NCBI GenBank assembly: GCA_016931455.1
Contig: JAFGES010000024.1
Span: forward strand, 1 to 64,000
Length of the DNA stretch: 64,000 nt
DNA from: Desulfobacterales bacterium
GTDB lineage: Bacteria; Desulfobacterota; Desulfobacteria; Desulfobacterales; JAHDSC01
Direction of reading: 5' to 3'
Program-made: the position numbers and the translations under genes
Shown here: one piece after another, positions 1 through 64,000 of the stretch
How positions within the stretch are numbered: position 1 is the stretch's first letter
Layout of the letters: the number at the start of each line of letters is the position of its first letter
The notes under the pieces: generated by a model
What the model saw: only the letters and a program-made list of their open reading frames with translations
Told to the model about the DNA's origin: nothing
Database searches by the model: none

Positions 1-130
1 ATTACAAATGAGTCGGGAAAAATTTGAAAAATTTATTTTGTCCACGTCAAAACAAATCATTACGGATTCAAAGTTAAAATCCGAAAGTGATTGTATGCGG
101 GATTTTATTTTCAACAAAGATATGGCTTGA
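1..130 (+). CDS. Possible C-terminal tail of an unrecognised gene (runs off left edge)
   Basis: A reading frame is open from the window edge to a TGA at 128-130. It contains an ATG at 8, giving a 40-residue lysine- and serine-rich peptide if translation starts there. No clear ribosome binding site can be judged because the upstream sequence is missing. It may be the end of a longer gene or a chance open frame. I do not recognise the protein. Confidence 0.3.
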   Translation, partial: LQMSREKFEKFILSTSKQIITDSKLKSESDCMRDFIFNKDMA

Positions 131-406
131 CCCATTTATATCTTAATGGACTCAGTATTTATTCAGGATGGAACCGGGATTTGAGCCACCCGGATGGCAA
201 ATTTCATGCTCGTCAAAGAGTTGGCCCAAAAGATTGGCATAAACGAGTAGGGCACATCCTGATCGTCTGAAATGCCGTGCCTATATTCAAATATTCGAAA
301 CACATCAAATTGTTTGACTAAAGGCGGGCCTTCAGCATCTAATAAATTTAGATAAATTAATAAATTTAGCAGCTTAAGCAACCGACGAGCGTATGAAAGA
401 TAGGCA
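131..406. other. Gene-free leader before cheB-cheR
   Basis: No convincing gene is seen on the plus strand. On the minus strand a frame from about 390 down to a TGA at 163 reads like ordinary protein sequence, with a Gly-Ile-Ser-Asp-Asp-Gln-Asp stretch and an Ala-Ile-Arg-Val-Ala-Gln-Ile-Pro end, but has no start signal of its own. It could be the eroded C-terminus of a lost gene; I cannot name the family. A 12-base direct repeat lies at 340-351 and 358-369, just upstream of the next start codon. Confidence 0.3.
340..369. repeat. 12-bp direct repeat upstream of cheB-cheR
   Basis: The sequence TAATAAATTTAG occurs at 340-351 and again at 358-369, so the copies start 18 bases apart. It lies 38 bases upstream of the ATG at 407. 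It could be a paired operator or simply AT-rich drift; nothing else supports regulation. Confidence 0.35.
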
Positions 407-3361
407 ATGACCATGCCGACAAAAAAGAAAAAAGTACCACCCGCTAATAAGATTTCTTTAAAAAAGGTTAAACAAGAGAAAAAACCAAAAAAAACCGACA
501 AATTCCCTATCGTCGGCATCGGTGCCTCAGCCGGTGGATTAGAGACTTTAAATGTTTTCTTTTCCGTCATACCGCCGGACAGCAACATGGCATTTGTGGT
601 CATCCAGCATCTGAGCCCGCAACACAAAAGCATCATGGCATCGCTCCTGGATAAACACACCCGGATGACCGTCAGACAGATTGAGGACGGCATGAATCTC
701 GAATCCAACCATGTCTATCTGAATCCTCCGGGTAAAAACGTTGCCATTTTTAACCGTCGCTTTCACCTGATGGAACCGGCAAAAAGCAGCACGATCAACA
801 TGCCGATTGATTTCTTTTTCAGATCGCTTTCGGAAGACCAGGGTGAAAATGCTATCGGCATCATTTTGTCGGGAACGGCATCAGACGGAACACTTGGGAT
901 TAAGGCGATCAAGGGTGAAGGCGGCATGGTCATGGTCCAACAGCCGGAGACCGCAAAATATGACGGCATGCCCAAAAGTGCTATTGCGACCGGACTTGTC
1001 GATTTCATTCTTCCGGTTGAAAAGTTGCCGGAAACGTTAATCCATTATGCGCACCACCCCTCTCTTTTGTCACTGAATAAAATCAAACTCACAGAACCTT
1101 CGATTAAAAACGAGATGCAGAAAATTTTCGCGCTGATTCGTAGCGCAACCGGCCATGATTTTTCCCATTATAAGCCAAGCACCATTGCACGGCGAATTGA
1201 ACGCCGCCTGGTGGTCCATCAGATAAAAGCGTTGTCCGATTACTTTCTTTATCTACAGAAAAATCCTGCCGAAATAGATGTGCTCTTTAAAAATCTGGTC
1301 ATCGGGGTGACGAGCTTTTTCAGAGATTCGGAAGCCTACGACCTGCTTTCGCAACAGGTGCTGCCGGAATTGTTGAGAGAAAAAGAGCCTGATACGACGC
1401 TCCGTTTCTGGGTTGCAGGCTGCTCTACCGGTGAAGAAGCCTACTCGCTGAGCATGATTCTTTCCGAAGCGATGGATAAGGCCAAAAAGCATTTCAATGT
1501 TCAAATCTTTGCCACGGATATCGATGCGTCTGCCCTGGATATTGCCCGTAAGGGGATCTATTCGGAGAGTATCGGCGCGGATGTTTCCCCGGAGCGATTA
1601 GATCATTTTTTCATAAAAGAGCCGGGTTTTTTCAAGGTAAAAAAACAGCTCCGCGAAATGGTCGTCTTTTCAGTTCACAATATCGTTAAGGACCCGCCTT
1701 TTTCCCGACTGGACCTGGTAAGCTGCCGCAACCTGATGATCTATATGGACAGTGTTCTGCAGAAAAAGATCATCCCCCTGTTTCATTATTCCTTAAAGCC
1801 CGGCGGAATTCTGTTTCTGGGCACATCCGAAAGCATCGGGGATAATACGGATATTTTCCAACCGTTAAATTCCAAATGGAAGATTTTTGAACGCAAAAAA
1901 GGGGTTGCGGGCGCGATCATCGCTTATCCCGCTGAAATCAATTACGGCGCTCAGCAGAGCGCAGAATTCAATGAGAAAGATAAGCTACCGGTAATAAGTG
2001 AAGTTCAGGAAATAGCCGAAAAGGCAATCCTTGATGAATATGCGCCCGTCGGTGTTCTGATTAATGATAAATATGAAATTCAGCATTTTGTGGGTAAAAC
2101 GGACAGATACTTGGCAGCGCCCACGGGCAAACCCAGCTTTAATATTCTGAGCATGGCCCGCGAGGATCTCAAACATCTGCTGACGACAGCGCTTAACAAA
2201 GCGATCCGGGAGAAAACAAACGCTTTCTGCAAGAACGTTCGCATCAACTATAACGGTGATTTTTGCATTGTCGACATATCCGTTAAACAGATGACTGACA
2301 AAAGGTTGCCCCCCGGGTTTATGCTCGTCATATTTGAGGATAAAACACCGGCAAAGGTCGCAGATGAAAAAAAAACCGGAGCATTAAAAAATAAAAAACA
2401 AGACGCTGCTATACAAAGCATTGAGCAGGAACTGCAATCGACTCGGGAATGTCTTCAGGCAACCATCGAGGAACTGGAAACCTCCAATGAAGAACTCAAA
2501 TCAGCCAATGAAGAGCTGCAATCGGTCAACGAGGAACTTCAAAGCACCAACGAAGAGTTGGAGACTTCCAAGGAGGAGCTTCAATCCACTAATGAGGAGT
2601 TGGCTACGGTGAATGCGGAGCTTCAAAACAAAGTGGATGAATTTTCTAGAGCAAATGACGACTTGAACAACCTGCTATCCGCAACTCAAATCGCGTCAAT
2701 ATTTCTGGATACCGATCTATGCATCAAAGGTTACACCCCTGCCGCAGCGAAGGTCATCAGTTTGATTCAGACTGATATCGGCAGGCCGCTCAGTGACCTT
2801 AAAACCAGATTTCCGGATATCGATCTTGTCGGTCTGGCCGGAAAAGTCCTCAAAGACCTCAATGCCGTGGAAATAGAAATTCAGTCGAAAGACTTTATCT
2901 GGTATGCCATAAAGGTCATGCCTTATCGGACAGCTGAAAATGTCATTGCCGGTGCGGTGATGACCTTTGTTGATATACACAAGATCAGGCAGTCGGATAA
3001 AATCAAAAGATTGGCCACTGTTTTGGAGGATTCCAATGATGCCATTGCGGTACTGGATCTGGAGGGTAATATTCTCGCCTGGAACAAGGGTGCACAGCAG
3101 TTGTACGGTTGGACCGAATCCGAGGCGCTCAAGATGAATATCAACGAAATTGTGCCGGAGAATAATCAGAACGAGTTAAAATCGTTTATTAAAAAGATAG
3201 AAAAGGGTGAAACCGTAAAATCATTTAAGAGTCAAAGAAAGACAAAGGCCGGAAAAATTCTGGATGTATGGTTGACCGGCACTGCTTTAACGGATGAAAC
3301 AGGCCGAACCACCGAAATTGCAATCACGGAACGGGCTCTTGTGTGGTTGGGCGAAAAATAA
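407..3361 (+). CDS. CheB-CheR fusion with coiled coil and two PAS domains
   Basis: A 984-residue soluble signalling protein. After a lysine-rich N-terminus comes a CheB methylesterase domain (about 33-220) with its triad visible as Ser41 (GASAGG), His68 and Asp160 (ASDG). A CheR methyltransferase domain follows (about 235-500), with the SAM-binding stretch AGCSTGEEAYS and the motif SCRNLMIYM. Residues about 670-750 form a coiled coil of repeated E-E-L-x-S/T-x-N heptads, then come two PAS domains (about 750-860 and 865-975). The protein stops after the second PAS and has no kinase. Proteins of this type usually precede a hybrid histidine kinase, and here the following gene is a broken one. No CheA, CheW or receptor gene is nearby, so a role outside flagellar chemotaxis is likely. 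A second ATG lies at 413. Confidence 0.9.
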   Translation: MTMPTKKKKVPPANKISLKKVKQEKKPKKTDKFPIVGIGASAGGLETLNVFFSVIPPDSNMAFVVIQHLSPQHKSIMASLLDKHTRMTVRQIEDGMNLESNHVYLNPPGKNVAIFNRRFHLMEPAKSSTINMPIDFFFRSLSEDQGENAIGIILSGTASDGTLGIKAIKGEGGMVMVQQPETAKYDGMPKSAIATGLVDFILPVEKLPETLIHYAHHPSLLSLNKIKLTEPSIKNEMQKIFALIRSATGHDFSHYKPSTIARRIERRLVVHQIKALSDYFLYLQKNPAEIDVLFKNLVIGVTSFFRDSEAYDLLSQQVLPELLREKEPDTTLRFWVAGCSTGEEAYSLSMILSEAMDKAKKHFNVQIFATDIDASALDIARKGIYSESIGADVSPERLDHFFIKEPGFFKVKKQLREMVVFSVHNIVKDPPFSRLDLVSCRNLMIYMDSVLQKKIIPLFHYSLKPGGILFLGTSESIGDNTDIFQPLNSKWKIFERKKGVAGAIIAYPAEINYGAQQSAEFNEKDKLPVISEVQEIAEKAILDEYAPVGVLINDKYEIQHFVGKTDRYLAAPTGKPSFNILSMAREDLKHLLTTALNKAIREKTNAFCKNVRINYNGDFCIVDISVKQMTDKRLPPGFMLVIFEDKTPAKVADEKKTGALKNKKQDAAIQSIEQELQSTRECLQATIEELETSNEELKSANEELQSVNEELQSTNEELETSKEELQSTNEELATVNAELQNKVDEFSRANDDLNNLLSATQIASIFLDTDLCIKGYTPAAAKVISLIQTDIGRPLSDLKTRFPDIDLVGLAGKVLKDLNAVEIEIQSKDFIWYAIKVMPYRTAENVIAGAVMTFVDIHKIRQSDKIKRLATVLEDSNDAIAVLDLEGNILAWNKGAQQLYGWTESEALKMNINEIVPENNQNELKSFIKKIEKGETVKSFKSQRKTKAGKILDVWLTGTALTDETGRTTEIAITERALVWLGEK

Positions 3362-3369
3362 GTGAGGAA

Positions 3370-4879
3370 ATGATGGAAACGATTAAAGACTCACCTGTCG
3401 ATTCCCAACTCAAGCGACGCGCCGAGGAAAAACTAAAAGAAACACCCCCCGGCAGCGACGACCTCTCCAGAGTCTCACCCGAAACGATGGCACGTCTCAT
3501 CCACGAGCTTCAAGTTCACCAGATTGAGTTAGAAATGCAAAACGATGAACTCCGCCGCATCCAGGGTGAACTTGAAAGGACACGAAACAAGTATTCTCAT
3601 CTGTATGACTTCTCGCCGGTCGGTTATCTTACCGTAACTGAAAAGGGAATCATCGATGAGGCTAATCTCTCCATTGCTTCCATGTTGGGGGTAGAGCGAA
3701 GTTCCTTGATCGGAAAGCCTTTCACCCGATTTGTTATGAGAGATGACCAGGACATTTTTTATAAGCATCGGCAGCGTCTTCTGAAAACGGAAACGCCGAT
3801 GCCTTGCGAACTGCGGCTCATGAAAAAAGACGGACATGCGTTTCATTCCCGTTTGGAATGTATGGTCATAAAAGACAAGGGTGACGACCTCATGAAAATC
3901 AGAGCGGCGGTCAGTGACATCACTGAACATAATCATTTGGAAATGGCTCTGGCGAAGAGTGAAAAAAAGTACAGAAAAATAACGGAAAATATGTTGGTGG
4001 GAGTTTATCAGGTCACCTTAGATGACAAACTGATATTTGTTAATCAAAAAATGGCGGAAATCTTTGGTTATGACTCTATCAAGGAACTAATAGCAGCGAT
4101 AAAAAGCATTGAAGAACTTTATGCCTGACCCGAAGAAAAACAAAAAATAAATAACGAAATTATTAGTAGGGGATTTATAAAAAATAAAGAAGTCGAATTT
4201 AAACGAAAAGACGGTCAGAGTGTTTGGGTAAAATTGAATACTCGAAAAACTATTAATAGTGACGGAATGATAATTTTAGAAGGCTTAATGGAGGATGTCA
4301 CAGAAATTAAGAGAATGGAAGAAAAACTTCGCCAATCACAGAAAATGGAATCCATTGGAACCCTAGCGGGCGGTATAGCCCACGATTTTAACAATATTCT
4401 CGCTATTATTATCGGCTATACGGAACTGGCCATAATAAACGTTCCGGAATCGAATCCAGCCAAAGGGTACTTGAAAGGAATTCAATCCGCTCCCCCTCCT
4501 TAAGAGCAAAGGATTTGGTGCAGCATATATTAAGTTTTTCCCGTAAGGCCATCATTAACCGGAAACCGATCAAGTTGAAACAAAAAACAACCCTGTTGAT
4601 GCTTTAGAACTGTTTCGTTTGAGGCCGGACCGGTTCGATCTCATCATCACGGATATGACCATGCCGAAGATGACCGGTGACAAACTTGCAAATGCTATTT
4701 TGAGCATCCGTCCGGACATACCGATTATCCTCTGCAGCGGTTACAGCGACAGAATCGACGCTGAAAAATCTGCGGCGCTTGGTGTCCGTAAATATATTGA
4801 AAAACCGCTAAACATGTCCGATTTTTTGGTTTCTATTCGAAAAGTGCTGGATGAAAGGCGACTTCAGACTCGTGAATAG
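3370..4879 (+). pseudogene. Decayed PAS-PAS hybrid histidine kinase with receiver
   Basis: Begins 8 bases after the stop of the CheB-CheR gene (ATG at 3370 or 3373). The first frame encodes two PAS domains and ends at an in-frame TGA (4126-4128). The same frame resumes at once with Pro-Glu-Glu and the rest of the second PAS, then the phosphoacceptor box with GGIAHDFNNIL near 4370. A shift in the C-run 4492-4496 moves the frame; the next frame reads SLRAKDLVQHILSFSRK and continues to about 4580. The whole ATPase domain and the receiver's N-terminus are then missing. Another frame picks up inside a receiver domain (NPVDALELF, phosphoacceptor in ITDMTMP, conserved Lys in EKPL) and runs to 4879. 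Three lesions mean no working kinase is made, although a 250-residue PAS protein could be. The 3' end overlaps the convergent AAA gene by 16 bases. Confidence 0.88.
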
Positions 4880-5946
4880 ATGATACTATCCTTTTCAAAT
4901 TCTTCAATCACTTTACTGCTTAGAGAAGGGTGTACTTTTGGGATCATTTGAATAAATGTATCTGTGGTTACCCGGTAGTCCTTTTTGTCGATAAGTTCCT
5001 GTTCGAATGCGAAATGCGCAACCTGGTCAATAAAATACTGGATGTCAGCAGGGGTAAACCCGGATGTCATTTCAATAAGTTGATCCAGATCGACTTGCCC
5101 GGCATTGAGCTTGGAAATATAATGTTCAAGAATGGTTGCCCTTCCCTTCCTGTCCAATCCACCAACCGGAATAATGCAGTCAAACCTTCCCGGACGGAGC
5201 ATGGCGGCATCCAATTGTCGAATGTAATTCGTAGCACACACCAGCAGTATCTTGTTTTCCTGATTCTTTAGCAGAGGAATCTGTTTCAAAAACTCATTGG
5301 TAATGGACTTGTCAATCCGGTCCGCCGTGTCACGGCTGCCCGCGATCTCTTCGAACTCGTCAATAAAAAGGACCACTTCATCAAGGTTTCTTGCCTGTTG
5401 CATTACTTCACGCAGATTTGCCCCGACCTTTTCCAGACCATCCGCCATGAGCATGCTTGGTATGATCTCGATATACCACCAGGACAACACACCGGCTATA
5501 GCCTTTACAAAGTGAGTTTTTCCTGTACCGGGAGGTCCAAAGAATATGATTGCTTTGGGGCGTACAACCCCATGCTTTTTGGCCAGGCTCTCCTCCGTCA
5601 GGGGAAGAATTATTCTGCGTTGGACCAGTTGTTTGGGTGGCTGGGAGTCGGCTATGGTATCCCACATTTCCCTGCTAATGTTCTGCGCCCCCATCTCCTT
5701 CAAGATATCCTTGTGCTTATATGCCCTGTACTCATCATGGGCTTGCTCCATGTTTTCTAAAAAATCGATGCAGGCCGTCCGCAACCCCACATCCCGGCCA
5801 ACTTTTTCCGAGAGAAGCCACTTATGGTTTATTATTTTAGACCATAGGTCGGCGGCGATATCCGGTTCGAACTCTGCCCCACTCATTTCGAAAATTCTAC
5901 TCGCACACGCTTCCGGAGACAGGCTATAGGGTGTCTTATTGTTCAA
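4864..5946 (-). CDS. AAA+ ATPase, FtsH/Vps4-like motor domain, unknown role
   Basis: A 360-residue protein. The C-terminal two thirds is one AAA module: Walker A GPPGTGKT at 137-144, Walker B with FIDEFEE at about 194-200, sensor-1 region VCATN, and the second region of homology MLRPGRFD at about 249-256. The N-terminal 110 residues contain the motif HKWLLSE-x2-GRDVG. From memory this resembles the DUF4032 family, but that is uncertain. The start is a TTG at 5944-5946; a TAA lies 18 bases upstream in frame, and GGAAGG precedes the TTG by about 9 bases, so this start is well supported. No signal peptide or membrane segment is seen. A small frameshifted gene lies upstream on the same strand. 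Likely a cytoplasmic unfoldase or remodelling ATPase; the substrate is unknown. Confidence 0.8.
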   Translation of the reverse strand: MNNKTPYSLSPEACASRIFEMSGAEFEPDIAADLWSKIINHKWLLSEKVGRDVGLRTACIDFLENMEQAHDEYRAYKHKDILKEMGAQNISREMWDTIADSQPPKQLVQRRIILPLTEESLAKKHGVVRPKAIIFFGPPGTGKTHFVKAIAGVLSWWYIEIIPSMLMADGLEKVGANLREVMQQARNLDEVVLFIDEFEEIAGSRDTADRIDKSITNEFLKQIPLLKNQENKILLVCATNYIRQLDAAMLRPGRFDCIIPVGGLDRKGRATILEHYISKLNAGQVDLDQLIEMTSGFTPADIQYFIDQVAHFAFEQELIDKKDYRVTTDTFIQMIPKVHPSLSSKVIEEFEKDSIIYSRV

Positions 5947-6021
5947 AATATATTTCCTTCCTTACCTACATTGGATCATAATTACTTGATTTAATTTAAC
6001 ATGATCGACTAAGGCGCCATT

Positions 6022-6172
6022 TTATGTGGCTGCCGACAACATCTTTCTAAGCTCCTCACCCCGCACACTTTCCTTCTGCGAAAAAAGATGGGCCAAATCA
6101 TCAAGGAAACCTGAAGCGTTCTTTCAATTTGTTTACCAAAACCGATATCTCGTCCATCGGGTTGTCTGCCAT
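6022..6172 (-). pseudogene. Small (about 50-residue) gene with apparent 1-base frameshift
   Basis: Reading leftward from an ATG at 6170-6172, preceded by AAAGGAAA at good spacing, the peptide starts MADNPMDEISVLVNKLKERF and hits TGA TGA after 23 codons. Removing one T of the TTT that follows AGG restores an open frame reading FLDDLAHLFSQKESVRG and ending ELRKMLSAAT, with a TAA at 6022-6024. Both halves have coding character and the ribosome site is good, so this is a small real gene that is broken or carries a sequencing error. The tail (E-S-V-R-G-E-E-L-R-x-M-L) faintly recalls C-termini of FtsH-type proteases. That likeness is only suggestive, but interesting next to an AAA ATPase. Confidence 0.6.
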
Positions 6173-6212
6173 AGTTATATTTCCTTTCAAAAGATGTCGC
6201 CGATAACGACGA

Positions 6213-7691
6213 CTAATAAATATATCGTTCGCATATTCTACGGTAATGATAACCGAAAATGGATAGCGTTATTGCCAGGGGTATCTGTTTCGGCGTGCGG
6301 ATCAGGGCCCATAGCATCAGTTGCCAGTAATGAAAACGCTCCTTTCCCAAAACCCCAAGCCGGAAAGCGGATCGAAAGAATGAAAGGAACCGTTGAATAT
6401 CTATCGGCTGGGTGATTTCAGGCGTCTTAAGTTCCTTCAGTAAAGTTCTGACCCGACGGTAGTAGTTTTTAGGAGAATAAATCTGTTTCATAATCGATTG
6501 ATACCCGTCCAAAAGACGGTCTATGCCCATCCGAGGAATGATATTGGTTGTTCCATCAACATTATCTCCGGAATAGGTGCTGACAACCCGATTTTCCCTT
6601 AGGAGCCGATCAAATAACCGTGTTCCCGGAGGTGCCTGAAGCATTCCAACCATTGCGGTAACGATTCCGCTCTGTTGAATGAAATCGATTTGCCGCTGAA
6701 AAATAGAGGGCATATCGCTGTCAAAGCCCACAATAAAACCACCCATCACCTGTAACCCCGAACGGTGAATAATCCTGACACTTTCAAGGAGATCCCGGTT
6801 TTTATTCTGGATTTTATGACATTCCGTAAGGCTAACCTCATCAGGCGACTCGATGCCGATAAAAACGGAATCGAATCCAGCCGTTACCATCATGTCCAGG
6901 AGTTCAGGGTCATCGGCGAGATTGATGGAGGCTTCAGTGAAAAAAACGCATCCCTTTTTATCTTTGCGCCATTCGATCAGGGCGGGAAGTAAATGTGTTT
7001 TAAGGTAGGCCTTATTTCCAATAAAATTGTCGTCAACAAAAAATATACTGCCGCGCCAGCCGGAAACATAAATGCGGTCGAGTTCCGAGATGATTTGCCG
7101 AGGTGTTTTTAAGCGCGACCGGTGACCGAATAAAGCCGTCACATTGCAAAATTCGCAGTTAAACGGGCATCCTCTGGAAAACTGAATGTTCATGGACGCA
7201 TATCGCTTCATATTTATCAGATCCCACGAGGGAGCCGGCGTGTCGCAAAGATCGCAGAAACCGGCAGCCCTGTACACCTTTTTTAGATGTCCGTTTTGCA
7301 AGTCCGATAAAAAAGCGGGAAGTGTCAATTCCGCTTCGTCGAGAACAAGATGGTCCACCTTCCCGAATTCATGGGGTTCCGAAGTAAAAAGCGGCCCGCC
7401 GGCAACGACTTTTAAATTCAAAGCGTTGCAACGGGCGATGATTTGTTTGGCCGATTTCCGCTGAACCGCCATACCTCCGATAAAGGCCATGTCCGCCCAT
7501 AAAAGGTCTTTATTCGTAAGGCTATTCACATTTACGTCCACCAGGCGCCTGGGCCATTCCTCCGGCAACATGGCCGCGACGGTGAGCAAGCCAAGGGGTG
7601 GGAAGGCCGCTTTTTTTTTGATAAAACTTAAAGCGTACGTAAAAGACCAGAAAGTATCCGGGAATTTTGGGTAAATAAGAAGAACGTTCAT
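6213..7691 (-). CDS. B12-binding radical SAM protein (DUF4070-type)
   Basis: 492 residues. The N-terminal 150 residues form a Rossmann-like B12-binding domain (MNVLLIYPKF start, VVAGGP strand, DEAE) without a classical D-x-H-x-x-G base-off motif. The radical SAM core follows, with the 4Fe-4S cysteines in RGCPFNCEFC (Cys175, Cys179, Cys182). The C-terminal 150 residues, with RMGIDRLLDGY and a YSPKNYY-like motif, match the DUF4070 extension as I remember it. Relatives in this group methylate or rearrange lipids and other small molecules, and some act on hopanoids. No hopanoid gene is present here, so the substrate is unknown. The ATG at 7691 is preceded by AAAGGAG. It is transcribed in the same direction as the small gene and the AAA gene downstream. 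Confidence 0.85.
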   Translation of the reverse strand: MNVLLIYPKFPDTFWSFTYALSFIKKKAAFPPLGLLTVAAMLPEEWPRRLVDVNVNSLTNKDLLWADMAFIGGMAVQRKSAKQIIARCNALNLKVVAGGPLFTSEPHEFGKVDHLVLDEAELTLPAFLSDLQNGHLKKVYRAAGFCDLCDTPAPSWDLINMKRYASMNIQFSRGCPFNCEFCNVTALFGHRSRLKTPRQIISELDRIYVSGWRGSIFFVDDNFIGNKAYLKTHLLPALIEWRKDKKGCVFFTEASINLADDPELLDMMVTAGFDSVFIGIESPDEVSLTECHKIQNKNRDLLESVRIIHRSGLQVMGGFIVGFDSDMPSIFQRQIDFIQQSGIVTAMVGMLQAPPGTRLFDRLLRENRVVSTYSGDNVDGTTNIIPRMGIDRLLDGYQSIMKQIYSPKNYYRRVRTLLKELKTPEITQPIDIQRFLSFFRSAFRLGVLGKERFHYWQLMLWALIRTPKQIPLAITLSIFGYHYRRICERYIY

Positions 7692-7712
7692 ATCAGCAGG
7701 CTCCTTTCCGCA

Positions 7713-7934
7713 TTAATACGAAAGAAAATCAGGTTCTTTTTTTCTAACGGAATTGACAGCCTCCATTCCTTCATAGTCTGATACCGTAAAAATTTGAATT
7801 TCCAATGGTTCGCATAAGAGGCTCTTTGTTCCGAGCAAAACGCTGAGTATGTCGGACCTTATATGGTTATCCAAATCCTGACGGGTTTTCCATTCCGAAA
7901 TCAGATTGAAAACATTATTGTCTTTGATATCACG
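7713..7934 (-). pseudogene. Truncated antibiotic-biosynthesis-monooxygenase (ABM) fold gene
   Basis: A frame opens after a TGA (7935-7937) and reads RDIKDNNVFNLISEWKTRQD, then LDNHIRSD and a Leu-Leu-Gly segment, ending at TAA 7713-7715. The E-W-x-T-R-x-D-L-D-N-H-I-R-S-D pattern is typical of the C-terminal half of ABM-domain proteins. There is no start codon and the N-terminal half is absent; its place is taken by the small membrane gene at 7950-8099. It is a 5'-truncated remnant lying just upstream of the radical SAM gene. Confidence 0.65.
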
Positions 7935-7949
7935 TCAGTATTTTGCCGA

Positions 7950-8099
7950 TTACATGACTTTCCGGCCCTGAATGATCCTGACCAGCACTACGATAACGGC
8001 AATCACCAGCAGAATATGGATGAATCCTCCCATCGTGTAACTGCTCACAAACCCCAGCAGCCATAGGATGACCAGTATTACAGCAATCGTCCACAACAT
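7950..8099 (-). CDS. Small two-helix membrane protein (lmo0937 / DUF5670 type)
   Basis: A 49-residue protein starting MLWTIAVILVILWLLGF and ending QGRKVM. It has two hydrophobic helices (about 3-18 and 26-42) separated by a short Ser-Tyr-Thr-Met-Gly-Gly turn. The start is supported by AAAGGAG 7 bases upstream. Length, the M-L-W-T-I start and the double-helix layout fit the tiny membrane proteins known as lmo0937 family or DUF5670. These often travel with CsbD and BON-domain genes, as here. Function unknown; inner-membrane location is predicted. Because it is so short it is easily missed. Confidence 0.8.
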   Translation of the reverse strand: MLWTIAVILVILWLLGFVSSYTMGGFIHILLVIAVIVVLVRIIQGRKVM

Positions 8100-8245
8100 T
8101 CGATTCTCCTTTCAATTCTTATTTAAGGGTTAACCGGTATTCTAAGCCCCGGCCGGTTGTCTTGAAGGATAATTTTTATAAATTTACAGGATACACACGT
8201 ATGATTTCGTACGCCTACTTTATAATGATTTCAAAAAGAACCCTT

Positions 8246-8425
8246 CTACTTGTCCACAACTTTCTTGATCTGGCCGATCTTTTCTTGAACTTTCCCGTCT
8301 AAATTTTCGTCTTTGCCTTCGACTTCCAAGTCGCGATTGCCAAATATTTTCCCAACGACCTCCTTGATCTTCCCTTTCACTTGGTGCATCTTGCCTTCTG
8401 CGTTGTCTTTTGTGCTTGATTTCAT
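8246..8425 (-). CDS. CsbD family stress protein
   Basis: A 59-residue, highly charged soluble protein starting MKSSTKDNAEGKMHQVKGKI and ending KIGQIKKVVDK. Repeated K-G-K-I-K-E and G-K-V-Q-E-K-I-G-Q elements are the signature of CsbD-like proteins, first known as general-stress proteins in Bacillus and as YjbJ in E. coli. The ATG at 8425 has CGGAG about 8 bases upstream. It lies between the BON lipoprotein and the small membrane protein, all on one strand with short gaps, so co-transcription is likely. The longer overlapping frame through this stretch is a shadow without coding character. Confidence 0.88.
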   Translation of the reverse strand: MKSSTKDNAEGKMHQVKGKIKEVVGKIFGNRDLEVEGKDENLDGKVQEKIGQIKKVVDK

Positions 8426-8494
8426 GGTATTGCTCCGAATTCATTTTTATTTGAATAATGATATTTAATCCAAAATCGATTGGCTTCAGCCGTT

Positions 8495-8809
8495 TCATTT
8501 CACGACAAGGCTGTTTTTAACAGCTTTGACACCCTTCACTGAATTCGCTATCTCTGCGGCCCTGGCGGAGGCCTGTTCGGAATTCACGAAGCCGCTCAAC
8601 TGCACGATTCCCTTGAAAGATTCGACATTGATCTGGAGTACTTTGAGCATCGGATCATCAAATATTCCTGCCTTAACCTTGGTGGTAATGGCAGTATCAT
8701 CAATATACTCCCCGGTGCTTTCCCGCCAATGGGTCCCCGCACAGCCGACAATAAAAACAACTAAAAAAAACCCGATAATAAAACGCCCGATAAAATTTGC
8801 TTTTTTCAT
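8495..8809 (-). CDS. BON-domain lipoprotein
   Basis: From ATG 8807-8809 the protein is 104 residues. It has a signal peptide (MKKANFIGRFIIGFFLVVF) and a lipobox ending I-V-G-C, so it is probably an envelope lipoprotein. One BON domain follows: DDTAITTKVKAGIFDDP, a central VESFKGIVQLSGFV strand pair, and the end VKGVKAVKNSLVVK. BON domains bind phospholipid or other envelope surfaces; OsmY and DolP are known relatives. I prefer 8809 to the longer start at 8851 because GGGG lies 9 bases upstream and the signal peptide then begins at residue 1. It is first of three small stress-type genes in a row. Confidence 0.85.
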   Translation of the reverse strand: MKKANFIGRFIIGFFLVVFIVGCAGTHWRESTGEYIDDTAITTKVKAGIFDDPMLKVLQINVESFKGIVQLSGFVNSEQASARAAEIANSVKGVKAVKNSLVVK

Positions 8810-8914
8810 GGCACTTTGCCCCTTTATCCTTGTTGTTATTTTTTTTACCATTTATTTTCAGCTAAGGCTACGAAACACCGTATCTAAAATTTAGATGATA
8901 AAACAGAGTGTTGG

Positions 8915-9218
8915 ATGCAATTTCCAGAACTGTTTAGCCAACCTTCTGAAGATGCAAAAGGTTACTTTAAAAAGTGGTATTTCTAGGCTACTTACAGCCG
9001 TTTGGAACCGATCAAAGAGGTCGCCTCCACGATAAAGCGACACTGGAACGGAGTACTTCGATGGTTTCAATCCAGAATTAACAACGAAATTCTGGAAGTA
9101 ATAAACAGTCTCATTCAGGCGGCCGAGGCCCGAGACCGAGGTTACCGTACAACATAGAATCTTAATTACTATGATTTATTTTATCGGAGGAAAACTTAAT
9201 TTCGTTTTACCCACTTGA
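8915..9218 (+). mobile_element. ISL3-family transposase remnant (3' end)
   Basis: The frame from 8915 reads MQFPELFSQPSEDAKGYFKK, WYF, a TAG, then SRLEPIKEVASTIKRHWNG, VLRWFQSRINNEILEVINSL and AARDRGYRTT-like sequence (actual IQAAEARDRGYRTT). After a second TAG and a one-base shift comes ITMIYFIGGKLNFVLPT and a TGA at 9216-9218. The RLEP...IKRHW...G(V/I)LRWF...I-N-N...GYR pattern is the conserved C-terminal block of ISL3-type DDE transposases. The catalytic N-terminal two thirds is missing, two in-frame stops (one at an expected Trp) and a frameshift are present, and no inverted repeats could be identified. It is a dead fragment. Confidence 0.82.
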
Positions 9219-9411
9219 AACAGCGAGTAACCTTATTTCATTTAGAATGTCTTCAAGATAATCTTGAGCGTATCGATCATTCTTTATTTTTCATGTTGAG
9301 TAGTATTTTGCCATAAATAATATGGTTTTTCAAATTAAATATTATCGAAGATTTTTTTATCTTTTATTCTGTATATAATCTATTAAGAAAGTACCACTCA
9401 AAGCTGTACCC

Positions 9412-9812
9412 TCAAAAGGATAACAGAAAATCCTCCAAGTGGACATGATCGATACCACGATAGGAGCCGCCGGTAACTTCGTCCATGGAAACCACCTTTT
9501 TGGGAAAGTTGTCGGGAATAGCCAGCAAATTGCCGAATTCCCGGTCTCTGACTTTGTCATCAGTGATCATATAGGCTACCTGAACATAGAGACGCTCCCC
9601 CGCTTTATCGCAGACAAAGTCAACTTCCTGTTTGCCGATTTGACCGACGGTCACTTCGTAGCCGGCGGATTTGAGATGCATAAAAACCAGATTTTCCAAA
9701 ATTTTATTGATATCTGTTGCCCGAAACCCAACCAGTGCATGATATTTTTTTTTACGTACGGCATGATCCGGTCTAAATAAAGCGGCCGTTCGATGTAATC
9801 CGGTATTATCAT
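9412..9812 (-). pseudogene. Internally deleted AAA ATPase with DUF4143 domain
   Basis: From ATG 9810-9812 the peptide starts MIIPDYIERPLYLDRIMPYV, which resembles the N-terminus of DUF4143-type ATPases (before the G-Q-R-R-V-G-K-S Walker A). A few codons later a different frame reads ALVGFRATDINKILENLVF, then AGYEVTVGQIGKQEVDFVC and GNLLAIPDNFPKKVVSMDE, which is the C-terminal nuclease-like end of the same family. About 250 residues carrying the whole ATPase and winged-helix region are absent and the frames do not match across the junction near the A-run at about 9750. This is a gene reduced to its two ends. Confidence 0.78.
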
Positions 9813-10158
9813 CACTCCAACCTTTTTTGGCATATATAATCAACACGATTACAAAATACATAATTTTTGTTGATTATAATCAATAAATTAATTGTTATCT
9901 ATCACTCGAGGTGTTTTTTTCGTTTTAAGAATTACATTATGGAGTGCCGGGTTTTCGGATTTTAGACTTTAATAGTATACCTCGTCATGCGGCCTGCTAC
10001 ATAAGTCTATTCTCAATTTGCAGGAATAGAAATTCGATAAGAATAGGAAATGGCGGGAATGCAATCCATGTCCCTCCTAAGAAAGTGCAAAAAGCCCTTG
10101 CGCAGATGCCTTATTCCCGTTAAAGCATATGCTGGCCTTCGGAAAGAATTGGGAAAAA
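9813..10158. other. Gene-free stretch left of yifB
   Basis: About 345 bases with no frame of coding character on either strand and no recognisable RNA. AT-rich palindromic DNA around 9870-9905 may hold the old promoter of the DUF4143 gene. I see no clear terminator for yifB. Confidence 0.4.
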
Positions 10159-11694
10159 CTAGTTCAATAATCGGCTTCGATCTAAATTTCTGTATTGAAC
10201 GGCTTCGGAAATATGATCCACGTTGATATCACTTTGCCCTTCAAGATCGGCCAGAGTCCGTGCAATTTTTAAAATGCGATTATAGGCTCGCGCCGAAAGT
10301 CCGAGTTTATCAATGGCTGATTCAAGTAAGCTGCAGGATGCCTGGTCAATTTTACAATACTTTCTGAGATGACGACTGCTCATCTGCGCATTGCAATAAA
10401 TTTTTGTTCTTGCGAATCTTTCGGACTGAATTGCACGGGCTTTTGAAACGCGCTGCCTTATTCGCTCCGAAGACTCTGCGCAAGCTTCACTCATCAGATC
10501 TTTATAGGGTACGGCCGGAACTTCGACATGAATATCGATTCGATCCAGAAGCGGACCGGAAATTTTTGAGCGGTAGCGATAAATCTGCTGAGGTGAACAT
10601 CTACATTCGTGCTTCGGGTCGGAAAAATAGCCGCACGGACATGGATTCATTGCCGCTACCAACATAAAACCAGCCGGATAGGTAATGGTTGAAGTTGCTC
10701 TGGAAATGGTTACTTTTAGATCTTCCAGGGGCTGCCGCAACACCTCTAATACATGTTTTTTAAATTCAGAAAGCTCATCCAGAAAAAGAACCCCATTGTG
10801 TGCAAGGCTAACTTCACCCGGTCGGGGGATATGACCGCCGCCAATGAGCCCTGCATCAGATATTGTATGATGGGGAGCTCTGAAAGGTCTTCTGGTTATA
10901 AGCGCCTGATGTTTATCCACCATGCCGACTACACTGAATATTTTGGTGGTTTCCATGGCTTCCTCAAAAGTAATAGGGGGAAGAATGGTAGGAAGTCGTT
11001 TTGACAACATGGTTTTTCCAGAGCCGGGAGGTCCGATCATTATCAGATTATGTCCTCCCGCGGCAGCGACTTCCATCGCCCGTTTAACATGCTCCTGCCC
11101 CAAAACCTCTGAAAAATCGACTTCACTGGTATGATCCTTTTCAAATAGAGCCGAAATATCTATTTTTGTCGGTTTTATTTGGGAAAAGCCACGGAAAAAG
11201 TCGACGACCTGGGACAATGTTTTAACCGGCAAAACCGCAATATCGCCAACGACCCCGGCTTCAGGTCCGTTGTCATAAGGGACAATGATACCTTCATAGG
11301 CTGCTTTTTTAGCTGCAAGCGCCATTGGAAGAGAACCGTTTACCGGCTTGATTCGGCCATCTAACGACAATTCACCCAAGATAAGGTATTTTGAAATGAT
11401 TTCCTGAGGAATAATCTCAGTCGCAGCCAATATCCCCAGAGCCATCGGCAAATCAAACCCCGTCCCTTCCTTTTTGATATGGGCCGGAGCTAAATTCACT
11501 GTTATCCTGTCATCCGGAAATGCATAACCTGAATTATTAATCGCAGCCTTTACACGCTCCTTGCTCTCTTTAACAGAAGCTTCCGGCAGCCCCACCGTCG
11601 TAAATGTCGGCAGACCCGGAGAAATATCGACTTCCACTTCCACCAGATAGGCATCGATACCGATAACAACACTGCTTAAGACCTTGGCAAGCAA
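10159..11694 (-). CDS. comM: YifB/ComM family Mg-chelatase-like AAA+ ATPase
   Basis: 511 residues, the normal length for the family. The N-terminal domain (about 20-180) has the Lon-protease-like fold typical of YifB ([20 protein letters not shown]). It is followed by the AAA+ core with Walker A GPPGSGKT and Walker [11 protein letters not shown], and a C-terminal Mg-chelatase lid (about 400-505, with [19 protein letters not shown]). ComM is a hexameric helicase that promotes branch migration during natural transformation. The CxCG-type cysteines in [15 protein letters not shown] are also present. The start is TTG 11692-11694 with AAGGAGG just upstream. It diverges from lpxC. Confidence 0.92.
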
Positions 11695-11864
11695 TCGTCC
11701 TCCTTGTAATTTGTTTTCACAATTTTAAAAACGACTTTTTTTAAGATTCTATTGCAAACATATATCACAATAAGTTAATATTAATCGATTTTTAAGGATA
11801 TAATTGTAATATTATAAACAAGTAGTTCGGTATAAACACACATAACATTAACTTAAACTTAGGT

Positions 11865-11876
11865 TTGTGATCACAA
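11865..11876. promoter_or_regulatory. 12-bp perfect palindrome upstream of lpxC
   Basis: TTGTGATCACAA is a perfect palindrome ending 44 bases before the lpxC start, within the 226-base divergent region between yifB and lpxC. Its half site TTGTGA recalls Crp/Fnr-family operators, but the two halves abut without the usual spacer. The regulator is unknown. Confidence 0.35.
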
Positions 11877-11920
11877 TTTCAATTTTTTGAATTCATAAAA
11901 CTTCACGGAAAATATTTTCA

Positions 11921-12832
11921 ATGAAAGTACATTCACACCAAAGAACCCTTGCAAAATCGATCGGTTGCTCAGGCATAGGCGTTCATTCCGGTAAAAAGGT
12001 AAATTTGGTAATCCATCCAGCTCCGATTAATCATGGAATTAAATTCATAAGGACCGATCTACCGGATAGCCCAAGCATGTCTGCCCATTTTAATAGAGTT
12101 GTCGATACAAGCCTTGCAACGGTCATCGGCCATGACGGATATATTGTATCAACTATCGAACATCTTATGGCCTGTTTTGCCGGCCTTTCCATCGATAATG
12201 CGCTTGTCGAATTAGATGCCTACGAAGTACCGATAATGGATGGTAGTGCCGGTCCTTTCACATCGTTGATAAAAAAGGCTGGAATAAAAGAGCAGATCAG
12301 TCCTCGATATTTTTTTGTTTTAAAAGAACCGATTGAATTGAAAGAAGGCGATAAATTCGTTGGTGCATATCCCTCGGAAAGTTTTAAAATAACCTATACC
12401 ATCGAATTTGATCATCCCCTTGTAAAAAAACAATCTTATTCCGTCGAGTTAACGGAAGAAATTTTTGAACGTGAAATATCTCGGGCTAGAACTTTCGGTT
12501 TTCTACATGAAATCGAATACTTAAAAAAATACGGCTTTGCCCGGGGAGGATCTCTTGAGAATGCTGTTGTTATTGATCAGTATGATATCATTAACAAAGG
12601 TGGTTTGCGCTACAAGAATGAGTTTGTCAGACATAAAATCCTTGACAGCATCGGCGATTTTTCCTTGTTAGGTATGCCGATTTTAGGACATATTGTCTTA
12701 AACAAATCCGGCCATGCTTTTAATCATGCATTCCTAAAAAAATTTTTTTCACAAAAAGAGTCATGGGAGACCCACACTATTTATGATATCGAAGATATTT
12801 CCCACTTCCCATCAAAATTACTTGCCATTTAA
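11921..12832 (+). CDS. lpxC: UDP-3-O-acyl-N-acetylglucosamine deacetylase
   Basis: 303 residues, normal for LpxC. It catalyses the committed step of lipid A synthesis, removing the acetyl group from UDP-3-O-acyl-GlcNAc in the cytoplasm. Zinc ligands are visible as His81 in STIEHLM, His238 and Asp242 in RHKILDSIGD; the general acid-base His is in GHAFNHAFL. The IMDGSAGPF motif is also intact. Its presence indicates a lipopolysaccharide-making outer membrane. It starts a rightward run that continues through DUF4390 and the NtrYX-like pair. Confidence 0.97.
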   Translation: MKVHSHQRTLAKSIGCSGIGVHSGKKVNLVIHPAPINHGIKFIRTDLPDSPSMSAHFNRVVDTSLATVIGHDGYIVSTIEHLMACFAGLSIDNALVELDAYEVPIMDGSAGPFTSLIKKAGIKEQISPRYFFVLKEPIELKEGDKFVGAYPSESFKITYTIEFDHPLVKKQSYSVELTEEIFEREISRARTFGFLHEIEYLKKYGFARGGSLENAVVIDQYDIINKGGLRYKNEFVRHKILDSIGDFSLLGMPILGHIVLNKSGHAFNHAFLKKFFSQKESWETHTIYDIEDISHFPSKLLAI

Positions 12833-12868
12833 AAGGGTATCGGCTATGAATCATACCGATTAACCCTT
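12833..12868 (+). terminator. Hairpin directly after lpxC
   Basis: AAGGGTATCGG at 12833-12843 pairs with CCGATTAACCCTT at 12856-12868, leaving a 2-base bulge and a 12-base loop, immediately after the lpxC stop. There is no T-run after it, so it is at best a weak terminator or an mRNA-stabilising stem. Confidence 0.4.
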
Positions 12869-12948
12869 GTGATTCTTTACGAATTTTCCTTGATAGAGTT
12901 ATACAAATAACCTTTTAACTTAAACCATGAACCCCTTTGTGAATTAAT

Positions 12949-13518
12949 ATGGTTTTTTTAACGATCCGGAAAAACTGCATTATTTTTCTCAGCATTTTAC
13001 TTCTGATACCTAACATCACTTTCGCACAGGAGGCTATACTAACAAACATTATTGTCACCAATACACGCGATGATCTTCTTCTTTATCTAAATGTTGAAGG
13101 TGCTTTTAAGGAAAAAATGAAAACGGCTATTTTGAGCGGCGTACCGGCGACCTTTTCCTTTTTCACGAATCTATACCAGGTTCGTGATCTTTGGTTTGAC
13201 AAAAAAATAGCAGATATCAAAGTAACCCACAGTATCAAATACAACAATCTTAAGAAGGAATTTTTTATTAGGCGATCTTGGGAAAGCGGTGAACCCATTG
13301 TCACACAATCTTTCGAAGAAGCCCAAAAACTGATGACGGAAATTGACAGCTTAAAAATGATTCCACTTGGCAAACTAGAAAAAGGCAGGCAATATCAAAT
13401 TAGAGCTAAAGCAGAACTTAACAAATTAACGCTTCCTTTTTATCTGCATTATATTCTTTTCTTTATTTCTCTTTGGGACTTTGAAACCGATTGGTATACA
13501 ATCGATTTTATTTACTGA
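12949..13518 (+). CDS. DUF4390 exported protein
   Basis: 189 residues with an N-terminal signal peptide (hydrophobic stretch about 10-24 ending TFAQ). The body matches the DUF4390 family as I know it: an early IIVTNTRDDLLLYLNVEGAF, ILSGVPATFSFF, and a late GQ-like turn in LEKGRQYQIRAKAELNK. A hydrophobic LPFYLHYILFFISLW segment and WYTIDF lie near the end. DUF4390 genes usually sit immediately before an NtrY-like kinase, as here (42 bases). The protein is predicted periplasmic or membrane-associated; its activity is unknown. A part in signal input to the kinase is an inference from the conserved pairing. Confidence 0.75.
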   Translation: MVFLTIRKNCIIFLSILLLIPNITFAQEAILTNIIVTNTRDDLLLYLNVEGAFKEKMKTAILSGVPATFSFFTNLYQVRDLWFDKKIADIKVTHSIKYNNLKKEFFIRRSWESGEPIVTQSFEEAQKLMTEIDSLKMIPLGKLEKGRQYQIRAKAELNKLTLPFYLHYILFFISLWDFETDWYTIDFIY

Positions 13519-13559
13519 AAATACCATTTGGATAAAATTTTCTCCCAATCACAATAACG

Positions 13560-15794
13560 ATGAATAAAAACCGATTCAAAAGATCAACACATCTTATCTC
13601 TGAAAATGAGCATAAAAAACGAAAACGTGAACACATTCTCATTGTTGTCATCATTTTTATTGTCGCCCTTCTGACCCTTGCTGAAAATAAGCTTATCCAT
13701 TACGGATCCGACTTCCCCGTTTCAAATACAATTTTGATGTTCATCTTGATCAATATCAATTTGCTGTTTCTTATCTTTTTGATATTCCTCGTATTCAGAA
13801 ATCTGGTTAAGCTTCTTTATGACCGCAAACGTAAAGTCATGGGGGCAAAATTACGCACGCGATTAGTCATTGCCTTTATAACACTCACGCTGCTGCCGAC
13901 AACCATCCTTTTCTTTTTTTCGATCAACTTTATCACAACCAGTATTGAGTTCTGGTTTAACGTTCCCGTCGAACAGGCCCTTGAAAATTCCTTGCGGGTC
14001 GGCCGGCGTTTATATACGTATGCAGAAGAAAATAATCAGTTTTTTATTGAACAAATAGCCTACCAAATAAAATCAAAGGAGTTTTTAGATCCTAGTAAAA
14101 AAACCGCTTTTTCCCGTTACATTCAGGTTGTTCAACGCTCATTTAATCTTCATGCAGTTGAGGTTTATGCATCGAATTCGAAGCGTCTTACATTTTCACT
14201 TGCACCGCAAATAGAAAATACATCGCTTCGAGCGGTTTCGGCTGATAATCTTCAAAAAGGCATGGGCGCAAAAAGCGTTCGGTCAATTTCGGAAAATATC
14301 GTCGAAGGAGAGTTTATCAGAACCATTGGAACAGTCCCTTTCGGCACAAAACCTTCGGATGCTGAAGCATTTGTGGTTTTAACTAATTTTATACCACCTG
14401 ATCTTTCAGAGGATATGGCATCCATTTCAAGGGGCTTTGAGGAATACCAACAAATCAAGCTATTGAAAAAACCGACCCAAACAACCTACTATATCACCCT
14501 TTCAATCGTCGCATTATTGGTTGTTTTTTGTGCTATATGGTTTGGCTTTTCGCTATCAAAAACAATCACGATACCCATCATGGAGCTTGCTGAAGGCACT
14601 CGTAAAGTAGCTGAAGGAGATTTGAGTGTCCGTATCGCTCGAGTCGCTGATGACGAAACCGGAAGTCTGGTCGATTCATTTAATCAGATGACCAGAGACC
14701 TACGAATATTCAGGGAGCAATTGGAATTATCAGCCCACAGACTTCGTGAACAAAATCTCGAAATCGAAGAACGTCGTCAGTATATGGAAATTGTGTTGAG
14801 GAATATCTCAGCAGGTGTCATCAGCCTGGATTCCAGCGGCTTCATCACCACAATTAACAAGTCGGCGGAAAAAATGCTGTCCCTGAATGCAGAAAAAATT
14901 CTTAACAACAGTTATAAAAAACTTTTAAACGGACCATATTTAAAACTTGCAGAAGAAATTATGGAAAATCTCAACGGTTCCCGGAATGATGCAGTCGAAC
15001 TTCCGACAAAATTGACTATTGAAGGACGGTCTCGAAGCTTCCTTGTCCATGCCAATGCGCTCAAAGATGACGCCGGTCGTCCCATGGGAACCGTAGTGGT
15101 ATTTGACGACCTGACAGAACTGGAAAAGGCTCAACGCATGGCCGCGTGGCGTGAGGTTGCCCGTAGGATTGCACATGAAGTTAAAAATCCATTAACGCCG
15201 ATTACGCTTTCCGCCCAGCGCCTTAAAAGAAAATATAAGGATCAAATTAAAGAACCGGTTTTTGAAGAATGCACTCAGATGATTATTGACCATGTGGATC
15301 TGATTCGAAACCTGGTCAATGAATTTTCAGCTTTTGCCCGATTTCCGACTGCAAATCCTCAACCTTGTCATTTACCGCCGATTATTGAAGAAACGGTGGC
15401 ACTTTACAAAGAAGGACATACAAATATTCATTTTCAAATCCATATAGCAGAAAACATCCCCTGCCTAAATATAGATCGTCAGCAAATAAAGCAAGCGATG
15501 ATTAACCTTGTAGATAATGCCATCGTCGAATTGAAAGGACAAGGGAACGTTTTTATCACTCTCTCCCATGATCCTATTTTAAAACTGGTTCGTCTGGAAG
15601 TGTCTGATGATGGCTCCGGAATTTCAGATGAAGACAAAACACGCCTTTTTGAACCCTATTTTTCAAAAAAAAAGGCAGGGATGGGATTAGGGCTCGCGAT
15701 CGTCAGTACAATTATTTCCGACCATAATGGTTTGATTCGCATCCAGGATAATTCACCTCAGGGTGCTAAATTTGTTATTGAACTACCGGTATAA
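13560..15794 (+). CDS. NtrY-like sensor histidine kinase
   Basis: 744 residues. Membrane segments lie at about 25-45, 55-80, 100-125 and 305-327, framing a periplasmic domain of about 180 residues. A HAMP linker (about 328-380), a PAS domain (about 405-510), the phosphoacceptor region with His539 in RRIAHEVKNPLTPI, and an ATPase domain with DNAIVEL and GMGLGLAIV follow. The layout and the NPLTPI box are those of NtrY, which senses through its membrane domain and phosphorylates NtrX. The adjoining NtrX-like gene begins 27 bases downstream with AAGGAG before it. In relatives the pair controls nitrogen, redox or envelope responses; linkage to lpxC here favours an envelope role, by inference only. 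Confidence 0.88.
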   Translation: MNKNRFKRSTHLISENEHKKRKREHILIVVIIFIVALLTLAENKLIHYGSDFPVSNTILMFILININLLFLIFLIFLVFRNLVKLLYDRKRKVMGAKLRTRLVIAFITLTLLPTTILFFFSINFITTSIEFWFNVPVEQALENSLRVGRRLYTYAEENNQFFIEQIAYQIKSKEFLDPSKKTAFSRYIQVVQRSFNLHAVEVYASNSKRLTFSLAPQIENTSLRAVSADNLQKGMGAKSVRSISENIVEGEFIRTIGTVPFGTKPSDAEAFVVLTNFIPPDLSEDMASISRGFEEYQQIKLLKKPTQTTYYITLSIVALLVVFCAIWFGFSLSKTITIPIMELAEGTRKVAEGDLSVRIARVADDETGSLVDSFNQMTRDLRIFREQLELSAHRLREQNLEIEERRQYMEIVLRNISAGVISLDSSGFITTINKSAEKMLSLNAEKILNNSYKKLLNGPYLKLAEEIMENLNGSRNDAVELPTKLTIEGRSRSFLVHANALKDDAGRPMGTVVVFDDLTELEKAQRMAAWREVARRIAHEVKNPLTPITLSAQRLKRKYKDQIKEPVFEECTQMIIDHVDLIRNLVNEFSAFARFPTANPQPCHLPPIIEETVALYKEGHTNIHFQIHIAENIPCLNIDRQQIKQAMINLVDNAIVELKGQGNVFITLSHDPILKLVRLEVSDDGSGISDEDKTRLFEPYFSKKKAGMGLGLAIVSTIISDHNGLIRIQDNSPQGAKFVIELPV

Positions 15795-15821
15795 ACAACG
15801 GTAACAAAGGAGTTAAGGCCT

Positions 15822-17183
15822 ATGTTTCCATCAATATTGATCGTCGATGATGAACCCTCCATACTTCAATCCTTGAGCGGCATTCTTTCTGATGAAGGCT
15901 TTGAAATTATGACCGCTGCCAATGGCTATGAAGCATTAAAAATCATTGATGCAGAATCTCCGGATCTTGTTCTGCTTGACATCTGGATGCCGGGTATCGA
16001 CGGTATTGAGACCTTGAAGGAAATCAACCAAAACAATCCATTGATCCAGGTAATCATCATCACCGGCCATGGAACGATAGAAACCGCTGTGAAAGCGACC
16101 AAGTTAGGGGCATTTGACTTTATCGAAAAACCGCTTTCAATCGATAAAATCATCGTAACAATTAATAATGCACTTAATTTCAGACGGCTTGAAGAAGAAA
16201 ACAAATATCTGCGGAAAAAAACGATCGAGAAAAACTCTATCAACGGAAACAGTCCGATCACATTGGCACTGAAAAAACAAATCGCAGTGGCCGCACCTAC
16301 GGATGCCTGGATATTAATTACAGGTGAGAACGGGACCGGAAAAGAAATGATAGCCCGTACAATACACCATTTAAGCCCCCGAACCGATCAGCCGTTTATA
16401 GATGTAAATTGTGCCGCGATTCCCGACGAGCTCATCGAAAGTGAGTTATTCGGCCACGAGAAAAATTCCTTTTCAGGAGCAAGCACAAAAAAAATAGGCA
16501 AATTCGAACTTGCTGGAAAAGGGACAATTTTTTTAGATGAAATTGGAGACATGAGCCTAAAGAACCAATCTAAAATTCTCAGGGTGTTGCAAGAGTCACG
16601 ATTTCAGCGTGTTGGTAGTGATAGAACATTAAATGTTAAAGCCAGAGTGATTGCTGCAAGTAATAAGAATCTTGAAAAGGAAATCGAATCAGGCAATTTT
16701 AGAGAAGATCTTTACTACCGACTCAATGTGATTCCCATTGAAGTTCCGCCATTAAGAGACCGATCTGAAGATGTTCCTATTCTAATTGAAAAATTTTTCG
16801 AAGACACCTCCAAGCATACTGCTCAGAAAAAAAAGCAGCTAACGCCGGAGGCATCTACACTTTTGTCTAATTATTCATGGCCGGGAAATGTCAGAGAGCT
16901 GAAGAACTTAGTCGAACGGTTGGATATCATGGTGAATAAAAATATTATCGACGAATCTGATATTCCTGCTCCCTATAATTCCACTGCTTCAAAAGGGTGG
17001 AAACCGCCTGAAGTGGAACCTTATTTAATTGATAATTTAAAAGAAGCTAAAAAGGTTTTTGAAAAAAAGTTCATCCAGGCAAAACTCTTGCAAAATAAAA
17101 ACGATATTGCCACAACAGCCGAAAAAATGGGTATCAAACCAAGCCATCTGTATAAAAAGCTGAAAAATTTGGATCTAGATTAG
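15822..17183 (+). CDS. NtrX-like sigma-54 response regulator with altered GAFTGA
   Basis: 453 residues: receiver (1-120, phosphoacceptor Asp53 in LLDIWMPG, Lys in IEKPL), AAA+ sigma-54 activation domain (about 145-370, Walker A GENGTGKE, Walker B IFLDEIGD), and a Fis-type helix-turn-helix at the end (AEKMGIKPSHLYKKLK). The loop that touches sigma-54, normally GAFTGA, reads NSFSGA at residues 215-220. Phe and the last Gly-Ala are kept but the first Gly, Ala and Thr are changed. Such changes often weaken sigma-54 activation in well-studied relatives, so it may act partly without sigma-54. It is the partner of the kinase just upstream. Confidence 0.88.
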   Translation: MFPSILIVDDEPSILQSLSGILSDEGFEIMTAANGYEALKIIDAESPDLVLLDIWMPGIDGIETLKEINQNNPLIQVIIITGHGTIETAVKATKLGAFDFIEKPLSIDKIIVTINNALNFRRLEEENKYLRKKTIEKNSINGNSPITLALKKQIAVAAPTDAWILITGENGTGKEMIARTIHHLSPRTDQPFIDVNCAAIPDELIESELFGHEKNSFSGASTKKIGKFELAGKGTIFLDEIGDMSLKNQSKILRVLQESRFQRVGSDRTLNVKARVIAASNKNLEKEIESGNFREDLYYRLNVIPIEVPPLRDRSEDVPILIEKFFEDTSKHTAQKKKQLTPEASTLLSNYSWPGNVRELKNLVERLDIMVNKNIIDESDIPAPYNSTASKGWKPPEVEPYLIDNLKEAKKVFEKKFIQAKLLQNKNDIATTAEKMGIKPSHLYKKLKNLDLD

Positions 17184-17264
17184 AAAAATATTGAATAAAT
17201 AGCCGGTTGCAAGTTACATAGCGCCCGGATAGCGATTTACGGAATAAAACAGGTTTGGAGTGAA

Positions 17265-17834
17265 ATGCGATTAAGAATTATCGCAGGACAATTAAAAGGA
17301 AAGAAAATATATACGGTTCCCGGGAAAATCACAAGGCCGACTTCAGATCGATTGCGAGAAACCATTTTTAATATCCTTTCATTCCGTATTCAAGAAGCAA
17401 TCGTCCTCGATCTATTTGCCGGAACAGGAGCCCTCGGTATCGAAGCATTGAGCCGAGGGGCTAAGTTTGCTGTATTTATAGATAATTATAAAGAGTCCCT
17501 TCATGTTATAGCAAAAAATTTACGATTATGTGAATTGGATAATAAAAAAACCCAAATTATTAAATGGAATATCATTAAAAACTTAGACTGTATCAAATCC
17601 ATTCAACCTGCTTTTGACCTTGTCTTAATGGATCCGCCATATGGCCGAAATCTCATAGAAGGGGTACTTATGCATCTTCATCATAGCGATTGTTTGAAAA
17701 AAGGTAGTTGGATAGTTGTCGAGCATAATCTTTCGGAGCCCATACCACAAACTCTTTTTGAGTTTGAAATGAAGGACCAAAGAAAATATGGAAAGAGTTT
17801 AGTGTCGTTTTTAACTTACAAAAGGGATTTCTGA
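17265..17834 (+). CDS. rsmD: 16S rRNA guanine-966 N2-methyltransferase
   Basis: 189 residues. The opening MRLRIIAGQLKGKKI, the RPTSDRLRETIFNIL block, SAM-binding DLFAGTGALGIEALSRGA and catalytic MDPPYG are all present, as in RsmD. It methylates G966 of 16S rRNA during small-subunit assembly. It is followed after 3 bases by coaD, a very common pairing in bacteria, so the two are probably co-translated. Confidence 0.95.
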   Translation: MRLRIIAGQLKGKKIYTVPGKITRPTSDRLRETIFNILSFRIQEAIVLDLFAGTGALGIEALSRGAKFAVFIDNYKESLHVIAKNLRLCELDNKKTQIIKWNIIKNLDCIKSIQPAFDLVLMDPPYGRNLIEGVLMHLHHSDCLKKGSWIVVEHNLSEPIPQTLFEFEMKDQRKYGKSLVSFLTYKRDF

Positions 17835-17837
17835 CCT

Positions 17838-18335
17838 ATGCAAAGAATTGCCATATATCCCGGCTCATTTGATCCGGTAACAAATGGTCATATTGATATT
17901 GTCAAAAGGGGGCTTAATCTTTTTGACAAGATAATTGTAACCATCTTGCACAACCCTGCAAAAAAGTCATTTTTTACCGTTGAAGAACGTTTGGAGATGC
18001 TTGAAAATAGTTTAAAAAAATTTCCGAATATTGAGATCGACGTCTATAATGGTCTCCTCGTAGATTATGGGGTCAAACGGAAAGCACATGCAATTCTGCG
18101 AGGGCTGCGCGCTTTGTCTGATTTTGAATATGAATTTGAGCTGGCACTGATGAACACCCGCTTGAATAGCCAAATACAGACCGTTTTTTTGATGACGGGC
18201 CTTCAATGGATTTTTACCAGCTCCTCCATAATTAAAGAAGCAGCCCGTTTCGGCGGTAATATTAGTGGAATGGTGCCCCATTTCGTTAATCAAAAATTAA
18301 AAGAAAAATTCGACTCTATTTCCGATTCGATTTAA
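17838..18335 (+). CDS. coaD: Phosphopantetheine adenylyltransferase
   Basis: 165 residues. The nucleotidyl-transferase motif YPGSFDPVTNGH, the RGLRALSDFEYEFELALMN helix and the TSSSIIKEAARFGG signature are intact. The usual I-S-S-S is T-S-S-S, a mild change. It makes dephospho-CoA from 4'-phosphopantetheine and ATP in coenzyme A synthesis. It ends one base before the LysR start. Confidence 0.96.
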   Translation: MQRIAIYPGSFDPVTNGHIDIVKRGLNLFDKIIVTILHNPAKKSFFTVEERLEMLENSLKKFPNIEIDVYNGLLVDYGVKRKAHAILRGLRALSDFEYEFELALMNTRLNSQIQTVFLMTGLQWIFTSSSIIKEAARFGGNISGMVPHFVNQKLKEKFDSISDSI

Positions 18336-18336
18336 A

Positions 18337-19233
18337 ATGGATTTATGGCAACTAAATATTTTCTGCAAGGTTATTGAACTTAAAAGTTTTTCCAAGGCCG
18401 GAAAAAATATCAATCTGTCGCAACCTACTGTCAGCAGTCATATAAAAGACTTAGAAGATCATTTCGGCTGCCGCTTGATTGATCGTTTTTCTAAAGAAGC
18501 GGCTCCGACAAAAGCCGGTGAACTGCTTTATCAATACGCCCGTCGGCTGATTGCATTGCGGGATGAAACCGAAGTCGCATTAGCCGAATTTCAGGGAAAA
18601 ATTAAGGGATGTCTTTGTATCGGCGCCAGTACAATCCCTGGAGTATATATACTCCCACCGATTATCGGTTCTTTTATAGGAACCTATCCCGAGGTTAAAG
18701 TTTCAATTATCATCGGTGATACGGAAAAGATAATCCATGATACGCTTTCCGGTGAACTAGAGCTTAGCATTGTGGGGGCCAAAACATCGAATAAAGGCAT
18801 TTTTCAAGAAAAACTCATAGAAGATGAAATGCGCCTCGTAGTCCCTACAGATCATAAGTGGGCCCCAAAAAGTAGCATCAGTCTCAACATGCTATTTTTA
18901 GAACCTTTTATCATCCGTGAACGAGGTTCGGGAACACTGAAATCAATTCAAGAAAATCTCACGGCAAAGGGACACAGTCTTAACGATTTTAAAATTGTAG
19001 CAGAAATGGGCAGCACGGAAGCCGTCAGCCAAGGAATAAAAAATAAAGTTGGTATTTCAATTCTCTCCATTATTGCTGTTTCAGATGATATCAAAGCAGG
19101 AAAACTAAAACCCCTTGATATTGAAGAGCTTAATCTTAAACGTAGTTTTTTTCTTACTTTCCGTAAGCATCGCACCGTATCACCTTTGTGTCGAGAATTT
19201 ATTAATTTTTTAAGAAAAGAATTGATAAAATAG
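18337..19233 (+). CDS. LysR-family regulator of the selenium-metabolism-associated type
   Basis: 298 residues: N-terminal winged helix-turn-helix (about 1-60, with LSQPTVSSHIKDLEDHFG) and a periplasmic-binding-protein-like effector domain. The start MDLWQLNIFCKVIELKSFSK and the segment after it match, from memory, a family named for association with selenium metabolism in anaerobes. I see no selD, selA or selB gene here, so the link is through family resemblance only. The ATG is one base after the coaD stop, so it is translated as part of the rsmD-coaD run. Confidence 0.8.
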   Translation: MDLWQLNIFCKVIELKSFSKAGKNINLSQPTVSSHIKDLEDHFGCRLIDRFSKEAAPTKAGELLYQYARRLIALRDETEVALAEFQGKIKGCLCIGASTIPGVYILPPIIGSFIGTYPEVKVSIIIGDTEKIIHDTLSGELELSIVGAKTSNKGIFQEKLIEDEMRLVVPTDHKWAPKSSISLNMLFLEPFIIRERGSGTLKSIQENLTAKGHSLNDFKIVAEMGSTEAVSQGIKNKVGISILSIIAVSDDIKAGKLKPLDIEELNLKRSFFLTFRKHRTVSPLCREFINFLRKELIK

Positions 19234-19286
19234 CAACAGCTCTTACAGACCGGCATAGAAATAATTTAAAACCGGGCAAATCGAAA

Positions 19287-21128
19287 ATGGAAACAAATTT
19301 ATCATTATCGAAAAATGCCGGAGTCATCCTGGAAAAACGATATCTAAAAAAAGATTCTCATGGAAATCTACTGGAGACCCCGATAAACTTATTTGAAAGG
19401 GTAGCAAAAAGTATTGCTTCTGCCGACTTAATTTATGATACTAAAGCAAATGTCAAAAATTCAGAAAAAAAGTTTCTGAGACTTTTAAATAGACGATGGT
19501 TTTTACCAAACTCACCCACTCTTATGAATGCCGGCAGGCATTTAGGACAGCTTGCGGCTTGTTTTGTACTGCCGATTGAAGACTCACTGGAAAGCATTTT
19601 TGAAACCTTAAAAAACACAGCCTTAATTCACAAAAGCGGAGGTGGAACCGGTTTTTCATTTTCAAATATTCGTCCGGAAAAAGACCTTGTCGTATCGACC
19701 ACAGGCGTTTCAAGCGGTCCGATTTCATTCATGTCCGTATTTAACGCAGCCACAGAAGCCGTTAAGCAGGGCGGAGCGCGACGAGGCGCTAATATGGGGC
19801 TTCTGCGTGTTGATCACCCGGATATCGAAGCTTTCATTTTATGTAAAAACGATCTTAGCCAATTAAATAACTTCAATATATCCGTCGCCCTATCTGAAAA
19901 ATTCATGGAAGCGCTGAGAACAGGAGCCGATTATGATCTGATTAATCCGAGAACCGGCCGATCCGTAAGATCTGTTCCAGCCAAAAAAATATTTGATCAA
20001 ATGGTCTACTCTGCCTGGCAAACCGGTGAACCGGGAATTATTTTTATTGATCGCATCAACGAATATAATCCGACACCTCAGTTGGGCCGCATTGAAGCAA
20101 CCAACCCTTGCGGAGAGCAACCCCTTCTTGCTTATGAATCCTGCACATTAGGTTCAATCAATCTTTCAGCAATGGTCACTGGAAACAGGCTTGATATAGA
20201 TCTACTAAAAAAAACCGTTCATGATGCAGTGCACTTTCTCGATAATGTGATTGATGTGAATAAATACCCTCTTGCGCGGATTGCAAAAATGAGCCGAGGA
20301 ACCCGCAAGATAGGCTTAGGAGTAATGGGTTTTGCGGATATGTTGATCAAACTGAAAGTGCCTTATGATTCGGATGAGGCTGTTAACTTCGCCGAAAAAG
20401 TCATGGCGCATATTTCCCATGAATCAAAAGAAGCCTCGTCAAATCTTGCGAAAAGGCGTGGGAATTTCCCTTATTACAAAGGAAGCATATTTGATAACGC
20501 GGCAACACCCTATATGAGAAATGCAACGACAACAACAATCGCTCCCACGGGAACCATCAGTATTATTGCAGATACCTCAAGCGGTATTGAGCCGATCTTT
20601 GCAGTTGCATATGTTCGCAGGGTTCTTGATAAACAGCGTCTTTACGAAATCAATCCTTTATTTATCGATATTGCCGAGAAAGAAGGATTTTACAGCAAAA
20701 AAATATTAAAAGAAATAGCAAGAACCGGTTCTGTGGCAGGAGTCCGTAATATTCCGGATTGGATTAAAAAGCTTTTCAAAATATCTCATGAAATTTCGCC
20801 CGAGCATCATTTAAAAATTCAGGCGACGTTCCAAAAATACACAGATAATGCCGTTTCAAAAACAATTAATTTTCCAGCTAACGCCACCTTGGAGGATATT
20901 AAAAATGTTTATCTTTCAGCCTATGAAATGGGATGCAAAGGCATAACGATTTATAGGTACGAAAGCCGAAAACAGCAAGTTCTCAATATTGGTATGCAAA
21001 ATAGGGATCTTGCCGAGATTGCTTACAAACCCAGACCGGTTTGTAATCGGAGTGTAACACAATACATCTGTTCGGAATGCGGCCGTTTACATGTAACATT
21101 AGATTCGGATCAGAAAAATATCTGCTGA
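19287..21128 (+). CDS. nrdJ: Adenosylcobalamin-dependent (class II) ribonucleotide reductase
   Basis: 613 residues, a compact form without an N-terminal ATP-cone. It reduces ribonucleotides to deoxyribonucleotides using B12 and needs no oxygen. Visible motifs are LPNSPTLMNAG, SGGGTGFSFSNIRP, EATNPCGEQPLLAYESC with the radical-site cysteine, and TIAPTGTISIIADTSSGIEP. The C-terminus has a C-x2-C pair (YICSECGRLHV) plus more cysteines near the end, which fits the thiols that re-reduce the active site. It lies 53 bases after the LysR gene and is convergent with the DedA-type gene. Confidence 0.94.
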   Translation: METNLSLSKNAGVILEKRYLKKDSHGNLLETPINLFERVAKSIASADLIYDTKANVKNSEKKFLRLLNRRWFLPNSPTLMNAGRHLGQLAACFVLPIEDSLESIFETLKNTALIHKSGGGTGFSFSNIRPEKDLVVSTTGVSSGPISFMSVFNAATEAVKQGGARRGANMGLLRVDHPDIEAFILCKNDLSQLNNFNISVALSEKFMEALRTGADYDLINPRTGRSVRSVPAKKIFDQMVYSAWQTGEPGIIFIDRINEYNPTPQLGRIEATNPCGEQPLLAYESCTLGSINLSAMVTGNRLDIDLLKKTVHDAVHFLDNVIDVNKYPLARIAKMSRGTRKIGLGVMGFADMLIKLKVPYDSDEAVNFAEKVMAHISHESKEASSNLAKRRGNFPYYKGSIFDNAATPYMRNATTTTIAPTGTISIIADTSSGIEPIFAVAYVRRVLDKQRLYEINPLFIDIAEKEGFYSKKILKEIARTGSVAGVRNIPDWIKKLFKISHEISPEHHLKIQATFQKYTDNAVSKTINFPANATLEDIKNVYLSAYEMGCKGITIYRYESRKQQVLNIGMQNRDLAEIAYKPRPVCNRSVTQYICSECGRLHVTLDSDQKNIC

Positions 21129-21146
21129 ATTACTTTTGATTTGCGT

Positions 21147-21728
21147 TTAAAAAAGATACTTGATCATTACGAATCCCGCAATCAGAACAACGGAAAATGC
21201 CACAGCAAGCATATTGAAATATTTATCAATAAACATCTGAATACTCGGCCCGAACATGTAGATAAGCATACCGATTAGAAAAAATCTTGCTGATCGGGAA
21301 ATGATGGATGCAATGAAAAATACCGAAAAATTGACATTAAAAGCACCCGCAGAAATTGTAAACACTTTATAAGGAATCGGTGTAAAACCGGCAATACCAA
21401 TCGCCCAAGCATCATAGCGCAGGTACAAATCTCTAATATAGTCATATTTTTGCATGAGCCCATAGAAGCTGATGATTCTCTCGCCTATAGCTGCCATAAA
21501 CTGCCATCCGATTAAATAACCGAGACACCCCCCAAGTAACGAACCGAATGAACATACCAATGCATATTTAAATGACTTTTTCGGGAGGGCCACTGCCAGC
21601 GCGATTAAAAGAATATCTGGAGGGATAGGAAAAAAAGAGGATTCACAGAAAGACAGCAAAAATAACGCCCATGTTCCATAAGGGGTCTCTGCCCAATGAA
21701 GGACCCAGTCATAGAGACGTCGAAGCAT
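21147..21728 (-). CDS. DedA/YqaA-type membrane protein
   Basis: 193 residues with four to five hydrophobic segments. The pattern ESSFFPIPPDILLIALAVA near residue 30-50, followed by a GGCLGYLIGW turn and GFTPIPYKVFTISAGAF, is that of the YqaA/DedA group of SNARE-associated proteins. Family members are envelope lipid or ion transporters. The start codon adjoins the stop of pcm (gap of zero bases), so translation is coupled. Confidence 0.88.
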   Translation of the reverse strand: MLRRLYDWVLHWAETPYGTWALFLLSFCESSFFPIPPDILLIALAVALPKKSFKYALVCSFGSLLGGCLGYLIGWQFMAAIGERIISFYGLMQKYDYIRDLYLRYDAWAIGIAGFTPIPYKVFTISAGAFNVNFSVFFIASIISRSARFFLIGMLIYMFGPSIQMFIDKYFNMLAVAFSVVLIAGFVMIKYLF

Positions 21729-22388
21729 TTATTTTTCTCTCCATCCATGTTCACCCACAAGCTTTACAAATCGACATCCACCCAGGCTGGTCTTGAGAAT
21801 TCCGTTTTCATCGCGTCTCAGCTTTATTAGATCTTGAACATATTGATCGCCCACGGGAATAACCATGCGGCCGCCAATGACAAGTTGGTTGATTAAGTTT
21901 AACGGAATCTCCGGCGCTCCGGCAGTTACGATAATGGCATCAAAGGGGCTTTCATCTTCCCAACCGCAAGTACCATCGGAATATTTGGTGACAATATTAT
22001 AATAATGCAGTCTATCAAAAAGGTTGCGGGCATTGATATAAAGTGGATAAAGCCTTTCAATGGTATAAACGCGATAGGCAAGCTCTGCTAAAATTGCAGC
22101 TTGATAACCTGAACCCGTGCCGATTTCAAGTACACGGTCTTCTTTACATAGTTCCAACGCTTGCGTCATTTCCGCAACAATATAAGGTTGTGATATCGTC
22201 TGTTGTTCCCCGATAGGCAATGGAAAATCTCCATAGGCTTGATCCATAAGTGCTTCACTGACAAAAAGATGCCTTGGAACCTTACGCATGGCGGATAGAA
22301 CGTTAGAATCCTTTACACCACGAGATTCAATCTGCAATCGAACCATTTCCTCCCGCAGGCGTTTGTATCTTGACGAATCTTTTTCCAT
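21729..22388 (-). CDS. pcm: Protein-L-isoaspartate O-methyltransferase
   Basis: 219 residues from ATG 22386-22388; a TTG at 22406 would add six residues, and neither has a strong ribosome site. The family core is clear: [23 protein letters not shown] site [18 protein letters not shown], and [14 protein letters not shown]. It repairs spontaneously damaged Asn/Asp residues in proteins by methylating isoaspartate. It is paired with the DedA-type gene. Confidence 0.93.
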
Positions 22389-22559
22389 AATCAAATTTTC
22401 TATCAAATCTAAAAAGTTGCGTCAAGAATTTAGAATATGAAACGATAGGGGCATCGGTAATCTTAACCGCCGTTTATAAAATTCCTTGATTTTTCAATAA
22501 AATTTTACATAATAAAAAAAATTTTGAAAAATTAAAATTAAATTTTTTCGGATGAATGT

Positions 22560-23558
22560 ATGGATAGTACCAGACACCTTATATTGTCTCTTTTACTAGC
22601 TTTTTTTATCATTGTACTCGGCACGACAGGTTATGTGATCATCGAAGGCTGGGAAATTTTGGACGCTGTTTATATGACGATTATTACGCTGGCAACCGTC
22701 GGATATGGAGAAGTCCATGCAATCAGCAGAATCGGAAAGATCTATACGATTCTATTAATCATTTTAGGGACGGGTTTTTATTTATACATCTTAGCTGCCG
22801 TAGTGCAGTTTATGGTTGAAGGACGAATCAGAATCCTTTTAGGGAGAAGAAGATTGGACAAAAAAATTAACCGGTTAAGAAATCATTATATTGTTTGCGG
22901 ATACGGTCGAATCGGCAAGGTTCTTTGCAAAAAATTGCGCCTGAAGCCGATTGATTTGGTGGTTATCGAAAAGAATCCGGAATTAAACCGACTCATGGAC
23001 GAAGAGGGTATTCTTTATTTATCGGGCGATGCAGCAGACGAGTCGACTTTGCTCAAAGCCGGAATCGAACATGCAAAGGGACTCGTAGCCATCTTGGATA
23101 CGGATACTGAAAATGTCTTTCTCGTTCTGACTGCAAGACAATTAAATCCGGATCTTTTCATTATGGCAAGAGCAAATCAACATGAATCAAAGGTCAAATT
23201 GCGCGCAGCCGGCGCAACCCAGGTGGAATCACCTTATGAAATGGGGGCAGCTAGTATGGCTCAAAGAATACTGCGCCCGACCGTAACCAGTTTTCTGGAT
23301 TTCGCCCTAGCTGATAAACGTAAAGACATTCGAATGGAAGAAATACCCGTCAGCCCTTCATCCAATTTGGTCAATGTAATTTTAAAGGATTCAGGTATCC
23401 GGCAAAAATATAACTTGATCATAATAGCGGTCAAAAAACCCGATGGCAACATGCTATTTAATCCATCTTTTGAAACTATGATTAAAGCCGATGATACCGT
23501 TATAGCAGTCGGTGAAGAGACAAATCTTCAGAAGCTGGAAAGAATACTGAACCCGTAA
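22560..23558 (+). CDS. Potassium channel with RCK (TrkA-N and TrkA-C) domains
   Basis: 332 residues. Two membrane helices (about 7-27 and 58-88) flank a pore loop with the K+ selectivity filter TVGYGE at 46-51. An RCK N-domain follows from about 118 (HYIVCGYGRIGKVLC nucleotide-binding fold), then an RCK C-domain from about 240. The layout is that of MthK/Kch-type ligand-gated channels, which form inner-membrane tetramers. It stands alone, divergent from pcm and convergent with the cyclo-ligase gene. Confidence 0.93.
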   Translation: MDSTRHLILSLLLAFFIIVLGTTGYVIIEGWEILDAVYMTIITLATVGYGEVHAISRIGKIYTILLIILGTGFYLYILAAVVQFMVEGRIRILLGRRRLDKKINRLRNHYIVCGYGRIGKVLCKKLRLKPIDLVVIEKNPELNRLMDEEGILYLSGDAADESTLLKAGIEHAKGLVAILDTDTENVFLVLTARQLNPDLFIMARANQHESKVKLRAAGATQVESPYEMGAASMAQRILRPTVTSFLDFALADKRKDIRMEEIPVSPSSNLVNVILKDSGIRQKYNLIIIAVKKPDGNMLFNPSFETMIKADDTVIAVGEETNLQKLERILNP

Positions 23559-23683
23559 TATAGCCCTTAATAGCATATCAACCGGTCGAATTACAAAGTC
23601 CGAGCCGAACAATAAAAATGTCTTTACTTAGAAGAAGATTTAAAATCTATGGAAATCAAGCCGGTTATATGAATTTTCTTTTT

Positions 23684-24271
23684 TTATATTTTGTAAATGA
23701 TACGATCTTCAGTAATAATAATATCAACATGTCTGTCGTGAGATTCCATGGGCACCTGAGGGATTATTTGGCTTTCAAAGGCAAGAGCGACTTTTCTTGT
23801 TGTGATTGACAGTTTGGGGATTAAACGGTCGTAATAACCTTCACCGGAACCCAGGCGGGCACCTTTCTCATCAAATGCAATTCCTGGAATAATTGCGATA
23901 TCAATACGTTTAATCGGCACAATCTTACATAGACTTTTATCGGGTTCAAGTATGCCTCTTGGGCCGACTTTTAACTCCGTATCAAGGTTATCAACTTTCA
24001 TGAGTTTCATTTGATATTTTTCAATATCAAAAGCCGGAAGAACAACAATCTTATTGTAATCAAAACATTTCTTTATGATATCCTGCGTAGCTACTTCAAT
24101 ATCGCAATTGATATAAAGCAATACAATTTTGGCTTCCAAGAAATTAGCAAATTCAAAAAGACGATTGATTAGTTCATGGGTCTTTAACGATAGTTCCGCT
24201 TTCGAAAGTGTATTTAACTTTTTTAAAACGTCATCGCGTATTTCTTGTTTTTTTTCATTAATCTCATCCAT
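23684..24271 (-). CDS. fthC: 5-formyltetrahydrofolate cyclo-ligase
   Basis: 195 residues. It converts 5-formyl-THF plus ATP to 5,10-methenyl-THF. The signature GARLGSGEGYYDRLIPKL is intact, with the preceding IIPGIAFDEKG and the VALAFESQIIPQVPMESHDRH end, all typical of the YgfA/FAU1 family. In E. coli this gene neighbours 6S RNA; I looked in the 231 bases upstream and did not find a 6S-like fold. Confidence 0.93.
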   Translation of the reverse strand: MDEINEKKQEIRDDVLKKLNTLSKAELSLKTHELINRLFEFANFLEAKIVLLYINCDIEVATQDIIKKCFDYNKIVVLPAFDIEKYQMKLMKVDNLDTELKVGPRGILEPDKSLCKIVPIKRIDIAIIPGIAFDEKGARLGSGEGYYDRLIPKLSITTRKVALAFESQIIPQVPMESHDRHVDIIITEDRIIYKI

Positions 24272-24353
24272 GTAACATCTCCGGAGACAAATATTATCAA
24301 TTAATTCTTATTAATATACACAATAGCCGATCAAAGTCAACTTGCAATAATCA

Positions 24354-24382
24354 TTGACTAAACAGACACCCCATGGTATGTT
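24354..24382 (+). promoter_or_regulatory. Sigma-70-type promoter of serS
   Basis: TTGACT (24354-24359) and TATGTT (24377-24382) are separated by exactly 17 bases, about 120 bases upstream of the serS start. No other gene lies between, so it most likely drives serS-thrC and perhaps the genes beyond. Confidence 0.55.
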
Positions 24383-24502
24383 TTTTAATTGTATTATCAA
24401 ATAACAATGCAAAGATAGACGCTCTAAAATATTAAGGTTTGAAACTTATAGCAATTTTTCCGCCCTGATTTAAATAAATCCTTCAAAAATATAGGGATTC
24501 TT

Positions 24503-25777
24503 ATGCTGGAAATCAAGTTTATACGTCAAAATTTATCTGAAGTTCAAAATGCATTATCCAATCGCGGTGAATCTATTGATCTTGACACATTTAAAGATTT
24601 CGAAGCCGATCGCAGGACGGTTCTGTCTGAAATTGAAAACCTGAGACATCGCCGTAATATAGTTTCCGAACAAATTGCCGAATTAAAGACCAAGGGGGAT
24701 GACGCCACGGACATGGTGACTGAAATGCGTCAAGTTTCATTGAAAATAAAGAAAATGGACAAAGAATTATCTGAAATTGAAGAAAAAATTAATCAGATAC
24801 TCTTGTCTATACCCAATATCCCTCACCCATCCGTTCCGACCGGCAAAGACAGCTCGCAAAATCCGGTTATCCGTCAGGTCGGCCAATTACCGGAATTTGA
24901 TTTCGAGCCAAAGCCGCATTGGACCTTGGGCGAGGATCTCAAAATACTCGATTTTGATCGCGCGTCTAAAATTACCGGAGCTCGTTTCCCACTTTATTTT
25001 GGAGCCGGTGCAAAATTAGAGCGTGCTCTAATCAATTTCATGCTTGACATTCATACTCAAAATCATGGTTATAAAGAAGTCCTTCCGCCATTTATTGTCA
25101 GCCGATCAACGATGATCCAAACCGGCCAACTCCCAAAATTCGAGGCAGACCTCTTCAAATTGGAAGGATGGGAATATTTTTTGATACCTACGGCAGAAGT
25201 TCCGGTGACCAATATCCACCAGGGTGAAACCCTGGAAGAAGACATGCTGCCTATTTTATACACTGCCTATACCCCATGTTTTCGTTCGGAAGCGGGATCT
25301 TATGGAAAAGATACCAGAGGATTGATCAGACAACACCAGTTTAATAAGGTGGAATTGGTAAAATTCAGCCGGCCGGAAACTTCGTATGATGAACTGGAAA
25401 AATTATTAAGCAATGCTGAAGAAATTTTAAAGCGATTGGGACTGCCATATCAGGTTGTTGTCCTTTGCACCGGAGATTTGGGATTTTCTGCATCAAAAAC
25501 ATATGATATCGAAGTCTGGATGCCTTCCCAAGGTGTTTACAGAGAAATTTCATCGTGCAGCAATTTTGAAAGCTTCCAGGCTAGGCGTGCAAATATCCGG
25601 TTTAGGAGAAAAGGGAAAAAGGGAACCGAACTGGTTCATACGTTAAATGGATCCGGCCTTGCAGTCGGACGTACCGTTGCCGCTATACTTGAAAATTATC
25701 AGCAGGCCGACGGTTCCGTGATCATACCAACCGCCTTGCGACCCTATATGGGAGAAATGGAAAGAATAGAAGCGTGA
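24503..25777 (+). CDS. serS: Seryl-tRNA synthetase
   Basis: 424 residues, normal length. It has an N-terminal coiled-coil arm that grips tRNA-Ser (about 25-100) and a class II catalytic core with [20 protein letters not shown] (motif 2) and [18 protein letters not shown] (motif 3). The stop overlaps the GTG start of thrC by four bases (GTGA), indicating coupled translation. Confidence 0.97.
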
Positions 25778-27276
25778 AACTTGAAGATTTTCCAAAAGAA
25801 ATTCAGCCTTATATTATCCCAAAACAAAACGGCGAGCTTATCTATCGCTGCCTGAACTGCGGCCTGGAGTATGATATTGATCAGTTATTATATACCTGTC
25901 CACATTGTGGCCAGGTACTGCTCATTTATGACCGAAATTTCGATCAATTAAAAAAGATTCCCGGAAAACTTTGGCATCAGATTTTCGATTATCGCAAGAT
26001 GCTTACAATCCCTGCACTAAAAGGTATTTATCGCTTCCATGAATTTATAGGGCCGATTATACCTTTTGACGCCATCATTTACCTTGGCGAGGGCCATACG
26101 CCGGTCATTGAAGCCAACTCTCTTCTACAAGAAAAGGTGGGTATACGATTTTACTTTAAAAATGATGGTCAAAACCCTAGTGCTTCCTTCAAAGACCGCG
26201 GCATGGCAAGTGCGTTGAGCTATATTTATTATTTGATCCAAAATAGACATGTTTCCGATGTGTTAGCCATCTGCGCGTCTACGGGAGATACATCGGCGGC
26301 TGCCGCACTTTACGCGGCTTACCTAAAGCCCCATGTCAAATCTGCGGTACTACTGCCCCACAAAAAAGTAACGCCTCAACAACTATCACAGCCATTAGGA
26401 AGCGGGGCTGCTGTTTTCGAAATACCCGGCGTATTTGATGACTGTATGAAGGTGGTTGAAGCTTTGTCGGAAACTTACAATGTCGCCCTTTTAAACTCCA
26501 AAAATGCCTGGCGTATTTTGGGGCAGGAATCATATTCTTACGAGATTGCTCAAGATTTCGAATACGACATGAAAGATAAAGTTATTGTCGTACCGATTGG
26601 AAATGCAGGTAATATCACTGCTGTTATGAATGGATTTTTGAAGTTTTATGAAACAGGAATTATTAATACATTACCTCAAATCTTAGGCGTACAATCAAAG
26701 CATGCCAATCCTGTTTACCGTTATTATCAGGAATCAGATGCAAAAAAACGAAAATTTATCCCGATTACCGTGAAACCGAGCGTGGCACAGGCTGCCATGA
26801 TCGGAAATCCGGTTTCCATGCCACGCGTGATTCATCTGGTGGATCTATATAACCGCGTGGCAGATCAACAGAAAGTCTTTTTTGTTGAAGTTGCCGAACA
26901 AGATATAATGGATTGGCAGATTCTGGCCAATCGTAGCGGTCATATTGCCTGTACGCATGGCGGCGAATGCCTGGCGGGTCTTGTGAAAGCAAAAGCTCAA
27001 GGAAAAATATCAAAAAATGATATTGCCATTCTTGATTCAACCGCTCACGCTCTCAAATTTTCTGGTTTTCAAGAAATGTACTTCGAGAATTGTTTTCCGG
27101 CAGAGTTTGAAATTTTGCCCGACAAAAACCTGATAAATACCCCAATTTTACTAAAACCTAAAGATCTCGAAAAATTTCCGGCTCCCGGAAAAGAATTGCC
27201 GGAAGATGATTTTAAGCGCTTCGTCAATCGCATATCAGAGGAGATAGCAGAAATTTTGGATCTTCAAAAGGTATAA
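25774..27276 (+). CDS. thrC: Threonine synthase with N-terminal zinc ribbon
   Basis: 500 residues, starting GTG inside the serS stop. It converts O-phosphohomoserine to threonine with pyridoxal phosphate. The PLP lysine lies in [13 protein letters not shown] (about residue 140), and the phosphate loop in [17 protein letters not shown] Cys4 zinc ribbon (RCLNCG ... YTCPHCG, about 25-50) precedes the catalytic domain; many threonine synthases of this branch have this ribbon. The long C-terminal segment fits the family. Confidence 0.93.
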
Positions 27277-27280
27277 AACA

Positions 27281-29047
27281 ATGAGGCCAAAGAAAAATTA
27301 TTTTTTATCCGGCTTCAAAAAGATTTTTTTTATCATATGGTTTCTGGTACCCTTTTCGGCGAATAGTGCGATACTGCACAAAAGTTATATCGTAGAGCAG
27401 GATCAGGGAACCGATATACTTTGCGACCCTTATATTGTCCAAAAAAATGATTATGTCTTGAAACTTTTCAGTCAGAAAGGGGAAATTTCGCATCAAGATT
27501 TTCCGGAATTTCTGAACATATTTGCACGCATTAATCCTCATATATCGGATGTAAACAAAATATGTCCCGGACAACATATTCTAATTCCATTAAAAAAATT
27601 AAGCCCAAATACCTTAACGGGACAATCTTCGGGCATTGTTACCATCCCATTTGTAACCATTTCAAATATTGCCGAAACCATCCAAACCTATTCAAAAAAA
27701 TATAAAGTGCATCGAGGCGATTGCATTTCTAAAATTATTTCCCGGTCCTATGGAATATACGGTACTGAGGCATACGACCAAGGTGTTAAACTGTTTAAGC
27801 TTATTAACCCGGATGTTACAGATCTCAATCGAATTTATGCCGGGCAGACAATCAATATTCCGGAGCCCACGCTTCAAGATCAACCATGGTATAAATCTCT
27901 GTTTGACAGCTCAGGTAATATTCGGAAAAATAAAATCATCAGCACGGAAAACGGTTTTGATATAACGGGATCTGAGCCCCTTCAGTCTCAGGCAACAATT
28001 AATGACTCAATATCGGTTTTTGCTCAAGTCGCCTCTATTTTAGAGGCAAAGCTATTAAACGAAGGCAAATATCACTTTCCCAAACAGGGAGAAAATGATC
28101 TTGAACTCGATCTTTCCTATTTTCCTCTATTAACAATGGGAGATCGTTTCCGAATACTTTTTTCTAAAAATGATGAAATCCCGAAAGCGGATGTGGAGTT
28201 GATCAAATCATTTTGGAGAAATTTAAAAATTGTTTCAATTTCCTCCGAACCCTCTGTAAAAGAGGTACTTGATGCTGTAGTCGCTGCAATGGGAGATGAT
28301 TTTACAAAAAAACAAGTATTGTTTTCCGATAACGGTATCGAAGTCGATGTTCGGGCGGAATGGATCATTTATAAGCCTACTGAAAAAGGGAATAAAGCGG
28401 GCTATGATTGTATCAATCTGATTAAAAGTTCGAATGAACGGACGCCTGATTCAATCTGTCGATATTTGGAAGAAAAAAACATCACCATTAAAGACATAAT
28501 CGACAAGGAGAAGAATAGTAATTCAAACACCAAAGTTTTACGCCACAAAATTTCCGGCAGTGATATCATCACCATCAAGGGATCAGATAGAAAACACTTC
28601 GTCAACGAATTACTTCTATCCATGGGATATAATTACTCGCAAAACGTCAATATTACCTTTCCCTACGCCGGCATTCAAGTCGAGGCGGTATCGAATCTCT
28701 TGCAAAAAAATGATGGAACCTCTTTACTGATTGACTTCGGAGATTTTTATGGAGATGCGATTCTTGCAATAAAAAATTCGGGTCTAAATATCATTCAACT
28801 TAAAGATGAAAATAAGTTGGATACGTTTATCAGCATCATTCTGGAATCTATCGGTGATCCTTATGTGATCAACCCCAATTTTACGGCAGTGGAAAGTCCG
28901 ATAGATTATAACACCCGTTTAACTATACCGGGTTTTCTGGTTAAAGCTGGAGAAAAGTCCCGAATAATGATTGTAAGAATGCTTTTACACGATGAAATCG
29001 TTCAATTTTTACAAGAACAAGGCATTAAAATCATCATGATTGGATAG
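27281..29047 (+). CDS. Exported protein with two LysM domains
   Basis: 588 residues, four bases after thrC. A signal peptide (about 8-28, ending SANSA) is followed by two LysM-type peptidoglycan-binding modules: about 43-104 (start YIVQKNDYVLKLF, end GQHILIPLKK) and about 144-205 (start YKVHRGDCISKII, end GQTINIPEP). The remaining 380 residues are unlike any domain I can name. A periplasmic, cell-wall-bound protein is predicted. Together with the following TPR lipoprotein and the pil genes it may serve pilus assembly, in the way FimV or TsaP-like LysM proteins do; that is inference. Confidence 0.7.
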   Translation: MRPKKNYFLSGFKKIFFIIWFLVPFSANSAILHKSYIVEQDQGTDILCDPYIVQKNDYVLKLFSQKGEISHQDFPEFLNIFARINPHISDVNKICPGQHILIPLKKLSPNTLTGQSSGIVTIPFVTISNIAETIQTYSKKYKVHRGDCISKIISRSYGIYGTEAYDQGVKLFKLINPDVTDLNRIYAGQTINIPEPTLQDQPWYKSLFDSSGNIRKNKIISTENGFDITGSEPLQSQATINDSISVFAQVASILEAKLLNEGKYHFPKQGENDLELDLSYFPLLTMGDRFRILFSKNDEIPKADVELIKSFWRNLKIVSISSEPSVKEVLDAVVAAMGDDFTKKQVLFSDNGIEVDVRAEWIIYKPTEKGNKAGYDCINLIKSSNERTPDSICRYLEEKNITIKDIIDKEKNSNSNTKVLRHKISGSDIITIKGSDRKHFVNELLLSMGYNYSQNVNITFPYAGIQVEAVSNLLQKNDGTSLLIDFGDFYGDAILAIKNSGLNIIQLKDENKLDTFISIILESIGDPYVINPNFTAVESPIDYNTRLTIPGFLVKAGEKSRIMIVRMLLHDEIVQFLQEQGIKIIMIG

Positions 29048-29067
29048 GTTGAAAAAGGTAAAAAACG

Positions 29068-29841
29068 ATGTATAAAATCCGATTCGCCGGAATAGGCTTT
29101 GCTCTACTTATATTCTCAATGGTGGCTTGTACAGCTAATTTGGAAGTCCGAAAAAAACAGGAGGAAGCTTCAAGAAATTTAGCTGAGGTTTATATGCGGC
29201 AGGGAAATTATACAGCCGCGCTCAATGAACTCTTAAAGGCCGAAAAGGTCTATCCGAAAGATCCCTATCTTCATAATGATTTAGGACTTACTTATATGGC
29301 CAAAGGAAAAACGGACTCAGCGATTAATCATTTCCTAAAAGCGATAAAAATCAAACCGGATTACGCCCCGGTGCAAAATAATCTCGGAACCGCTTACCTT
29401 GCCCAAAAGAACTGGGATGCTGCGATTTCTGTATTTAAGGGATTGGTCGGCAATCTTCTCTACGTGACTCCGCATTATCCTCTTTCAAACTTAGGGTGGG
29501 CATATTTTAATAAAAAAGACTATCCGACCGCGGAACAATATTATCTCCAAGCACTTGAAATAGAACCTAAATTTTCAATCGCCTTACGCGGTCTTGGGCA
29601 AACTTATATTGCGATGGATCGAATTTCGGAGGCAATCGCCACATTGGAAAAAACGGTACAATATGCACCGGCTTTTGCCGAAGCTTATTTCGATCTGGCC
29701 GATGCATATCTGATATCGCAAGATCATAAAAAAGCATATTTTGCATATAAAAAAGTTTTAGAGCTTAAACCCGATAGTCCGCTTGCCCGCAAAGCGGCAA
29801 ATGAAATTGATAAGATCAATAATCGGTTTTTATTAAAATAA
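29068..29841 (+). CDS. TPR-repeat lipoprotein, PilF/PilW-like
   Basis: 257 residues. A lipoprotein signal ends at the lipobox M-V-A-C (Cys about 21). About six tetratricopeptide repeats fill the rest (for example YMRQGNYTAALNELLKAEKV and YPTAEQYYLQALEIEPKFS). Length, lipidation and repeat content fit PilF/PilW, the pilotin that carries the PilQ secretin to the outer membrane. PilQ is encoded 2.5 kb to the right on the other strand, which supports this but does not prove it. Confidence 0.75.
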   Translation: MYKIRFAGIGFALLIFSMVACTANLEVRKKQEEASRNLAEVYMRQGNYTAALNELLKAEKVYPKDPYLHNDLGLTYMAKGKTDSAINHFLKAIKIKPDYAPVQNNLGTAYLAQKNWDAAISVFKGLVGNLLYVTPHYPLSNLGWAYFNKKDYPTAEQYYLQALEIEPKFSIALRGLGQTYIAMDRISEAIATLEKTVQYAPAFAEAYFDLADAYLISQDHKKAYFAYKKVLELKPDSPLARKAANEIDKINNRFLLK

Positions 29842-29888
29842 CATTTACACTTTTTATTTTGATTAGATCCCTTGGATTTTTCTCTTTT

Positions 29889-32195
29889 TTAATAGGCTCG
29901 CCCACATGTCCCATTCTCAACCATTTTTACCGTACACAGCAAAATACTCTCATAAAAATTAGAGATACCACCGGATTCAGCTGTTATTCTTACTTTAATA
30001 TTTGCAGCATGGGGTTGAAGGTAGGTTAAGGTTGTTGCGGCTACACCATTTATAGTTGGAATACTTTTCCCAATCACACAGCTGTTCACCGGATCAATAA
30101 TACCATTTCCATTAACATCTTCTCCAGTATCGAGCAAACCATTTCCATTCCTATCCTCGGATTTTGTAAAATCTTGACCATCCGTTAATTTGCCGTCGAG
30201 ATTTACATCATCTGTATACCAATCTATCCCTAAGTAATTATAACTATAACTTGCTGATAATTCGTAGGGTTCAGATTTGGAATATATGCTTACGCAATCT
30301 TCCATAAAATCAATTTTGTACTTATCCTCTCCGAATCGGTTCCCATCTGAATCCCAAATATGAAGTACGCCATCGTCATCTCTATCCTCATCAAAACCGA
30401 TAGCATCAACGGAAAAATTTACTAAGCTCCCATCCGCAACAGGATTTCCATTTGAGTCGGTGACCAAAGCACTAACATCAACATATAAGTGCCCACCCTC
30501 CGGTTCAACCGTATGTAAATTTATACCAACACCAATTTTAGAAACCGGCCCGGCTATTGTGAGAAAAGTAGCGCTCGGAGCGAATGGATTATCCGGAAAA
30601 TCAGGACCTATAGACGCTTCAACCTTAACTCCTCTTAAAATACTAGATAATGTCCCCGCATGTAATTTAATAGTAGCCACACCAGCATTATTTGTCGTCA
30701 CTATACTATCACTTAAATATTCCCCACCTCCTGGGCCTAATGCGATTCGAAAATAAACCGAACTATCTCCAACCGGTTGATCATTCGCATCAAATAATTT
30801 TGCTGTTATCGTTGATTCTCCCGTTCCGACGGCAATAATATTAGGATCTGCAGTCAAGACGATTTTATTTGCGTCCCAGCCTATAATATTTACTTGCGTT
30901 GAGGCAGATAGCACAGTCGGAGGGCTATCTGAATTAATTGTAATATCCGCATCTATCGTTGCTACCCCAGCATGACTACCCGCTGTTAATGTTGTCCAAG
31001 CTTCTCCGTGATCTATTTGTTTTTTAAACGGATTTATTGTGCCTAGCGAGGAGCTAAAAGAAATGGTCTCACCTTCTACACTTCCAGTCCCGGCATTTTC
31101 AATTTTAGCGATAACCCCGGTACTTTGATTAACGCGTATAGGGTTTAAAGATGTTTCCAAGGTAAATAAATACTGTGTAAAATTGATATCAATACTTTTT
31201 TTTGAGCCGTTTCCAGAGACATTTACAGTTACATTTCCGGGATCGATTGAATATAAACAAAACTTAACTTTACCATTTAAATCCGTTATAGGTATTAAAG
31301 AATCTATTAGCTCAATTTCACCCATATTTGAAGAAATCAATATATCGGCATTAGAAATCGGGTTACCTGCGGCATCCTTTAATGTCGCCGTTATTGTAGA
31401 AAAATTATTTTCACCTGCTAAAAGATTGGTTCGATCGGCCTCCAAATCCACACCAACTCCTGCAAATACAATAACCGTATCTTTTGTCACTCCTTGGCAC
31501 TCTGCGGTTACAATTACGCTATTATCATTACATCTATCACTAGTAAGTTGTGCAATAGCCCGACCATTGTTATCTGTTTCATGCGGAGATGAAATTGTAC
31601 CACGTGTGCACTTAAATGTCACTTCAGCTCCTGAAACTGCCTGATTATCAGCTGTTTTGGCTGAAGCTACGATTTGTATTTGACTAAAACCATCAGCAGA
31701 CACTGTTGTACTACTCGGTCTAAGGTCAATAGCACTCACGGTCAAACCATCGCCGGTTAGTTCAATGTTAATCAATTGGGTAACATTATTCGCCTCACAT
31801 GAAATTGACGCAGTTCCAGGTGTTAATCCTGCAATCAATGAAACCGTCAAGGATCCGCTATCATTGGATGTACTCGTTGTCCAAGTTGTACTCCCATTTG
31901 GAAATCTACCAAGGGTGGTTGTAAAAGTTACGGATGTTCCCTTAAGAACCGGCTGTCCCGTGTTGTCTTTTAATACCGCTGTAATTGCAGAGGAACTACT
32001 ACCATCTGCTGCCAAACTAGTGGGCTCGGCATTAATGACGATGGAAGCTGTCTCAGGATTACTCTCAGATATGGATTCTACAAATTCCCCACTACTTGAA
32101 CTGTCTGCACTGCCGCTTGAACCGCAACCAATACTAAATGCAGAAAAAATTATCAGTATAAAAAGCAACGCCATTCTTATATGGTTGTATTTCAT
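29889..32195 (-). CDS. Large Ig-like (Big/invasin type) repeat lipoprotein with calcium loops
   Basis: 768 residues from ATG 32193-32195, which has GGAAGGA 7 bases upstream. The longer start at 32219 is less likely. The signal peptide ends in a lipobox S-I-G-C, followed by a Ser/Gly linker. About five Ig-like modules of about 95 residues follow, each opening with L-x-A-D-G/L-x-A-G-x-S-S-x-I-T-A and T-L-K-D-A-x-G-x-P-V/I patterns typical of invasin-type repeats. Near the C-terminus Asp/Asn-rich loops (DRDDDGV, DVNLDGK, DRNGNGLLDTGEDVNGNGII) look like EF-hand or dockerin-like calcium sites. It follows pilQ by 95 bases on the same strand. A surface or periplasmic adhesin or pilus-associated protein is likely. 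Confidence 0.78.
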   Translation of the reverse strand: MKYNHIRMALLFILIIFSAFSIGCGSSGSADSSSSGEFVESISESNPETASIVINAEPTSLAADGSSSSAITAVLKDNTGQPVLKGTSVTFTTTLGRFPNGSTTWTTSTSNDSGSLTVSLIAGLTPGTASISCEANNVTQLINIELTGDGLTVSAIDLRPSSTTVSADGFSQIQIVASAKTADNQAVSGAEVTFKCTRGTISSPHETDNNGRAIAQLTSDRCNDNSVIVTAECQGVTKDTVIVFAGVGVDLEADRTNLLAGENNFSTITATLKDAAGNPISNADILISSNMGEIELIDSLIPITDLNGKVKFCLYSIDPGNVTVNVSGNGSKKSIDINFTQYLFTLETSLNPIRVNQSTGVIAKIENAGTGSVEGETISFSSSLGTINPFKKQIDHGEAWTTLTAGSHAGVATIDADITINSDSPPTVLSASTQVNIIGWDANKIVLTADPNIIAVGTGESTITAKLFDANDQPVGDSSVYFRIALGPGGGEYLSDSIVTTNNAGVATIKLHAGTLSSILRGVKVEASIGPDFPDNPFAPSATFLTIAGPVSKIGVGINLHTVEPEGGHLYVDVSALVTDSNGNPVADGSLVNFSVDAIGFDEDRDDDGVLHIWDSDGNRFGEDKYKIDFMEDCVSIYSKSEPYELSASYSYNYLGIDWYTDDVNLDGKLTDGQDFTKSEDRNGNGLLDTGEDVNGNGIIDPVNSCVIGKSIPTINGVAATTLTYLQPHAANIKVRITAESGGISNFYESILLCTVKMVENGTCGRAY

Positions 32196-32289
32196 ATATC
32201 TTTCCTTCCAATCATGCAAATTTTTTTCAGATTTAGCCGGTCAGCCACTTAACTTAAAGATTTAAATTCAAATCAACCAGACTCGACAA

Positions 32290-34749
32290 TTAACTCTTCA
32301 TATTTCGTTGTTCGAGCTGTACGATCCTAGGTGTAATAAAAATTAGAAGTTCTTCTTTATCGTCGGATTTAGTTTTTGATTTGAAAAGCCAACCAATAAT
32401 TGGAATTTTTGATAACCCAGGGATTCCGGTTTCACTATTACGGTTGGTTGTCTTGATAATGCCGCCGATAACGACGGTATCGCCGTCATTAACTAAAAGC
32501 TCCGTTTGGGCTTCTTTGGTGGTAAAGGATTGCTGGCTGTTGATTATACTTCCAAGATCGCTTTTAGTGATATTTATATTCATTGAAATGCGATGATCAA
32601 GGGTGACATGCGGCGTAACTTCTAAGACGAGGTCGATATCTTCAAACTGTGTCACTGTATTTCCGGACTCATCCAATTTATTATACGGATACCGTAATCC
32701 TTGCTTCATGGTAGCCTTCTTGTTATCAAGCGTAACAATTTTTGGCGCTGAAATGAGTTTGGCTTCCCCTTCAGATTCCATGGCCATCAATTTTGCATTT
32801 AATAAAAGCGGGGTGCCTGCAATCCTGACAAAATTGAATCCAATTGTCCCGGCGGCAGCCGATACCGGCAGATTTACTGCCATATTAGATCCATAGGTGC
32901 CGCCGAGATTATTAAAACCTCTTTCAGGGCCGACCCCGACTCGGCTATCCAGACTGTCGGTCACATCTGATGTCAATCCATCTACATTCAGCAGATCTGA
33001 AGATTGAACACCAACTCCTAATCCCCACTGGGATCCGATTTCTCTTGAAAAATCGGTGCGGGCTTCCACAATTCTGGCTTCGATAATTACCTGCGGGGTT
33101 ACATTATCTAATTTTTGGACAATCTCTTTTGCCTGACTAATTTTCGCGGCCACATCGGTCATTATAATCTGATTGGTCCGTTCATCAACACTGAGAGTTC
33201 CTCGATCTTTTGTCTTTATTTTTTCAAGATGAGGTAATATTTCAGCCTTTGCATTTGAATAATTAACGGCAATATATTCAGTAATCAACGGTTCAAGGGC
33301 TTTTTCCTGTTCTCTGGCTTTTTGCATTGCAGCCAGCTTTGCCTGCCTGTTTTCCTCTTCACTTTTAAGAGTAGCCAAGGTAGCGATACGAATAATATTA
33401 CCTTCAGCAACACTGCCGAGTTGATTCATTTTCAAAATTAAATCCAGTACCTGATCCCATGGGACCGGCTTATCAAACGTCAAGGTCACTTTACCGTCAA
33501 CATTTTTGTCAATAGCAAAATTTTTTCCACTGACTTCCATTAGGATGCGAAAAACATTTTTAATATCGGTTTCATAAAAATCTAAGGCTATTTTTTCTCC
33601 TGTATATACCGTAGCAGATGAAGCCTGAGTCATTGATTTATTCGTAATGTTTTGTGAACTATCTGATACCGCATCAACTTTGGACATTAGTAATTTCTTA
33701 CGGATTACCGGTTTACTTTCAGTTTCGGCTTTGGATGGGTATGAAGCAGCTTCGAAATGAATCAGTAAACAATTACCGGATTGCTCAACAAAATATGGCA
33801 CAATTTCACGTAAATCAATTTCTACAATTGAAATATTTTCATTACCGACTTTTTGCAGCAAGTTAATTCGATCGACAACACTTTCAAATTGTGTAGGAAT
33901 TAAAGGTCGCTTATGATAATCGGCAATTCGAGTACTAAATAGTTTTAGCTCAAGTTTTCCGTCTACCGGTTTACTAATATTATAAGTTACAGGTTTTGTT
34001 GTTCCGATAATAAGCTTTGATTTGCCTGCATCTTCAATTGAAAAATCGACCCGATTAACCCATGAAAGGTTTTCGGACTTCGTTTCATTAACCGGCACAT
34101 TCGTAGTTGAGATACATTTGTTTTTTTCAATATAAGAATGTGTTTTATTTTCAACGTCTTTTGCGAAAGAATCGGCATAAGAATCGGGCTGCACTATAAT
34201 TTTAACATCACTATTTAATTTTTGCCCCAATTCTTTTTCATATTTTTCTTCGAAATTTTCCTTAACAGCTTTGTTTGGTTCAGCATTCTTAAACAATGCT
34301 TTTTTAAATGAAATTATAATTTCCGCCCCTTCCCGAGTAACTTGATAAGAAGCATCCTTTTTTAGTAATATCTCAATTTTGGAAGAAATTTCCTTTCCAG
34401 TCAATTTCGATACTTTTATAGAACTTATGGTGTCATTATCCGTCTCATAAAAAGTTTTGATATTTCCCAAGTCTGTGTCAGGGAAATAAAGGATCACCCC
34501 TACCGGGGATGGTTGTTTAACCGATGTATAGTTTAGATAACGATTTCCTTTCACGCGTATGTCAATATATTCCGAATCCTCATTTGTGCTTATTTCATTA
34601 ATTAGTTTAGCTTTGTTATTTTCTTCAGGATCCGTTTTTTTTTGCCGAGAAACTAAATTAGTCGTACATCCAAGACAGACCAACATCCAAAAGGCAAAAA
34701 AAGCAATCAAGGCCTTCGTGCTTAATGATTTATAAATGCTGTTATTCAT
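32290..34749 (-). CDS. pilQ: Type IV pilus secretin PilQ
   Basis: 819 residues. A signal or lipoprotein-like N-terminus (LVCLGCTTN) precedes two AMIN-type beta domains (about 50-155 and 235-345), an STN/N0 domain (about 395-470, with DIKNVFRILMEVSGKNFAID), an N1 domain (about 490-560) and the secretin pore (about 560-815). The pore holds VIIEARIVEARTDFSREIGS, the VPVLG-like KLISAPKIVTLDNKKA, and the closing PIIGWLFKSKTKSDDKEELL. It forms the outer-membrane channel for type IV pili. The start lies one base after the PilP stop. It is the last gene of pilMNOPQ. Confidence 0.95.
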   Translation of the reverse strand: MNNSIYKSLSTKALIAFFAFWMLVCLGCTTNLVSRQKKTDPEENNKAKLINEISTNEDSEYIDIRVKGNRYLNYTSVKQPSPVGVILYFPDTDLGNIKTFYETDNDTISSIKVSKLTGKEISSKIEILLKKDASYQVTREGAEIIISFKKALFKNAEPNKAVKENFEEKYEKELGQKLNSDVKIIVQPDSYADSFAKDVENKTHSYIEKNKCISTTNVPVNETKSENLSWVNRVDFSIEDAGKSKLIIGTTKPVTYNISKPVDGKLELKLFSTRIADYHKRPLIPTQFESVVDRINLLQKVGNENISIVEIDLREIVPYFVEQSGNCLLIHFEAASYPSKAETESKPVIRKKLLMSKVDAVSDSSQNITNKSMTQASSATVYTGEKIALDFYETDIKNVFRILMEVSGKNFAIDKNVDGKVTLTFDKPVPWDQVLDLILKMNQLGSVAEGNIIRIATLATLKSEEENRQAKLAAMQKAREQEKALEPLITEYIAVNYSNAKAEILPHLEKIKTKDRGTLSVDERTNQIIMTDVAAKISQAKEIVQKLDNVTPQVIIEARIVEARTDFSREIGSQWGLGVGVQSSDLLNVDGLTSDVTDSLDSRVGVGPERGFNNLGGTYGSNMAVNLPVSAAAGTIGFNFVRIAGTPLLLNAKLMAMESEGEAKLISAPKIVTLDNKKATMKQGLRYPYNKLDESGNTVTQFEDIDLVLEVTPHVTLDHRISMNINITKSDLGSIINSQQSFTTKEAQTELLVNDGDTVVIGGIIKTTNRNSETGIPGLSKIPIIGWLFKSKTKSDDKEELLIFITPRIVQLEQRNMKS

Positions 34750-34750
34750 A

Positions 34751-35452
34751 TTATTCTTCTCCGGCAGGTTTCTGCAGTTTAAGTTCTCTTTGGCAGATCG
34801 TTACCTTACCTAAAACATCTGTGGATTCTTCTTCAACCTTCACGCGGTCTGCTAATATTTTTGCTACCTTACCCAAACGGTTTCCGATACGAGTGCCTCT
34901 CGTAATGATGTATCCTTTACCTGAAGCTTCTTCTACCAATGCTTTGTTTCCACTCTGCGCACAAATAATTCCCACTAGCTTTAACTGGCTAAGGTCTACC
35001 CTCTCAAGCGGTCCACGGGGTATCCGTGGTGCTTCAGGACTTTGCTTGACAACTGAAGGTTTAGGTTTGGATTCATTTTTAAATATTGGAGTAAACGGAT
35101 CAATTTTCCCTTCAGGATTGTAACGGTCTTTTTCATCAAGCATATTAATTTCATCGAATTCCGTCGACCTTGCGGCCATAGACACACTGCCGGATTCCCC
35201 ATTTTCGTTCCTTGAAATCTCTTGCTCGGCCTTTTCAACACTTTTTGCCAAAGCAGGCCGCGGTACGACTTTCGCTTCAGATGCTTCAGGTGATGCAGAT
35301 TTAGATATATCACTTTTTTTAACGATTATCTTTTGACTGACCACATTAGAAGAATTCTGGATTGTCTCTGTAGGCTTGCTGCAGCCGACAAAGGTGGAAA
35401 GACTACTTATAATACAGGCTATGCTTATTATGATTAAACGGTATGGATACAT
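34751..35452 (-). CDS. pilP: Type IV pilus lipoprotein PilP
   Basis: 233 residues: lipoprotein signal with lipobox F-V-G-C at about residue 24, a long Ser/Lys/Glu-rich disordered linker, and the compact C-terminal PilP domain (about 150-215: LERVDLSQLKLVGIICAQ, ALVEEASGKGYIITRGTRIG). PilP links the inner-membrane PilN-PilO platform to PilQ. It is three bases after PilO and one before PilQ. Confidence 0.92.
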   Translation of the reverse strand: MYPYRLIIISIACIISSLSTFVGCSKPTETIQNSSNVVSQKIIVKKSDISKSASPEASEAKVVPRPALAKSVEKAEQEISRNENGESGSVSMAARSTEFDEINMLDEKDRYNPEGKIDPFTPIFKNESKPKPSVVKQSPEAPRIPRGPLERVDLSQLKLVGIICAQSGNKALVEEASGKGYIITRGTRIGNRLGKVAKILADRVKVEEESTDVLGKVTICQRELKLQKPAGEE

Positions 35453-35455
35453 GAT

Positions 35456-36109
35456 CTATGACTTCTTTTTCTTATTATTTTTTTTATTTGCCCCCTTCTT
35501 TTTTGAAGTCTTTTGAGAAGGAGCATCTATAAATTTGTAAGTTACAGCCGTGCATTGCGTTGTCAGTTTGCCGGCATTTTCTTGAGAAATCATTTTAATA
35601 TCTTCTATATTTACAATTCGGCTTAACCTTGAAACGTTGTCGAAGAAAACGGCAACATCATGATAATTTCCCAAGACTTTAATTGATACGGGAATTTCAG
35701 CATAAAAATCTTTTTTTATTTCAGCTTTGGGTTCAAATAGGAGAAAATCTAATCCTGCCTCTTGGCCTGATCGTGACACTGCTGCCAATAGAGAAGGTAT
35801 CTCTTTTTTCTCTGGAAGCGCTTTTTTCACAAGTTCAAACTGAATCTCTGCTTTCTTCATTTGGCTTCGATAATTTTCAAGCTGGTCGGCCACTTTTTTT
35901 ACTGAGTTCAGTTCCTTTGCGAGCTTGCTATACTCATTATTTAATTTTTCAATATGATTAAACTTAGGTAAATAAGAAAAGTATACAAACATTCCAATAA
36001 GAGCAATTAATGTCCCATAGTAGATCAGAATTCTTTGAATCTTTGACAGTTTTTCAATCTTTTCAAATAGCGGCTCAAATGATTCCGAAGAAATATTTAT
36101 TTTTTTCAT
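35456..36109 (-). CDS. pilO: Type IV pilus assembly protein PilO
   Basis: 217 residues. One N-terminal membrane helix (about 28-46), a coiled coil (about 55-95) and a ferredoxin-like C-terminal domain (about 100-190, with FYAEIPVSIKVLGNYHDVAVFF) are those of PilO. The protein ends in a very lysine-rich tail. PilO dimerises with PilN in the inner membrane. Start and PilN stop overlap by one base. Confidence 0.92.
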   Translation of the reverse strand: MKKINISSESFEPLFEKIEKLSKIQRILIYYGTLIALIGMFVYFSYLPKFNHIEKLNNEYSKLAKELNSVKKVADQLENYRSQMKKAEIQFELVKKALPEKKEIPSLLAAVSRSGQEAGLDFLLFEPKAEIKKDFYAEIPVSIKVLGNYHDVAVFFDNVSRLSRIVNIEDIKMISQENAGKLTTQCTAVTYKFIDAPSQKTSKKKGANKKNNKKKKS

Positions 36110-36684
36110 TATTTTTCGGCCTTATTTTTGGCAACTTTTTCCAATGACCTTTTCTTGCAGTTGATTCGAAAGCTGTTTAAGTTATAATTTTGTATCTTTT
36201 TTTGTTTTAGGGTTCTTAGATTCACATTTGCAAAAAGTCCTGAATTCTCGAGACGAGTCATAAAATCGGCAACAGTCTTATTATCTAAAGCAATCCCTTC
36301 TATATCAGTATCTTTTTCTTTTGTCTGAAAGTGCGTAAACCATATCCGATTTGGAATTAATACATTTGTCATTGTATCAAGAAGATGGATCGGTTCTTTA
36401 CGATTCAACTCAAGATTTTTGATGACATCCGTTTTTTTGTTAAGAGTAGCTAGCTTTGCTTTGATATTTGTAATTTCCTCACTTATTTTCTTATATTTGG
36501 CGACCTCTTTTTTTATATCTTCCAATTTTTTATCTAATTTATGAATCTTGCTATTCAGATTCATACTATAATAACCTAAAGCAAATGCGATAAATATGAT
36601 TGAAAGAATAAAAATAGAAACCTGACGGCGCACATTCTCTTTTTTTCGGGCTGCCCGAAAAGGCAGTAAATTAATTCGTATCAT
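36109..36684 (-). CDS. pilN: Type IV pilus assembly protein PilN
   Basis: 191 residues. The N-terminal tail MIRINLLPFRAARKK carries the I-N-L-L-P motif that docks into PilM. A membrane helix (about 22-42), a coiled coil (about 45-85) and a small C-terminal domain follow. The ATG overlaps the PilM stop by four bases. Confidence 0.93.
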   Translation of the reverse strand: MIRINLLPFRAARKKENVRRQVSIFILSIIFIAFALGYYSMNLNSKIHKLDKKLEDIKKEVAKYKKISEEITNIKAKLATLNKKTDVIKNLELNRKEPIHLLDTMTNVLIPNRIWFTHFQTKEKDTDIEGIALDNKTVADFMTRLENSGLFANVNLRTLKQKKIQNYNLNSFRINCKKRSLEKVAKNKAEK

Positions 36685-37736
36685 TTATCTTTAATTTTTC
36701 TAATTGCAAGCCCCATACATATTGCAGCTTGTGGTGCTATTTGTTTGATATATGAACCATCAAAAAGGCTATGGTTAACCTCAAAATTTTTAAAAGGATC
36801 TATGGTCTCCACTTTTGCTGAAGCTTCTTTAGCCAAAAGCCTTCGAAATTCTTCTATGTTGGCTCCCCCACCGCTCAAAACAATTCTTTTTACCTGATCG
36901 TCCGTGTATGTCGAATAAAAGAAATCAAGTGCCCGCCTGATCTCTATGCACCAGTCGGAAGCTACGGATGACACGATATGCATTAAGTTTTTTTTTGAAA
37001 TTTTCTCTTCTTGATCTCCGTGTTTAATTTGTTCGGCTTCGGAAAAGGAACAATTGACAAGTGAAGCGATTTTTTGATTGATCTGTCCACACCCCAGCGA
37101 AACATCTCTGATAAATACGGATGATTTATCTTTAAGAATGTTTAATGATGTTTTGCTGGCACCGATATCAATTAATGCAATATTTTCATCTTTCGCTTCA
37201 TAATTTATTTCAAAAATGTTTTGAAGTGCGAAAGCATCGACATCGATGATACAGGGATTAAGCCCAGCCATCTGAACCAGATTAATATAATCATTGACCA
37301 TTTCCTTTTTGGCTGCGACAAGCAATACATTCATCAAGTTCATATCATTTTCATTTTCGCCGAGAATTTGAAAATCAAGGTTGACATCTTTGATATCAAA
37401 AGGGATATATTGTTCCGCTTCAAATGGAATCGTTTCTTGAAGTTGTTTTTCGGGCATATTTTGCACAGTGATTTTTTTAATGATTACCGAATAACCTCCA
37501 ACAGACATAGCGACATTTTGTTCTTTTATACCGTGGAATTTAAAAAGCTCCTTAATGGAATCGGCAACTTCTTCCGGGTGATTGATGGCCCCCTCTTCGA
37601 TTAACCCGGGTTCAATATCAATAGTTCCAAATTTATTTAAAACCCGGCCGTTCTTCGTTTCTAAAACCTCAATGGCCTTGATCGTTCTTGAGCCGATATC
37701 CAGACCCACAAGATGATCTTTTTCCCCAAAAAACAT
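36681..37736 (-). CDS. pilM: Type IV pilus actin-like ATPase PilM
   Basis: 351 residues. An FtsA/actin-like fold with LVGLDIGSRTIKAIEV (phosphate 1), IALIDIGASKTSLNIL (phosphate 2) and IVLSGGGANIEEF (adenosine) motifs. PilM forms the cytoplasmic ring of the pilus machine and binds PilN. It is the first gene of the pilMNOPQ run. Confidence 0.95.
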   Translation of the reverse strand: MFFGEKDHLVGLDIGSRTIKAIEVLETKNGRVLNKFGTIDIEPGLIEEGAINHPEEVADSIKELFKFHGIKEQNVAMSVGGYSVIIKKITVQNMPEKQLQETIPFEAEQYIPFDIKDVNLDFQILGENENDMNLMNVLLVAAKKEMVNDYINLVQMAGLNPCIIDVDAFALQNIFEINYEAKDENIALIDIGASKTSLNILKDKSSVFIRDVSLGCGQINQKIASLVNCSFSEAEQIKHGDQEEKISKKNLMHIVSSVASDWCIEIRRALDFFYSTYTDDQVKRIVLSGGGANIEEFRRLLAKEASAKVETIDPFKNFEVNHSLFDGSYIKQIAPQAAICMGLAIRKIKDK

Positions 37737-38045
37737 AATATTCTCTCAATCCGGAATGTTTTATTTCCCACACAAAAATTGAAATTCGAGTTCGATTTTT
37801 TTGATGATACAAGATTAATTTCAAAGCTATTTTTTTTATCGTTCATTGAATAGAAAAACTTTAATATTTTTTCGGCCCCTAATAAAGTTAGGTCGGCAAT
37901 CCTTTGCTTTACCTTGACTTTAAAACCTAGTTTCCATATAAATTTTAGATTATGCCTCAACATTGAAGAATCTGAAAAAATTTTAACCATTAATTTTTAA
38001 TTAATTGTACAATTTGATTTTTTTTAGGATATTTGATTTAAATCG
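37737..38045. other. Divergent pilM-mlaE intergenic region
   Basis: About 309 very AT-rich bases between two operons. The plus strand holds a good promoter for mlaE (listed separately). A minus-strand open frame of 109 codons crosses it into pilM, but it lacks a ribosome site and has no recognisable protein character, so I do not call it a gene. I could not pick a convincing pilM promoter. Confidence 0.5.
37914..37942 (+). promoter_or_regulatory. Sigma-70-type promoter of mlaEFD
   Basis: TTGACT (37914-37919) and TATAAA (37937-37942) are 17 bases apart, each matching consensus at five of six positions, about 100 bases upstream of the mlaE start. It probably drives mlaEFD and perhaps the two-component genes that follow. 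Confidence 0.65.
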
Positions 38046-38816
38046 ATGATACGATTTTTTGAATTTACAGGGAAAAAGTTTATCTCCATTGTTGAAGAAT
38101 TTGGGAAAGTTATGCTCCTATTTCTATCAGCATTCTTATGGATGTTCCGCAAACCGTTTCGTTTTAGAGTTATTATTAAACAAATGGAATTTGTGGGTGC
38201 CGATTCCGTTAGCGTTATTTTAATAACCGGGGCATTTACAGGTATGGTTCTGGCCCTTCAAACCTACTATGGTTTTAGAATGTTCGGGGGTGAAAGCCTA
38301 GTAGGTGCGACGGTGACTTTATCCATGACAAGGGAAATCGGGCCTGTATTTACAGCCTTAATGGTAACGGGACGTGCAGGCTCTGCCATGGCGGCTGAAA
38401 TTGGTACAATGAGAGTTACCGAACAAATTGATGCCCTATATACGATGTCGGTCAGCCCAATTCAGTATTTAATTATGCCACGTATTCTTGCCGCAGCACT
38501 TATGCTTCCGATTTTAACAATCATATCGGATTTCATTGGTATTGTAGGGGGGTATTTGGTCGGTGTAGAATTTATGAAAATAAATTCGGGGATATTTATG
38601 TCCAAAATTATAGAATTTGTAGATCTTGCCGACATTTTCAACGGGTTGATCAAATCCGCCTGCTTCGGATTAATACTTTCTTTGATCGGGTGTTACAAAG
38701 GATTTTATACCAAAGGCGGTGCCGCAGGCGTTGGAAAGGCAACGACGCAATCCGTCGTCTATTCTTCAATAACGATTTTGATAAGTGATTACTTTCTTAC
38801 AGCGGCAATGTTTTAA
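38046..38816 (+). CDS. mlaE: Lipid ABC transporter permease MlaE
   Basis: 256 residues with about five hydrophobic helices. The MlaE signatures ITGAFTGMVLALQTYYG, LTREIGP-like MTREIGPVFTALMVTGRAGSA and ALYTMSVSPIQYLIMPR are intact. It is the inner-membrane permease for phospholipid transport across the envelope. Its stop overlaps the mlaF start. Confidence 0.95.
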   Translation: MIRFFEFTGKKFISIVEEFGKVMLLFLSAFLWMFRKPFRFRVIIKQMEFVGADSVSVILITGAFTGMVLALQTYYGFRMFGGESLVGATVTLSMTREIGPVFTALMVTGRAGSAMAAEIGTMRVTEQIDALYTMSVSPIQYLIMPRILAAALMLPILTIISDFIGIVGGYLVGVEFMKINSGIFMSKIIEFVDLADIFNGLIKSACFGLILSLIGCYKGFYTKGGAAGVGKATTQSVVYSSITILISDYFLTAAMF

Positions 38817-39544
38817 TGATTAAACTGGTGAAGGTTTGCAAATCCTTTAATGGACAAAAGGTCCTGGACAATCTTGATCTTGAGATCGAAGCGCAAAAAA
38901 TTACCGTAATTATAGGTCAAAGCGGCGGAGGTAAAAGTGTCCTATTAAAACATATAATTGGTCTTATAAAACCGGATTCAGGGCAAATTTTTGTTGATGG
39001 GACAGATATTGTCAAACTCAATGATAGAATGTTAAATGAAGTCCGAAAAAAATTCAGTATGCTTTTCCAGGATGCAGCCCTTTTTGATTCTATGACTGTG
39101 GGAGAAAATGTTGCTTTTCCCCTGAAAGAACATACGCGTCTATCCAAAAAAGAGATCGAAGAAATCGTTGAAGCAAAATTGCTCCAAGTGGGATTAACAA
39201 ATGTGACCCATAAAATGCCCTCCGAGCTTTCCGGTGGTATGCGCAAGCGAGTGGGTCTTGCAAGAGCAATCGTGCTTAATCCCCAAATTATACTGTTTGA
39301 TGAACCCACAACAGGTCTAGACCCTTTGATGAGCGATGCAATTGACCAACTTATATTAAAGACTCAATATGATACAAGGTCGACATGTGTTATTATCAGC
39401 CATGATATTGCATCGGCTTTCAAAATTGCGCATAATATAGCCATGTTATATCATGGAAAAATTATTCAATCGGGAACACCCGCTGAATTAAGGTCTTCAA
39501 ATATCTCTATTATTAAAAAGTTTATTGAGGGGACATCTGCATAA
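38816..39544 (+). CDS. mlaF: Lipid ABC transporter ATPase MlaF
   Basis: 242 residues with all ABC motifs: Walker A GQSGGGKSVLLKH, Q-loop FQDAALFDSMTV, signature ELSGGMRKRVGLARA, Walker B ILFDEPTTGLDP and H-loop ISHD. It powers MlaE. Its ATG overlaps the mlaE stop. Confidence 0.96.
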   Translation: MIKLVKVCKSFNGQKVLDNLDLEIEAQKITVIIGQSGGGKSVLLKHIIGLIKPDSGQIFVDGTDIVKLNDRMLNEVRKKFSMLFQDAALFDSMTVGENVAFPLKEHTRLSKKEIEEIVEAKLLQVGLTNVTHKMPSELSGGMRKRVGLARAIVLNPQIILFDEPTTGLDPLMSDAIDQLILKTQYDTRSTCVIISHDIASAFKIAHNIAMLYHGKIIQSGTPAELRSSNISIIKKFIEGTSA

Positions 39545-39642
39545 ATTATTCGTAAAAAATTAAATTGTTTTTGTTTTATTCATCAATAAGATTTTAGGTA
39601 ATGAAGATAAAAATTATAATCGAATCAACAGGTTTTTAAAGT

Positions 39643-41139
39643 ATGGCAAAATTAAGTGTAGAGGCGAAGGTAGGCTTTTTTGTTATAATTGGAATTATTA
39701 TTTTATCCTATATGTCCATGAAGTTAGGTAAGCTTAGTTTTAAAAGAGACTCAGGCTATATTCTCAAGGTGTTTTTTGACTCTGCATCGGGTCTCGCGGA
39801 GGATGTCCCGGTTGAAATTGCGGGTGTAGAGGTCGGCAGGGTTCAAACAATTTCTCTCATGAACGGAAAAGCACTTGTAATCCTAAAAATTAACTCTGAT
39901 ACAAAAATTTCAAAAAATGTCAAAGCGATCATTAGAACTAAGGGTATTTTAGGAGACAAGTATATCGAACTCGTTCAGGGAACCGAGCAAGCACCGTTTA
40001 TGAAGCCGGGAGACCAAATCTTGAATGCATCTCCGGCAACCGACATAGATACATTGATGAAGGTTCTTGAAGAAGTCGCAATAAATATAAACAAACTGAC
40101 CGGTTCTTTTGCAAATGTTATGGGCGGTGAAGAGGGGGAAGCTTCTCTCAGAACAATCTTTGAAAATGTGAAAGAGATGGTTGAAACGCTGAACTTAACC
40201 GTTCAGAAAAATAATACAAATGTGACCCAAATTATTTCAAATCTATCTGATTTTTCAAAAAAATTAAAGAATATCAGCGATACTCACAGTGATGATATCC
40301 GGAGCATTATCACAAATATTCACGGGGCATCAGAAGAAATTGAACAACTTATCTCCGGAATTAATAAAATCACTACAAAGCTGAATCAGGGAAAAGGAAG
40401 TTTAGGCAAACTGATCAATGAGGAAGAAACGGTTAATAATTTAAATGACATGCTTGCTGATCTTAAAAATATTACGGAAAAGATTAATAGTGGTAAAGGA
40501 ACGATCGGAAAGCTAATTAAGGAAGATGAAACTGCGGATAGAATCAATACGACATTGTCCGGCATAAACGATTATATCCGGAAACAAGAGACATTCCGCA
40601 CCTATCTCAATTATAGAGGCGAATATCTTTTTAACAGCGGGGATGTAAAATCGTATCTTTCGCTACGCATCCAACCAAAAGAAGATAAATACTATCTTTT
40701 CAACGTGGTAGATGATCCACGGGGTAAAGATTCTATAACAGATATCACCCGAACGATTAATGATTCAACAACCACGGAACGAATTGTTGAAACTGAAAGA
40801 GATGGGCTTAAATTTTCAGCACAGATCGCTAAACGTTATTACGATATTGGTTTTCGAGGGGGGCTCTTCGAATCAACAGGGGGTATCGGGATCGATTACT
40901 ATTTCTTCGATGACCATTTGATGCTTTCGATGGAAGCATTTGATTTTGATCCTGACCGAAATTTTCATTTAAAATTCAAAGCGGATTATACCCCATTTAA
41001 TTATATCTATATAACTTCCGGATTAGACGATTTTATCAGTGATGAGGGAAACGAATCTTTTTTTATAGGAGCTGGAATTAATTTTTCGGATGAAGATATC
41101 AAAACCATTCTATCAAACATTCCTCTTCCAACCAATTAA
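39643..41139 (+). CDS. mlaD: MCE protein MlaD, long form with beta-rich C-terminal half
   Basis: 498 residues, whereas E. coli MlaD has about 180. It has a membrane anchor (about 9-27), one MCE domain (about 38-115) and a long helical stretch (about 145-325) that includes the repeated G-K-G-x-x-G-K-L-I motif twice. The last 170 residues are made of alternating hydrophobic and polar strands rich in Tyr and Phe (YLNYRGEYLF, GGIGIDYYFFDDHLMLSMEA, FKADYTPFNYIYITSGL). That half looks like an outer-membrane beta-barrel. If so, one protein would reach from inner to outer membrane. The barrel idea is an inference; the final residue is not aromatic as in most barrels. Confidence 0.85.
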   Translation: MAKLSVEAKVGFFVIIGIIILSYMSMKLGKLSFKRDSGYILKVFFDSASGLAEDVPVEIAGVEVGRVQTISLMNGKALVILKINSDTKISKNVKAIIRTKGILGDKYIELVQGTEQAPFMKPGDQILNASPATDIDTLMKVLEEVAININKLTGSFANVMGGEEGEASLRTIFENVKEMVETLNLTVQKNNTNVTQIISNLSDFSKKLKNISDTHSDDIRSIITNIHGASEEIEQLISGINKITTKLNQGKGSLGKLINEEETVNNLNDMLADLKNITEKINSGKGTIGKLIKEDETADRINTTLSGINDYIRKQETFRTYLNYRGEYLFNSGDVKSYLSLRIQPKEDKYYLFNVVDDPRGKDSITDITRTINDSTTTERIVETERDGLKFSAQIAKRYYDIGFRGGLFESTGGIGIDYYFFDDHLMLSMEAFDFDPDRNFHLKFKADYTPFNYIYITSGLDDFISDEGNESFFIGAGINFSDEDIKTILSNIPLPTN

Positions 41140-41189
41140 CAAATTAATATATTTACTAAAATATCATATTTTAATTATTTTTTCGAACG

Positions 41190-42611
41190 ATGCCTTCAAA
41201 GACCTCAGAAGAGAAAGCCAAACCATTTCGTTTGGTCAAATATTTTACTTTTACAAGTCTTATTGTAATTTTTATCGGCACACTTGTCCTTACTGCACTC
41301 AATACGCATTGGGCAAGGTCTATACTACTAAAAAAAAGCGAAGATTATGCTCTCGTACTTATTGAAAACCTTAACCATCAAGTTTTTTTACAATTTGTAA
41401 TCCCCGTGGCCCTGAAATACGGCAAGATTCAACTGAGAAACAAAGAACAATTCGAACGTATGGATAAAGTTGTCAAGAGCACACTTCACAGCTTTGCAGT
41501 TGATATGGTGAATATATATGACTTGGATAACACTGTTTCCTACAGTTATGATCACGAGATGATCGGAAAACAGAATATTGGTGGCACAGGCTATCAGTAT
41601 GCTATCCAAGGCAAATCGACTTCAAAACTTGCCCAAAGAGGTAATTTTTGGGAAATTCTGCTTGGATTTCCAAAAGAAAGCAAAATTATCACCTCAGCTC
41701 CAATTCGGGCGGAAAAATCTCTTTCCAGAATATCAGGACCAGTGCTGGGGGTTGTAGAAATTGTCCAGGAGTTGTCAGACGATTATAAAACAATTTTCAA
41801 ATTCCAAATTCTTGTCATTACAACCTATACGCTGGTTATGAGCTTTATCTTTTTGGTATTGCTTTTTGTTGTAAAAAGGGGAGAAAGTATAATTGAAAAA
41901 CGCGCCCTTGAGAGACTTAAACTTAAGGAGCAATTAAGCCGTACCAAACATTTATCTTCTCTAGGTGAAATGGTTGCCGCCGTTTCACATGAAATCCGCA
42001 ATCCATTAGGCATTATAAGGAGTTCAGCCGAACTCTTAAAAAAGAAAATGGCCGGAGTTGACGCTTCAAATCCAGTTCCGGATATTATCGTTCAAGAATC
42101 AAATCGTCTGAATAATATTATCACGGATTTTTTAAATTTTGCCAGACCCAGGAATCCAAATTTAAGCCTCTGCCGAATTGAAGAAATAATTGAAAAAAAT
42201 CTGACATTTCTTGCACCACATATTGAATCGCAAAAATATTTAATCGATAAGCGATATAATGATAAACTTCCTGAAATAATTGCCGATGCCGACATGCTCT
42301 ATCAAGCATTCCTTAATCTTTTGCTCAATGCGATGCAAGCAATGCCGAAGGGGGGTATAATCTCCATTGAAATTATCTCCATTGAAAATCGCTTGAAAAT
42401 ATTTTTCAAAGACGAAGGCGAAGGTGTTTCAGAAGATATTCTGGAAAAAATTTGGGATCCTTTTTTTACCACTAAAGAAAAAGGAACGGGACTCGGTTTA
42501 GGTATTGTAAAAAATATTGTTGAATCCCATGGAGGAAGCATTCAGATTAGCAATCGCCCCATACAGGGGACACAGGTTAAGGTCGAATTGCCTGTTAACC
42601 GGGAAAAATAA
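41190..42611 (+). CDS. Membrane sensor histidine kinase (AtoS/ZraS-like)
   Basis: 473 residues. Two membrane helices (about 20-42 and 212-237) enclose a periplasmic sensor domain of about 170 residues. A kinase core follows: phosphoacceptor box VSHEIRNPLGIIRSSAE, LNLLLNAMQAMP (N box) and GTGLGLGIVKNIVESHGG. No PAS or classical HAMP is obvious. The gene starts 50 bases after mlaD and ends two bases before its response regulator, so it probably belongs to the mla operon. A 15-base tandem duplication inside it is listed separately. Confidence 0.9.
   Translation: MPSKTSEEKAKPFRLVKYFTFTSLIVIFIGTLVLTALNTHWARSILLKKSEDYALVLIENLNHQVFLQFVIPVALKYGKIQLRNKEQFERMDKVVKSTLHSFAVDMVNIYDLDNTVSYSYDHEMIGKQNIGGTGYQYAIQGKSTSKLAQRGNFWEILLGFPKESKIITSAPIRAEKSLSRISGPVLGVVEIVQELSDDYKTIFKFQILVITTYTLVMSFIFLVLLFVVKRGESIIEKRALERLKLKEQLSRTKHLSSLGEMVAAVSHEIRNPLGIIRSSAELLKKKMAGVDASNPVPDIIVQESNRLNNIITDFLNFARPRNPNLSLCRIEEIIEKNLTFLAPHIESQKYLIDKRYNDKLPEIIADADMLYQAFLNLLLNAMQAMPKGGIISIEIISIENRLKIFFKDEGEGVSEDILEKIWDPFFTTKEKGTGLGLGIVKNIVESHGGSIQISNRPIQGTQVKVELPVNREK
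42360..42389 (+). repeat. 15-bp in-frame tandem duplication inside the histidine kinase
   Basis: ATCTCCATTGAAATT is followed directly by ATCTCCATTGAAAAT. It repeats five codons (I-S-I-E-x) in the ATPase domain strand before the G1 box. The near identity of the copies suggests a recent slippage event. Confidence 0.75.
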
Positions 42612-42613
42612 TT

Positions 42614-43996
42614 ATGGAAACAGTCCTGATTGTAGATGATGAAAAAAATTATCCACTGATCTTAAGTGCGGTTTTGGAAGAGGAAGGATTTGAAACTTTA
42701 ACTGCCAATAGCGGCCGGGAAGCACTGGATGTAATTAACAACTCTGATGTCGACTTGGTTCTAACAGATATGAAAATGCCCTCTATGGATGGTATTGAGC
42801 TGTTAAATAGGATTAAAGTGAAAGACCCCGACTTGCCGGTGATCATGATGACTGCTTATGGTACGGTAGAGAAGGCAGTGGAAGCTATGCAGAAAGGTGC
42901 TTTTAATTACATACTTAAACCATTCGACAATGAACGACTGGTCATCTATGTGAATAAAGCGATCGCAATGTACCGGGTTATCAAAGAAAATCGGCATCTG
43001 CGTAGTACCGTCGAATCCCGTTACAGTTTCGGCAATATTATCGGCAAAAGTAAAGGAATGCAAAATGTTTTCGAAATTATCCGTAAAGTTGCGCCATCTA
43101 ATGCAACGGTACTATTAGAAGGGGAAAGCGGCACAGGCAAGGAACTCGTAGCAAAATCAATTCATTTCAACAGTCCACGACATGACAAACCTTTTATAGT
43201 GGTTAATTGTTCCGCACTTGCTGAGAACCTTCTTGAAAGCGAACTCTTTGGGCATGAAAAGGGAGCTTTTACCGGCGCCGTGGCAATGAAGAAAGGACGA
43301 TTTGAACTAGCCGATGGAGGCACTTTATTTCTTGATGAAATTGCCGAACTTGCTCCTAATCTCCAGGTAAAACTATTGCGTGTGCTCCAAGAAAAAATTT
43401 TCGAACGTGTTGGAGGCGTCAAACAAATTTCTGTGAATATCCGACTTATTGCCGCCACAAATAAAAAATTGAAAGAAGAGATCAAAGCTGAAAGATTCCG
43501 AGAAGACCTATACTTCCGCCTAAACGTAGTTCGTATCGTTTTGCCGCCTTTAAGGGAACGCTCGGAGGATATCCGTCTCCTGACAGATCACTTTATAAAA
43601 AAATATGCAAATGAACGTAAATCTGATGTTCCAATAATCGGAATCGACCAAGAAGCTGAACGGCTTTTTTATGCTTATAGCTGGCCTGGAAATGTGCGTG
43701 AACTTGAGAATGTGATTGAAAGGGCTATGATCCTTTGTCCCGATAACTTGATAAAAATATCCGATTTGCCCAAAGATTTCAAGGACAATATCGATAATAC
43801 ATACAATCTTGAAGGGATACCTGTAAATGCAAAATTATATAAAACGCTTACAATGATTGAAAAGAAAATGATCGAACGTGCATTGCATATAACAAACAAT
43901 GTTCAGTCACATGCTGCGGAATTATTAGGCATTGGCAAAAGCGGACTGAATCAGAAAATAAAAAAATATAAATTAGGAATGGATTCTAAAAATTGA
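42614..43996 (+). CDS. Sigma-54-dependent response regulator
   Basis: 460 residues: receiver (phosphoacceptor in LVLTDMKMPSMDG, Lys in ILKPF), AAA+ domain with Walker A GESGTGKE, intact GAFTGA loop (FGHEKGAFTGAV), Walker B LFLDEIAEL and sensor NVRELENVIERA, and a C-terminal Fis-type helix-turn-helix (AAELLGIGKSGLNQKIKK). It is the partner of the kinase two bases upstream. Its placement after mlaEFD suggests it answers envelope or lipid stress; its targets are unknown. Confidence 0.93.
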   Translation: METVLIVDDEKNYPLILSAVLEEEGFETLTANSGREALDVINNSDVDLVLTDMKMPSMDGIELLNRIKVKDPDLPVIMMTAYGTVEKAVEAMQKGAFNYILKPFDNERLVIYVNKAIAMYRVIKENRHLRSTVESRYSFGNIIGKSKGMQNVFEIIRKVAPSNATVLLEGESGTGKELVAKSIHFNSPRHDKPFIVVNCSALAENLLESELFGHEKGAFTGAVAMKKGRFELADGGTLFLDEIAELAPNLQVKLLRVLQEKIFERVGGVKQISVNIRLIAATNKKLKEEIKAERFREDLYFRLNVVRIVLPPLRERSEDIRLLTDHFIKKYANERKSDVPIIGIDQEAERLFYAYSWPGNVRELENVIERAMILCPDNLIKISDLPKDFKDNIDNTYNLEGIPVNAKLYKTLTMIEKKMIERALHITNNVQSHAAELLGIGKSGLNQKIKKYKLGMDSKN

Positions 43997-44049
43997 AGTC
44001 AAAAAGATTGGAGAATATGAATTAACACCCTTTTAAATAAATTTAAATT

Positions 44050-44337
44050 TTATTTTCTTTGAAGGACAAAACGTAAAAAAACTCTATAGTTTCCAGACTC
44101 TATACCTTTGGGAAGTTTATATCCATCAGGGATAAGAAGTACCAGTACACGACCGCCGCTTGGGTCAGAAGTAATTTTTTTCTTACGTCGCTCTATTGTC
44201 CCATGTTGCAGTTGTCTCTGCCGTTTCCTAGAAGGCCTGATATTTAAAACTTTGGCCTCAATCATTCCGGTATTTGTTCCGATTCCCTTTAAAACCGGAG
44301 GTCCTACAGGCTGTGTCGATCCAATAATAATTTCCAT
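44050..44337 (-). CDS. Hypothetical basic protein, 95 residues
   Basis: From ATG 44335-44337, with AAGGTG six bases upstream, it encodes a 95-residue protein starting MEIIIGSTQPVGPPVLKGIG. A very basic centre (RPSRKRQRQLQ, ERRKKK) is followed by RVLVLLIPDGYKLPKGIESG. No signal peptide or membrane segment. I do not recognise it. A GTG at 44346 is an alternative start. It converges on the response-regulator gene and diverges from infC. Confidence 0.6.
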   Translation of the reverse strand: MEIIIGSTQPVGPPVLKGIGTNTGMIEAKVLNIRPSRKRQRQLQHGTIERRKKKITSDPSGGRVLVLLIPDGYKLPKGIESGNYRVFLRFVLQRK

Positions 44338-44346
44338 AACTTTCAC

Positions 44347-44687
44347 CTTACTTTATTTTTTTGTTGGTAGCAATGACAGATTATCATAGCTTTTATCGGT
44401 CATCGCGCCATTTCACTTTATACTTTTATTGCCGCTTACAATTTCGGAACAAATGGATAACCATCTAAGCATAAAAAGAGATCATTCTCTCATGGTTTAT
44501 TTTTAGGTTGCATTTTTTTCTTGCATTTCTTAATGATATTATATATTTCACTATACAATTTAATTAATTACTACCTTGTGAAAATTATTATTAACTTTTA
44601 GATGACAACTTTGCTGAAAATATGACGATAATATTGTCTGTGGACCTGTTTTTTCAGGAAAATGACAAAGAATAGATTTACCCATGT
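44347..44687. other. AT-rich leader upstream of infC
   Basis: About 340 bases with no coding frame of character. It must contain the infC promoter and 5' leader, but several weak -10/-35 pairs are possible near 44505-44555 and I cannot choose one. A small ACCTG/CAGG stem lies at about 44645-44660. Confidence 0.4.
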
Positions 44688-44696
44688 AGGAGGTGA
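44688..44696 (+). promoter_or_regulatory. Perfect Shine-Dalgarno that decides the infC start
   Basis: AGGAGGTGA is fully complementary to the 3' end of 16S rRNA. An in-frame GTG (44693-44695) lies inside it and so cannot be its start codon. The next in-frame initiation-like codon is ATA at 44702, eight bases after the GG, which is optimal spacing. Confidence 0.75.
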
Positions 44697-44701
44697 AGAG
44701 T

Positions 44702-45223
44702 ATAGCTATCTCGAAACGAACAAATTCAATAAACATTAACAAGAATATAAAAGCGAAAGAAGTAAGGGTAATAGATCCTGACGGTAATCAAGTAGGCGTT
44801 ATTCCTATTTATAAAGCACTTGCAACCGCTGCTGATTTTGGTCTTGATCTGGTGGAGATTTCTCCTAACGCAATCCCTCCCGTTTGTAAGATAATGGATT
44901 ATGGTCGGTTCAAATACGAACAGACCAAGAAACATCAGGAGGCAAAAAAGAAACAAAGCACTTTTCAGATCAAAGAAATAAAGATACGTCCGAAAACAGG
45001 CGAACATGATTTGCAGGTCAAAGTCAGTCACATAAAAAGGTTTCTTGAAAAAAAGGATAAGGTCAAAGTAAGCGTTATTTTCAGGGGACGCGAAATTGCG
45101 CTAAGCAATTTAGGAAAAGATCTACTTAAAAAAATTGCAGAAGAAACTGAAGAAATTGCCGTGGTTGAACAAGTCCCCAAATTTGAAGGACGGACCATCG
45201 TTATGGTCTTATCACCTAAATAA
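44702..45223 (+). CDS. infC: Translation initiation factor IF-3
   Basis: About 173 residues. N-domain NKNIKAKEVRVIDPDGNQVG with DLVEISPNAIPPVCKIMDYG; C-domain KEIKIRPKTGEHDLQVKV and FEGRTIVMVLSPK. IF-3 checks the start codon and keeps 30S subunits free. There is no ATG near the N-terminus. The best start is ATA 44702-44704 after a perfect ribosome site; GTG 44693 overlaps that site, and ATC 44708 is also possible. A rare start at infC fits the known self-control of IF-3 in E. coli (AUU start). It begins the infC-rpmI-rplT-pheST series. Confidence 0.93.
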   Translation: MAISKRTNSININKNIKAKEVRVIDPDGNQVGVIPIYKALATAADFGLDLVEISPNAIPPVCKIMDYGRFKYEQTKKHQEAKKKQSTFQIKEIKIRPKTGEHDLQVKVSHIKRFLEKKDKVKVSVIFRGREIALSNLGKDLLKKIAEETEEIAVVEQVPKFEGRTIVMVLSPK

Positions 45224-45328
45224 TTAAAAGAGAATGATTGTTCACCCAACACCCTCCTGCAAGCGATAAACAGTTTATTTATCAAAGGAAGCTATTTGCT
45301 TTTTTGGTTAAATTAAATTCTTAAAGGT

Positions 45329-45361
45329 GGCGTGAGCAGATAATTATGGGTTGCTCACGCC
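45329..45361 (+). terminator. Strong hairpin between infC and rpmI
   Basis: GGCGTGAGCA (45329-45338) pairs perfectly with TGCTCACGCC (45352-45361) across a 13-base loop, followed by an A/T-rich tail with a run of five T. It lies 105 bases after infC and about 150 before rpmI. It could terminate part of infC transcription or be an attenuator of the rpmI-rplT genes, which are regulated by L20 in other bacteria. Confidence 0.6.
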
Positions 45362-45514
45362 ATATATTTTTAAGATATATGTTCTTTGGTTGATTGAGAT
45401 ATCTCGTATTGTCTCGGTTGTCTTGTACCGAAATTTAAAACGGTAAGGTCAATATTAAATGAAATATTAATTAGTTATTATCTATTATTTTATATTTATA
45501 ACAGGAAAACAAAA

Positions 45515-45712
45515 ATGCCGAAAATAAAAACAAATCGAGCCGCAGCAAAGCGTTTCAAAAAAACAGGTTCAGGCAAATTCACCTTTGCAAAATCCCATGC
45601 GAGTCATATTCTAACCAAAAAGACGACTAAGCGTAAAAGGTCCTTGAGAAAAACTCGAATCGTTGATCAAACAAATCAAAGAGAGTTACGTTTGCTTCTT
45701 CCGAATTGTTAA
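45515..45712 (+). CDS. rpmI: 50S ribosomal protein L35
   Basis: 65 residues, very basic, with the family start [20 protein letters not shown] and the [20 protein letters not shown] core. Part of the large ribosomal subunit. Classical neighbour of rplT, which follows after 77 bases. Confidence 0.97.
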
Positions 45713-45789
45713 AATGCTTTTGACTATACAAACATTTTTTAAGGAGTCATACCGTACCTTATGACATTAATATTTTTAGGAGAAGAATT

Positions 45790-46140
45790 ATGCGTGTAAA
45801 AAGAGGTTTTAAAGCCAGAAGACGCCGGAAAAAAATTTTAAAATTAGCCAAGGGGTTTCGTGGAGGCCGCAGCAAATTATTCCGCACAGCAGCAGATGCT
45901 GTGGACAAGGCACTCATGTACGCTTATCGAGATCGAAGGACACGCAAACGTGATTTTCGGAGATTATGGATCGCAAGAATCAATGCCGCTGCGCGTATGA
46001 ATAACTTATCTTACAGCAAATTCATGCATGGTTTAAAACTCGCCGACATCGGGATAGACCGTAAGGTCCTTGCCGATTTGGCTATATCTGATCCCACCGG
46101 ATTTTCTCATATAGCCAACATGGCCGCACAACAGCTATGA
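45790..46140 (+). CDS. rplT: 50S ribosomal protein L20
   Basis: 116 residues, normal length. [34 protein letters not shown] and [20 protein letters not shown] identify L20, an early 23S rRNA assembly protein and, elsewhere, a repressor of its own operon. TTTTTAGGAG precedes the start. Confidence 0.98.
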
Positions 46141-46215
46141 ACGCTAAGTAATAAATATTATAAAATTATCTTGGCATTTGGGGTATCATTTTTTTAAAAA
46201 AATAGAGCACGAAAA

Positions 46216-47223
46216 GTGGAAAAAACGATTGAACAGATTTATGTAGATGCGCTGAAGCAGCTTAAGACTGCTTCAGACCCCGAAAGTATAAAATCCCTTA
46301 GCATCCACTATATAGGGCGAAAGGGTATAGTTACTCAATTTTTAAGAAATATTTCAAAGCTCCCCCAAAAGGAAAGGCCGCAGGCGGGAAAAAGGGCTAA
46401 CGAGGTAAAAAAATTACTAGATCAAAAATTCAAAGAAGCTTTAAGAGAACTTAAAACAACGACTTCAGAAACAACCGATCAAATCGATGTTTCACTCCCT
46501 GGAAGAATAGTTCTACAGGGGACGTTGCATCCCATCACTCAGATTACTCGACAAGTTTGCGATATATTTACGAGACTTGGGTTTGATATTGCCGAAGGCC
46601 CTGAAGTTGAAACGGACTACTATAATTTTGAGGCCCTTAATATTCCAAAAAATCATCCTGCCCGAGATATGCAGGATACATTCTACGTCTCAGAGAATAT
46701 TGTTCTCAGAACTCAAACGTCTCCGATGCAAATTCGGGTAATGGAAAAACATACTCCTCCCGTGAGAATTATAGCCCCCGGTAAGGTTTACCGCTGCGAT
46801 TCCGACCTGACTCATACCCCCATGTTTCATCAAGTTGAAGGGCTCCTTGTTGATGAAAATATATCTTTCGGTAATCTAAAAGGCATACTGACAACTTTTG
46901 TCCACCGGATCTTTGACGACCAAACAAGCCTCAGATTCCGACCCAGTTTCTTTCCTTTTACAGAGCCAAGTGCTGAAGTTGATATCCTTTGTGTCATGTG
47001 CAGGGGCAGAGGATGCAGGGTTTGTTCGCAAACGGGATGGCTCGAGGTGTTGGGCGCGGGCATGGTACATCCCAAAGTATTTGAAAACGTTTGCTATGAT
47101 ACCACCCGTTATACCGGTTTCGCTTTTGGAATGGGCATCGAACGGATTGCCATGCTGAAATACGGTATCGACGATATTCGAAAATATTTTGAAAATGATC
47201 TAAGATTTTTGAGGCAATTTTAA
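46216..47223 (+). CDS. pheS: Phenylalanyl-tRNA synthetase alpha subunit
   Basis: 335 residues, starting at GTG 46216. N-terminal coiled coil (about 1-85), then the class II core: HPITQITRQVCDIFTRLGFD, EGPEVETDYYNFEALNIPKN and HQVEGLLVDE. It ends in FAFGMGIERIAMLKYGIDDI. It acts with PheT as an alpha2-beta2 enzyme. A C-x2-C-x5-C-x2-C set (ILCVMCRGRGCRVCSQTGW) within the core matches the zinc-site variant seen in many bacteria. Confidence 0.97.
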   Translation: MEKTIEQIYVDALKQLKTASDPESIKSLSIHYIGRKGIVTQFLRNISKLPQKERPQAGKRANEVKKLLDQKFKEALRELKTTTSETTDQIDVSLPGRIVLQGTLHPITQITRQVCDIFTRLGFDIAEGPEVETDYYNFEALNIPKNHPARDMQDTFYVSENIVLRTQTSPMQIRVMEKHTPPVRIIAPGKVYRCDSDLTHTPMFHQVEGLLVDENISFGNLKGILTTFVHRIFDDQTSLRFRPSFFPFTEPSAEVDILCVMCRGRGCRVCSQTGWLEVLGAGMVHPKVFENVCYDTTRYTGFAFGMGIERIAMLKYGIDDIRKYFENDLRFLRQF

Positions 47224-47224
47224 T

Positions 47225-49639
47225 ATGAAAGTGAGTTTGAGCTGGCTCAAAGATTATGTGCCCATTGAAATGGAAGCGGATGATATAGCGGATGCTCTAA
47301 CTATGGCCGGTCTTGAAGTTGAAATGATTGCAGACCGCTATGATTATCTGAAGAGTGTTGTTGTGGGCTGTATTACTGAAATCAATCCCCATCCAAATGC
47401 CGATAAGCTAAAAGTATGTCAAGTAGATATAGGTGATAGAATCATCCCCGTCATATGCGGGGCCTCCAATATAACAGTAAACATGCTTGCCCCTTTGGCT
47501 CTACCAGACACCTGTTTTCCTGATGGAAAGGTACTGGAAATAAATACTATTCGGGGCATAACATCCGAGGGGATGCTTTGCAGTGAAGCCGAATTAAGAT
47601 TAGGTCTAGACACCAGTGGTATTATGCGCCTTAGCTCACAGTTGCATATTGGAAATAACCTTGCAAAAGAGCTTAAGCTTTCGGATATCGTGCTTGAAAT
47701 TGATCTTACCCCGAACCGCCCGGACTGCCTCAGCATGATTGGAATTGCCCGGGAAATAGCGGCAATACAGAAAACATGTGTAAGATATCCGGATGCCGAG
47801 GTTTTTGATGCCCGCAATCGTATTGAAAATTTTACATCGGTAACGATCGAGGACTTGGATCTTTGCCCAAGATATGCTGCAAGACTTCTGGAAGATATTA
47901 CTATTGCTCCCTCCCCTTTTTGGCTTCAGGACAGACTTCTGTCGGTCGGGTTAAGACCGATTAATAATATTGTTGATATAACCAACTTTGTACTGATGGA
48001 AACCGGTCAACCCTTGCATGCATTCGACTTTGATCGTTTAGCGGAAAACAGAATTGTTGTTCGCAGAGCAAAAGAAGGCGAAGTATTTACTACTTTAGAC
48101 CTAAAGGAAAGAATACTTAATTCGGATATGCTTTTGATCTGCGATGGGGAAAAACCGGTCGCCATTGCAGGAATCATGGGGGGTTATAATTCGGAAATTG
48201 AAAAATCAACAACCCGGGTTCTTATCGAGAGTGCTTATTTTAATCCAACCGGTATTCGCAAGACTTCAAAAAGGCTATGTTTAAACACCGAGGCTTCCCA
48301 CCGCTTTGAACGTGGTGTCGATCCGGGTGGAATAATCATGGCTTTAAATCGGGCTGCCTATCTTATGATCGAATCTGGAGGCGGTCGGTTAATTGATGGA
48401 ATTATCGATGAATATCCTCAAAAAATATGTAAAAAAACCATTCCCTTAAGTGTGGTGAATACAAATCGCGTTTTAGGTACGCGATTGACTCAAAATGAAA
48501 TAGAAAAGCTATTAAAATCAATCGATTTCGAGATTGAAATCAATACCACCGACCAACTTACGGTTAGTCCCCCTTCTTTCAGAGTTGATATTTCAAGGCC
48601 TGTTGACCTGATGGAAGAACTCGCGCGCCTTTCCGGTTATGACAATATTCCGACCACTTTTCCGCTGATACCTGCCAATGCCGGAAAAACAATCAGAGAA
48701 AGAGATTTAAGAGACAAAATAAAAAATCTGATGATCGGTTTTGGTTTTAATGAAATAATTAGTTACAGTTTCATTAATAAGCAGTCACTTGATTTTCTAC
48801 AATTGGCGCCAAATGATACAAGAAGAAATGCCGTCAATATCTTAAACCCTCTGACGGAAGATCAGGCAATCATGAGGACATCCCTGCTACCTGGTCTCCT
48901 TGAAACAATGCGGCACAATATCGCACAGCAAATCAGAAATCTAAGATTGTTTGAAGTCGGAAAGGTTTTCATAAGCTCAAATCCGGATAATTTACCGGAA
49001 GAAACACAAATGATAGCCGGCCTTTGGACAGGATCACGCGTTAACGCCTCATGGCTTTCAAAAGAAATAAATTGTGACTTTTATGATATCAAGGGGGTTG
49101 TTGAAGGACTATTTACAGCCTTAAATATTGACGATGTAGCATTTACTCAATTACCGAGCAACATTTGTAATTATACCAAAGCTGGATATACAGCTCAAAT
49201 TCTTTTAGGAAATAGGATGCTTGGTTTGGTTGGAGAAATCCACCCACAAGTCCTTGAAAATTATAATCTGAAGCAAGCAGCTTTTGTTTTTGAATTTAAC
49301 GTGGACCAATGTGTCAACCTTGTATCGGAAATCAAGCAGACAAAGGCGATACCAAAATTTCCGGCTACTTCCAGAGATATTACCATCATTATTCCTAAGA
49401 CAATAGAATCTATAGAAATACTGGATAGTGTCAAGAATCTTAAAGAAGAACTTGTAGAAAATATATATCTTTTTGATGTTTTCGAGGGGCATCCAATTCC
49501 AAAAGAAAAAAAGAGTGTCTCATTCAGGATAACCTACCGATCATTTCAAAAAACTTTAGAAGACGATGATATTAATACGCTTCATAAAATCATCACGGAT
49601 AAACTTTTAAAAGAGTTTGCGGCCACATTGCCGGTTTGA
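47225..49639 (+). CDS. pheT: Phenylalanyl-tRNA synthetase beta subunit
   Basis: 804 residues, one base after pheS. N-terminal tRNA-binding domain (about 40-150, with HPNADKLKVCQVDIG), the B3/B4 editing module (about 210-380, with DLTPNRPDCLSMIGIAREIA before it), B5 (about 400-475), the class II-like fold and a C-terminal anticodon-binding FDX-ACB domain (about 710-804, FPATSRDITIIIPK, SVSFRITYRSFQKTL). Full length and normal. Confidence 0.97.
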   Translation: MKVSLSWLKDYVPIEMEADDIADALTMAGLEVEMIADRYDYLKSVVVGCITEINPHPNADKLKVCQVDIGDRIIPVICGASNITVNMLAPLALPDTCFPDGKVLEINTIRGITSEGMLCSEAELRLGLDTSGIMRLSSQLHIGNNLAKELKLSDIVLEIDLTPNRPDCLSMIGIAREIAAIQKTCVRYPDAEVFDARNRIENFTSVTIEDLDLCPRYAARLLEDITIAPSPFWLQDRLLSVGLRPINNIVDITNFVLMETGQPLHAFDFDRLAENRIVVRRAKEGEVFTTLDLKERILNSDMLLICDGEKPVAIAGIMGGYNSEIEKSTTRVLIESAYFNPTGIRKTSKRLCLNTEASHRFERGVDPGGIIMALNRAAYLMIESGGGRLIDGIIDEYPQKICKKTIPLSVVNTNRVLGTRLTQNEIEKLLKSIDFEIEINTTDQLTVSPPSFRVDISRPVDLMEELARLSGYDNIPTTFPLIPANAGKTIRERDLRDKIKNLMIGFGFNEIISYSFINKQSLDFLQLAPNDTRRNAVNILNPLTEDQAIMRTSLLPGLLETMRHNIAQQIRNLRLFEVGKVFISSNPDNLPEETQMIAGLWTGSRVNASWLSKEINCDFYDIKGVVEGLFTALNIDDVAFTQLPSNICNYTKAGYTAQILLGNRMLGLVGEIHPQVLENYNLKQAAFVFEFNVDQCVNLVSEIKQTKAIPKFPATSRDITIIIPKTIESIEILDSVKNLKEELVENIYLFDVFEGHPIPKEKKSVSFRITYRSFQKTLEDDDINTLHKIITDKLLKEFAATLPV

Positions 49640-49664
49640 TTAGGTAAAATAATTATTAAAATTA

Positions 49665-49693
49665 TTGACAAAAAATGATTTTTAGCCTATTTT
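49665..49693 (+). promoter_or_regulatory. Sigma-70-type promoter of tRNA-Gly
   Basis: A perfect TTGACA (49665-49670) and TATTTT (49688-49693) are 17 bases apart. Transcription should start at about 49700, seven bases before the mature tRNA. It may also serve rimP-nusA-infB by read-through. Confidence 0.75.
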
Positions 49694-49706
49694 GTCCAAT
49701 TGGTAA

Positions 49707-49782
49707 GCGGGCATAGCTCAGTTGGTAGAGCACAAGCTTCCCAAGCTTGGGGTCGCGAGTTCGAATCTCGTTGCCCGCTCCA
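49707..49782 (+). tRNA. tRNA-Gly (anticodon CCC)
   Basis: 76 bases that fold as a complete cloverleaf. Acceptor stem GCGGGCA/TGCCCGC, D-arm GCTC...GAGC, anticodon stem CAAGC/GCTTG around loop TTCCCAA (anticodon CCC, reading GGG), T-arm with TTCGAAT loop, and an encoded 3' CCA. It sits between pheT and rimP. Confidence 0.97.
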
Positions 49783-49934
49783 TCAAAAGTCCGGCTTTTC
49801 TATTTGGTAAGGTTTAAAGGTAGAACTTTTGTCGATGCTTGCGTGGTTTGGATTTAATTTTTTTCTTCTTATGGTATTTACATGAACAGATAAACTTTTT
49901 CGATCCACTACAAAAGATCTACAAAGATGAAAAG

Positions 49935-49962
49935 AAACGGGCTGGAGCCCGTTTTTGTTTTT
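49935..49962 (+). terminator. Intrinsic terminator or attenuator before rimP
   Basis: AAACGGGC (49935-49942), loop TGGA, GCCCGTTT (49947-49954), then TTGTTTTT. It ends 20 bases before the rimP ATG. A terminator-like stem at this spot resembles the rimP leader described in other proteobacteria, where it is thought to attenuate the rimP-nusA-infB operon; it also ends the tRNA transcript. Confidence 0.8.
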
Positions 49963-49982
49963 AGGGGTATGTTTACAACCCA

Positions 49983-50525
49983 ATGAAATCTAAAAGAAAA
50001 AAATTAAAAACACCCAGACCCGGGTATAGATCAAAAGAAGTCCTTTTGGAAAATTTGGAAAATATCATACAGAAAGTCAAAGTGATAGCAGAGCCATTAT
50101 GTGAAGCAGAGGGCATGGAACTAGTGCATGTCGAATTTCAGAGAGAGCCGGTGGGTAGAATTCTGCGTGTTTATATAGATAAACCCGAAAAGGTCACATT
50201 GGATGATTGTGTGCTTATAAGTCGGCAATTGGGTGATCTTCTGGATGTAAATCTCGAAAGCGAAGAGTCTTATAATCTTGAAGTATCATCACCGGGTTTT
50301 GATCGTCCTTTGGGTAAAAAGCATGATTTTGAAAAATTCAAAGGAAAAACAGCAAGAATCAAAACTTGCAAACCTGTTGAAGGGCAAAAAAATTTTAAAG
50401 GTATCCTGATGGGGATATCAGACGATATTGTAAAGCTTTCCTTTGATGGTAAAATAGTTGCTATTCCCTTTCAAAAAATTACCAAGGCACGGCTTGTGGG
50501 TTATAACGGAGAAAACGGATGCTAA
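49983..50525 (+). CDS. rimP: Ribosome maturation factor RimP
   Basis: 180 residues. VHVEFQREPVGRILRVYIDKP, DCVLISRQLGDLLDV and YNLEVSSPGFDRPL identify RimP, needed for 30S assembly. The N-terminal 25 residues are an extra basic tail and no strong ribosome site precedes the ATG, so a start slightly downstream is possible. The nusA ATG overlaps its end by seven bases. Confidence 0.94.
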   Translation: MKSKRKKLKTPRPGYRSKEVLLENLENIIQKVKVIAEPLCEAEGMELVHVEFQREPVGRILRVYIDKPEKVTLDDCVLISRQLGDLLDVNLESEESYNLEVSSPGFDRPLGKKHDFEKFKGKTARIKTCKPVEGQKNFKGILMGISDDIVKLSFDGKIVAIPFQKITKARLVGYNGENGC

Positions 50526-51889
50526 TAACAGATATAAAGCGTGTTATTGAACAGGTTAGCCGAGACAAGGGTATTGACCGTGAAGTCCTTATAAAAGCAC
50601 TTGAAGAGGCTCTAAAATCTGCTGCAAAAAAAAAATTCGGGAATAAAATCGATATTGAAGTTAAATATAATGAAGAAGCAGGAGAAATAGAGGTTTTTCA
50701 GTTTAAAGAAGTTGTAGAAGAGGTCACGGAACCCGATCTGCAAATAAGTTTTGAAGAAGGATGCAAGTTGGACCCGGAATGTGAAATAGGTGACAGCCTT
50801 GGCACAAAAATGGATACCAGCACTTTCGGTAGAATAGCGGCCCAGTCAGCCAAACAGGTTATTATTCAAAAGATGAAGGATGCTGAAAGGGATGCGGTTT
50901 ATTCCGGTTTCATAGACCGGAAGGGTGAAATTATAAACGGAATTGTGCAACGTATCGAGCGTGGGGATATTATTGTTAATCTTGGTCATACGGAAGGAAT
51001 TCTGCCGGCACGGGAACAGGTTCCAAAAGAAACTTACCGACGTGGTGATCGCATCCGCGCATATATTTTGAATGTACTCTATGACACACGTGGCCCACAA
51101 ATCGTGCTTTCAAGGACACATCCTAACTTTCTAATTAATCTTTTCAAGACAGAAGTCCCTGAAATCAGTGAAGGTATCGTTAATATCATGGGGGCGGTTC
51201 GGGAACCCGGAAGCCGAGCAAAAATTGCCGTATCTTCAAATGATCCAGATATAGATCCGGTTGGAGCCTGTGTAGGAATGAAGGGAAGCCGAGTACAAAA
51301 TGTAGTTCAAGAACTTAGAGGTGAAAAAATTGACATTATCCCCTGGCATGTCGACCCGGCAAAATTTGTATGTAATGCACTATCCCCTGCTGAAATATCT
51401 AGAGTCATTATCGATGAAGATATGCGCTCAATGGAAGTCATTGTTCCCGATGAATCTCTTTCCATTGCTATTGGAAAACGTGGCCAGAATGTCCGACTTG
51501 CGTCCAAGCTTACGGGATGGCGGCTTGATGTTAATAGTGAAACACGTTACAGCGAAGCGATGCGCAGTGGTTATGATTCTATAACGGCATTGCCGGAGGT
51601 TAGTATAAGCTTGGCCGATACATTGTATGAAAAAGGCTTCTTTTCTGCTGAAGAAATTAGCAAGAGTTCTGTCGAAGATTTAATTCAAGTTAAAGGTATT
51701 TCAGAAGAAGAAGCTCATCGACTGATTGAAGCTGCAAAAAAACAGATTGAAGGTTCTGATACCGCCGATGAAATATCTGAGGAAATTCCAACAGATCATG
51801 CAGCTGAAAATGATGATTTTACTAAATCCAATAAAACATCTGTTTTAAACAACCCAGAAGCCTCTGAAACAGAGTTAAACAATGGTTAA
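50519..51889 (+). CDS. nusA: Transcription termination/antitermination factor NusA
   Basis: 456 residues: N-terminal RNA-polymerase-binding domain (1-125), S1 (about 135-200, EIINGIVQRIERGDIIVNLG), two KH domains (about 225-345, with PVGACVGMKGSRVQNVVQEL and SIAIGKRGQNVRLASKL), and a helix-hairpin-helix segment (about 360-415, IQVKGISEEEAHRLIEAAKK), then an acidic tail. It pauses and terminates RNA polymerase and acts in antitermination. Unlike many bacteria, no ylxR or ylxQ gene lies between it and infB. Confidence 0.97.
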   Translation: MLITDIKRVIEQVSRDKGIDREVLIKALEEALKSAAKKKFGNKIDIEVKYNEEAGEIEVFQFKEVVEEVTEPDLQISFEEGCKLDPECEIGDSLGTKMDTSTFGRIAAQSAKQVIIQKMKDAERDAVYSGFIDRKGEIINGIVQRIERGDIIVNLGHTEGILPAREQVPKETYRRGDRIRAYILNVLYDTRGPQIVLSRTHPNFLINLFKTEVPEISEGIVNIMGAVREPGSRAKIAVSSNDPDIDPVGACVGMKGSRVQNVVQELRGEKIDIIPWHVDPAKFVCNALSPAEISRVIIDEDMRSMEVIVPDESLSIAIGKRGQNVRLASKLTGWRLDVNSETRYSEAMRSGYDSITALPEVSISLADTLYEKGFFSAEEISKSSVEDLIQVKGISEEEAHRLIEAAKKQIEGSDTADEISEEIPTDHAAENDDFTKSNKTSVLNNPEASETELNNG

Positions 51890-52028
51890 GATTCATCCGG
51901 TCAAGCGTTATCAAATAAAAAAACAACAGAGGACATATAGACAGTTGCTCTTTGCGGCAACAATAAAGTAGTGGGATGGGGATTAACTATATATGCAATA
52001 GACCCCAAAAAAAATTTAAGGAGGATAA

Positions 52029-54734
52029 ATGGCAAAGATCAGAGTATATGAGCTTGCCAGGGATCTTAACATGAAAAACAAGGTACTCCTTGAAAAATTA
52101 AGTGATATGAATATCAGCGTAAGGAGCCATATGAGTTCTCTGGATGATGAGATTGTCGCCACAATTAAGGCAAATCTTTTCGGTGCAAAAACGGATACGG
52201 TTGATGTTAAACGTGTAAGACCAACTGTAATTCGAAGGCGCAAAAAACGCCCACAAGAAGAGCCTGCTGAAACACAATCAGCGCTTACACCGGAACTTTA
52301 TCCTGAAAAGGTCGAAGTTGCCGAGCAGCCATCTGAAAAAGCTATCGAAGAAAAACAAGAACCTGTGAAAGCTGCTAAGGAAGAGTTAATACCTGAAAAA
52401 CCTGCCGTAGAAGTTGCTGTTTCATCGGAAATAGCACCGACCGAAGAAAAGCTTATAGAAAAAGCGCAGGAACCTGAGTCTACTCTTACAACAAAAAAAG
52501 CAAGGCCCAAACCGATTGTGTTTGAGCCCGAAAAACCGGCAACTATAAAAAAACCAAAATCCGGTAAAAAAGTCAAGAAGGTCAAAAAAGAAGTCCCTGC
52601 AAAAATCATAAAACTACCCATACCGCCTCCTGAGGAAAAGACACCTGAGGTGTCCAAAATTCAAGTCGCGGAACCCGGAGAAAAAATTTCAGAAGAATTT
52701 TTTGAAGATAAAGTCGATTTCAAAAAGGAAATCCTTGTAGAAGAAAAACCGATAAAGGAAAAGAAAAAGAAACCAAAGAAGAAAGAAGAAGAAGTAGCAG
52801 TAGTAGAAGATATTATTACTGATAAAAAGTTTTTTAAAAAGAAAATCTCCTTTCGAAAAAAAGAGGTTGTTGAAGGTAAAGACCTTTATTCGGGGAAACA
52901 TCGAGGTCGAAAGACTCGAAAAAGTGTCAACGGTAAAACCGCTCAAGGGCAAAAACCTCAAATAACAACGCCAAAAGCCATTAAACGCAGAATCAAAATT
53001 GATGAAACCATTGCCTTGTCTGATTTGGCAAAGCGTATGGGAATAAAAGTCAATGAAATGATCAAAAGATTAATGTCTATGGGGGTTATGGTTACGGTAA
53101 ACCAAACAATTGATTTTGATACTGCGGTTCTCGTTGCCTCAGAATTCGAGTACGAACTAGAAAAAGCCTCTTTTGAGGAAGAAACGTTTTTAAAGGCTGA
53201 AACGGATGAACCTGATAAATTGATCGAAAGACCCCCTGTCGTAACTATTATGGGACATGTAGACCATGGCAAGACCTCCTTGCTTGATGTGATACGTAAG
53301 ACCAAGATAACAGAAATTGAAGCGGGAGGGATTACACAGCATATTGGTGCTTACCATGTCTCTACAGATAAAGGCCAAATTGTCTTCTTAGATACACCGG
53401 GGCATGAAGCTTTTACTGCAATGCGTAGTCGTGGGGCCGGTATTACGGATTTGGTAGTTTTGGTTGTCGCTGCCGACGACGGTGTAATGCCTCAGACGAT
53501 TGAGGCGATCAATCATTCCAAAGCTGCAGGAGTTCCAATAATAGTGGCGATTAATAAAATCGACAAAGCAAATGCGGAACCTGAGCGTGTTCAAAGGGAA
53601 CTGGCAGAGGTTGGTCTTGTGCCCGAGGAATGGGGAGGAGATACTATTTTTGTTAAGGTATCCGCAAAACGGAATCAAGGAATTGATGAATTGCTTGAAA
53701 TGATCCTTCTTCAGGCCGAATTACTTGAACTTAAAGCCAATCCTGATAAGCATGCTCGAGGCCATGTCATCGAAGCCAAATTGGATTCCGGAAGAGGTGC
53801 GGTTGCTACGGTACTCGTACATGAAGGTACTCTCCATTTGGGTGAGCCGGTTGTATGCGGAATACAATATGGAAAAGTTCGAGCCATGCTAAACGATAGA
53901 GGAATTCAGGTAGAATCAGCAGGTCCTTCCATACCCGTAGAAGTAGTGGGTCTCTCCGGCGTACCCATGGCTGGGGACGAGTTTATCGCTCTTGATGATG
54001 ATAGAAGTGCTAAACAAGTCAGCCTTCATCGAATCCAGAAACAGCGTTCAAAAGAGCTAGCGAAAACCAGCAGGTTAAGCCTTGAAAAGCTTTATGAAAA
54101 GATGCAGGAAGGTGAAGTCAAAGAACTGAATCTCATTATAAAGGCCGATGTAAACGGTTCAATCGAGGCCCTAAAAGATTCTCTTACAAAGCTTTCTACC
54201 GATGAAGTAAAAATCAATATCATTCATTCAGCTACCGGAACCGTAGCTGAATCTGATGTTTCTTTGGCCTCGGTATCTGATGCTATCATTCTTGGATTTA
54301 ATGTGCGGCCCAGTTCAAAAGTTCAAGACTTTGCCAACGAAGAAAATGTCGATATGCGTTTTTATAATATTATTTATAATGTTATCAAAGACATAAAGGA
54401 TTCCATTCTCGGCTTGATGTCGTCGACTTTTGAAGAACGAATCTTGGGCAGAGCCACGGTTCGAGAAGTATTCCATGTCCCCAAAGTCGGTGCTATTGCG
54501 GGTTGTTATGTGACTGATGGAAAAATTGAAAGGGGGCAATTATTACGCCTTATCAGAGACGGAGTCGTTTGCTATGACGGCAAGCTTTCTTCTCTTCGAC
54601 GTTTCAAAGATGATGTCAAAGAAGTGCAAAGTGGTTATGAATGTGGAATAGGCATTGAGAATTATAACGACATCAAGATTGGAGATATAATCGAGTGTTA
54701 TTTCCTGGAAGAAATTAAACCTGAACTTGAATAG
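52029..54734 (+). CDS. infB: Translation initiation factor IF-2
   Basis: 901 residues. N-terminal IF2-N helix bundle (1-50), a long Lys/Glu/Pro-rich linker (about 70-300), a second IF2-N motif (about 315-370), the GTPase domain (about 400-570 with [16 protein letters not shown] and NKID), then domains II, III and IV. It brings initiator tRNA to the ribosome. AAGGAGGA precedes the ATG. Confidence 0.97.
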
Positions 54735-54773
54735 AAAAGAAAATCTTTTAAATATTTTCGGAGCCCACGGAAT

Positions 54774-55061
54774 ATGGTTGTTGGTTTAGGGATTATCAAG
54801 TTCAGACTGCACGACTGTCATTCTCTGAAAGGCAAGAGAAAAATTGTTAAAGCAATTATCAACCAACTGCACAACGCATTTAATATTTCTATTGCTGAAG
54901 TTGGTTCAAACGATATTCATCAAAGAGCAGAGATCGGTTTTGCGATGATTGGTAACGACCGAATGGTGATAAATTCAAAGATAGATAAAGCTTTCAATTT
55001 GGCAGATCAATTGGGACTGGCCGAAATTATTGATACTGAGATGGAGCTTATCAATTTATGA
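54774..55061 (+). CDS. DUF503 family protein
   Basis: 95 residues. VVGLGIIKFRLHDCHSLKGK, RKIVKAIINQLHNAFNISIA and the EVGSNDIHQRAEIGFAMIGN segment are the DUF503 (YlxP) pattern. The family lies between infB and rbfA in many bacteria and is thought to help ribosome assembly; the function is not firmly known. It overlaps rbfA by four bases. Confidence 0.92.
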   Translation: MVVGLGIIKFRLHDCHSLKGKRKIVKAIINQLHNAFNISIAEVGSNDIHQRAEIGFAMIGNDRMVINSKIDKAFNLADQLGLAEIIDTEMELINL

Positions 55062-55438
55062 AACCCTTTACAAGATCCGATAGGGTTGCCGGCCTTTTAA
55101 AACAAGTTCTGTCGGACATATTACAAAAAAAAATTAAAGACCCTCGGCTTCAAATGATCACCATTACGTCTATAAAGATGTCTAAGGACTTGAGACTTGC
55201 GCGGATATATTTCATCATATCAGGCGATCGGAAAGAAATAGAAGCGACGAATCAAGGCCTTAAAAATGCACTTGGATATATTAAACGGGCGCTTGCCCGT
55301 GAGGTTGATTTACGTTATATACCCGATCTTAGGTTTTATTATGATGAATCCTTTGATTACGGGTCACGAATAGATAAGATACTGAATTCATTAAAATCAG
55401 ATGACAGATCAAATCATATGCCATCTAAAGAACAGTGA
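55058..55438 (+). CDS. rbfA: 30S ribosome-binding factor RbfA
   Basis: 126 residues with the RbfA KH-like fold: SDRVAGLLKQVLSDILQKKI, DPRLQMITITSIKMSKDLRL, and PDLRFYYDESFDYGSRIDKI. It aids 16S rRNA 5' end maturation. Its last 38 bases also encode the first residues of the DHH phosphoesterase. Confidence 0.95.
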   Translation: MKPFTRSDRVAGLLKQVLSDILQKKIKDPRLQMITITSIKMSKDLRLARIYFIISGDRKEIEATNQGLKNALGYIKRALAREVDLRYIPDLRFYYDESFDYGSRIDKILNSLKSDDRSNHMPSKEQ

Positions 55439-56372
55439 TCATATTCTGATCACTACGCATACCAATCCAGATGGTGATGCTATCGGCTCTTTGATCGCCA
55501 TGGGACTTTCTCTTGATAAATTGAACAAGAAGACCACTCTTTACAACGAAAGTTCCATACCGGCGGTGTATCGCTTTTTACCGTCAGTCGATCGTATTGT
55601 AAAAAATATTAATCCGATAAATACATATGATACGGCTATTATCCTTGATTGCGGAGACTTGCAAAGAATTGGGACACTATCTTCCATTGTGCAGCAGATA
55701 CCTGTCATTATAAACATCGATCATCATATCACCAATACCCGCTTTGGTGATTTGCATTTGATCGATACCTCTTCATGCGCTGCAACGGAAATCGTTTACC
55801 GTCTCATAAAAAAAATGGCTATTCCAATAAACAAGGCAATCGCCACTTCAATATACACAGGAATTTTAACCGATACAGGGTCTTTTCGTTTTTCAAATAC
55901 CAATAAAGCGGCTTTTAAAATATGTGACGAAATGGTCGCAATCGGGGTTGACCCCTATAAAGTGGCTCAGCATGTCTATGGAACATACTCACTGAGCCGA
56001 ATAAAGCTTTTGAATCTGGCCCTTGACTCGCTTGAGATTTCATATAACGGCAAATTATCCATGATGACTCTTACACAGAAGATGCTTGACGAAACAGGAA
56101 CCCATCCTGAAGATATCGATGGCCTTATCAATTATGCACGTATTGAAGACGTCAAGGTAGCAGTCCTGATTCAGGAAAATTCAAACGGTAAAGTAGCGCC
56201 GGAAGATCGTAAACTGTTTCATGTCAGTCTACGTTCTGATGGGACGGTAGATGTGGCTGCAATTGCTTATTTTTTTGGTGGGGGCGGTCATTTTAGCGCC
56301 GCCGGATTTAGCATTGAATCCACACTTTCTGATTTAAAACATCGAATTATCCAGCTATCTGAAATACTGTGA
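55401..56372 (+). CDS. nrnA: DHH-family bifunctional oligoribonuclease/pAp phosphatase
   Basis: 323 residues. The DHH domain has THTNPDGDAIGSLIAMG, ILDCGD, IDHHITNTRFGDL, and the DHHA1 domain ends in the GGGGHFSAAGF RNA-binding loop. NrnA degrades short RNA and 3'-phosphoadenosine 5'-phosphate. The ATG at 55401 lies 38 bases inside rbfA, an unusually long overlap, but the first conserved block starts too soon after for a much later start. Its stop overlaps the truB GTG. Confidence 0.93.
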   Translation: MTDQIICHLKNSDHILITTHTNPDGDAIGSLIAMGLSLDKLNKKTTLYNESSIPAVYRFLPSVDRIVKNINPINTYDTAIILDCGDLQRIGTLSSIVQQIPVIINIDHHITNTRFGDLHLIDTSSCAATEIVYRLIKKMAIPINKAIATSIYTGILTDTGSFRFSNTNKAAFKICDEMVAIGVDPYKVAQHVYGTYSLSRIKLLNLALDSLEISYNGKLSMMTLTQKMLDETGTHPEDIDGLINYARIEDVKVAVLIQENSNGKVAPEDRKLFHVSLRSDGTVDVAAIAYFFGGGGHFSAAGFSIESTLSDLKHRIIQLSEIL

Positions 56373-57289
56373 CCCAATTTATGGCAAATGAATCAGATGG
56401 GGTTATCGTTATCGATAAACCTGTAAATATAACATCGGCTAAGGTCGTAGCTATCGTAAAGCAAGCGCTTAATGCCAAAAAAGTGGGGCACACGGGTACT
56501 CTTGACCCATTTGCAACAGGCGTCTTGATATGTTGTATTAATCGTGCTACTCGAATCGCCAGATTTTTTTTGAATGGTGATAAAAAATACAAAGCCGTCC
56601 TTCATTTAGGAGTTGAAACAGACACTCAAGATTCAACAGGAACTATTACGGAAACCTGCGATAAAATCAATTTCTCGAAAAATAATATTCAATCGGTATG
56701 TAAACAGTTTGAGGGAGAGATTGAACAGTTGCCGCCCATTTTTTCAGCACTTAAACATAAAGGAATTCCCCTTTATAAACTTGCGAGAAGCGGCAAGCCA
56801 TTGCAGAAGCCCGCAAGACCTGTTTTTATTTCATATATTAAAATTTGCAAGATAAATCTACCGTTCATAGATATCGAAGTATCTTGCTCCGCAGGAACGT
56901 ATATTAGAACACTTTGTGCTGATATAGGTTCAGCTCTTGGATGTGGAGGACATCTTAAAGCACTGAGAAGAATTGAAAGCTGCGGGTTTACGATTAACGA
57001 AGCGATGACTTTACCTGAATTTAAGCAACTCGCTTTATCCCAAAAAATATCAGAACGAATATTGAACATGGCCAGTGCATTGCGAAATGTACCCCAATAT
57101 TTTGCCGATCACACACTAACGAAAAAAATATTACATGGGCATGTCATTACCAAAGCGGATATGATGCCTACTAAGATCAATATTTCGAATTCTTTTATAA
57201 AAATTATTGATGTAAATCAAAAGCTCATAGCTGTGTTAAGCGATCAAAAAGGAAGTGATAGATACAATTATTGCTGTGTTTTCAATTAG
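56369..57289 (+). CDS. truB: tRNA pseudouridine-55 synthase
   Basis: 306 residues, from GTG 56369 overlapping the nrnA stop. The TruB motifs GVIVIDKPVNITS and KVGHTGTLDPFATGVL (catalytic Asp) are intact, as is ALKHKGIPLYKLARSG and SAGTYIRTLCADIG. It makes pseudouridine 55 in the T-loop of tRNAs. The tail has a PUA-like end. Confidence 0.95.
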   Translation: MTQFMANESDGVIVIDKPVNITSAKVVAIVKQALNAKKVGHTGTLDPFATGVLICCINRATRIARFFLNGDKKYKAVLHLGVETDTQDSTGTITETCDKINFSKNNIQSVCKQFEGEIEQLPPIFSALKHKGIPLYKLARSGKPLQKPARPVFISYIKICKINLPFIDIEVSCSAGTYIRTLCADIGSALGCGGHLKALRRIESCGFTINEAMTLPEFKQLALSQKISERILNMASALRNVPQYFADHTLTKKILHGHVITKADMMPTKINISNSFIKIIDVNQKLIAVLSDQKGSDRYNYCCVFN

Positions 57290-57402
57290 TTATAAATATT
57301 TAAATTTAATTATTTAATTATTGTTTGTTTGTTCATCGAAGGATATACATATTATATTGATAGGAATTAAATTTCTTTTCAACCAATGGAGGTAAATTTA
57401 AA

Positions 57403-57672
57403 GTGGTTTTAACAGTTGAAAATAAAAAAAATCTGATTAACGAATTTAAGCTGCACGAAAAAGATACAGGCTCACCTGAAGTTCAGGTTGCACTTCTAAC
57501 CCATCGTATCTCGTATCTTACCGATCATTTAAAAGTTCATAAAAAAGACCATCACTCTAGAAGAGGATTGTTGGTATTAGTCGGTAGACGCCGCAGACTT
57601 TTAAATTATGTAAAAAATAAAGATGTCAAGCGCTACAGGACAATTATTGAGAATCTGGGCCTGAGAAGATAA
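57403..57672 (+). CDS. rpsO: 30S ribosomal protein S15
   Basis: 89 residues, starting at GTG 57403 with GGAGG ten bases upstream. KHEKD-like [39 protein letters not shown] and [17 protein letters not shown] identify S15. It precedes pnp, as in most bacteria, and a joint transcript is likely. Confidence 0.97.
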
Positions 57673-57875
57673 ATAAATTCTGCTTAAAGAATTCAGATCG
57701 ATAACGCCCTCTTCAATCAATAAAATTTTAAACTAGGGGGGGACACAATTATTTGCGCCTGTTTTTTAAGCTTAACCCCAAATAATAACGTAAATGCCGG
57801 CTATGGCTTATAAGTCAAAGTAGACAATGGCTTTCGCATTTAACGTTTTTTAAACTTTGTTTTTAGGAAACAAAT

Positions 57876-59960
57876 ATGGAAATTTTACTTAAAGCAGAAG
57901 TTGGAGGCAAATTCCTGAGTATCGAGACCGGTAAAGTTGCGAAACAGGCATCAGGTTCGGTGGTCGTTCAATATGGAGAAACCATTGTACTCGTGACAGC
58001 CGTTTCCTCCAAGGAAGAAAAGCCCAGTATAGATTTTTTACCTCTTTCGGTTGAATATCAAGAAAAAATTTATGCGGCGGGTCGGATACCGGGAAATTAT
58101 TTCAGGCGTGAAATCGGGAGACCGAGTGAAAAAGAAACATTGACCGCACGTTTAATCGATCGTCCAATTCGCCCCCTATTTCCAAAATACTATAATTATG
58201 AAACCCAGATTATCGCTACAGTGCTATCAATGGACCAGGAAAATGACCCTGATATTTTAGCTATGATCGGGGCTTCTGCTGCACTTGAAATATCGGATAT
58301 CCCATTTTCGGGCCCCATTGCCTGTGTGCGTGTCGGCCGTTTGGATGGTCGATTTAAGATTAATCCGACTATCTGTGAATTAAAAGAGTCCGATATTAAT
58401 ATCATCGTTGCCGGCTCAAAGAGTGGTGTTGTTATGGTGGAAGGCGGAGGTAACGCCGTCAGTGAGGCAGACGTTCTTGAAGCCATATTTTTTGGGCATC
58501 AAGAAATGCAACCGCTCATAGATCTTCAAGTCAAGCTGAAAGAAACAGTCGGCGTTTTAAAAAGACCTTTTACACCTCCGGAAAAAGACGAAACCCTGTT
58601 TAAAAAAATAGAATCTATCGCTGCTTCAGGAATAAGTGAATCTATCCGTATTCCGGAAAAAATTAAACGCAATAATGCACTTGGAAATATCAAGTCAGAT
58701 ATTTTGGAGAAAATCGAGGAAGAATATATTGATCGAAAAAGTGATATATACAATCTTTTTTATGAACTCCAGCGATCAATTTGCAGAGATCTCGTCCTTA
58801 AGGAAGGTTGCCGTATCGACGGAAGAAAATTCGATGAAATCAGACCAATTACCTGTGAAATCGGTATACTTCCAAGGCCTCATGGTTCTGCACTTTTTAC
58901 TCGAGGCGAAACGCAGGTTCTCGGTGTTCTAACGTTAGGCTCGGGGCCTGATGAACAACGAGTTGAAACGTTAATCGGGGAAGAATATAGGCCCTTCATG
59001 CTCCATTACAATTTCCCTCCCTTTTCCGTGGGTGAAATAAAACGAATTGGAGGGCCCAGCCGCAGAGATATAGGCCATGGGGGCTTATCCACAAGAGCAA
59101 TAGAAAAAATCCTGCCGTCGAAGGATGAATTTGATTATACCATTCGGGTAGTTTCAGAGGTTTTAGAGTCAAACGGCTCCTCTTCAATGGCTACCGTTTG
59201 TGCGGCCAGTCTTGCGCTGATGGATGGCGGTGTTCCCATTAAGTCTCCTGTTTCCGGCATTGCCATGGGACTCATGAAAGAAGGTGAAAAGGTAGTTATC
59301 CTGTCTGATATTTTAGGTGATGAAGATCATACCGGAGACATGGATTTCAAAGTTGCCGGCACGAAGGAAGGTATTAACGCGCTTCAGATGGATATCAAGA
59401 TTCATGAAATTTCGAAAGACATTATGAAAAAAGCGCTTGAACAAGCAAGGGTCGGTCGGCTTTTCATCCTTGAAAAGATGTTGGAATCCCTCAGCAAACC
59501 TCGGAAAGAAATTTCACCCTATGCACCAAAAGTTATAACAATTGAAGTTAAACCGGATAAAATCCGTGAAATCATAGGCCCTGGTGGAAAAATAATCCGA
59601 TCAATTCAAAATGAGACAAATACCCGAATCGAAATAGACGATTCGGGTCTGGTTAAAATTGCAGCAACTTCCAAGCAGGATGTAGACGCAGCCTTAAAGC
59701 GTATAAATGAGATCATCAGAGAACCGGAAGTCGGATGTATTTACGATGGAACGGTTGTCAAAACAACGGATTTCGGCGCTTTTGTACAAATTTTACCGGG
59801 TACCGATGGCTTAGTACACATCTCACAACTAGCTGCCCATCGCGTAAAAAAAGTTACCGATGTTGTTAAAGAAGGTGATAACATCAAAGTCAAAGTGCTT
59901 GAAATAACCGGTGACGGTAAGATCCGTTTGAGCCATAAAGCGGTTATAGAAGAAAAATGA
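57876..59960 (+). CDS. pnp: Polyribonucleotide nucleotidyltransferase
   Basis: 694 residues. Two RNase PH-like halves joined by a helical domain (second half from about 305 with [22 protein letters not shown] and [18 protein letters not shown]), a KH domain (about 555-615, [17 protein letters not shown]) and an S1 domain (about 620-690, [20 protein letters not shown]). It degrades mRNA from the 3' end using phosphate. Its stop overlaps the next ATG by four bases. Confidence 0.97.
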
Positions 59961-61231
59961 GCAACCAAACAGTAAAAAAAACTACCCTCGAAAATGGGAT
60001 CCGAATTGTCACCAAAAATATGCCCTATGTCCGTTCCATATCAATGGGAGTATGGGTACATGTAGGGGCGAGGGATGAAAAGCTATCTGAAAATGGGCTC
60101 TCTCATTTTATTGAACACATGATTTTTAAGGGGACCGGCAAAAGATCAAGTTTTCAGATTGCTAAGGAATTTGATGCCATAGGGGGCCATACGAATGCAT
60201 TTACAACCATGGAACATACCTGTTACCATGCAAAAGTTGTGGATTCTCACCTTACGAATATGGTCGATATTCTTTCAGATATATTTTTGAATTCTGTTTT
60301 TGACGCCACGGAAGTTGAAAAAGAACGATTTGTTATTCTTCAGGAAATCGGAATGGTTGAGGACACTCCGGACGAATATATCCATGTTCTTTTTGGAAAT
60401 AACTTTTGGAGTGAAAATTCTCTGGGACGCTCGATCTTAGGGAGCCGCGAAAATATTATCAGCTTTAATTCAAATACAATAAAAAGTTTTTTTACCCATT
60501 TTTATCAGCCCGAAAGAATTGTCATTTCATTTGCGGGCAAATTGAATCATGACGAAATCGTTGATTTAGTCGAACCATTATTTTCTTCTATCCGTTCAAG
60601 CAACGGCTTTCCTGAGCGCATAACGCCTCAGGGATGTCCAGCGATCAAACTTCATCAAAAAGAATTGGAGCAAGTTCATCTATGCCTGGGCACAAAGGGG
60701 ATATCCATAACAGACCCTCAGCGTTATGCCCTTTCGCTTCTAAATACGATTCTGGGGGGAAATATGAGTTCACGGCTCTTTCAAGAAATTCGTGAAAACA
60801 GAGGGCTGGCTTATTCAGTCTTTTCTTTCATATCGTCTCACGTTGATACCGGTTTATTTGGAGTCTATGCGGGAATCGATCCCAACAAAACATCTGAAGC
60901 CATAGAAGTAATCATAGAAGAAATGAATCAGCTTAAGACAAAACCCGTTAATGCAGACGAGCTCCATGACGCAGTTGAGCATACAAAAGGCAGTCTTATG
61001 CTTGCCTCTGAAAGTACGGACAATCAGATGGTTCGTCTAGCCCAAAACGAAATTCATTTTGGGCGTCATATCCCTTTACTGGAAGTATTGGCTGAAATTG
61101 AATCGGTCACCACTGATGAGATCCTCCATTTAGCCGAGAGCCTTTTTCAGACGAAACAGATGGGTTTGACGGTACTGGGTCCGATAAAAAAAACAAAAAC
61201 ATTATATGATGATATTTTAAAGCTACACTAG
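59957..61231 (+). CDS. M16-family zinc peptidase
   Basis: 424 residues. The inverted zinc motif H-x2-E-H is at 50-54 ([11 protein letters not shown]) with the distal Glu in [13 protein letters not shown], and the C-terminal half carries [20 protein letters not shown]. This is the processing-peptidase-like member encoded after pnp in many bacteria. The natural substrate is not settled. No signal peptide is seen. Confidence 0.94.
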
Positions 61232-61294
61232 GATGGATTCAAACATAACCTAAATAAACCCTTTCAAATTCTACTACCACCGTTCGTTTATGTT

Positions 61295-61753
61295 ATGAAA
61301 AATGCGCTTACAATTAAATTTCTGCGTTTAAATCCCGGCCTGAATGCGGACATTTCTCTACCACGCTATATGACGGAACAATCTGCCGGAATGGACATCT
61401 TTGCTGCAATTGAAAATAATCTGGATCTTGAACCCGGTGCAATTACACTTATACCGACTGGATTTGCCATTGCGATTCCAGATGGATTTGAGGCTCAAAT
61501 TCGCCCCAGAAGTGGGTTAGCGACAAAACACGGTATAGCGCTTATCAATTCACCCGGCACTATAGATGCTGATTATCGTGGAGAGGTAATGATCCCGCTT
61601 ATAAATCTTGGGAAAAAGCGGTATAGATTTCATCGAGGCGATCGGATTGCCCAAATGGTCATTAATAAAGTTTATCGTGCTGGTTTTAAAATCGTGGAGC
61701 AACTCGACGAAACCGATCGTAATACGGGTGGCTTCGGACACACGGGGTTGTAG
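61295..61753 (+). CDS. dut: dUTP pyrophosphatase
   Basis: 152 residues with all five motifs: [39 protein letters not shown] and [11 protein letters not shown]. It hydrolyses dUTP to dUMP, keeping uracil out of DNA and feeding dTMP synthesis. Confidence 0.97.
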
Positions 61754-61781
61754 TAATTTAAGCTACTAACGGATTTGGAAA

Positions 61782-62579
61782 TTGAGGAATCGGCAGACGC
61801 AAAATTATAAGCTCTCAGCCTGTGTATTGGCTAGCGGCAGCAAGGGCAATTCTATATTTATCTCCGACGGTTCAACCGCTATCCTTGTCGATGCAGGTCT
61901 TTCCGGTATCGAAATTGAAAGAAGGCTCAGATATAGAGGACTTTGTCCTGAAAATCTGGATGCTGTCCTCGTGTCTCATGAGCACATCGATCATATCCAA
62001 GGCGTAGGAGTACTTTCGCGCCGGTTTGGTCTCCCGGTTTATATCAGTAAAAAAACGGAAGAGGCTTCCGCTTCTCGACTAAAAAATGTACAAGATTTCA
62101 TTAACTTTGAAATCGGCACATCATTTCAGATCAATACTTTAACCGTACATCCCTTTTCAACCACTCATGATGCTAAAGATTCGGCTGGTTTTACAATAAA
62201 ACAAAACGGAGTAAAAATTGGAATTGCAACCGATCTGGGTATCGCAACATCAATGGTCAAAGAGCATTTAAAAGAATGTAATTTATTAATTCTTGAGGCC
62301 AATCATGATCCGACGATGCTTATGGAGGGGCCCTATCCATGGCCTTTAAAGCAACGTATTAAAGGTAGAACGGGTCATCTTTCCAATGAAGAATCAAAAA
62401 ATTTATTGGGGGAAGTTTGGCACGATCAACTTGAATATGTGATTCTGGCACATCTGAGTGAAAAAAATAATACCCCTCAAAAAGTTTTCAATGTGGTCGG
62501 ACAGCCATTCGTAAACCGCAATGCACAAATTTCAGTCGCAACTCAACATAAATGCGGGGCTCTATTTCATTTAAAATGA
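61782..62579 (+). CDS. Metallo-beta-lactamase-fold hydrolase (WalJ/YycJ-like)
   Basis: 265 residues from TTG 61782, the only suitable start near the SLASGSKGNS-like opening (CVLASGSKGNSIFISDG). The metal motif H-x-H-x-D-H is at 66-71 (SHEHIDH), followed by FSTTHDAKDSAGF, LILEANHDPTML, RTGHLSNEES and AHLSEKNNTP. The layout fits YycJ/WalJ-type proteins, some of which are 5'-3' DNA exonucleases. It is the last gene of the block. Confidence 0.9.
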   Translation: MRNRQTQNYKLSACVLASGSKGNSIFISDGSTAILVDAGLSGIEIERRLRYRGLCPENLDAVLVSHEHIDHIQGVGVLSRRFGLPVYISKKTEEASASRLKNVQDFINFEIGTSFQINTLTVHPFSTTHDAKDSAGFTIKQNGVKIGIATDLGIATSMVKEHLKECNLLILEANHDPTMLMEGPYPWPLKQRIKGRTGHLSNEESKNLLGEVWHDQLEYVILAHLSEKNNTPQKVFNVVGQPFVNRNAQISVATQHKCGALFHLK

Positions 62580-62622
62580 TATTCCCTTTTCCATTTTTTT
62601 AACAATTCTTTTAAATCATATC

Positions 62623-62648
62623 AAAAGCCCGGCAGCAGCCGGGCTTTT
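62623..62648. terminator. Bidirectional intrinsic terminator
   Basis: AAAAGCCCGGC (62623-62633), loop AGCA, GCCGGGCTTTT (62638-62648). The stem is 11 bp with A-run and T-run on either side, so it works in both directions between the convergent hydrolase gene and ppdK. Confidence 0.9.
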
Positions 62649-62661
62649 AGGAATTAATCAA

Positions 62662-64000
62662 TTAGTCGTCATGCAGAGCAGGAGCATTTTCACGCGCCTT
62701 GATAGCCGCATGCGCTGCCGAGAGACGGGCTATCGGCACACGATAAGGCGAACAGCTCACATAATCCAAGCCGATGCGATGGAAAAATTCGATACTTTCC
62801 GGATTTCCCCCATGCTCCCCGCAAACTCCCATATTTATTCCCGGCCGAGTTTGGCGTCCTTTCTCAACGGCAATTGCAATTAATTGCCCGACACCATCCA
62901 CATCAAGAACTCTAAATGGATTTTTAGGAAGTATACCCATTTCGACGTAGTCTAAGAGGAATTTACGTTCAGCATCATCCCGACTGATACCGAATGTCAT
63001 CTGAGTCAAATCATTGGTTCCGAAACTAAAAAATTGAGCGACCTTCGCAAGTTGGTCTGCAGTAACAGCTGCACGAGGGATTTCAATCATGGTGCCGAAC
63101 TTGTAATCTATTCGGATTCCCTTTTCGGCCATTACGGCTTCAGCGACTTCTTTTAAAAGTGGTTGTATCTGTTTGAGTTCATTAACATGACTGGTGATCG
63201 GGATCATTACTTCAGGATGAACTCTTACCCCCTCTTTGGCGGCATCACATGCCGCTTCAAAAATTGCCTTTACTTGCATTTTATTTAACTCAGGCCTTAA
63301 AATTCCCATACGGCAACCACGCAAACCCATCATTGGGTTATATTCTTTCATGGACCCGACAATATTAAGCAATTTAGTCTTTTCGTCATAGTCCGGGCCT
63401 GTTTCATTTGCCGCTTCCATTCGAGTTACTTCAACCAGCAATTCTTCTTTGGAGGGTAAAAACTCATGTAAGGGCGGATCCAATAGCCTTACTATTACAG
63501 GCAATCCATCCATTGCTTTAAAAATTCCATAAAAGTCTTCATGTTGCAACGGCAACAAAACATCATATAAGATGTGCCTGAACTCATCCTCTTGCTCTGA
63601 AAGAATAGCTTTCTGGAATTTTTCCGTTCTCGCACCCATAAACATGTGCTCAGTTCGGCACAATCCGATACCTTGGGCCCCATAGTTACGCGCCTTTATT
63701 GCCTGGTCCGGATGATCGGCATTGGTCCAGACTTTAAGCCGGCTAATTCGATCCGCCCATTCCAGTATTACTTTTAGCTCAACCATCTTATCAAAAGACG
63801 GTGCTACTGTTGGGATTGCACGATCATAAACTTCACCTCGCCTCCCGGAAAGCGAGATGGTGTCACCTTCCTTGATTATTCTACCATTAACCGTAAACTG
63901 ACGCTTTTTAAGGTCAATTTTAATAGCCTCACAACCCGCGACACAAGGTTTGCCCAATTGACGAGCAACAACCGCGGCATGACTGGTCCGGCCTCCATGC
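62662..64000 (-). CDS. ppdK: Pyruvate phosphate dikinase, C-terminal part (cut by window edge)
   Basis: The frame is open to the right edge (first full codon 63997-63999, His of HGGRTSHAAVVARQLGKPC), giving about 445 C-terminal residues. The phospho-transfer histidine lies in TSHAA. The PEP/pyruvate barrel has GIGLCRTEHMF, MMGLRGCRMGILRPE, FFSFGTNDLTQMTFGISRDD and the catalytic Cys in GVCGEHGGNP. The enzyme interconverts pyruvate, ATP and phosphate with PEP, AMP and pyrophosphate. The TTG at 63957 is not the real start: upstream in-frame sequence is conserved. Confidence 0.95.
   Translation of the reverse strand, partial: HGGRTSHAAVVARQLGKPCVAGCEAIKIDLKKRQFTVNGRIIKEGDTISLSGRRGEVYDRAIPTVAPSFDKMVELKVILEWADRISRLKVWTNADHPDQAIKARNYGAQGIGLCRTEHMFMGARTEKFQKAILSEQEDEFRHILYDVLLPLQHEDFYGIFKAMDGLPVIVRLLDPPLHEFLPSKEELLVEVTRMEAANETGPDYDEKTKLLNIVGSMKEYNPMMGLRGCRMGILRPELNKMQVKAIFEAACDAAKEGVRVHPEVMIPITSHVNELKQIQPLLKEVAEAVMAEKGIRIDYKFGTMIEIPRAAVTADQLAKVAQFFSFGTNDLTQMTFGISRDDAERKFLLDYVEMGILPKNPFRVLDVDGVGQLIAIAVEKGRQTRPGINMGVCGEHGGNPESIEFFHRIGLDYVSCSPYRVPIARLSAAHAAIKARENAPALHDD

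Follow-up and report, generated by a model that had tools for sequence, protein, structure and literature searches.

The 64,000-nucleotide stretch of DNA analysed here (the window) carries on its forward strand a run of five genes at 38046-43996, scanned against Pfam, in which a long mlaD is the third gene after mlaE and mlaF. The mlaE gene (38046..38816) encodes a permease of 256 aa (PF02405, E 1.5e-83; TIGR00056 over its cut-off), and mlaF (38816..39544) encodes an ABC ATPase of 242 aa (PF00005, E 9.8e-35) whose best NCBIfam match is MlaF, at a score under that model's cut-off. The mlaD frame (39643..41139) opens with an ATG that agrees with the start in most aligned homologues and encodes 498 residues; the first-pass annotation had put it at about 2.7 times the length of E. 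coli MlaD, and the ratio is indeed 2.72 (183 aa in E. coli; PMC10665443). Against TIGR04430, the model for short MlaD of the E. coli type, the protein scores 106.3 bits, under the cut-off of 135, and we therefore treat it as a relative of MlaD rather than as the short equivalog. A histidine kinase gene (41190..42611; PF00512, PF02518) and an NtrC-type response regulator gene (42614..43996; PF00072, PF00158) lie downstream. None of the five genes encodes a PF03886 outer-membrane lipoprotein partner, and mlaC is missing from the operon.

The anchor, MCE domain and helical stretch noticed at first pass are all found in the long MlaD. Residues 6-28 (39658..39726) form the inner-membrane anchor, a helix in the full-length model and an apolar stretch in the sequence, and residues 38-113 (39754..39981) form the MCE domain (PF02470, E 2.9e-18), with structures of E. 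coli MlaD matching the long protein within residues 1-141 at Z scores up to 19.2. The helical linker, 184 residues long, follows at residues 133-316 (40039..40590). As a whole, the full-length AlphaFold2 model is weak (pLDDT 56.4, pTM 0.41), with the linker under pLDDT 50; helices are modelled with low confidence across residues 135-313, giving the helical region of about 150 residues expected of barrel-type MlaD, and at pLDDT <50 the model does not fix how these helices are arranged. Comparing the linker with itself gave a score of 102 at an offset of 34 residues (next best offset 43), which corresponds to a 34-residue unit that occurs twice and has the motif GxGxxGKL, at approximately residues 247-280 and 281-314 (40381..40584). 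Among 36 alignment rows, linker lengths run from 101 to 219 residues with a mode of 185 (18 rows), and two relatives differ from the mode by exactly one repeat unit, locus L044 (219) being longer and locus L061 (151) shorter by 34. One unit more in the first of these relatives and one fewer in the second suggest a testable way in which the length of a bridge might be set. An alpha-helix rises 1.5 Å per residue, at which a 185-residue linker drawn as one continuous helix would measure about 280 Å, and the linker could plausibly span the periplasm.

The first-pass annotation had also proposed a beta-barrel at the C-terminus, and the structure predictions bear this out. Residues 316-498, folded alone with AlphaFold2 (34 alignment rows), give a beta-barrel at pLDDT 87.1 and pTM 0.76, with 12 DSSP strand segments and a final helix. 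The barrel domain itself takes up residues 317-482 (40591..41088), and the helix residues 483-491 (41089..41115), where D483, D485 and K487 are conserved. We read the 12 segments as ten membrane strands, a count that fits the V. parvula protein and remains unproven, and we likewise read the long polar hairpin at residues 362-385 of the model as lying on the side opposite both termini. Foldseek candidates were aligned with VIA-align, and the figures that follow come from the 50 matches listed. The best of these is the designed barrel TMB10 (Z 14.5, rmsd 2.6, 132 aligned), followed by Pla (Z 14.2, rmsd 3.1, 141 aligned), OpcA (Z 13.8, rmsd 2.5, 136 aligned) and a Legionella porin (Z 13.1, rmsd 2.8, 141 aligned). 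The top three are ten-stranded barrels, a number that TMB10 carries in its name. Soluble barrels match too, namely BFA1 at Z 12.8, no more than 1 below the third and fourth ranks and hence level with both, and Rv0813 at Z 11.2; by title they account for 7 of the 50, the other 43 including one unclear title and many near-identical porins. Foldseek alone gave no match reaching E 0.001 (best 3.6e-3), the sequence search for solved relatives of the barrel gave a single chance-like match (E 0.083), and a Pfam scan of the barrel alone found no family at E 0.1.

The composition of the domain was described at first pass as rich in Tyr, Phe and Gly, and this holds for the aromatic residues. Tyr, Phe and Trp make up 15.5% of residues 325-498 and 2.2% of the linker, so the aromatic enrichment is real, whereas Gly is barely higher (8.0% compared with 7.1%). 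The alternation of polar and apolar residues reported there is also present: over ten strands the mean difference between faces is 0.47, compared with 0.23 (sd 0.057) after shuffling within strands, and none of 5000 shuffles reaches 0.47. The exception is strand 349-358, in which alternation is absent (face difference 0.01). For this test and for the entropy test, strand limits were assigned manually using the models, leaving out two of the 12 segments; the entropy test also left out one strand with a face difference <=0.2 and used 30 alignment rows, the window being one of them. Mean entropy of the polar face is 1.18, as against 1.39, a difference in conservation that is not significant (p 0.14), and we dropped polar-face conservation as a proof that the apolar face points outward. 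In the same 30 rows, G476 is invariant, position 479 is always apolar and F481 is nearly invariant. These residues belong to the last strand (472-482; 41056..41088), which resembles an outer-membrane beta-signal. A strictly conserved QPKEDKYY motif at Q344-Y351 was considered and rejected: it is invariant but for one column in the first set of loci, where that very stretch served as a search pattern, and it varies in an independently found set, with readings such as QPKADK, QPTPDK and QSRQDY. The modelled C-terminal domain resembles outer-membrane barrels and would probably sit in the outer membrane.

Scanning named genomes yielded 39 related loci, several of which end at contig ends, under the titles Desulfobacteraceae, Desulfobacterales, Candidatus Desulfaltia, Deltaproteobacteria, Proteobacteria, Nitrospirae/Nitrospiraceae, Myxococcales and Polyangiaceae. 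The window and 36 of the loci were aligned in 37 rows, leaving out L056, L060 and L073 (two broken or N-containing frames and one short fragment), and a second alignment of 34 rows also left out the near-duplicates L039, L040 and L050. At 29 of 30 independently found places, window included, the MCE and barrel matches share a single open reading frame with 138-236 residues between the two profiles; at the thirtieth, the match begins at base 1 of its contig. An mlaE is present in 25 of the 39 loci and an mlaF in 27, a count that excludes two matches of 28-29% at L048. That locus has a barrel-type mlaD with kinase and regulator downstream, and in its upstream 6 kb there is no mlaE match and no mlaF match beyond those two. 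A histidine kinase match lies downstream in 19/39 loci and an NtrC-type regulator in 16/39, though adjacency is not constant; the pair may place barrel-type mlaEFD under envelope-responsive control. Seven loci with Myxococcales, Polyangiaceae or Deltaproteobacteria titles show neither mlaE nor mlaF even at E 0.01, within upstream DNA of 6 kb for L066, L069, L072 and L075 and of 0.6-1.7 kb for L065, L068 and L071. Ten neighbouring frames scanned at L065, L066 and L072 include rhomboid and helicase genes (L072) and beta-oxidation genes (L065), and six of the ten had no match at E 1e-5.

The genome as a whole holds four MCE proteins by PF02470 profile search, of which the barrel profile matches the window protein only, once. 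The first-pass annotation was right that no mlaC or mlaA lies near the long mlaD. The single MlaC match and the single MlaA match of the genome are both on another contig, C18, where mlaE, mlaF, an mlaD of 150 aa, mlaC and mlaA stand in consecutive order; the C18 mlaE was assigned by 50% identity to the window MlaE, and no separate mlaB-like frame was seen in the row. The further proposal that the long protein removes the need for MlaC thus fails in this genome, and we reject a replacement of MlaC by the bridge here because of this complete locus. A finding of this kind had been named as a refuter at first pass; it refutes replacement of the shuttle in this organism and does not refute that the long MlaD is a bridge. 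The C18 MlaF (L106:5944-7173) carries a fused GGDEF-like domain (PF00990, E 1.8e-19) whose signature by eye reads GLNKL in place of GGDEF, so that it is probably not a cyclase, and no such fusion appeared by title among the literature matches listed. The remaining two MCE proteins are one of 332 aa on contig C82, with mlaE-like and mlaF-like genes and a PF03886 lipoprotein, and one of 346 aa on contig C28, with an mlaE-like gene and a weakly mlaF-like gene (L108:6410-7120) that by eye seems to have no Walker A motif.

We then set the barrel domain against the shuttle components in 297 genomes sampled from the phylum; the domain is carried by 53, with one match each at E 1.8e-45 to 3.0e-87. MlaC is present in 13/53 barrel genomes and in 156/244 others (Fisher p 2e-7, a value that overstates the significance since related genomes, the 53 belonging to 20 families, are counted as independent), and MlaA in 13/53 and 139/244. 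Both proteins occur together in 11 barrel genomes, this one included, compared with 136 of the others, and 38 barrel genomes have neither. Bridge and shuttle thus coexist in more than rare cases, and the counts agree with the tendency, not a requirement, of genomes with barrel-type MlaD to lack MlaA and MlaC described by Grasekamp et al. 2023 (PMC10665443). In nine of the 11, the contig that carries mlaC or mlaA has a non-barrel mlaE close by; the other two are G099 and G072. In G099, an MlaD-like frame of 147 aa was seen by eye next to mlaC, not far from the end of the contig. G072 has a barrel MlaD 68% identical to ours, together with an mlaC that at 206 aa is of normal length and an MlaA match of lesser strength (E 1.2e-27); its one mlaE match besides the barrel-type gene has 30% identity, for which reason its shuttle system may be decaying. 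At G072 locus L139 (4180-6161), mlaC is followed by what looks by eye like an mlaA, and a transposase-like frame was also seen there by eye, near the contig end.

The descent of the two systems was followed through MlaE, in a tree of 22 barrel-type loci, 11 other Mla loci and eight further relatives. In ten of the 11 other loci, mlaC or mlaA lies on the contig of the mlaE, no more than a few kb away; the MlaC listed for G254 is on a different contig. FastTree parts the barrel-type MlaE from those of other Mla loci with support of 0.973 and 0.961, and IQ-TREE (SH-aLRT/UFBoot) gives 85.3/96 for the barrel group and 84.1/70 for the other, with the eight further relatives not forming one group. 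The trees lend moderate support to a separation of the two kinds of locus. Against ten barrel-type MlaE proteins, the window MlaE outscored the C18 MlaE in 10/10 cases, most narrowly for L074 (52% compared with 49% identity). Trees and scores together argue against a recent fusion of a barrel onto the local shuttle system.

From the domain order, the predicted barrel fold, the gene neighbourhood, the conservation and the lineage we consider it probable that this is a long barrel-bearing MlaD of the V. parvula kind, acting as a transenvelope lipid bridge. MlaE and MlaF would form an ATP-driven pump in the inner membrane, on which the MCE ring of six MlaD subunits, so numbered by analogy with solved MCE rings and anchored in the inner membrane, would be stacked. 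The linkers would then form a helical tunnel across the periplasm, and the ten-stranded barrels that end the MlaD chains would sit in the outer membrane and fix the mouth of the tunnel there. Phospholipids, the presumed cargo, could cross between the membranes without MlaC, perhaps in the retrograde direction. The bridge proposed at first pass accordingly keeps its barrel fold, linker, mlaE and mlaF neighbours and V. parvula precedent, and loses the replacement of MlaC. Against a bridge count the Foldseek search with no match at E 0.001, the soluble barrels among the structural matches, the low pLDDT of the linker, the presence of MlaC and MlaA in the genome, and four distant homologues (L066, L069, L072, L075) in which 6 kb of upstream DNA contains no mlaE or mlaF.

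Another way to view the barrel is as a soluble domain at the tip of the linker, lipocalin- or nitrobindin-like, which binds lipid or docks an outer-membrane partner and is not inserted. The matches to BFA1 and Rv0813 would suit such a domain, as would the lack of a significant difference in the entropy test. However, the two best matches listed are membrane barrels and exceed BFA1 by more than 1 in Z, 43 of the 50 listed are not soluble barrels by title (one unclear, many near-identical porins), the last strand is beta-signal-like, and the V. parvula barrel construct is recovered with the outer membrane on fractionation (PMC10665443), and we regard a soluble barrel as unlikely. It is also conceivable that an inserted barrel does no more than anchor the protein in the outer membrane, and that MlaC and MlaA from the other locus feed the long MlaD in one hybrid system. 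Both proteins are encoded in the genome, and G072 combines a barrel system, mlaC and an MlaA match with only the 30% second mlaE. Here, however, mlaC and mlaA belong to a complete locus with its own mlaE, mlaF and short mlaD, and 38 of the 53 barrel genomes have neither protein; we think this reading quite improbable. Returning to the transenvelope bridge, its presence beside a canonical shuttle makes either a division of labour or redundancy likely. That the two Mla routes, bridge and MlaC shuttle, are of separate descent and have different jobs is a tentative suggestion that we hold to be rather doubtful. If true, the bridge might carry, for example, bulk or opposite-direction flow, and one organism could separate both modes of intermembrane lipid transport.

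The closest known system is that of V. parvula, for which Grasekamp et al. 2023 (PMC10665443) put forward a transenvelope bridge made by a long MlaD of 419 aa with a ten-stranded C-terminal barrel, in an Mla system without MlaA and MlaC whose mutants show lipid-asymmetry phenotypes. The protein described here shares the architecture they describe, with anchor, MCE domain, long helical region and C-terminal barrel beside mlaE and mlaF. It differs in its 498 residues, in the further mla locus of canonical type that supplies mlaC and mlaA to the genome, so that the lack of both proteins associated with barrel-type MlaD is not seen in this genome, and in the NtrC-type two-component pair downstream. 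The main text of PMC10665443 makes no mention of Desulfobacter, Thermodesulfo, Nitrospir, Myxococc or coexistence; its species lists are in supplements, and this organism may well have relatives among the Proteobacteria covered there. Among the literature matches listed, none dealt by its title or the opening of its abstract with barrel-type MlaD in Desulfobacterota, which does not prove that there is no such paper. With the design of the bridge already published, the addition made here is a modest one, the coexistence of bridge and shuttle. The direction and cargo of each route are left open in the discussion of PMC10665443, and organisms with both routes would allow these to be asked.

The MlaFEDB-MlaC-MlaA system of E. 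coli draws its MlaE, MlaF and MCE domain from the families found here, whereas the E. coli MlaD is short and barrel-less and MlaC ferries the lipids, a type of system that this genome carries at its other locus. In having an MCE protein that would reach across the periplasm, the long MlaD resembles PqiABC, LetAB and Brucella Mpc. PqiABC and LetAB are needle or multi-ring MCE bridges, and Mpc is described as a bridge of this type (PMC12436622). These systems rely on more than one MCE ring or on a lipoprotein partner in the outer membrane, whereas here a single MCE domain is joined covalently to a barrel. Mycobacterial Mce1 likewise combines an MCE ring with a long helical needle, but its C-terminal barrel is reported to be built from one strand of each of six subunits (PMC10665443), whereas a complete barrel is predicted for every chain of the long MlaD.
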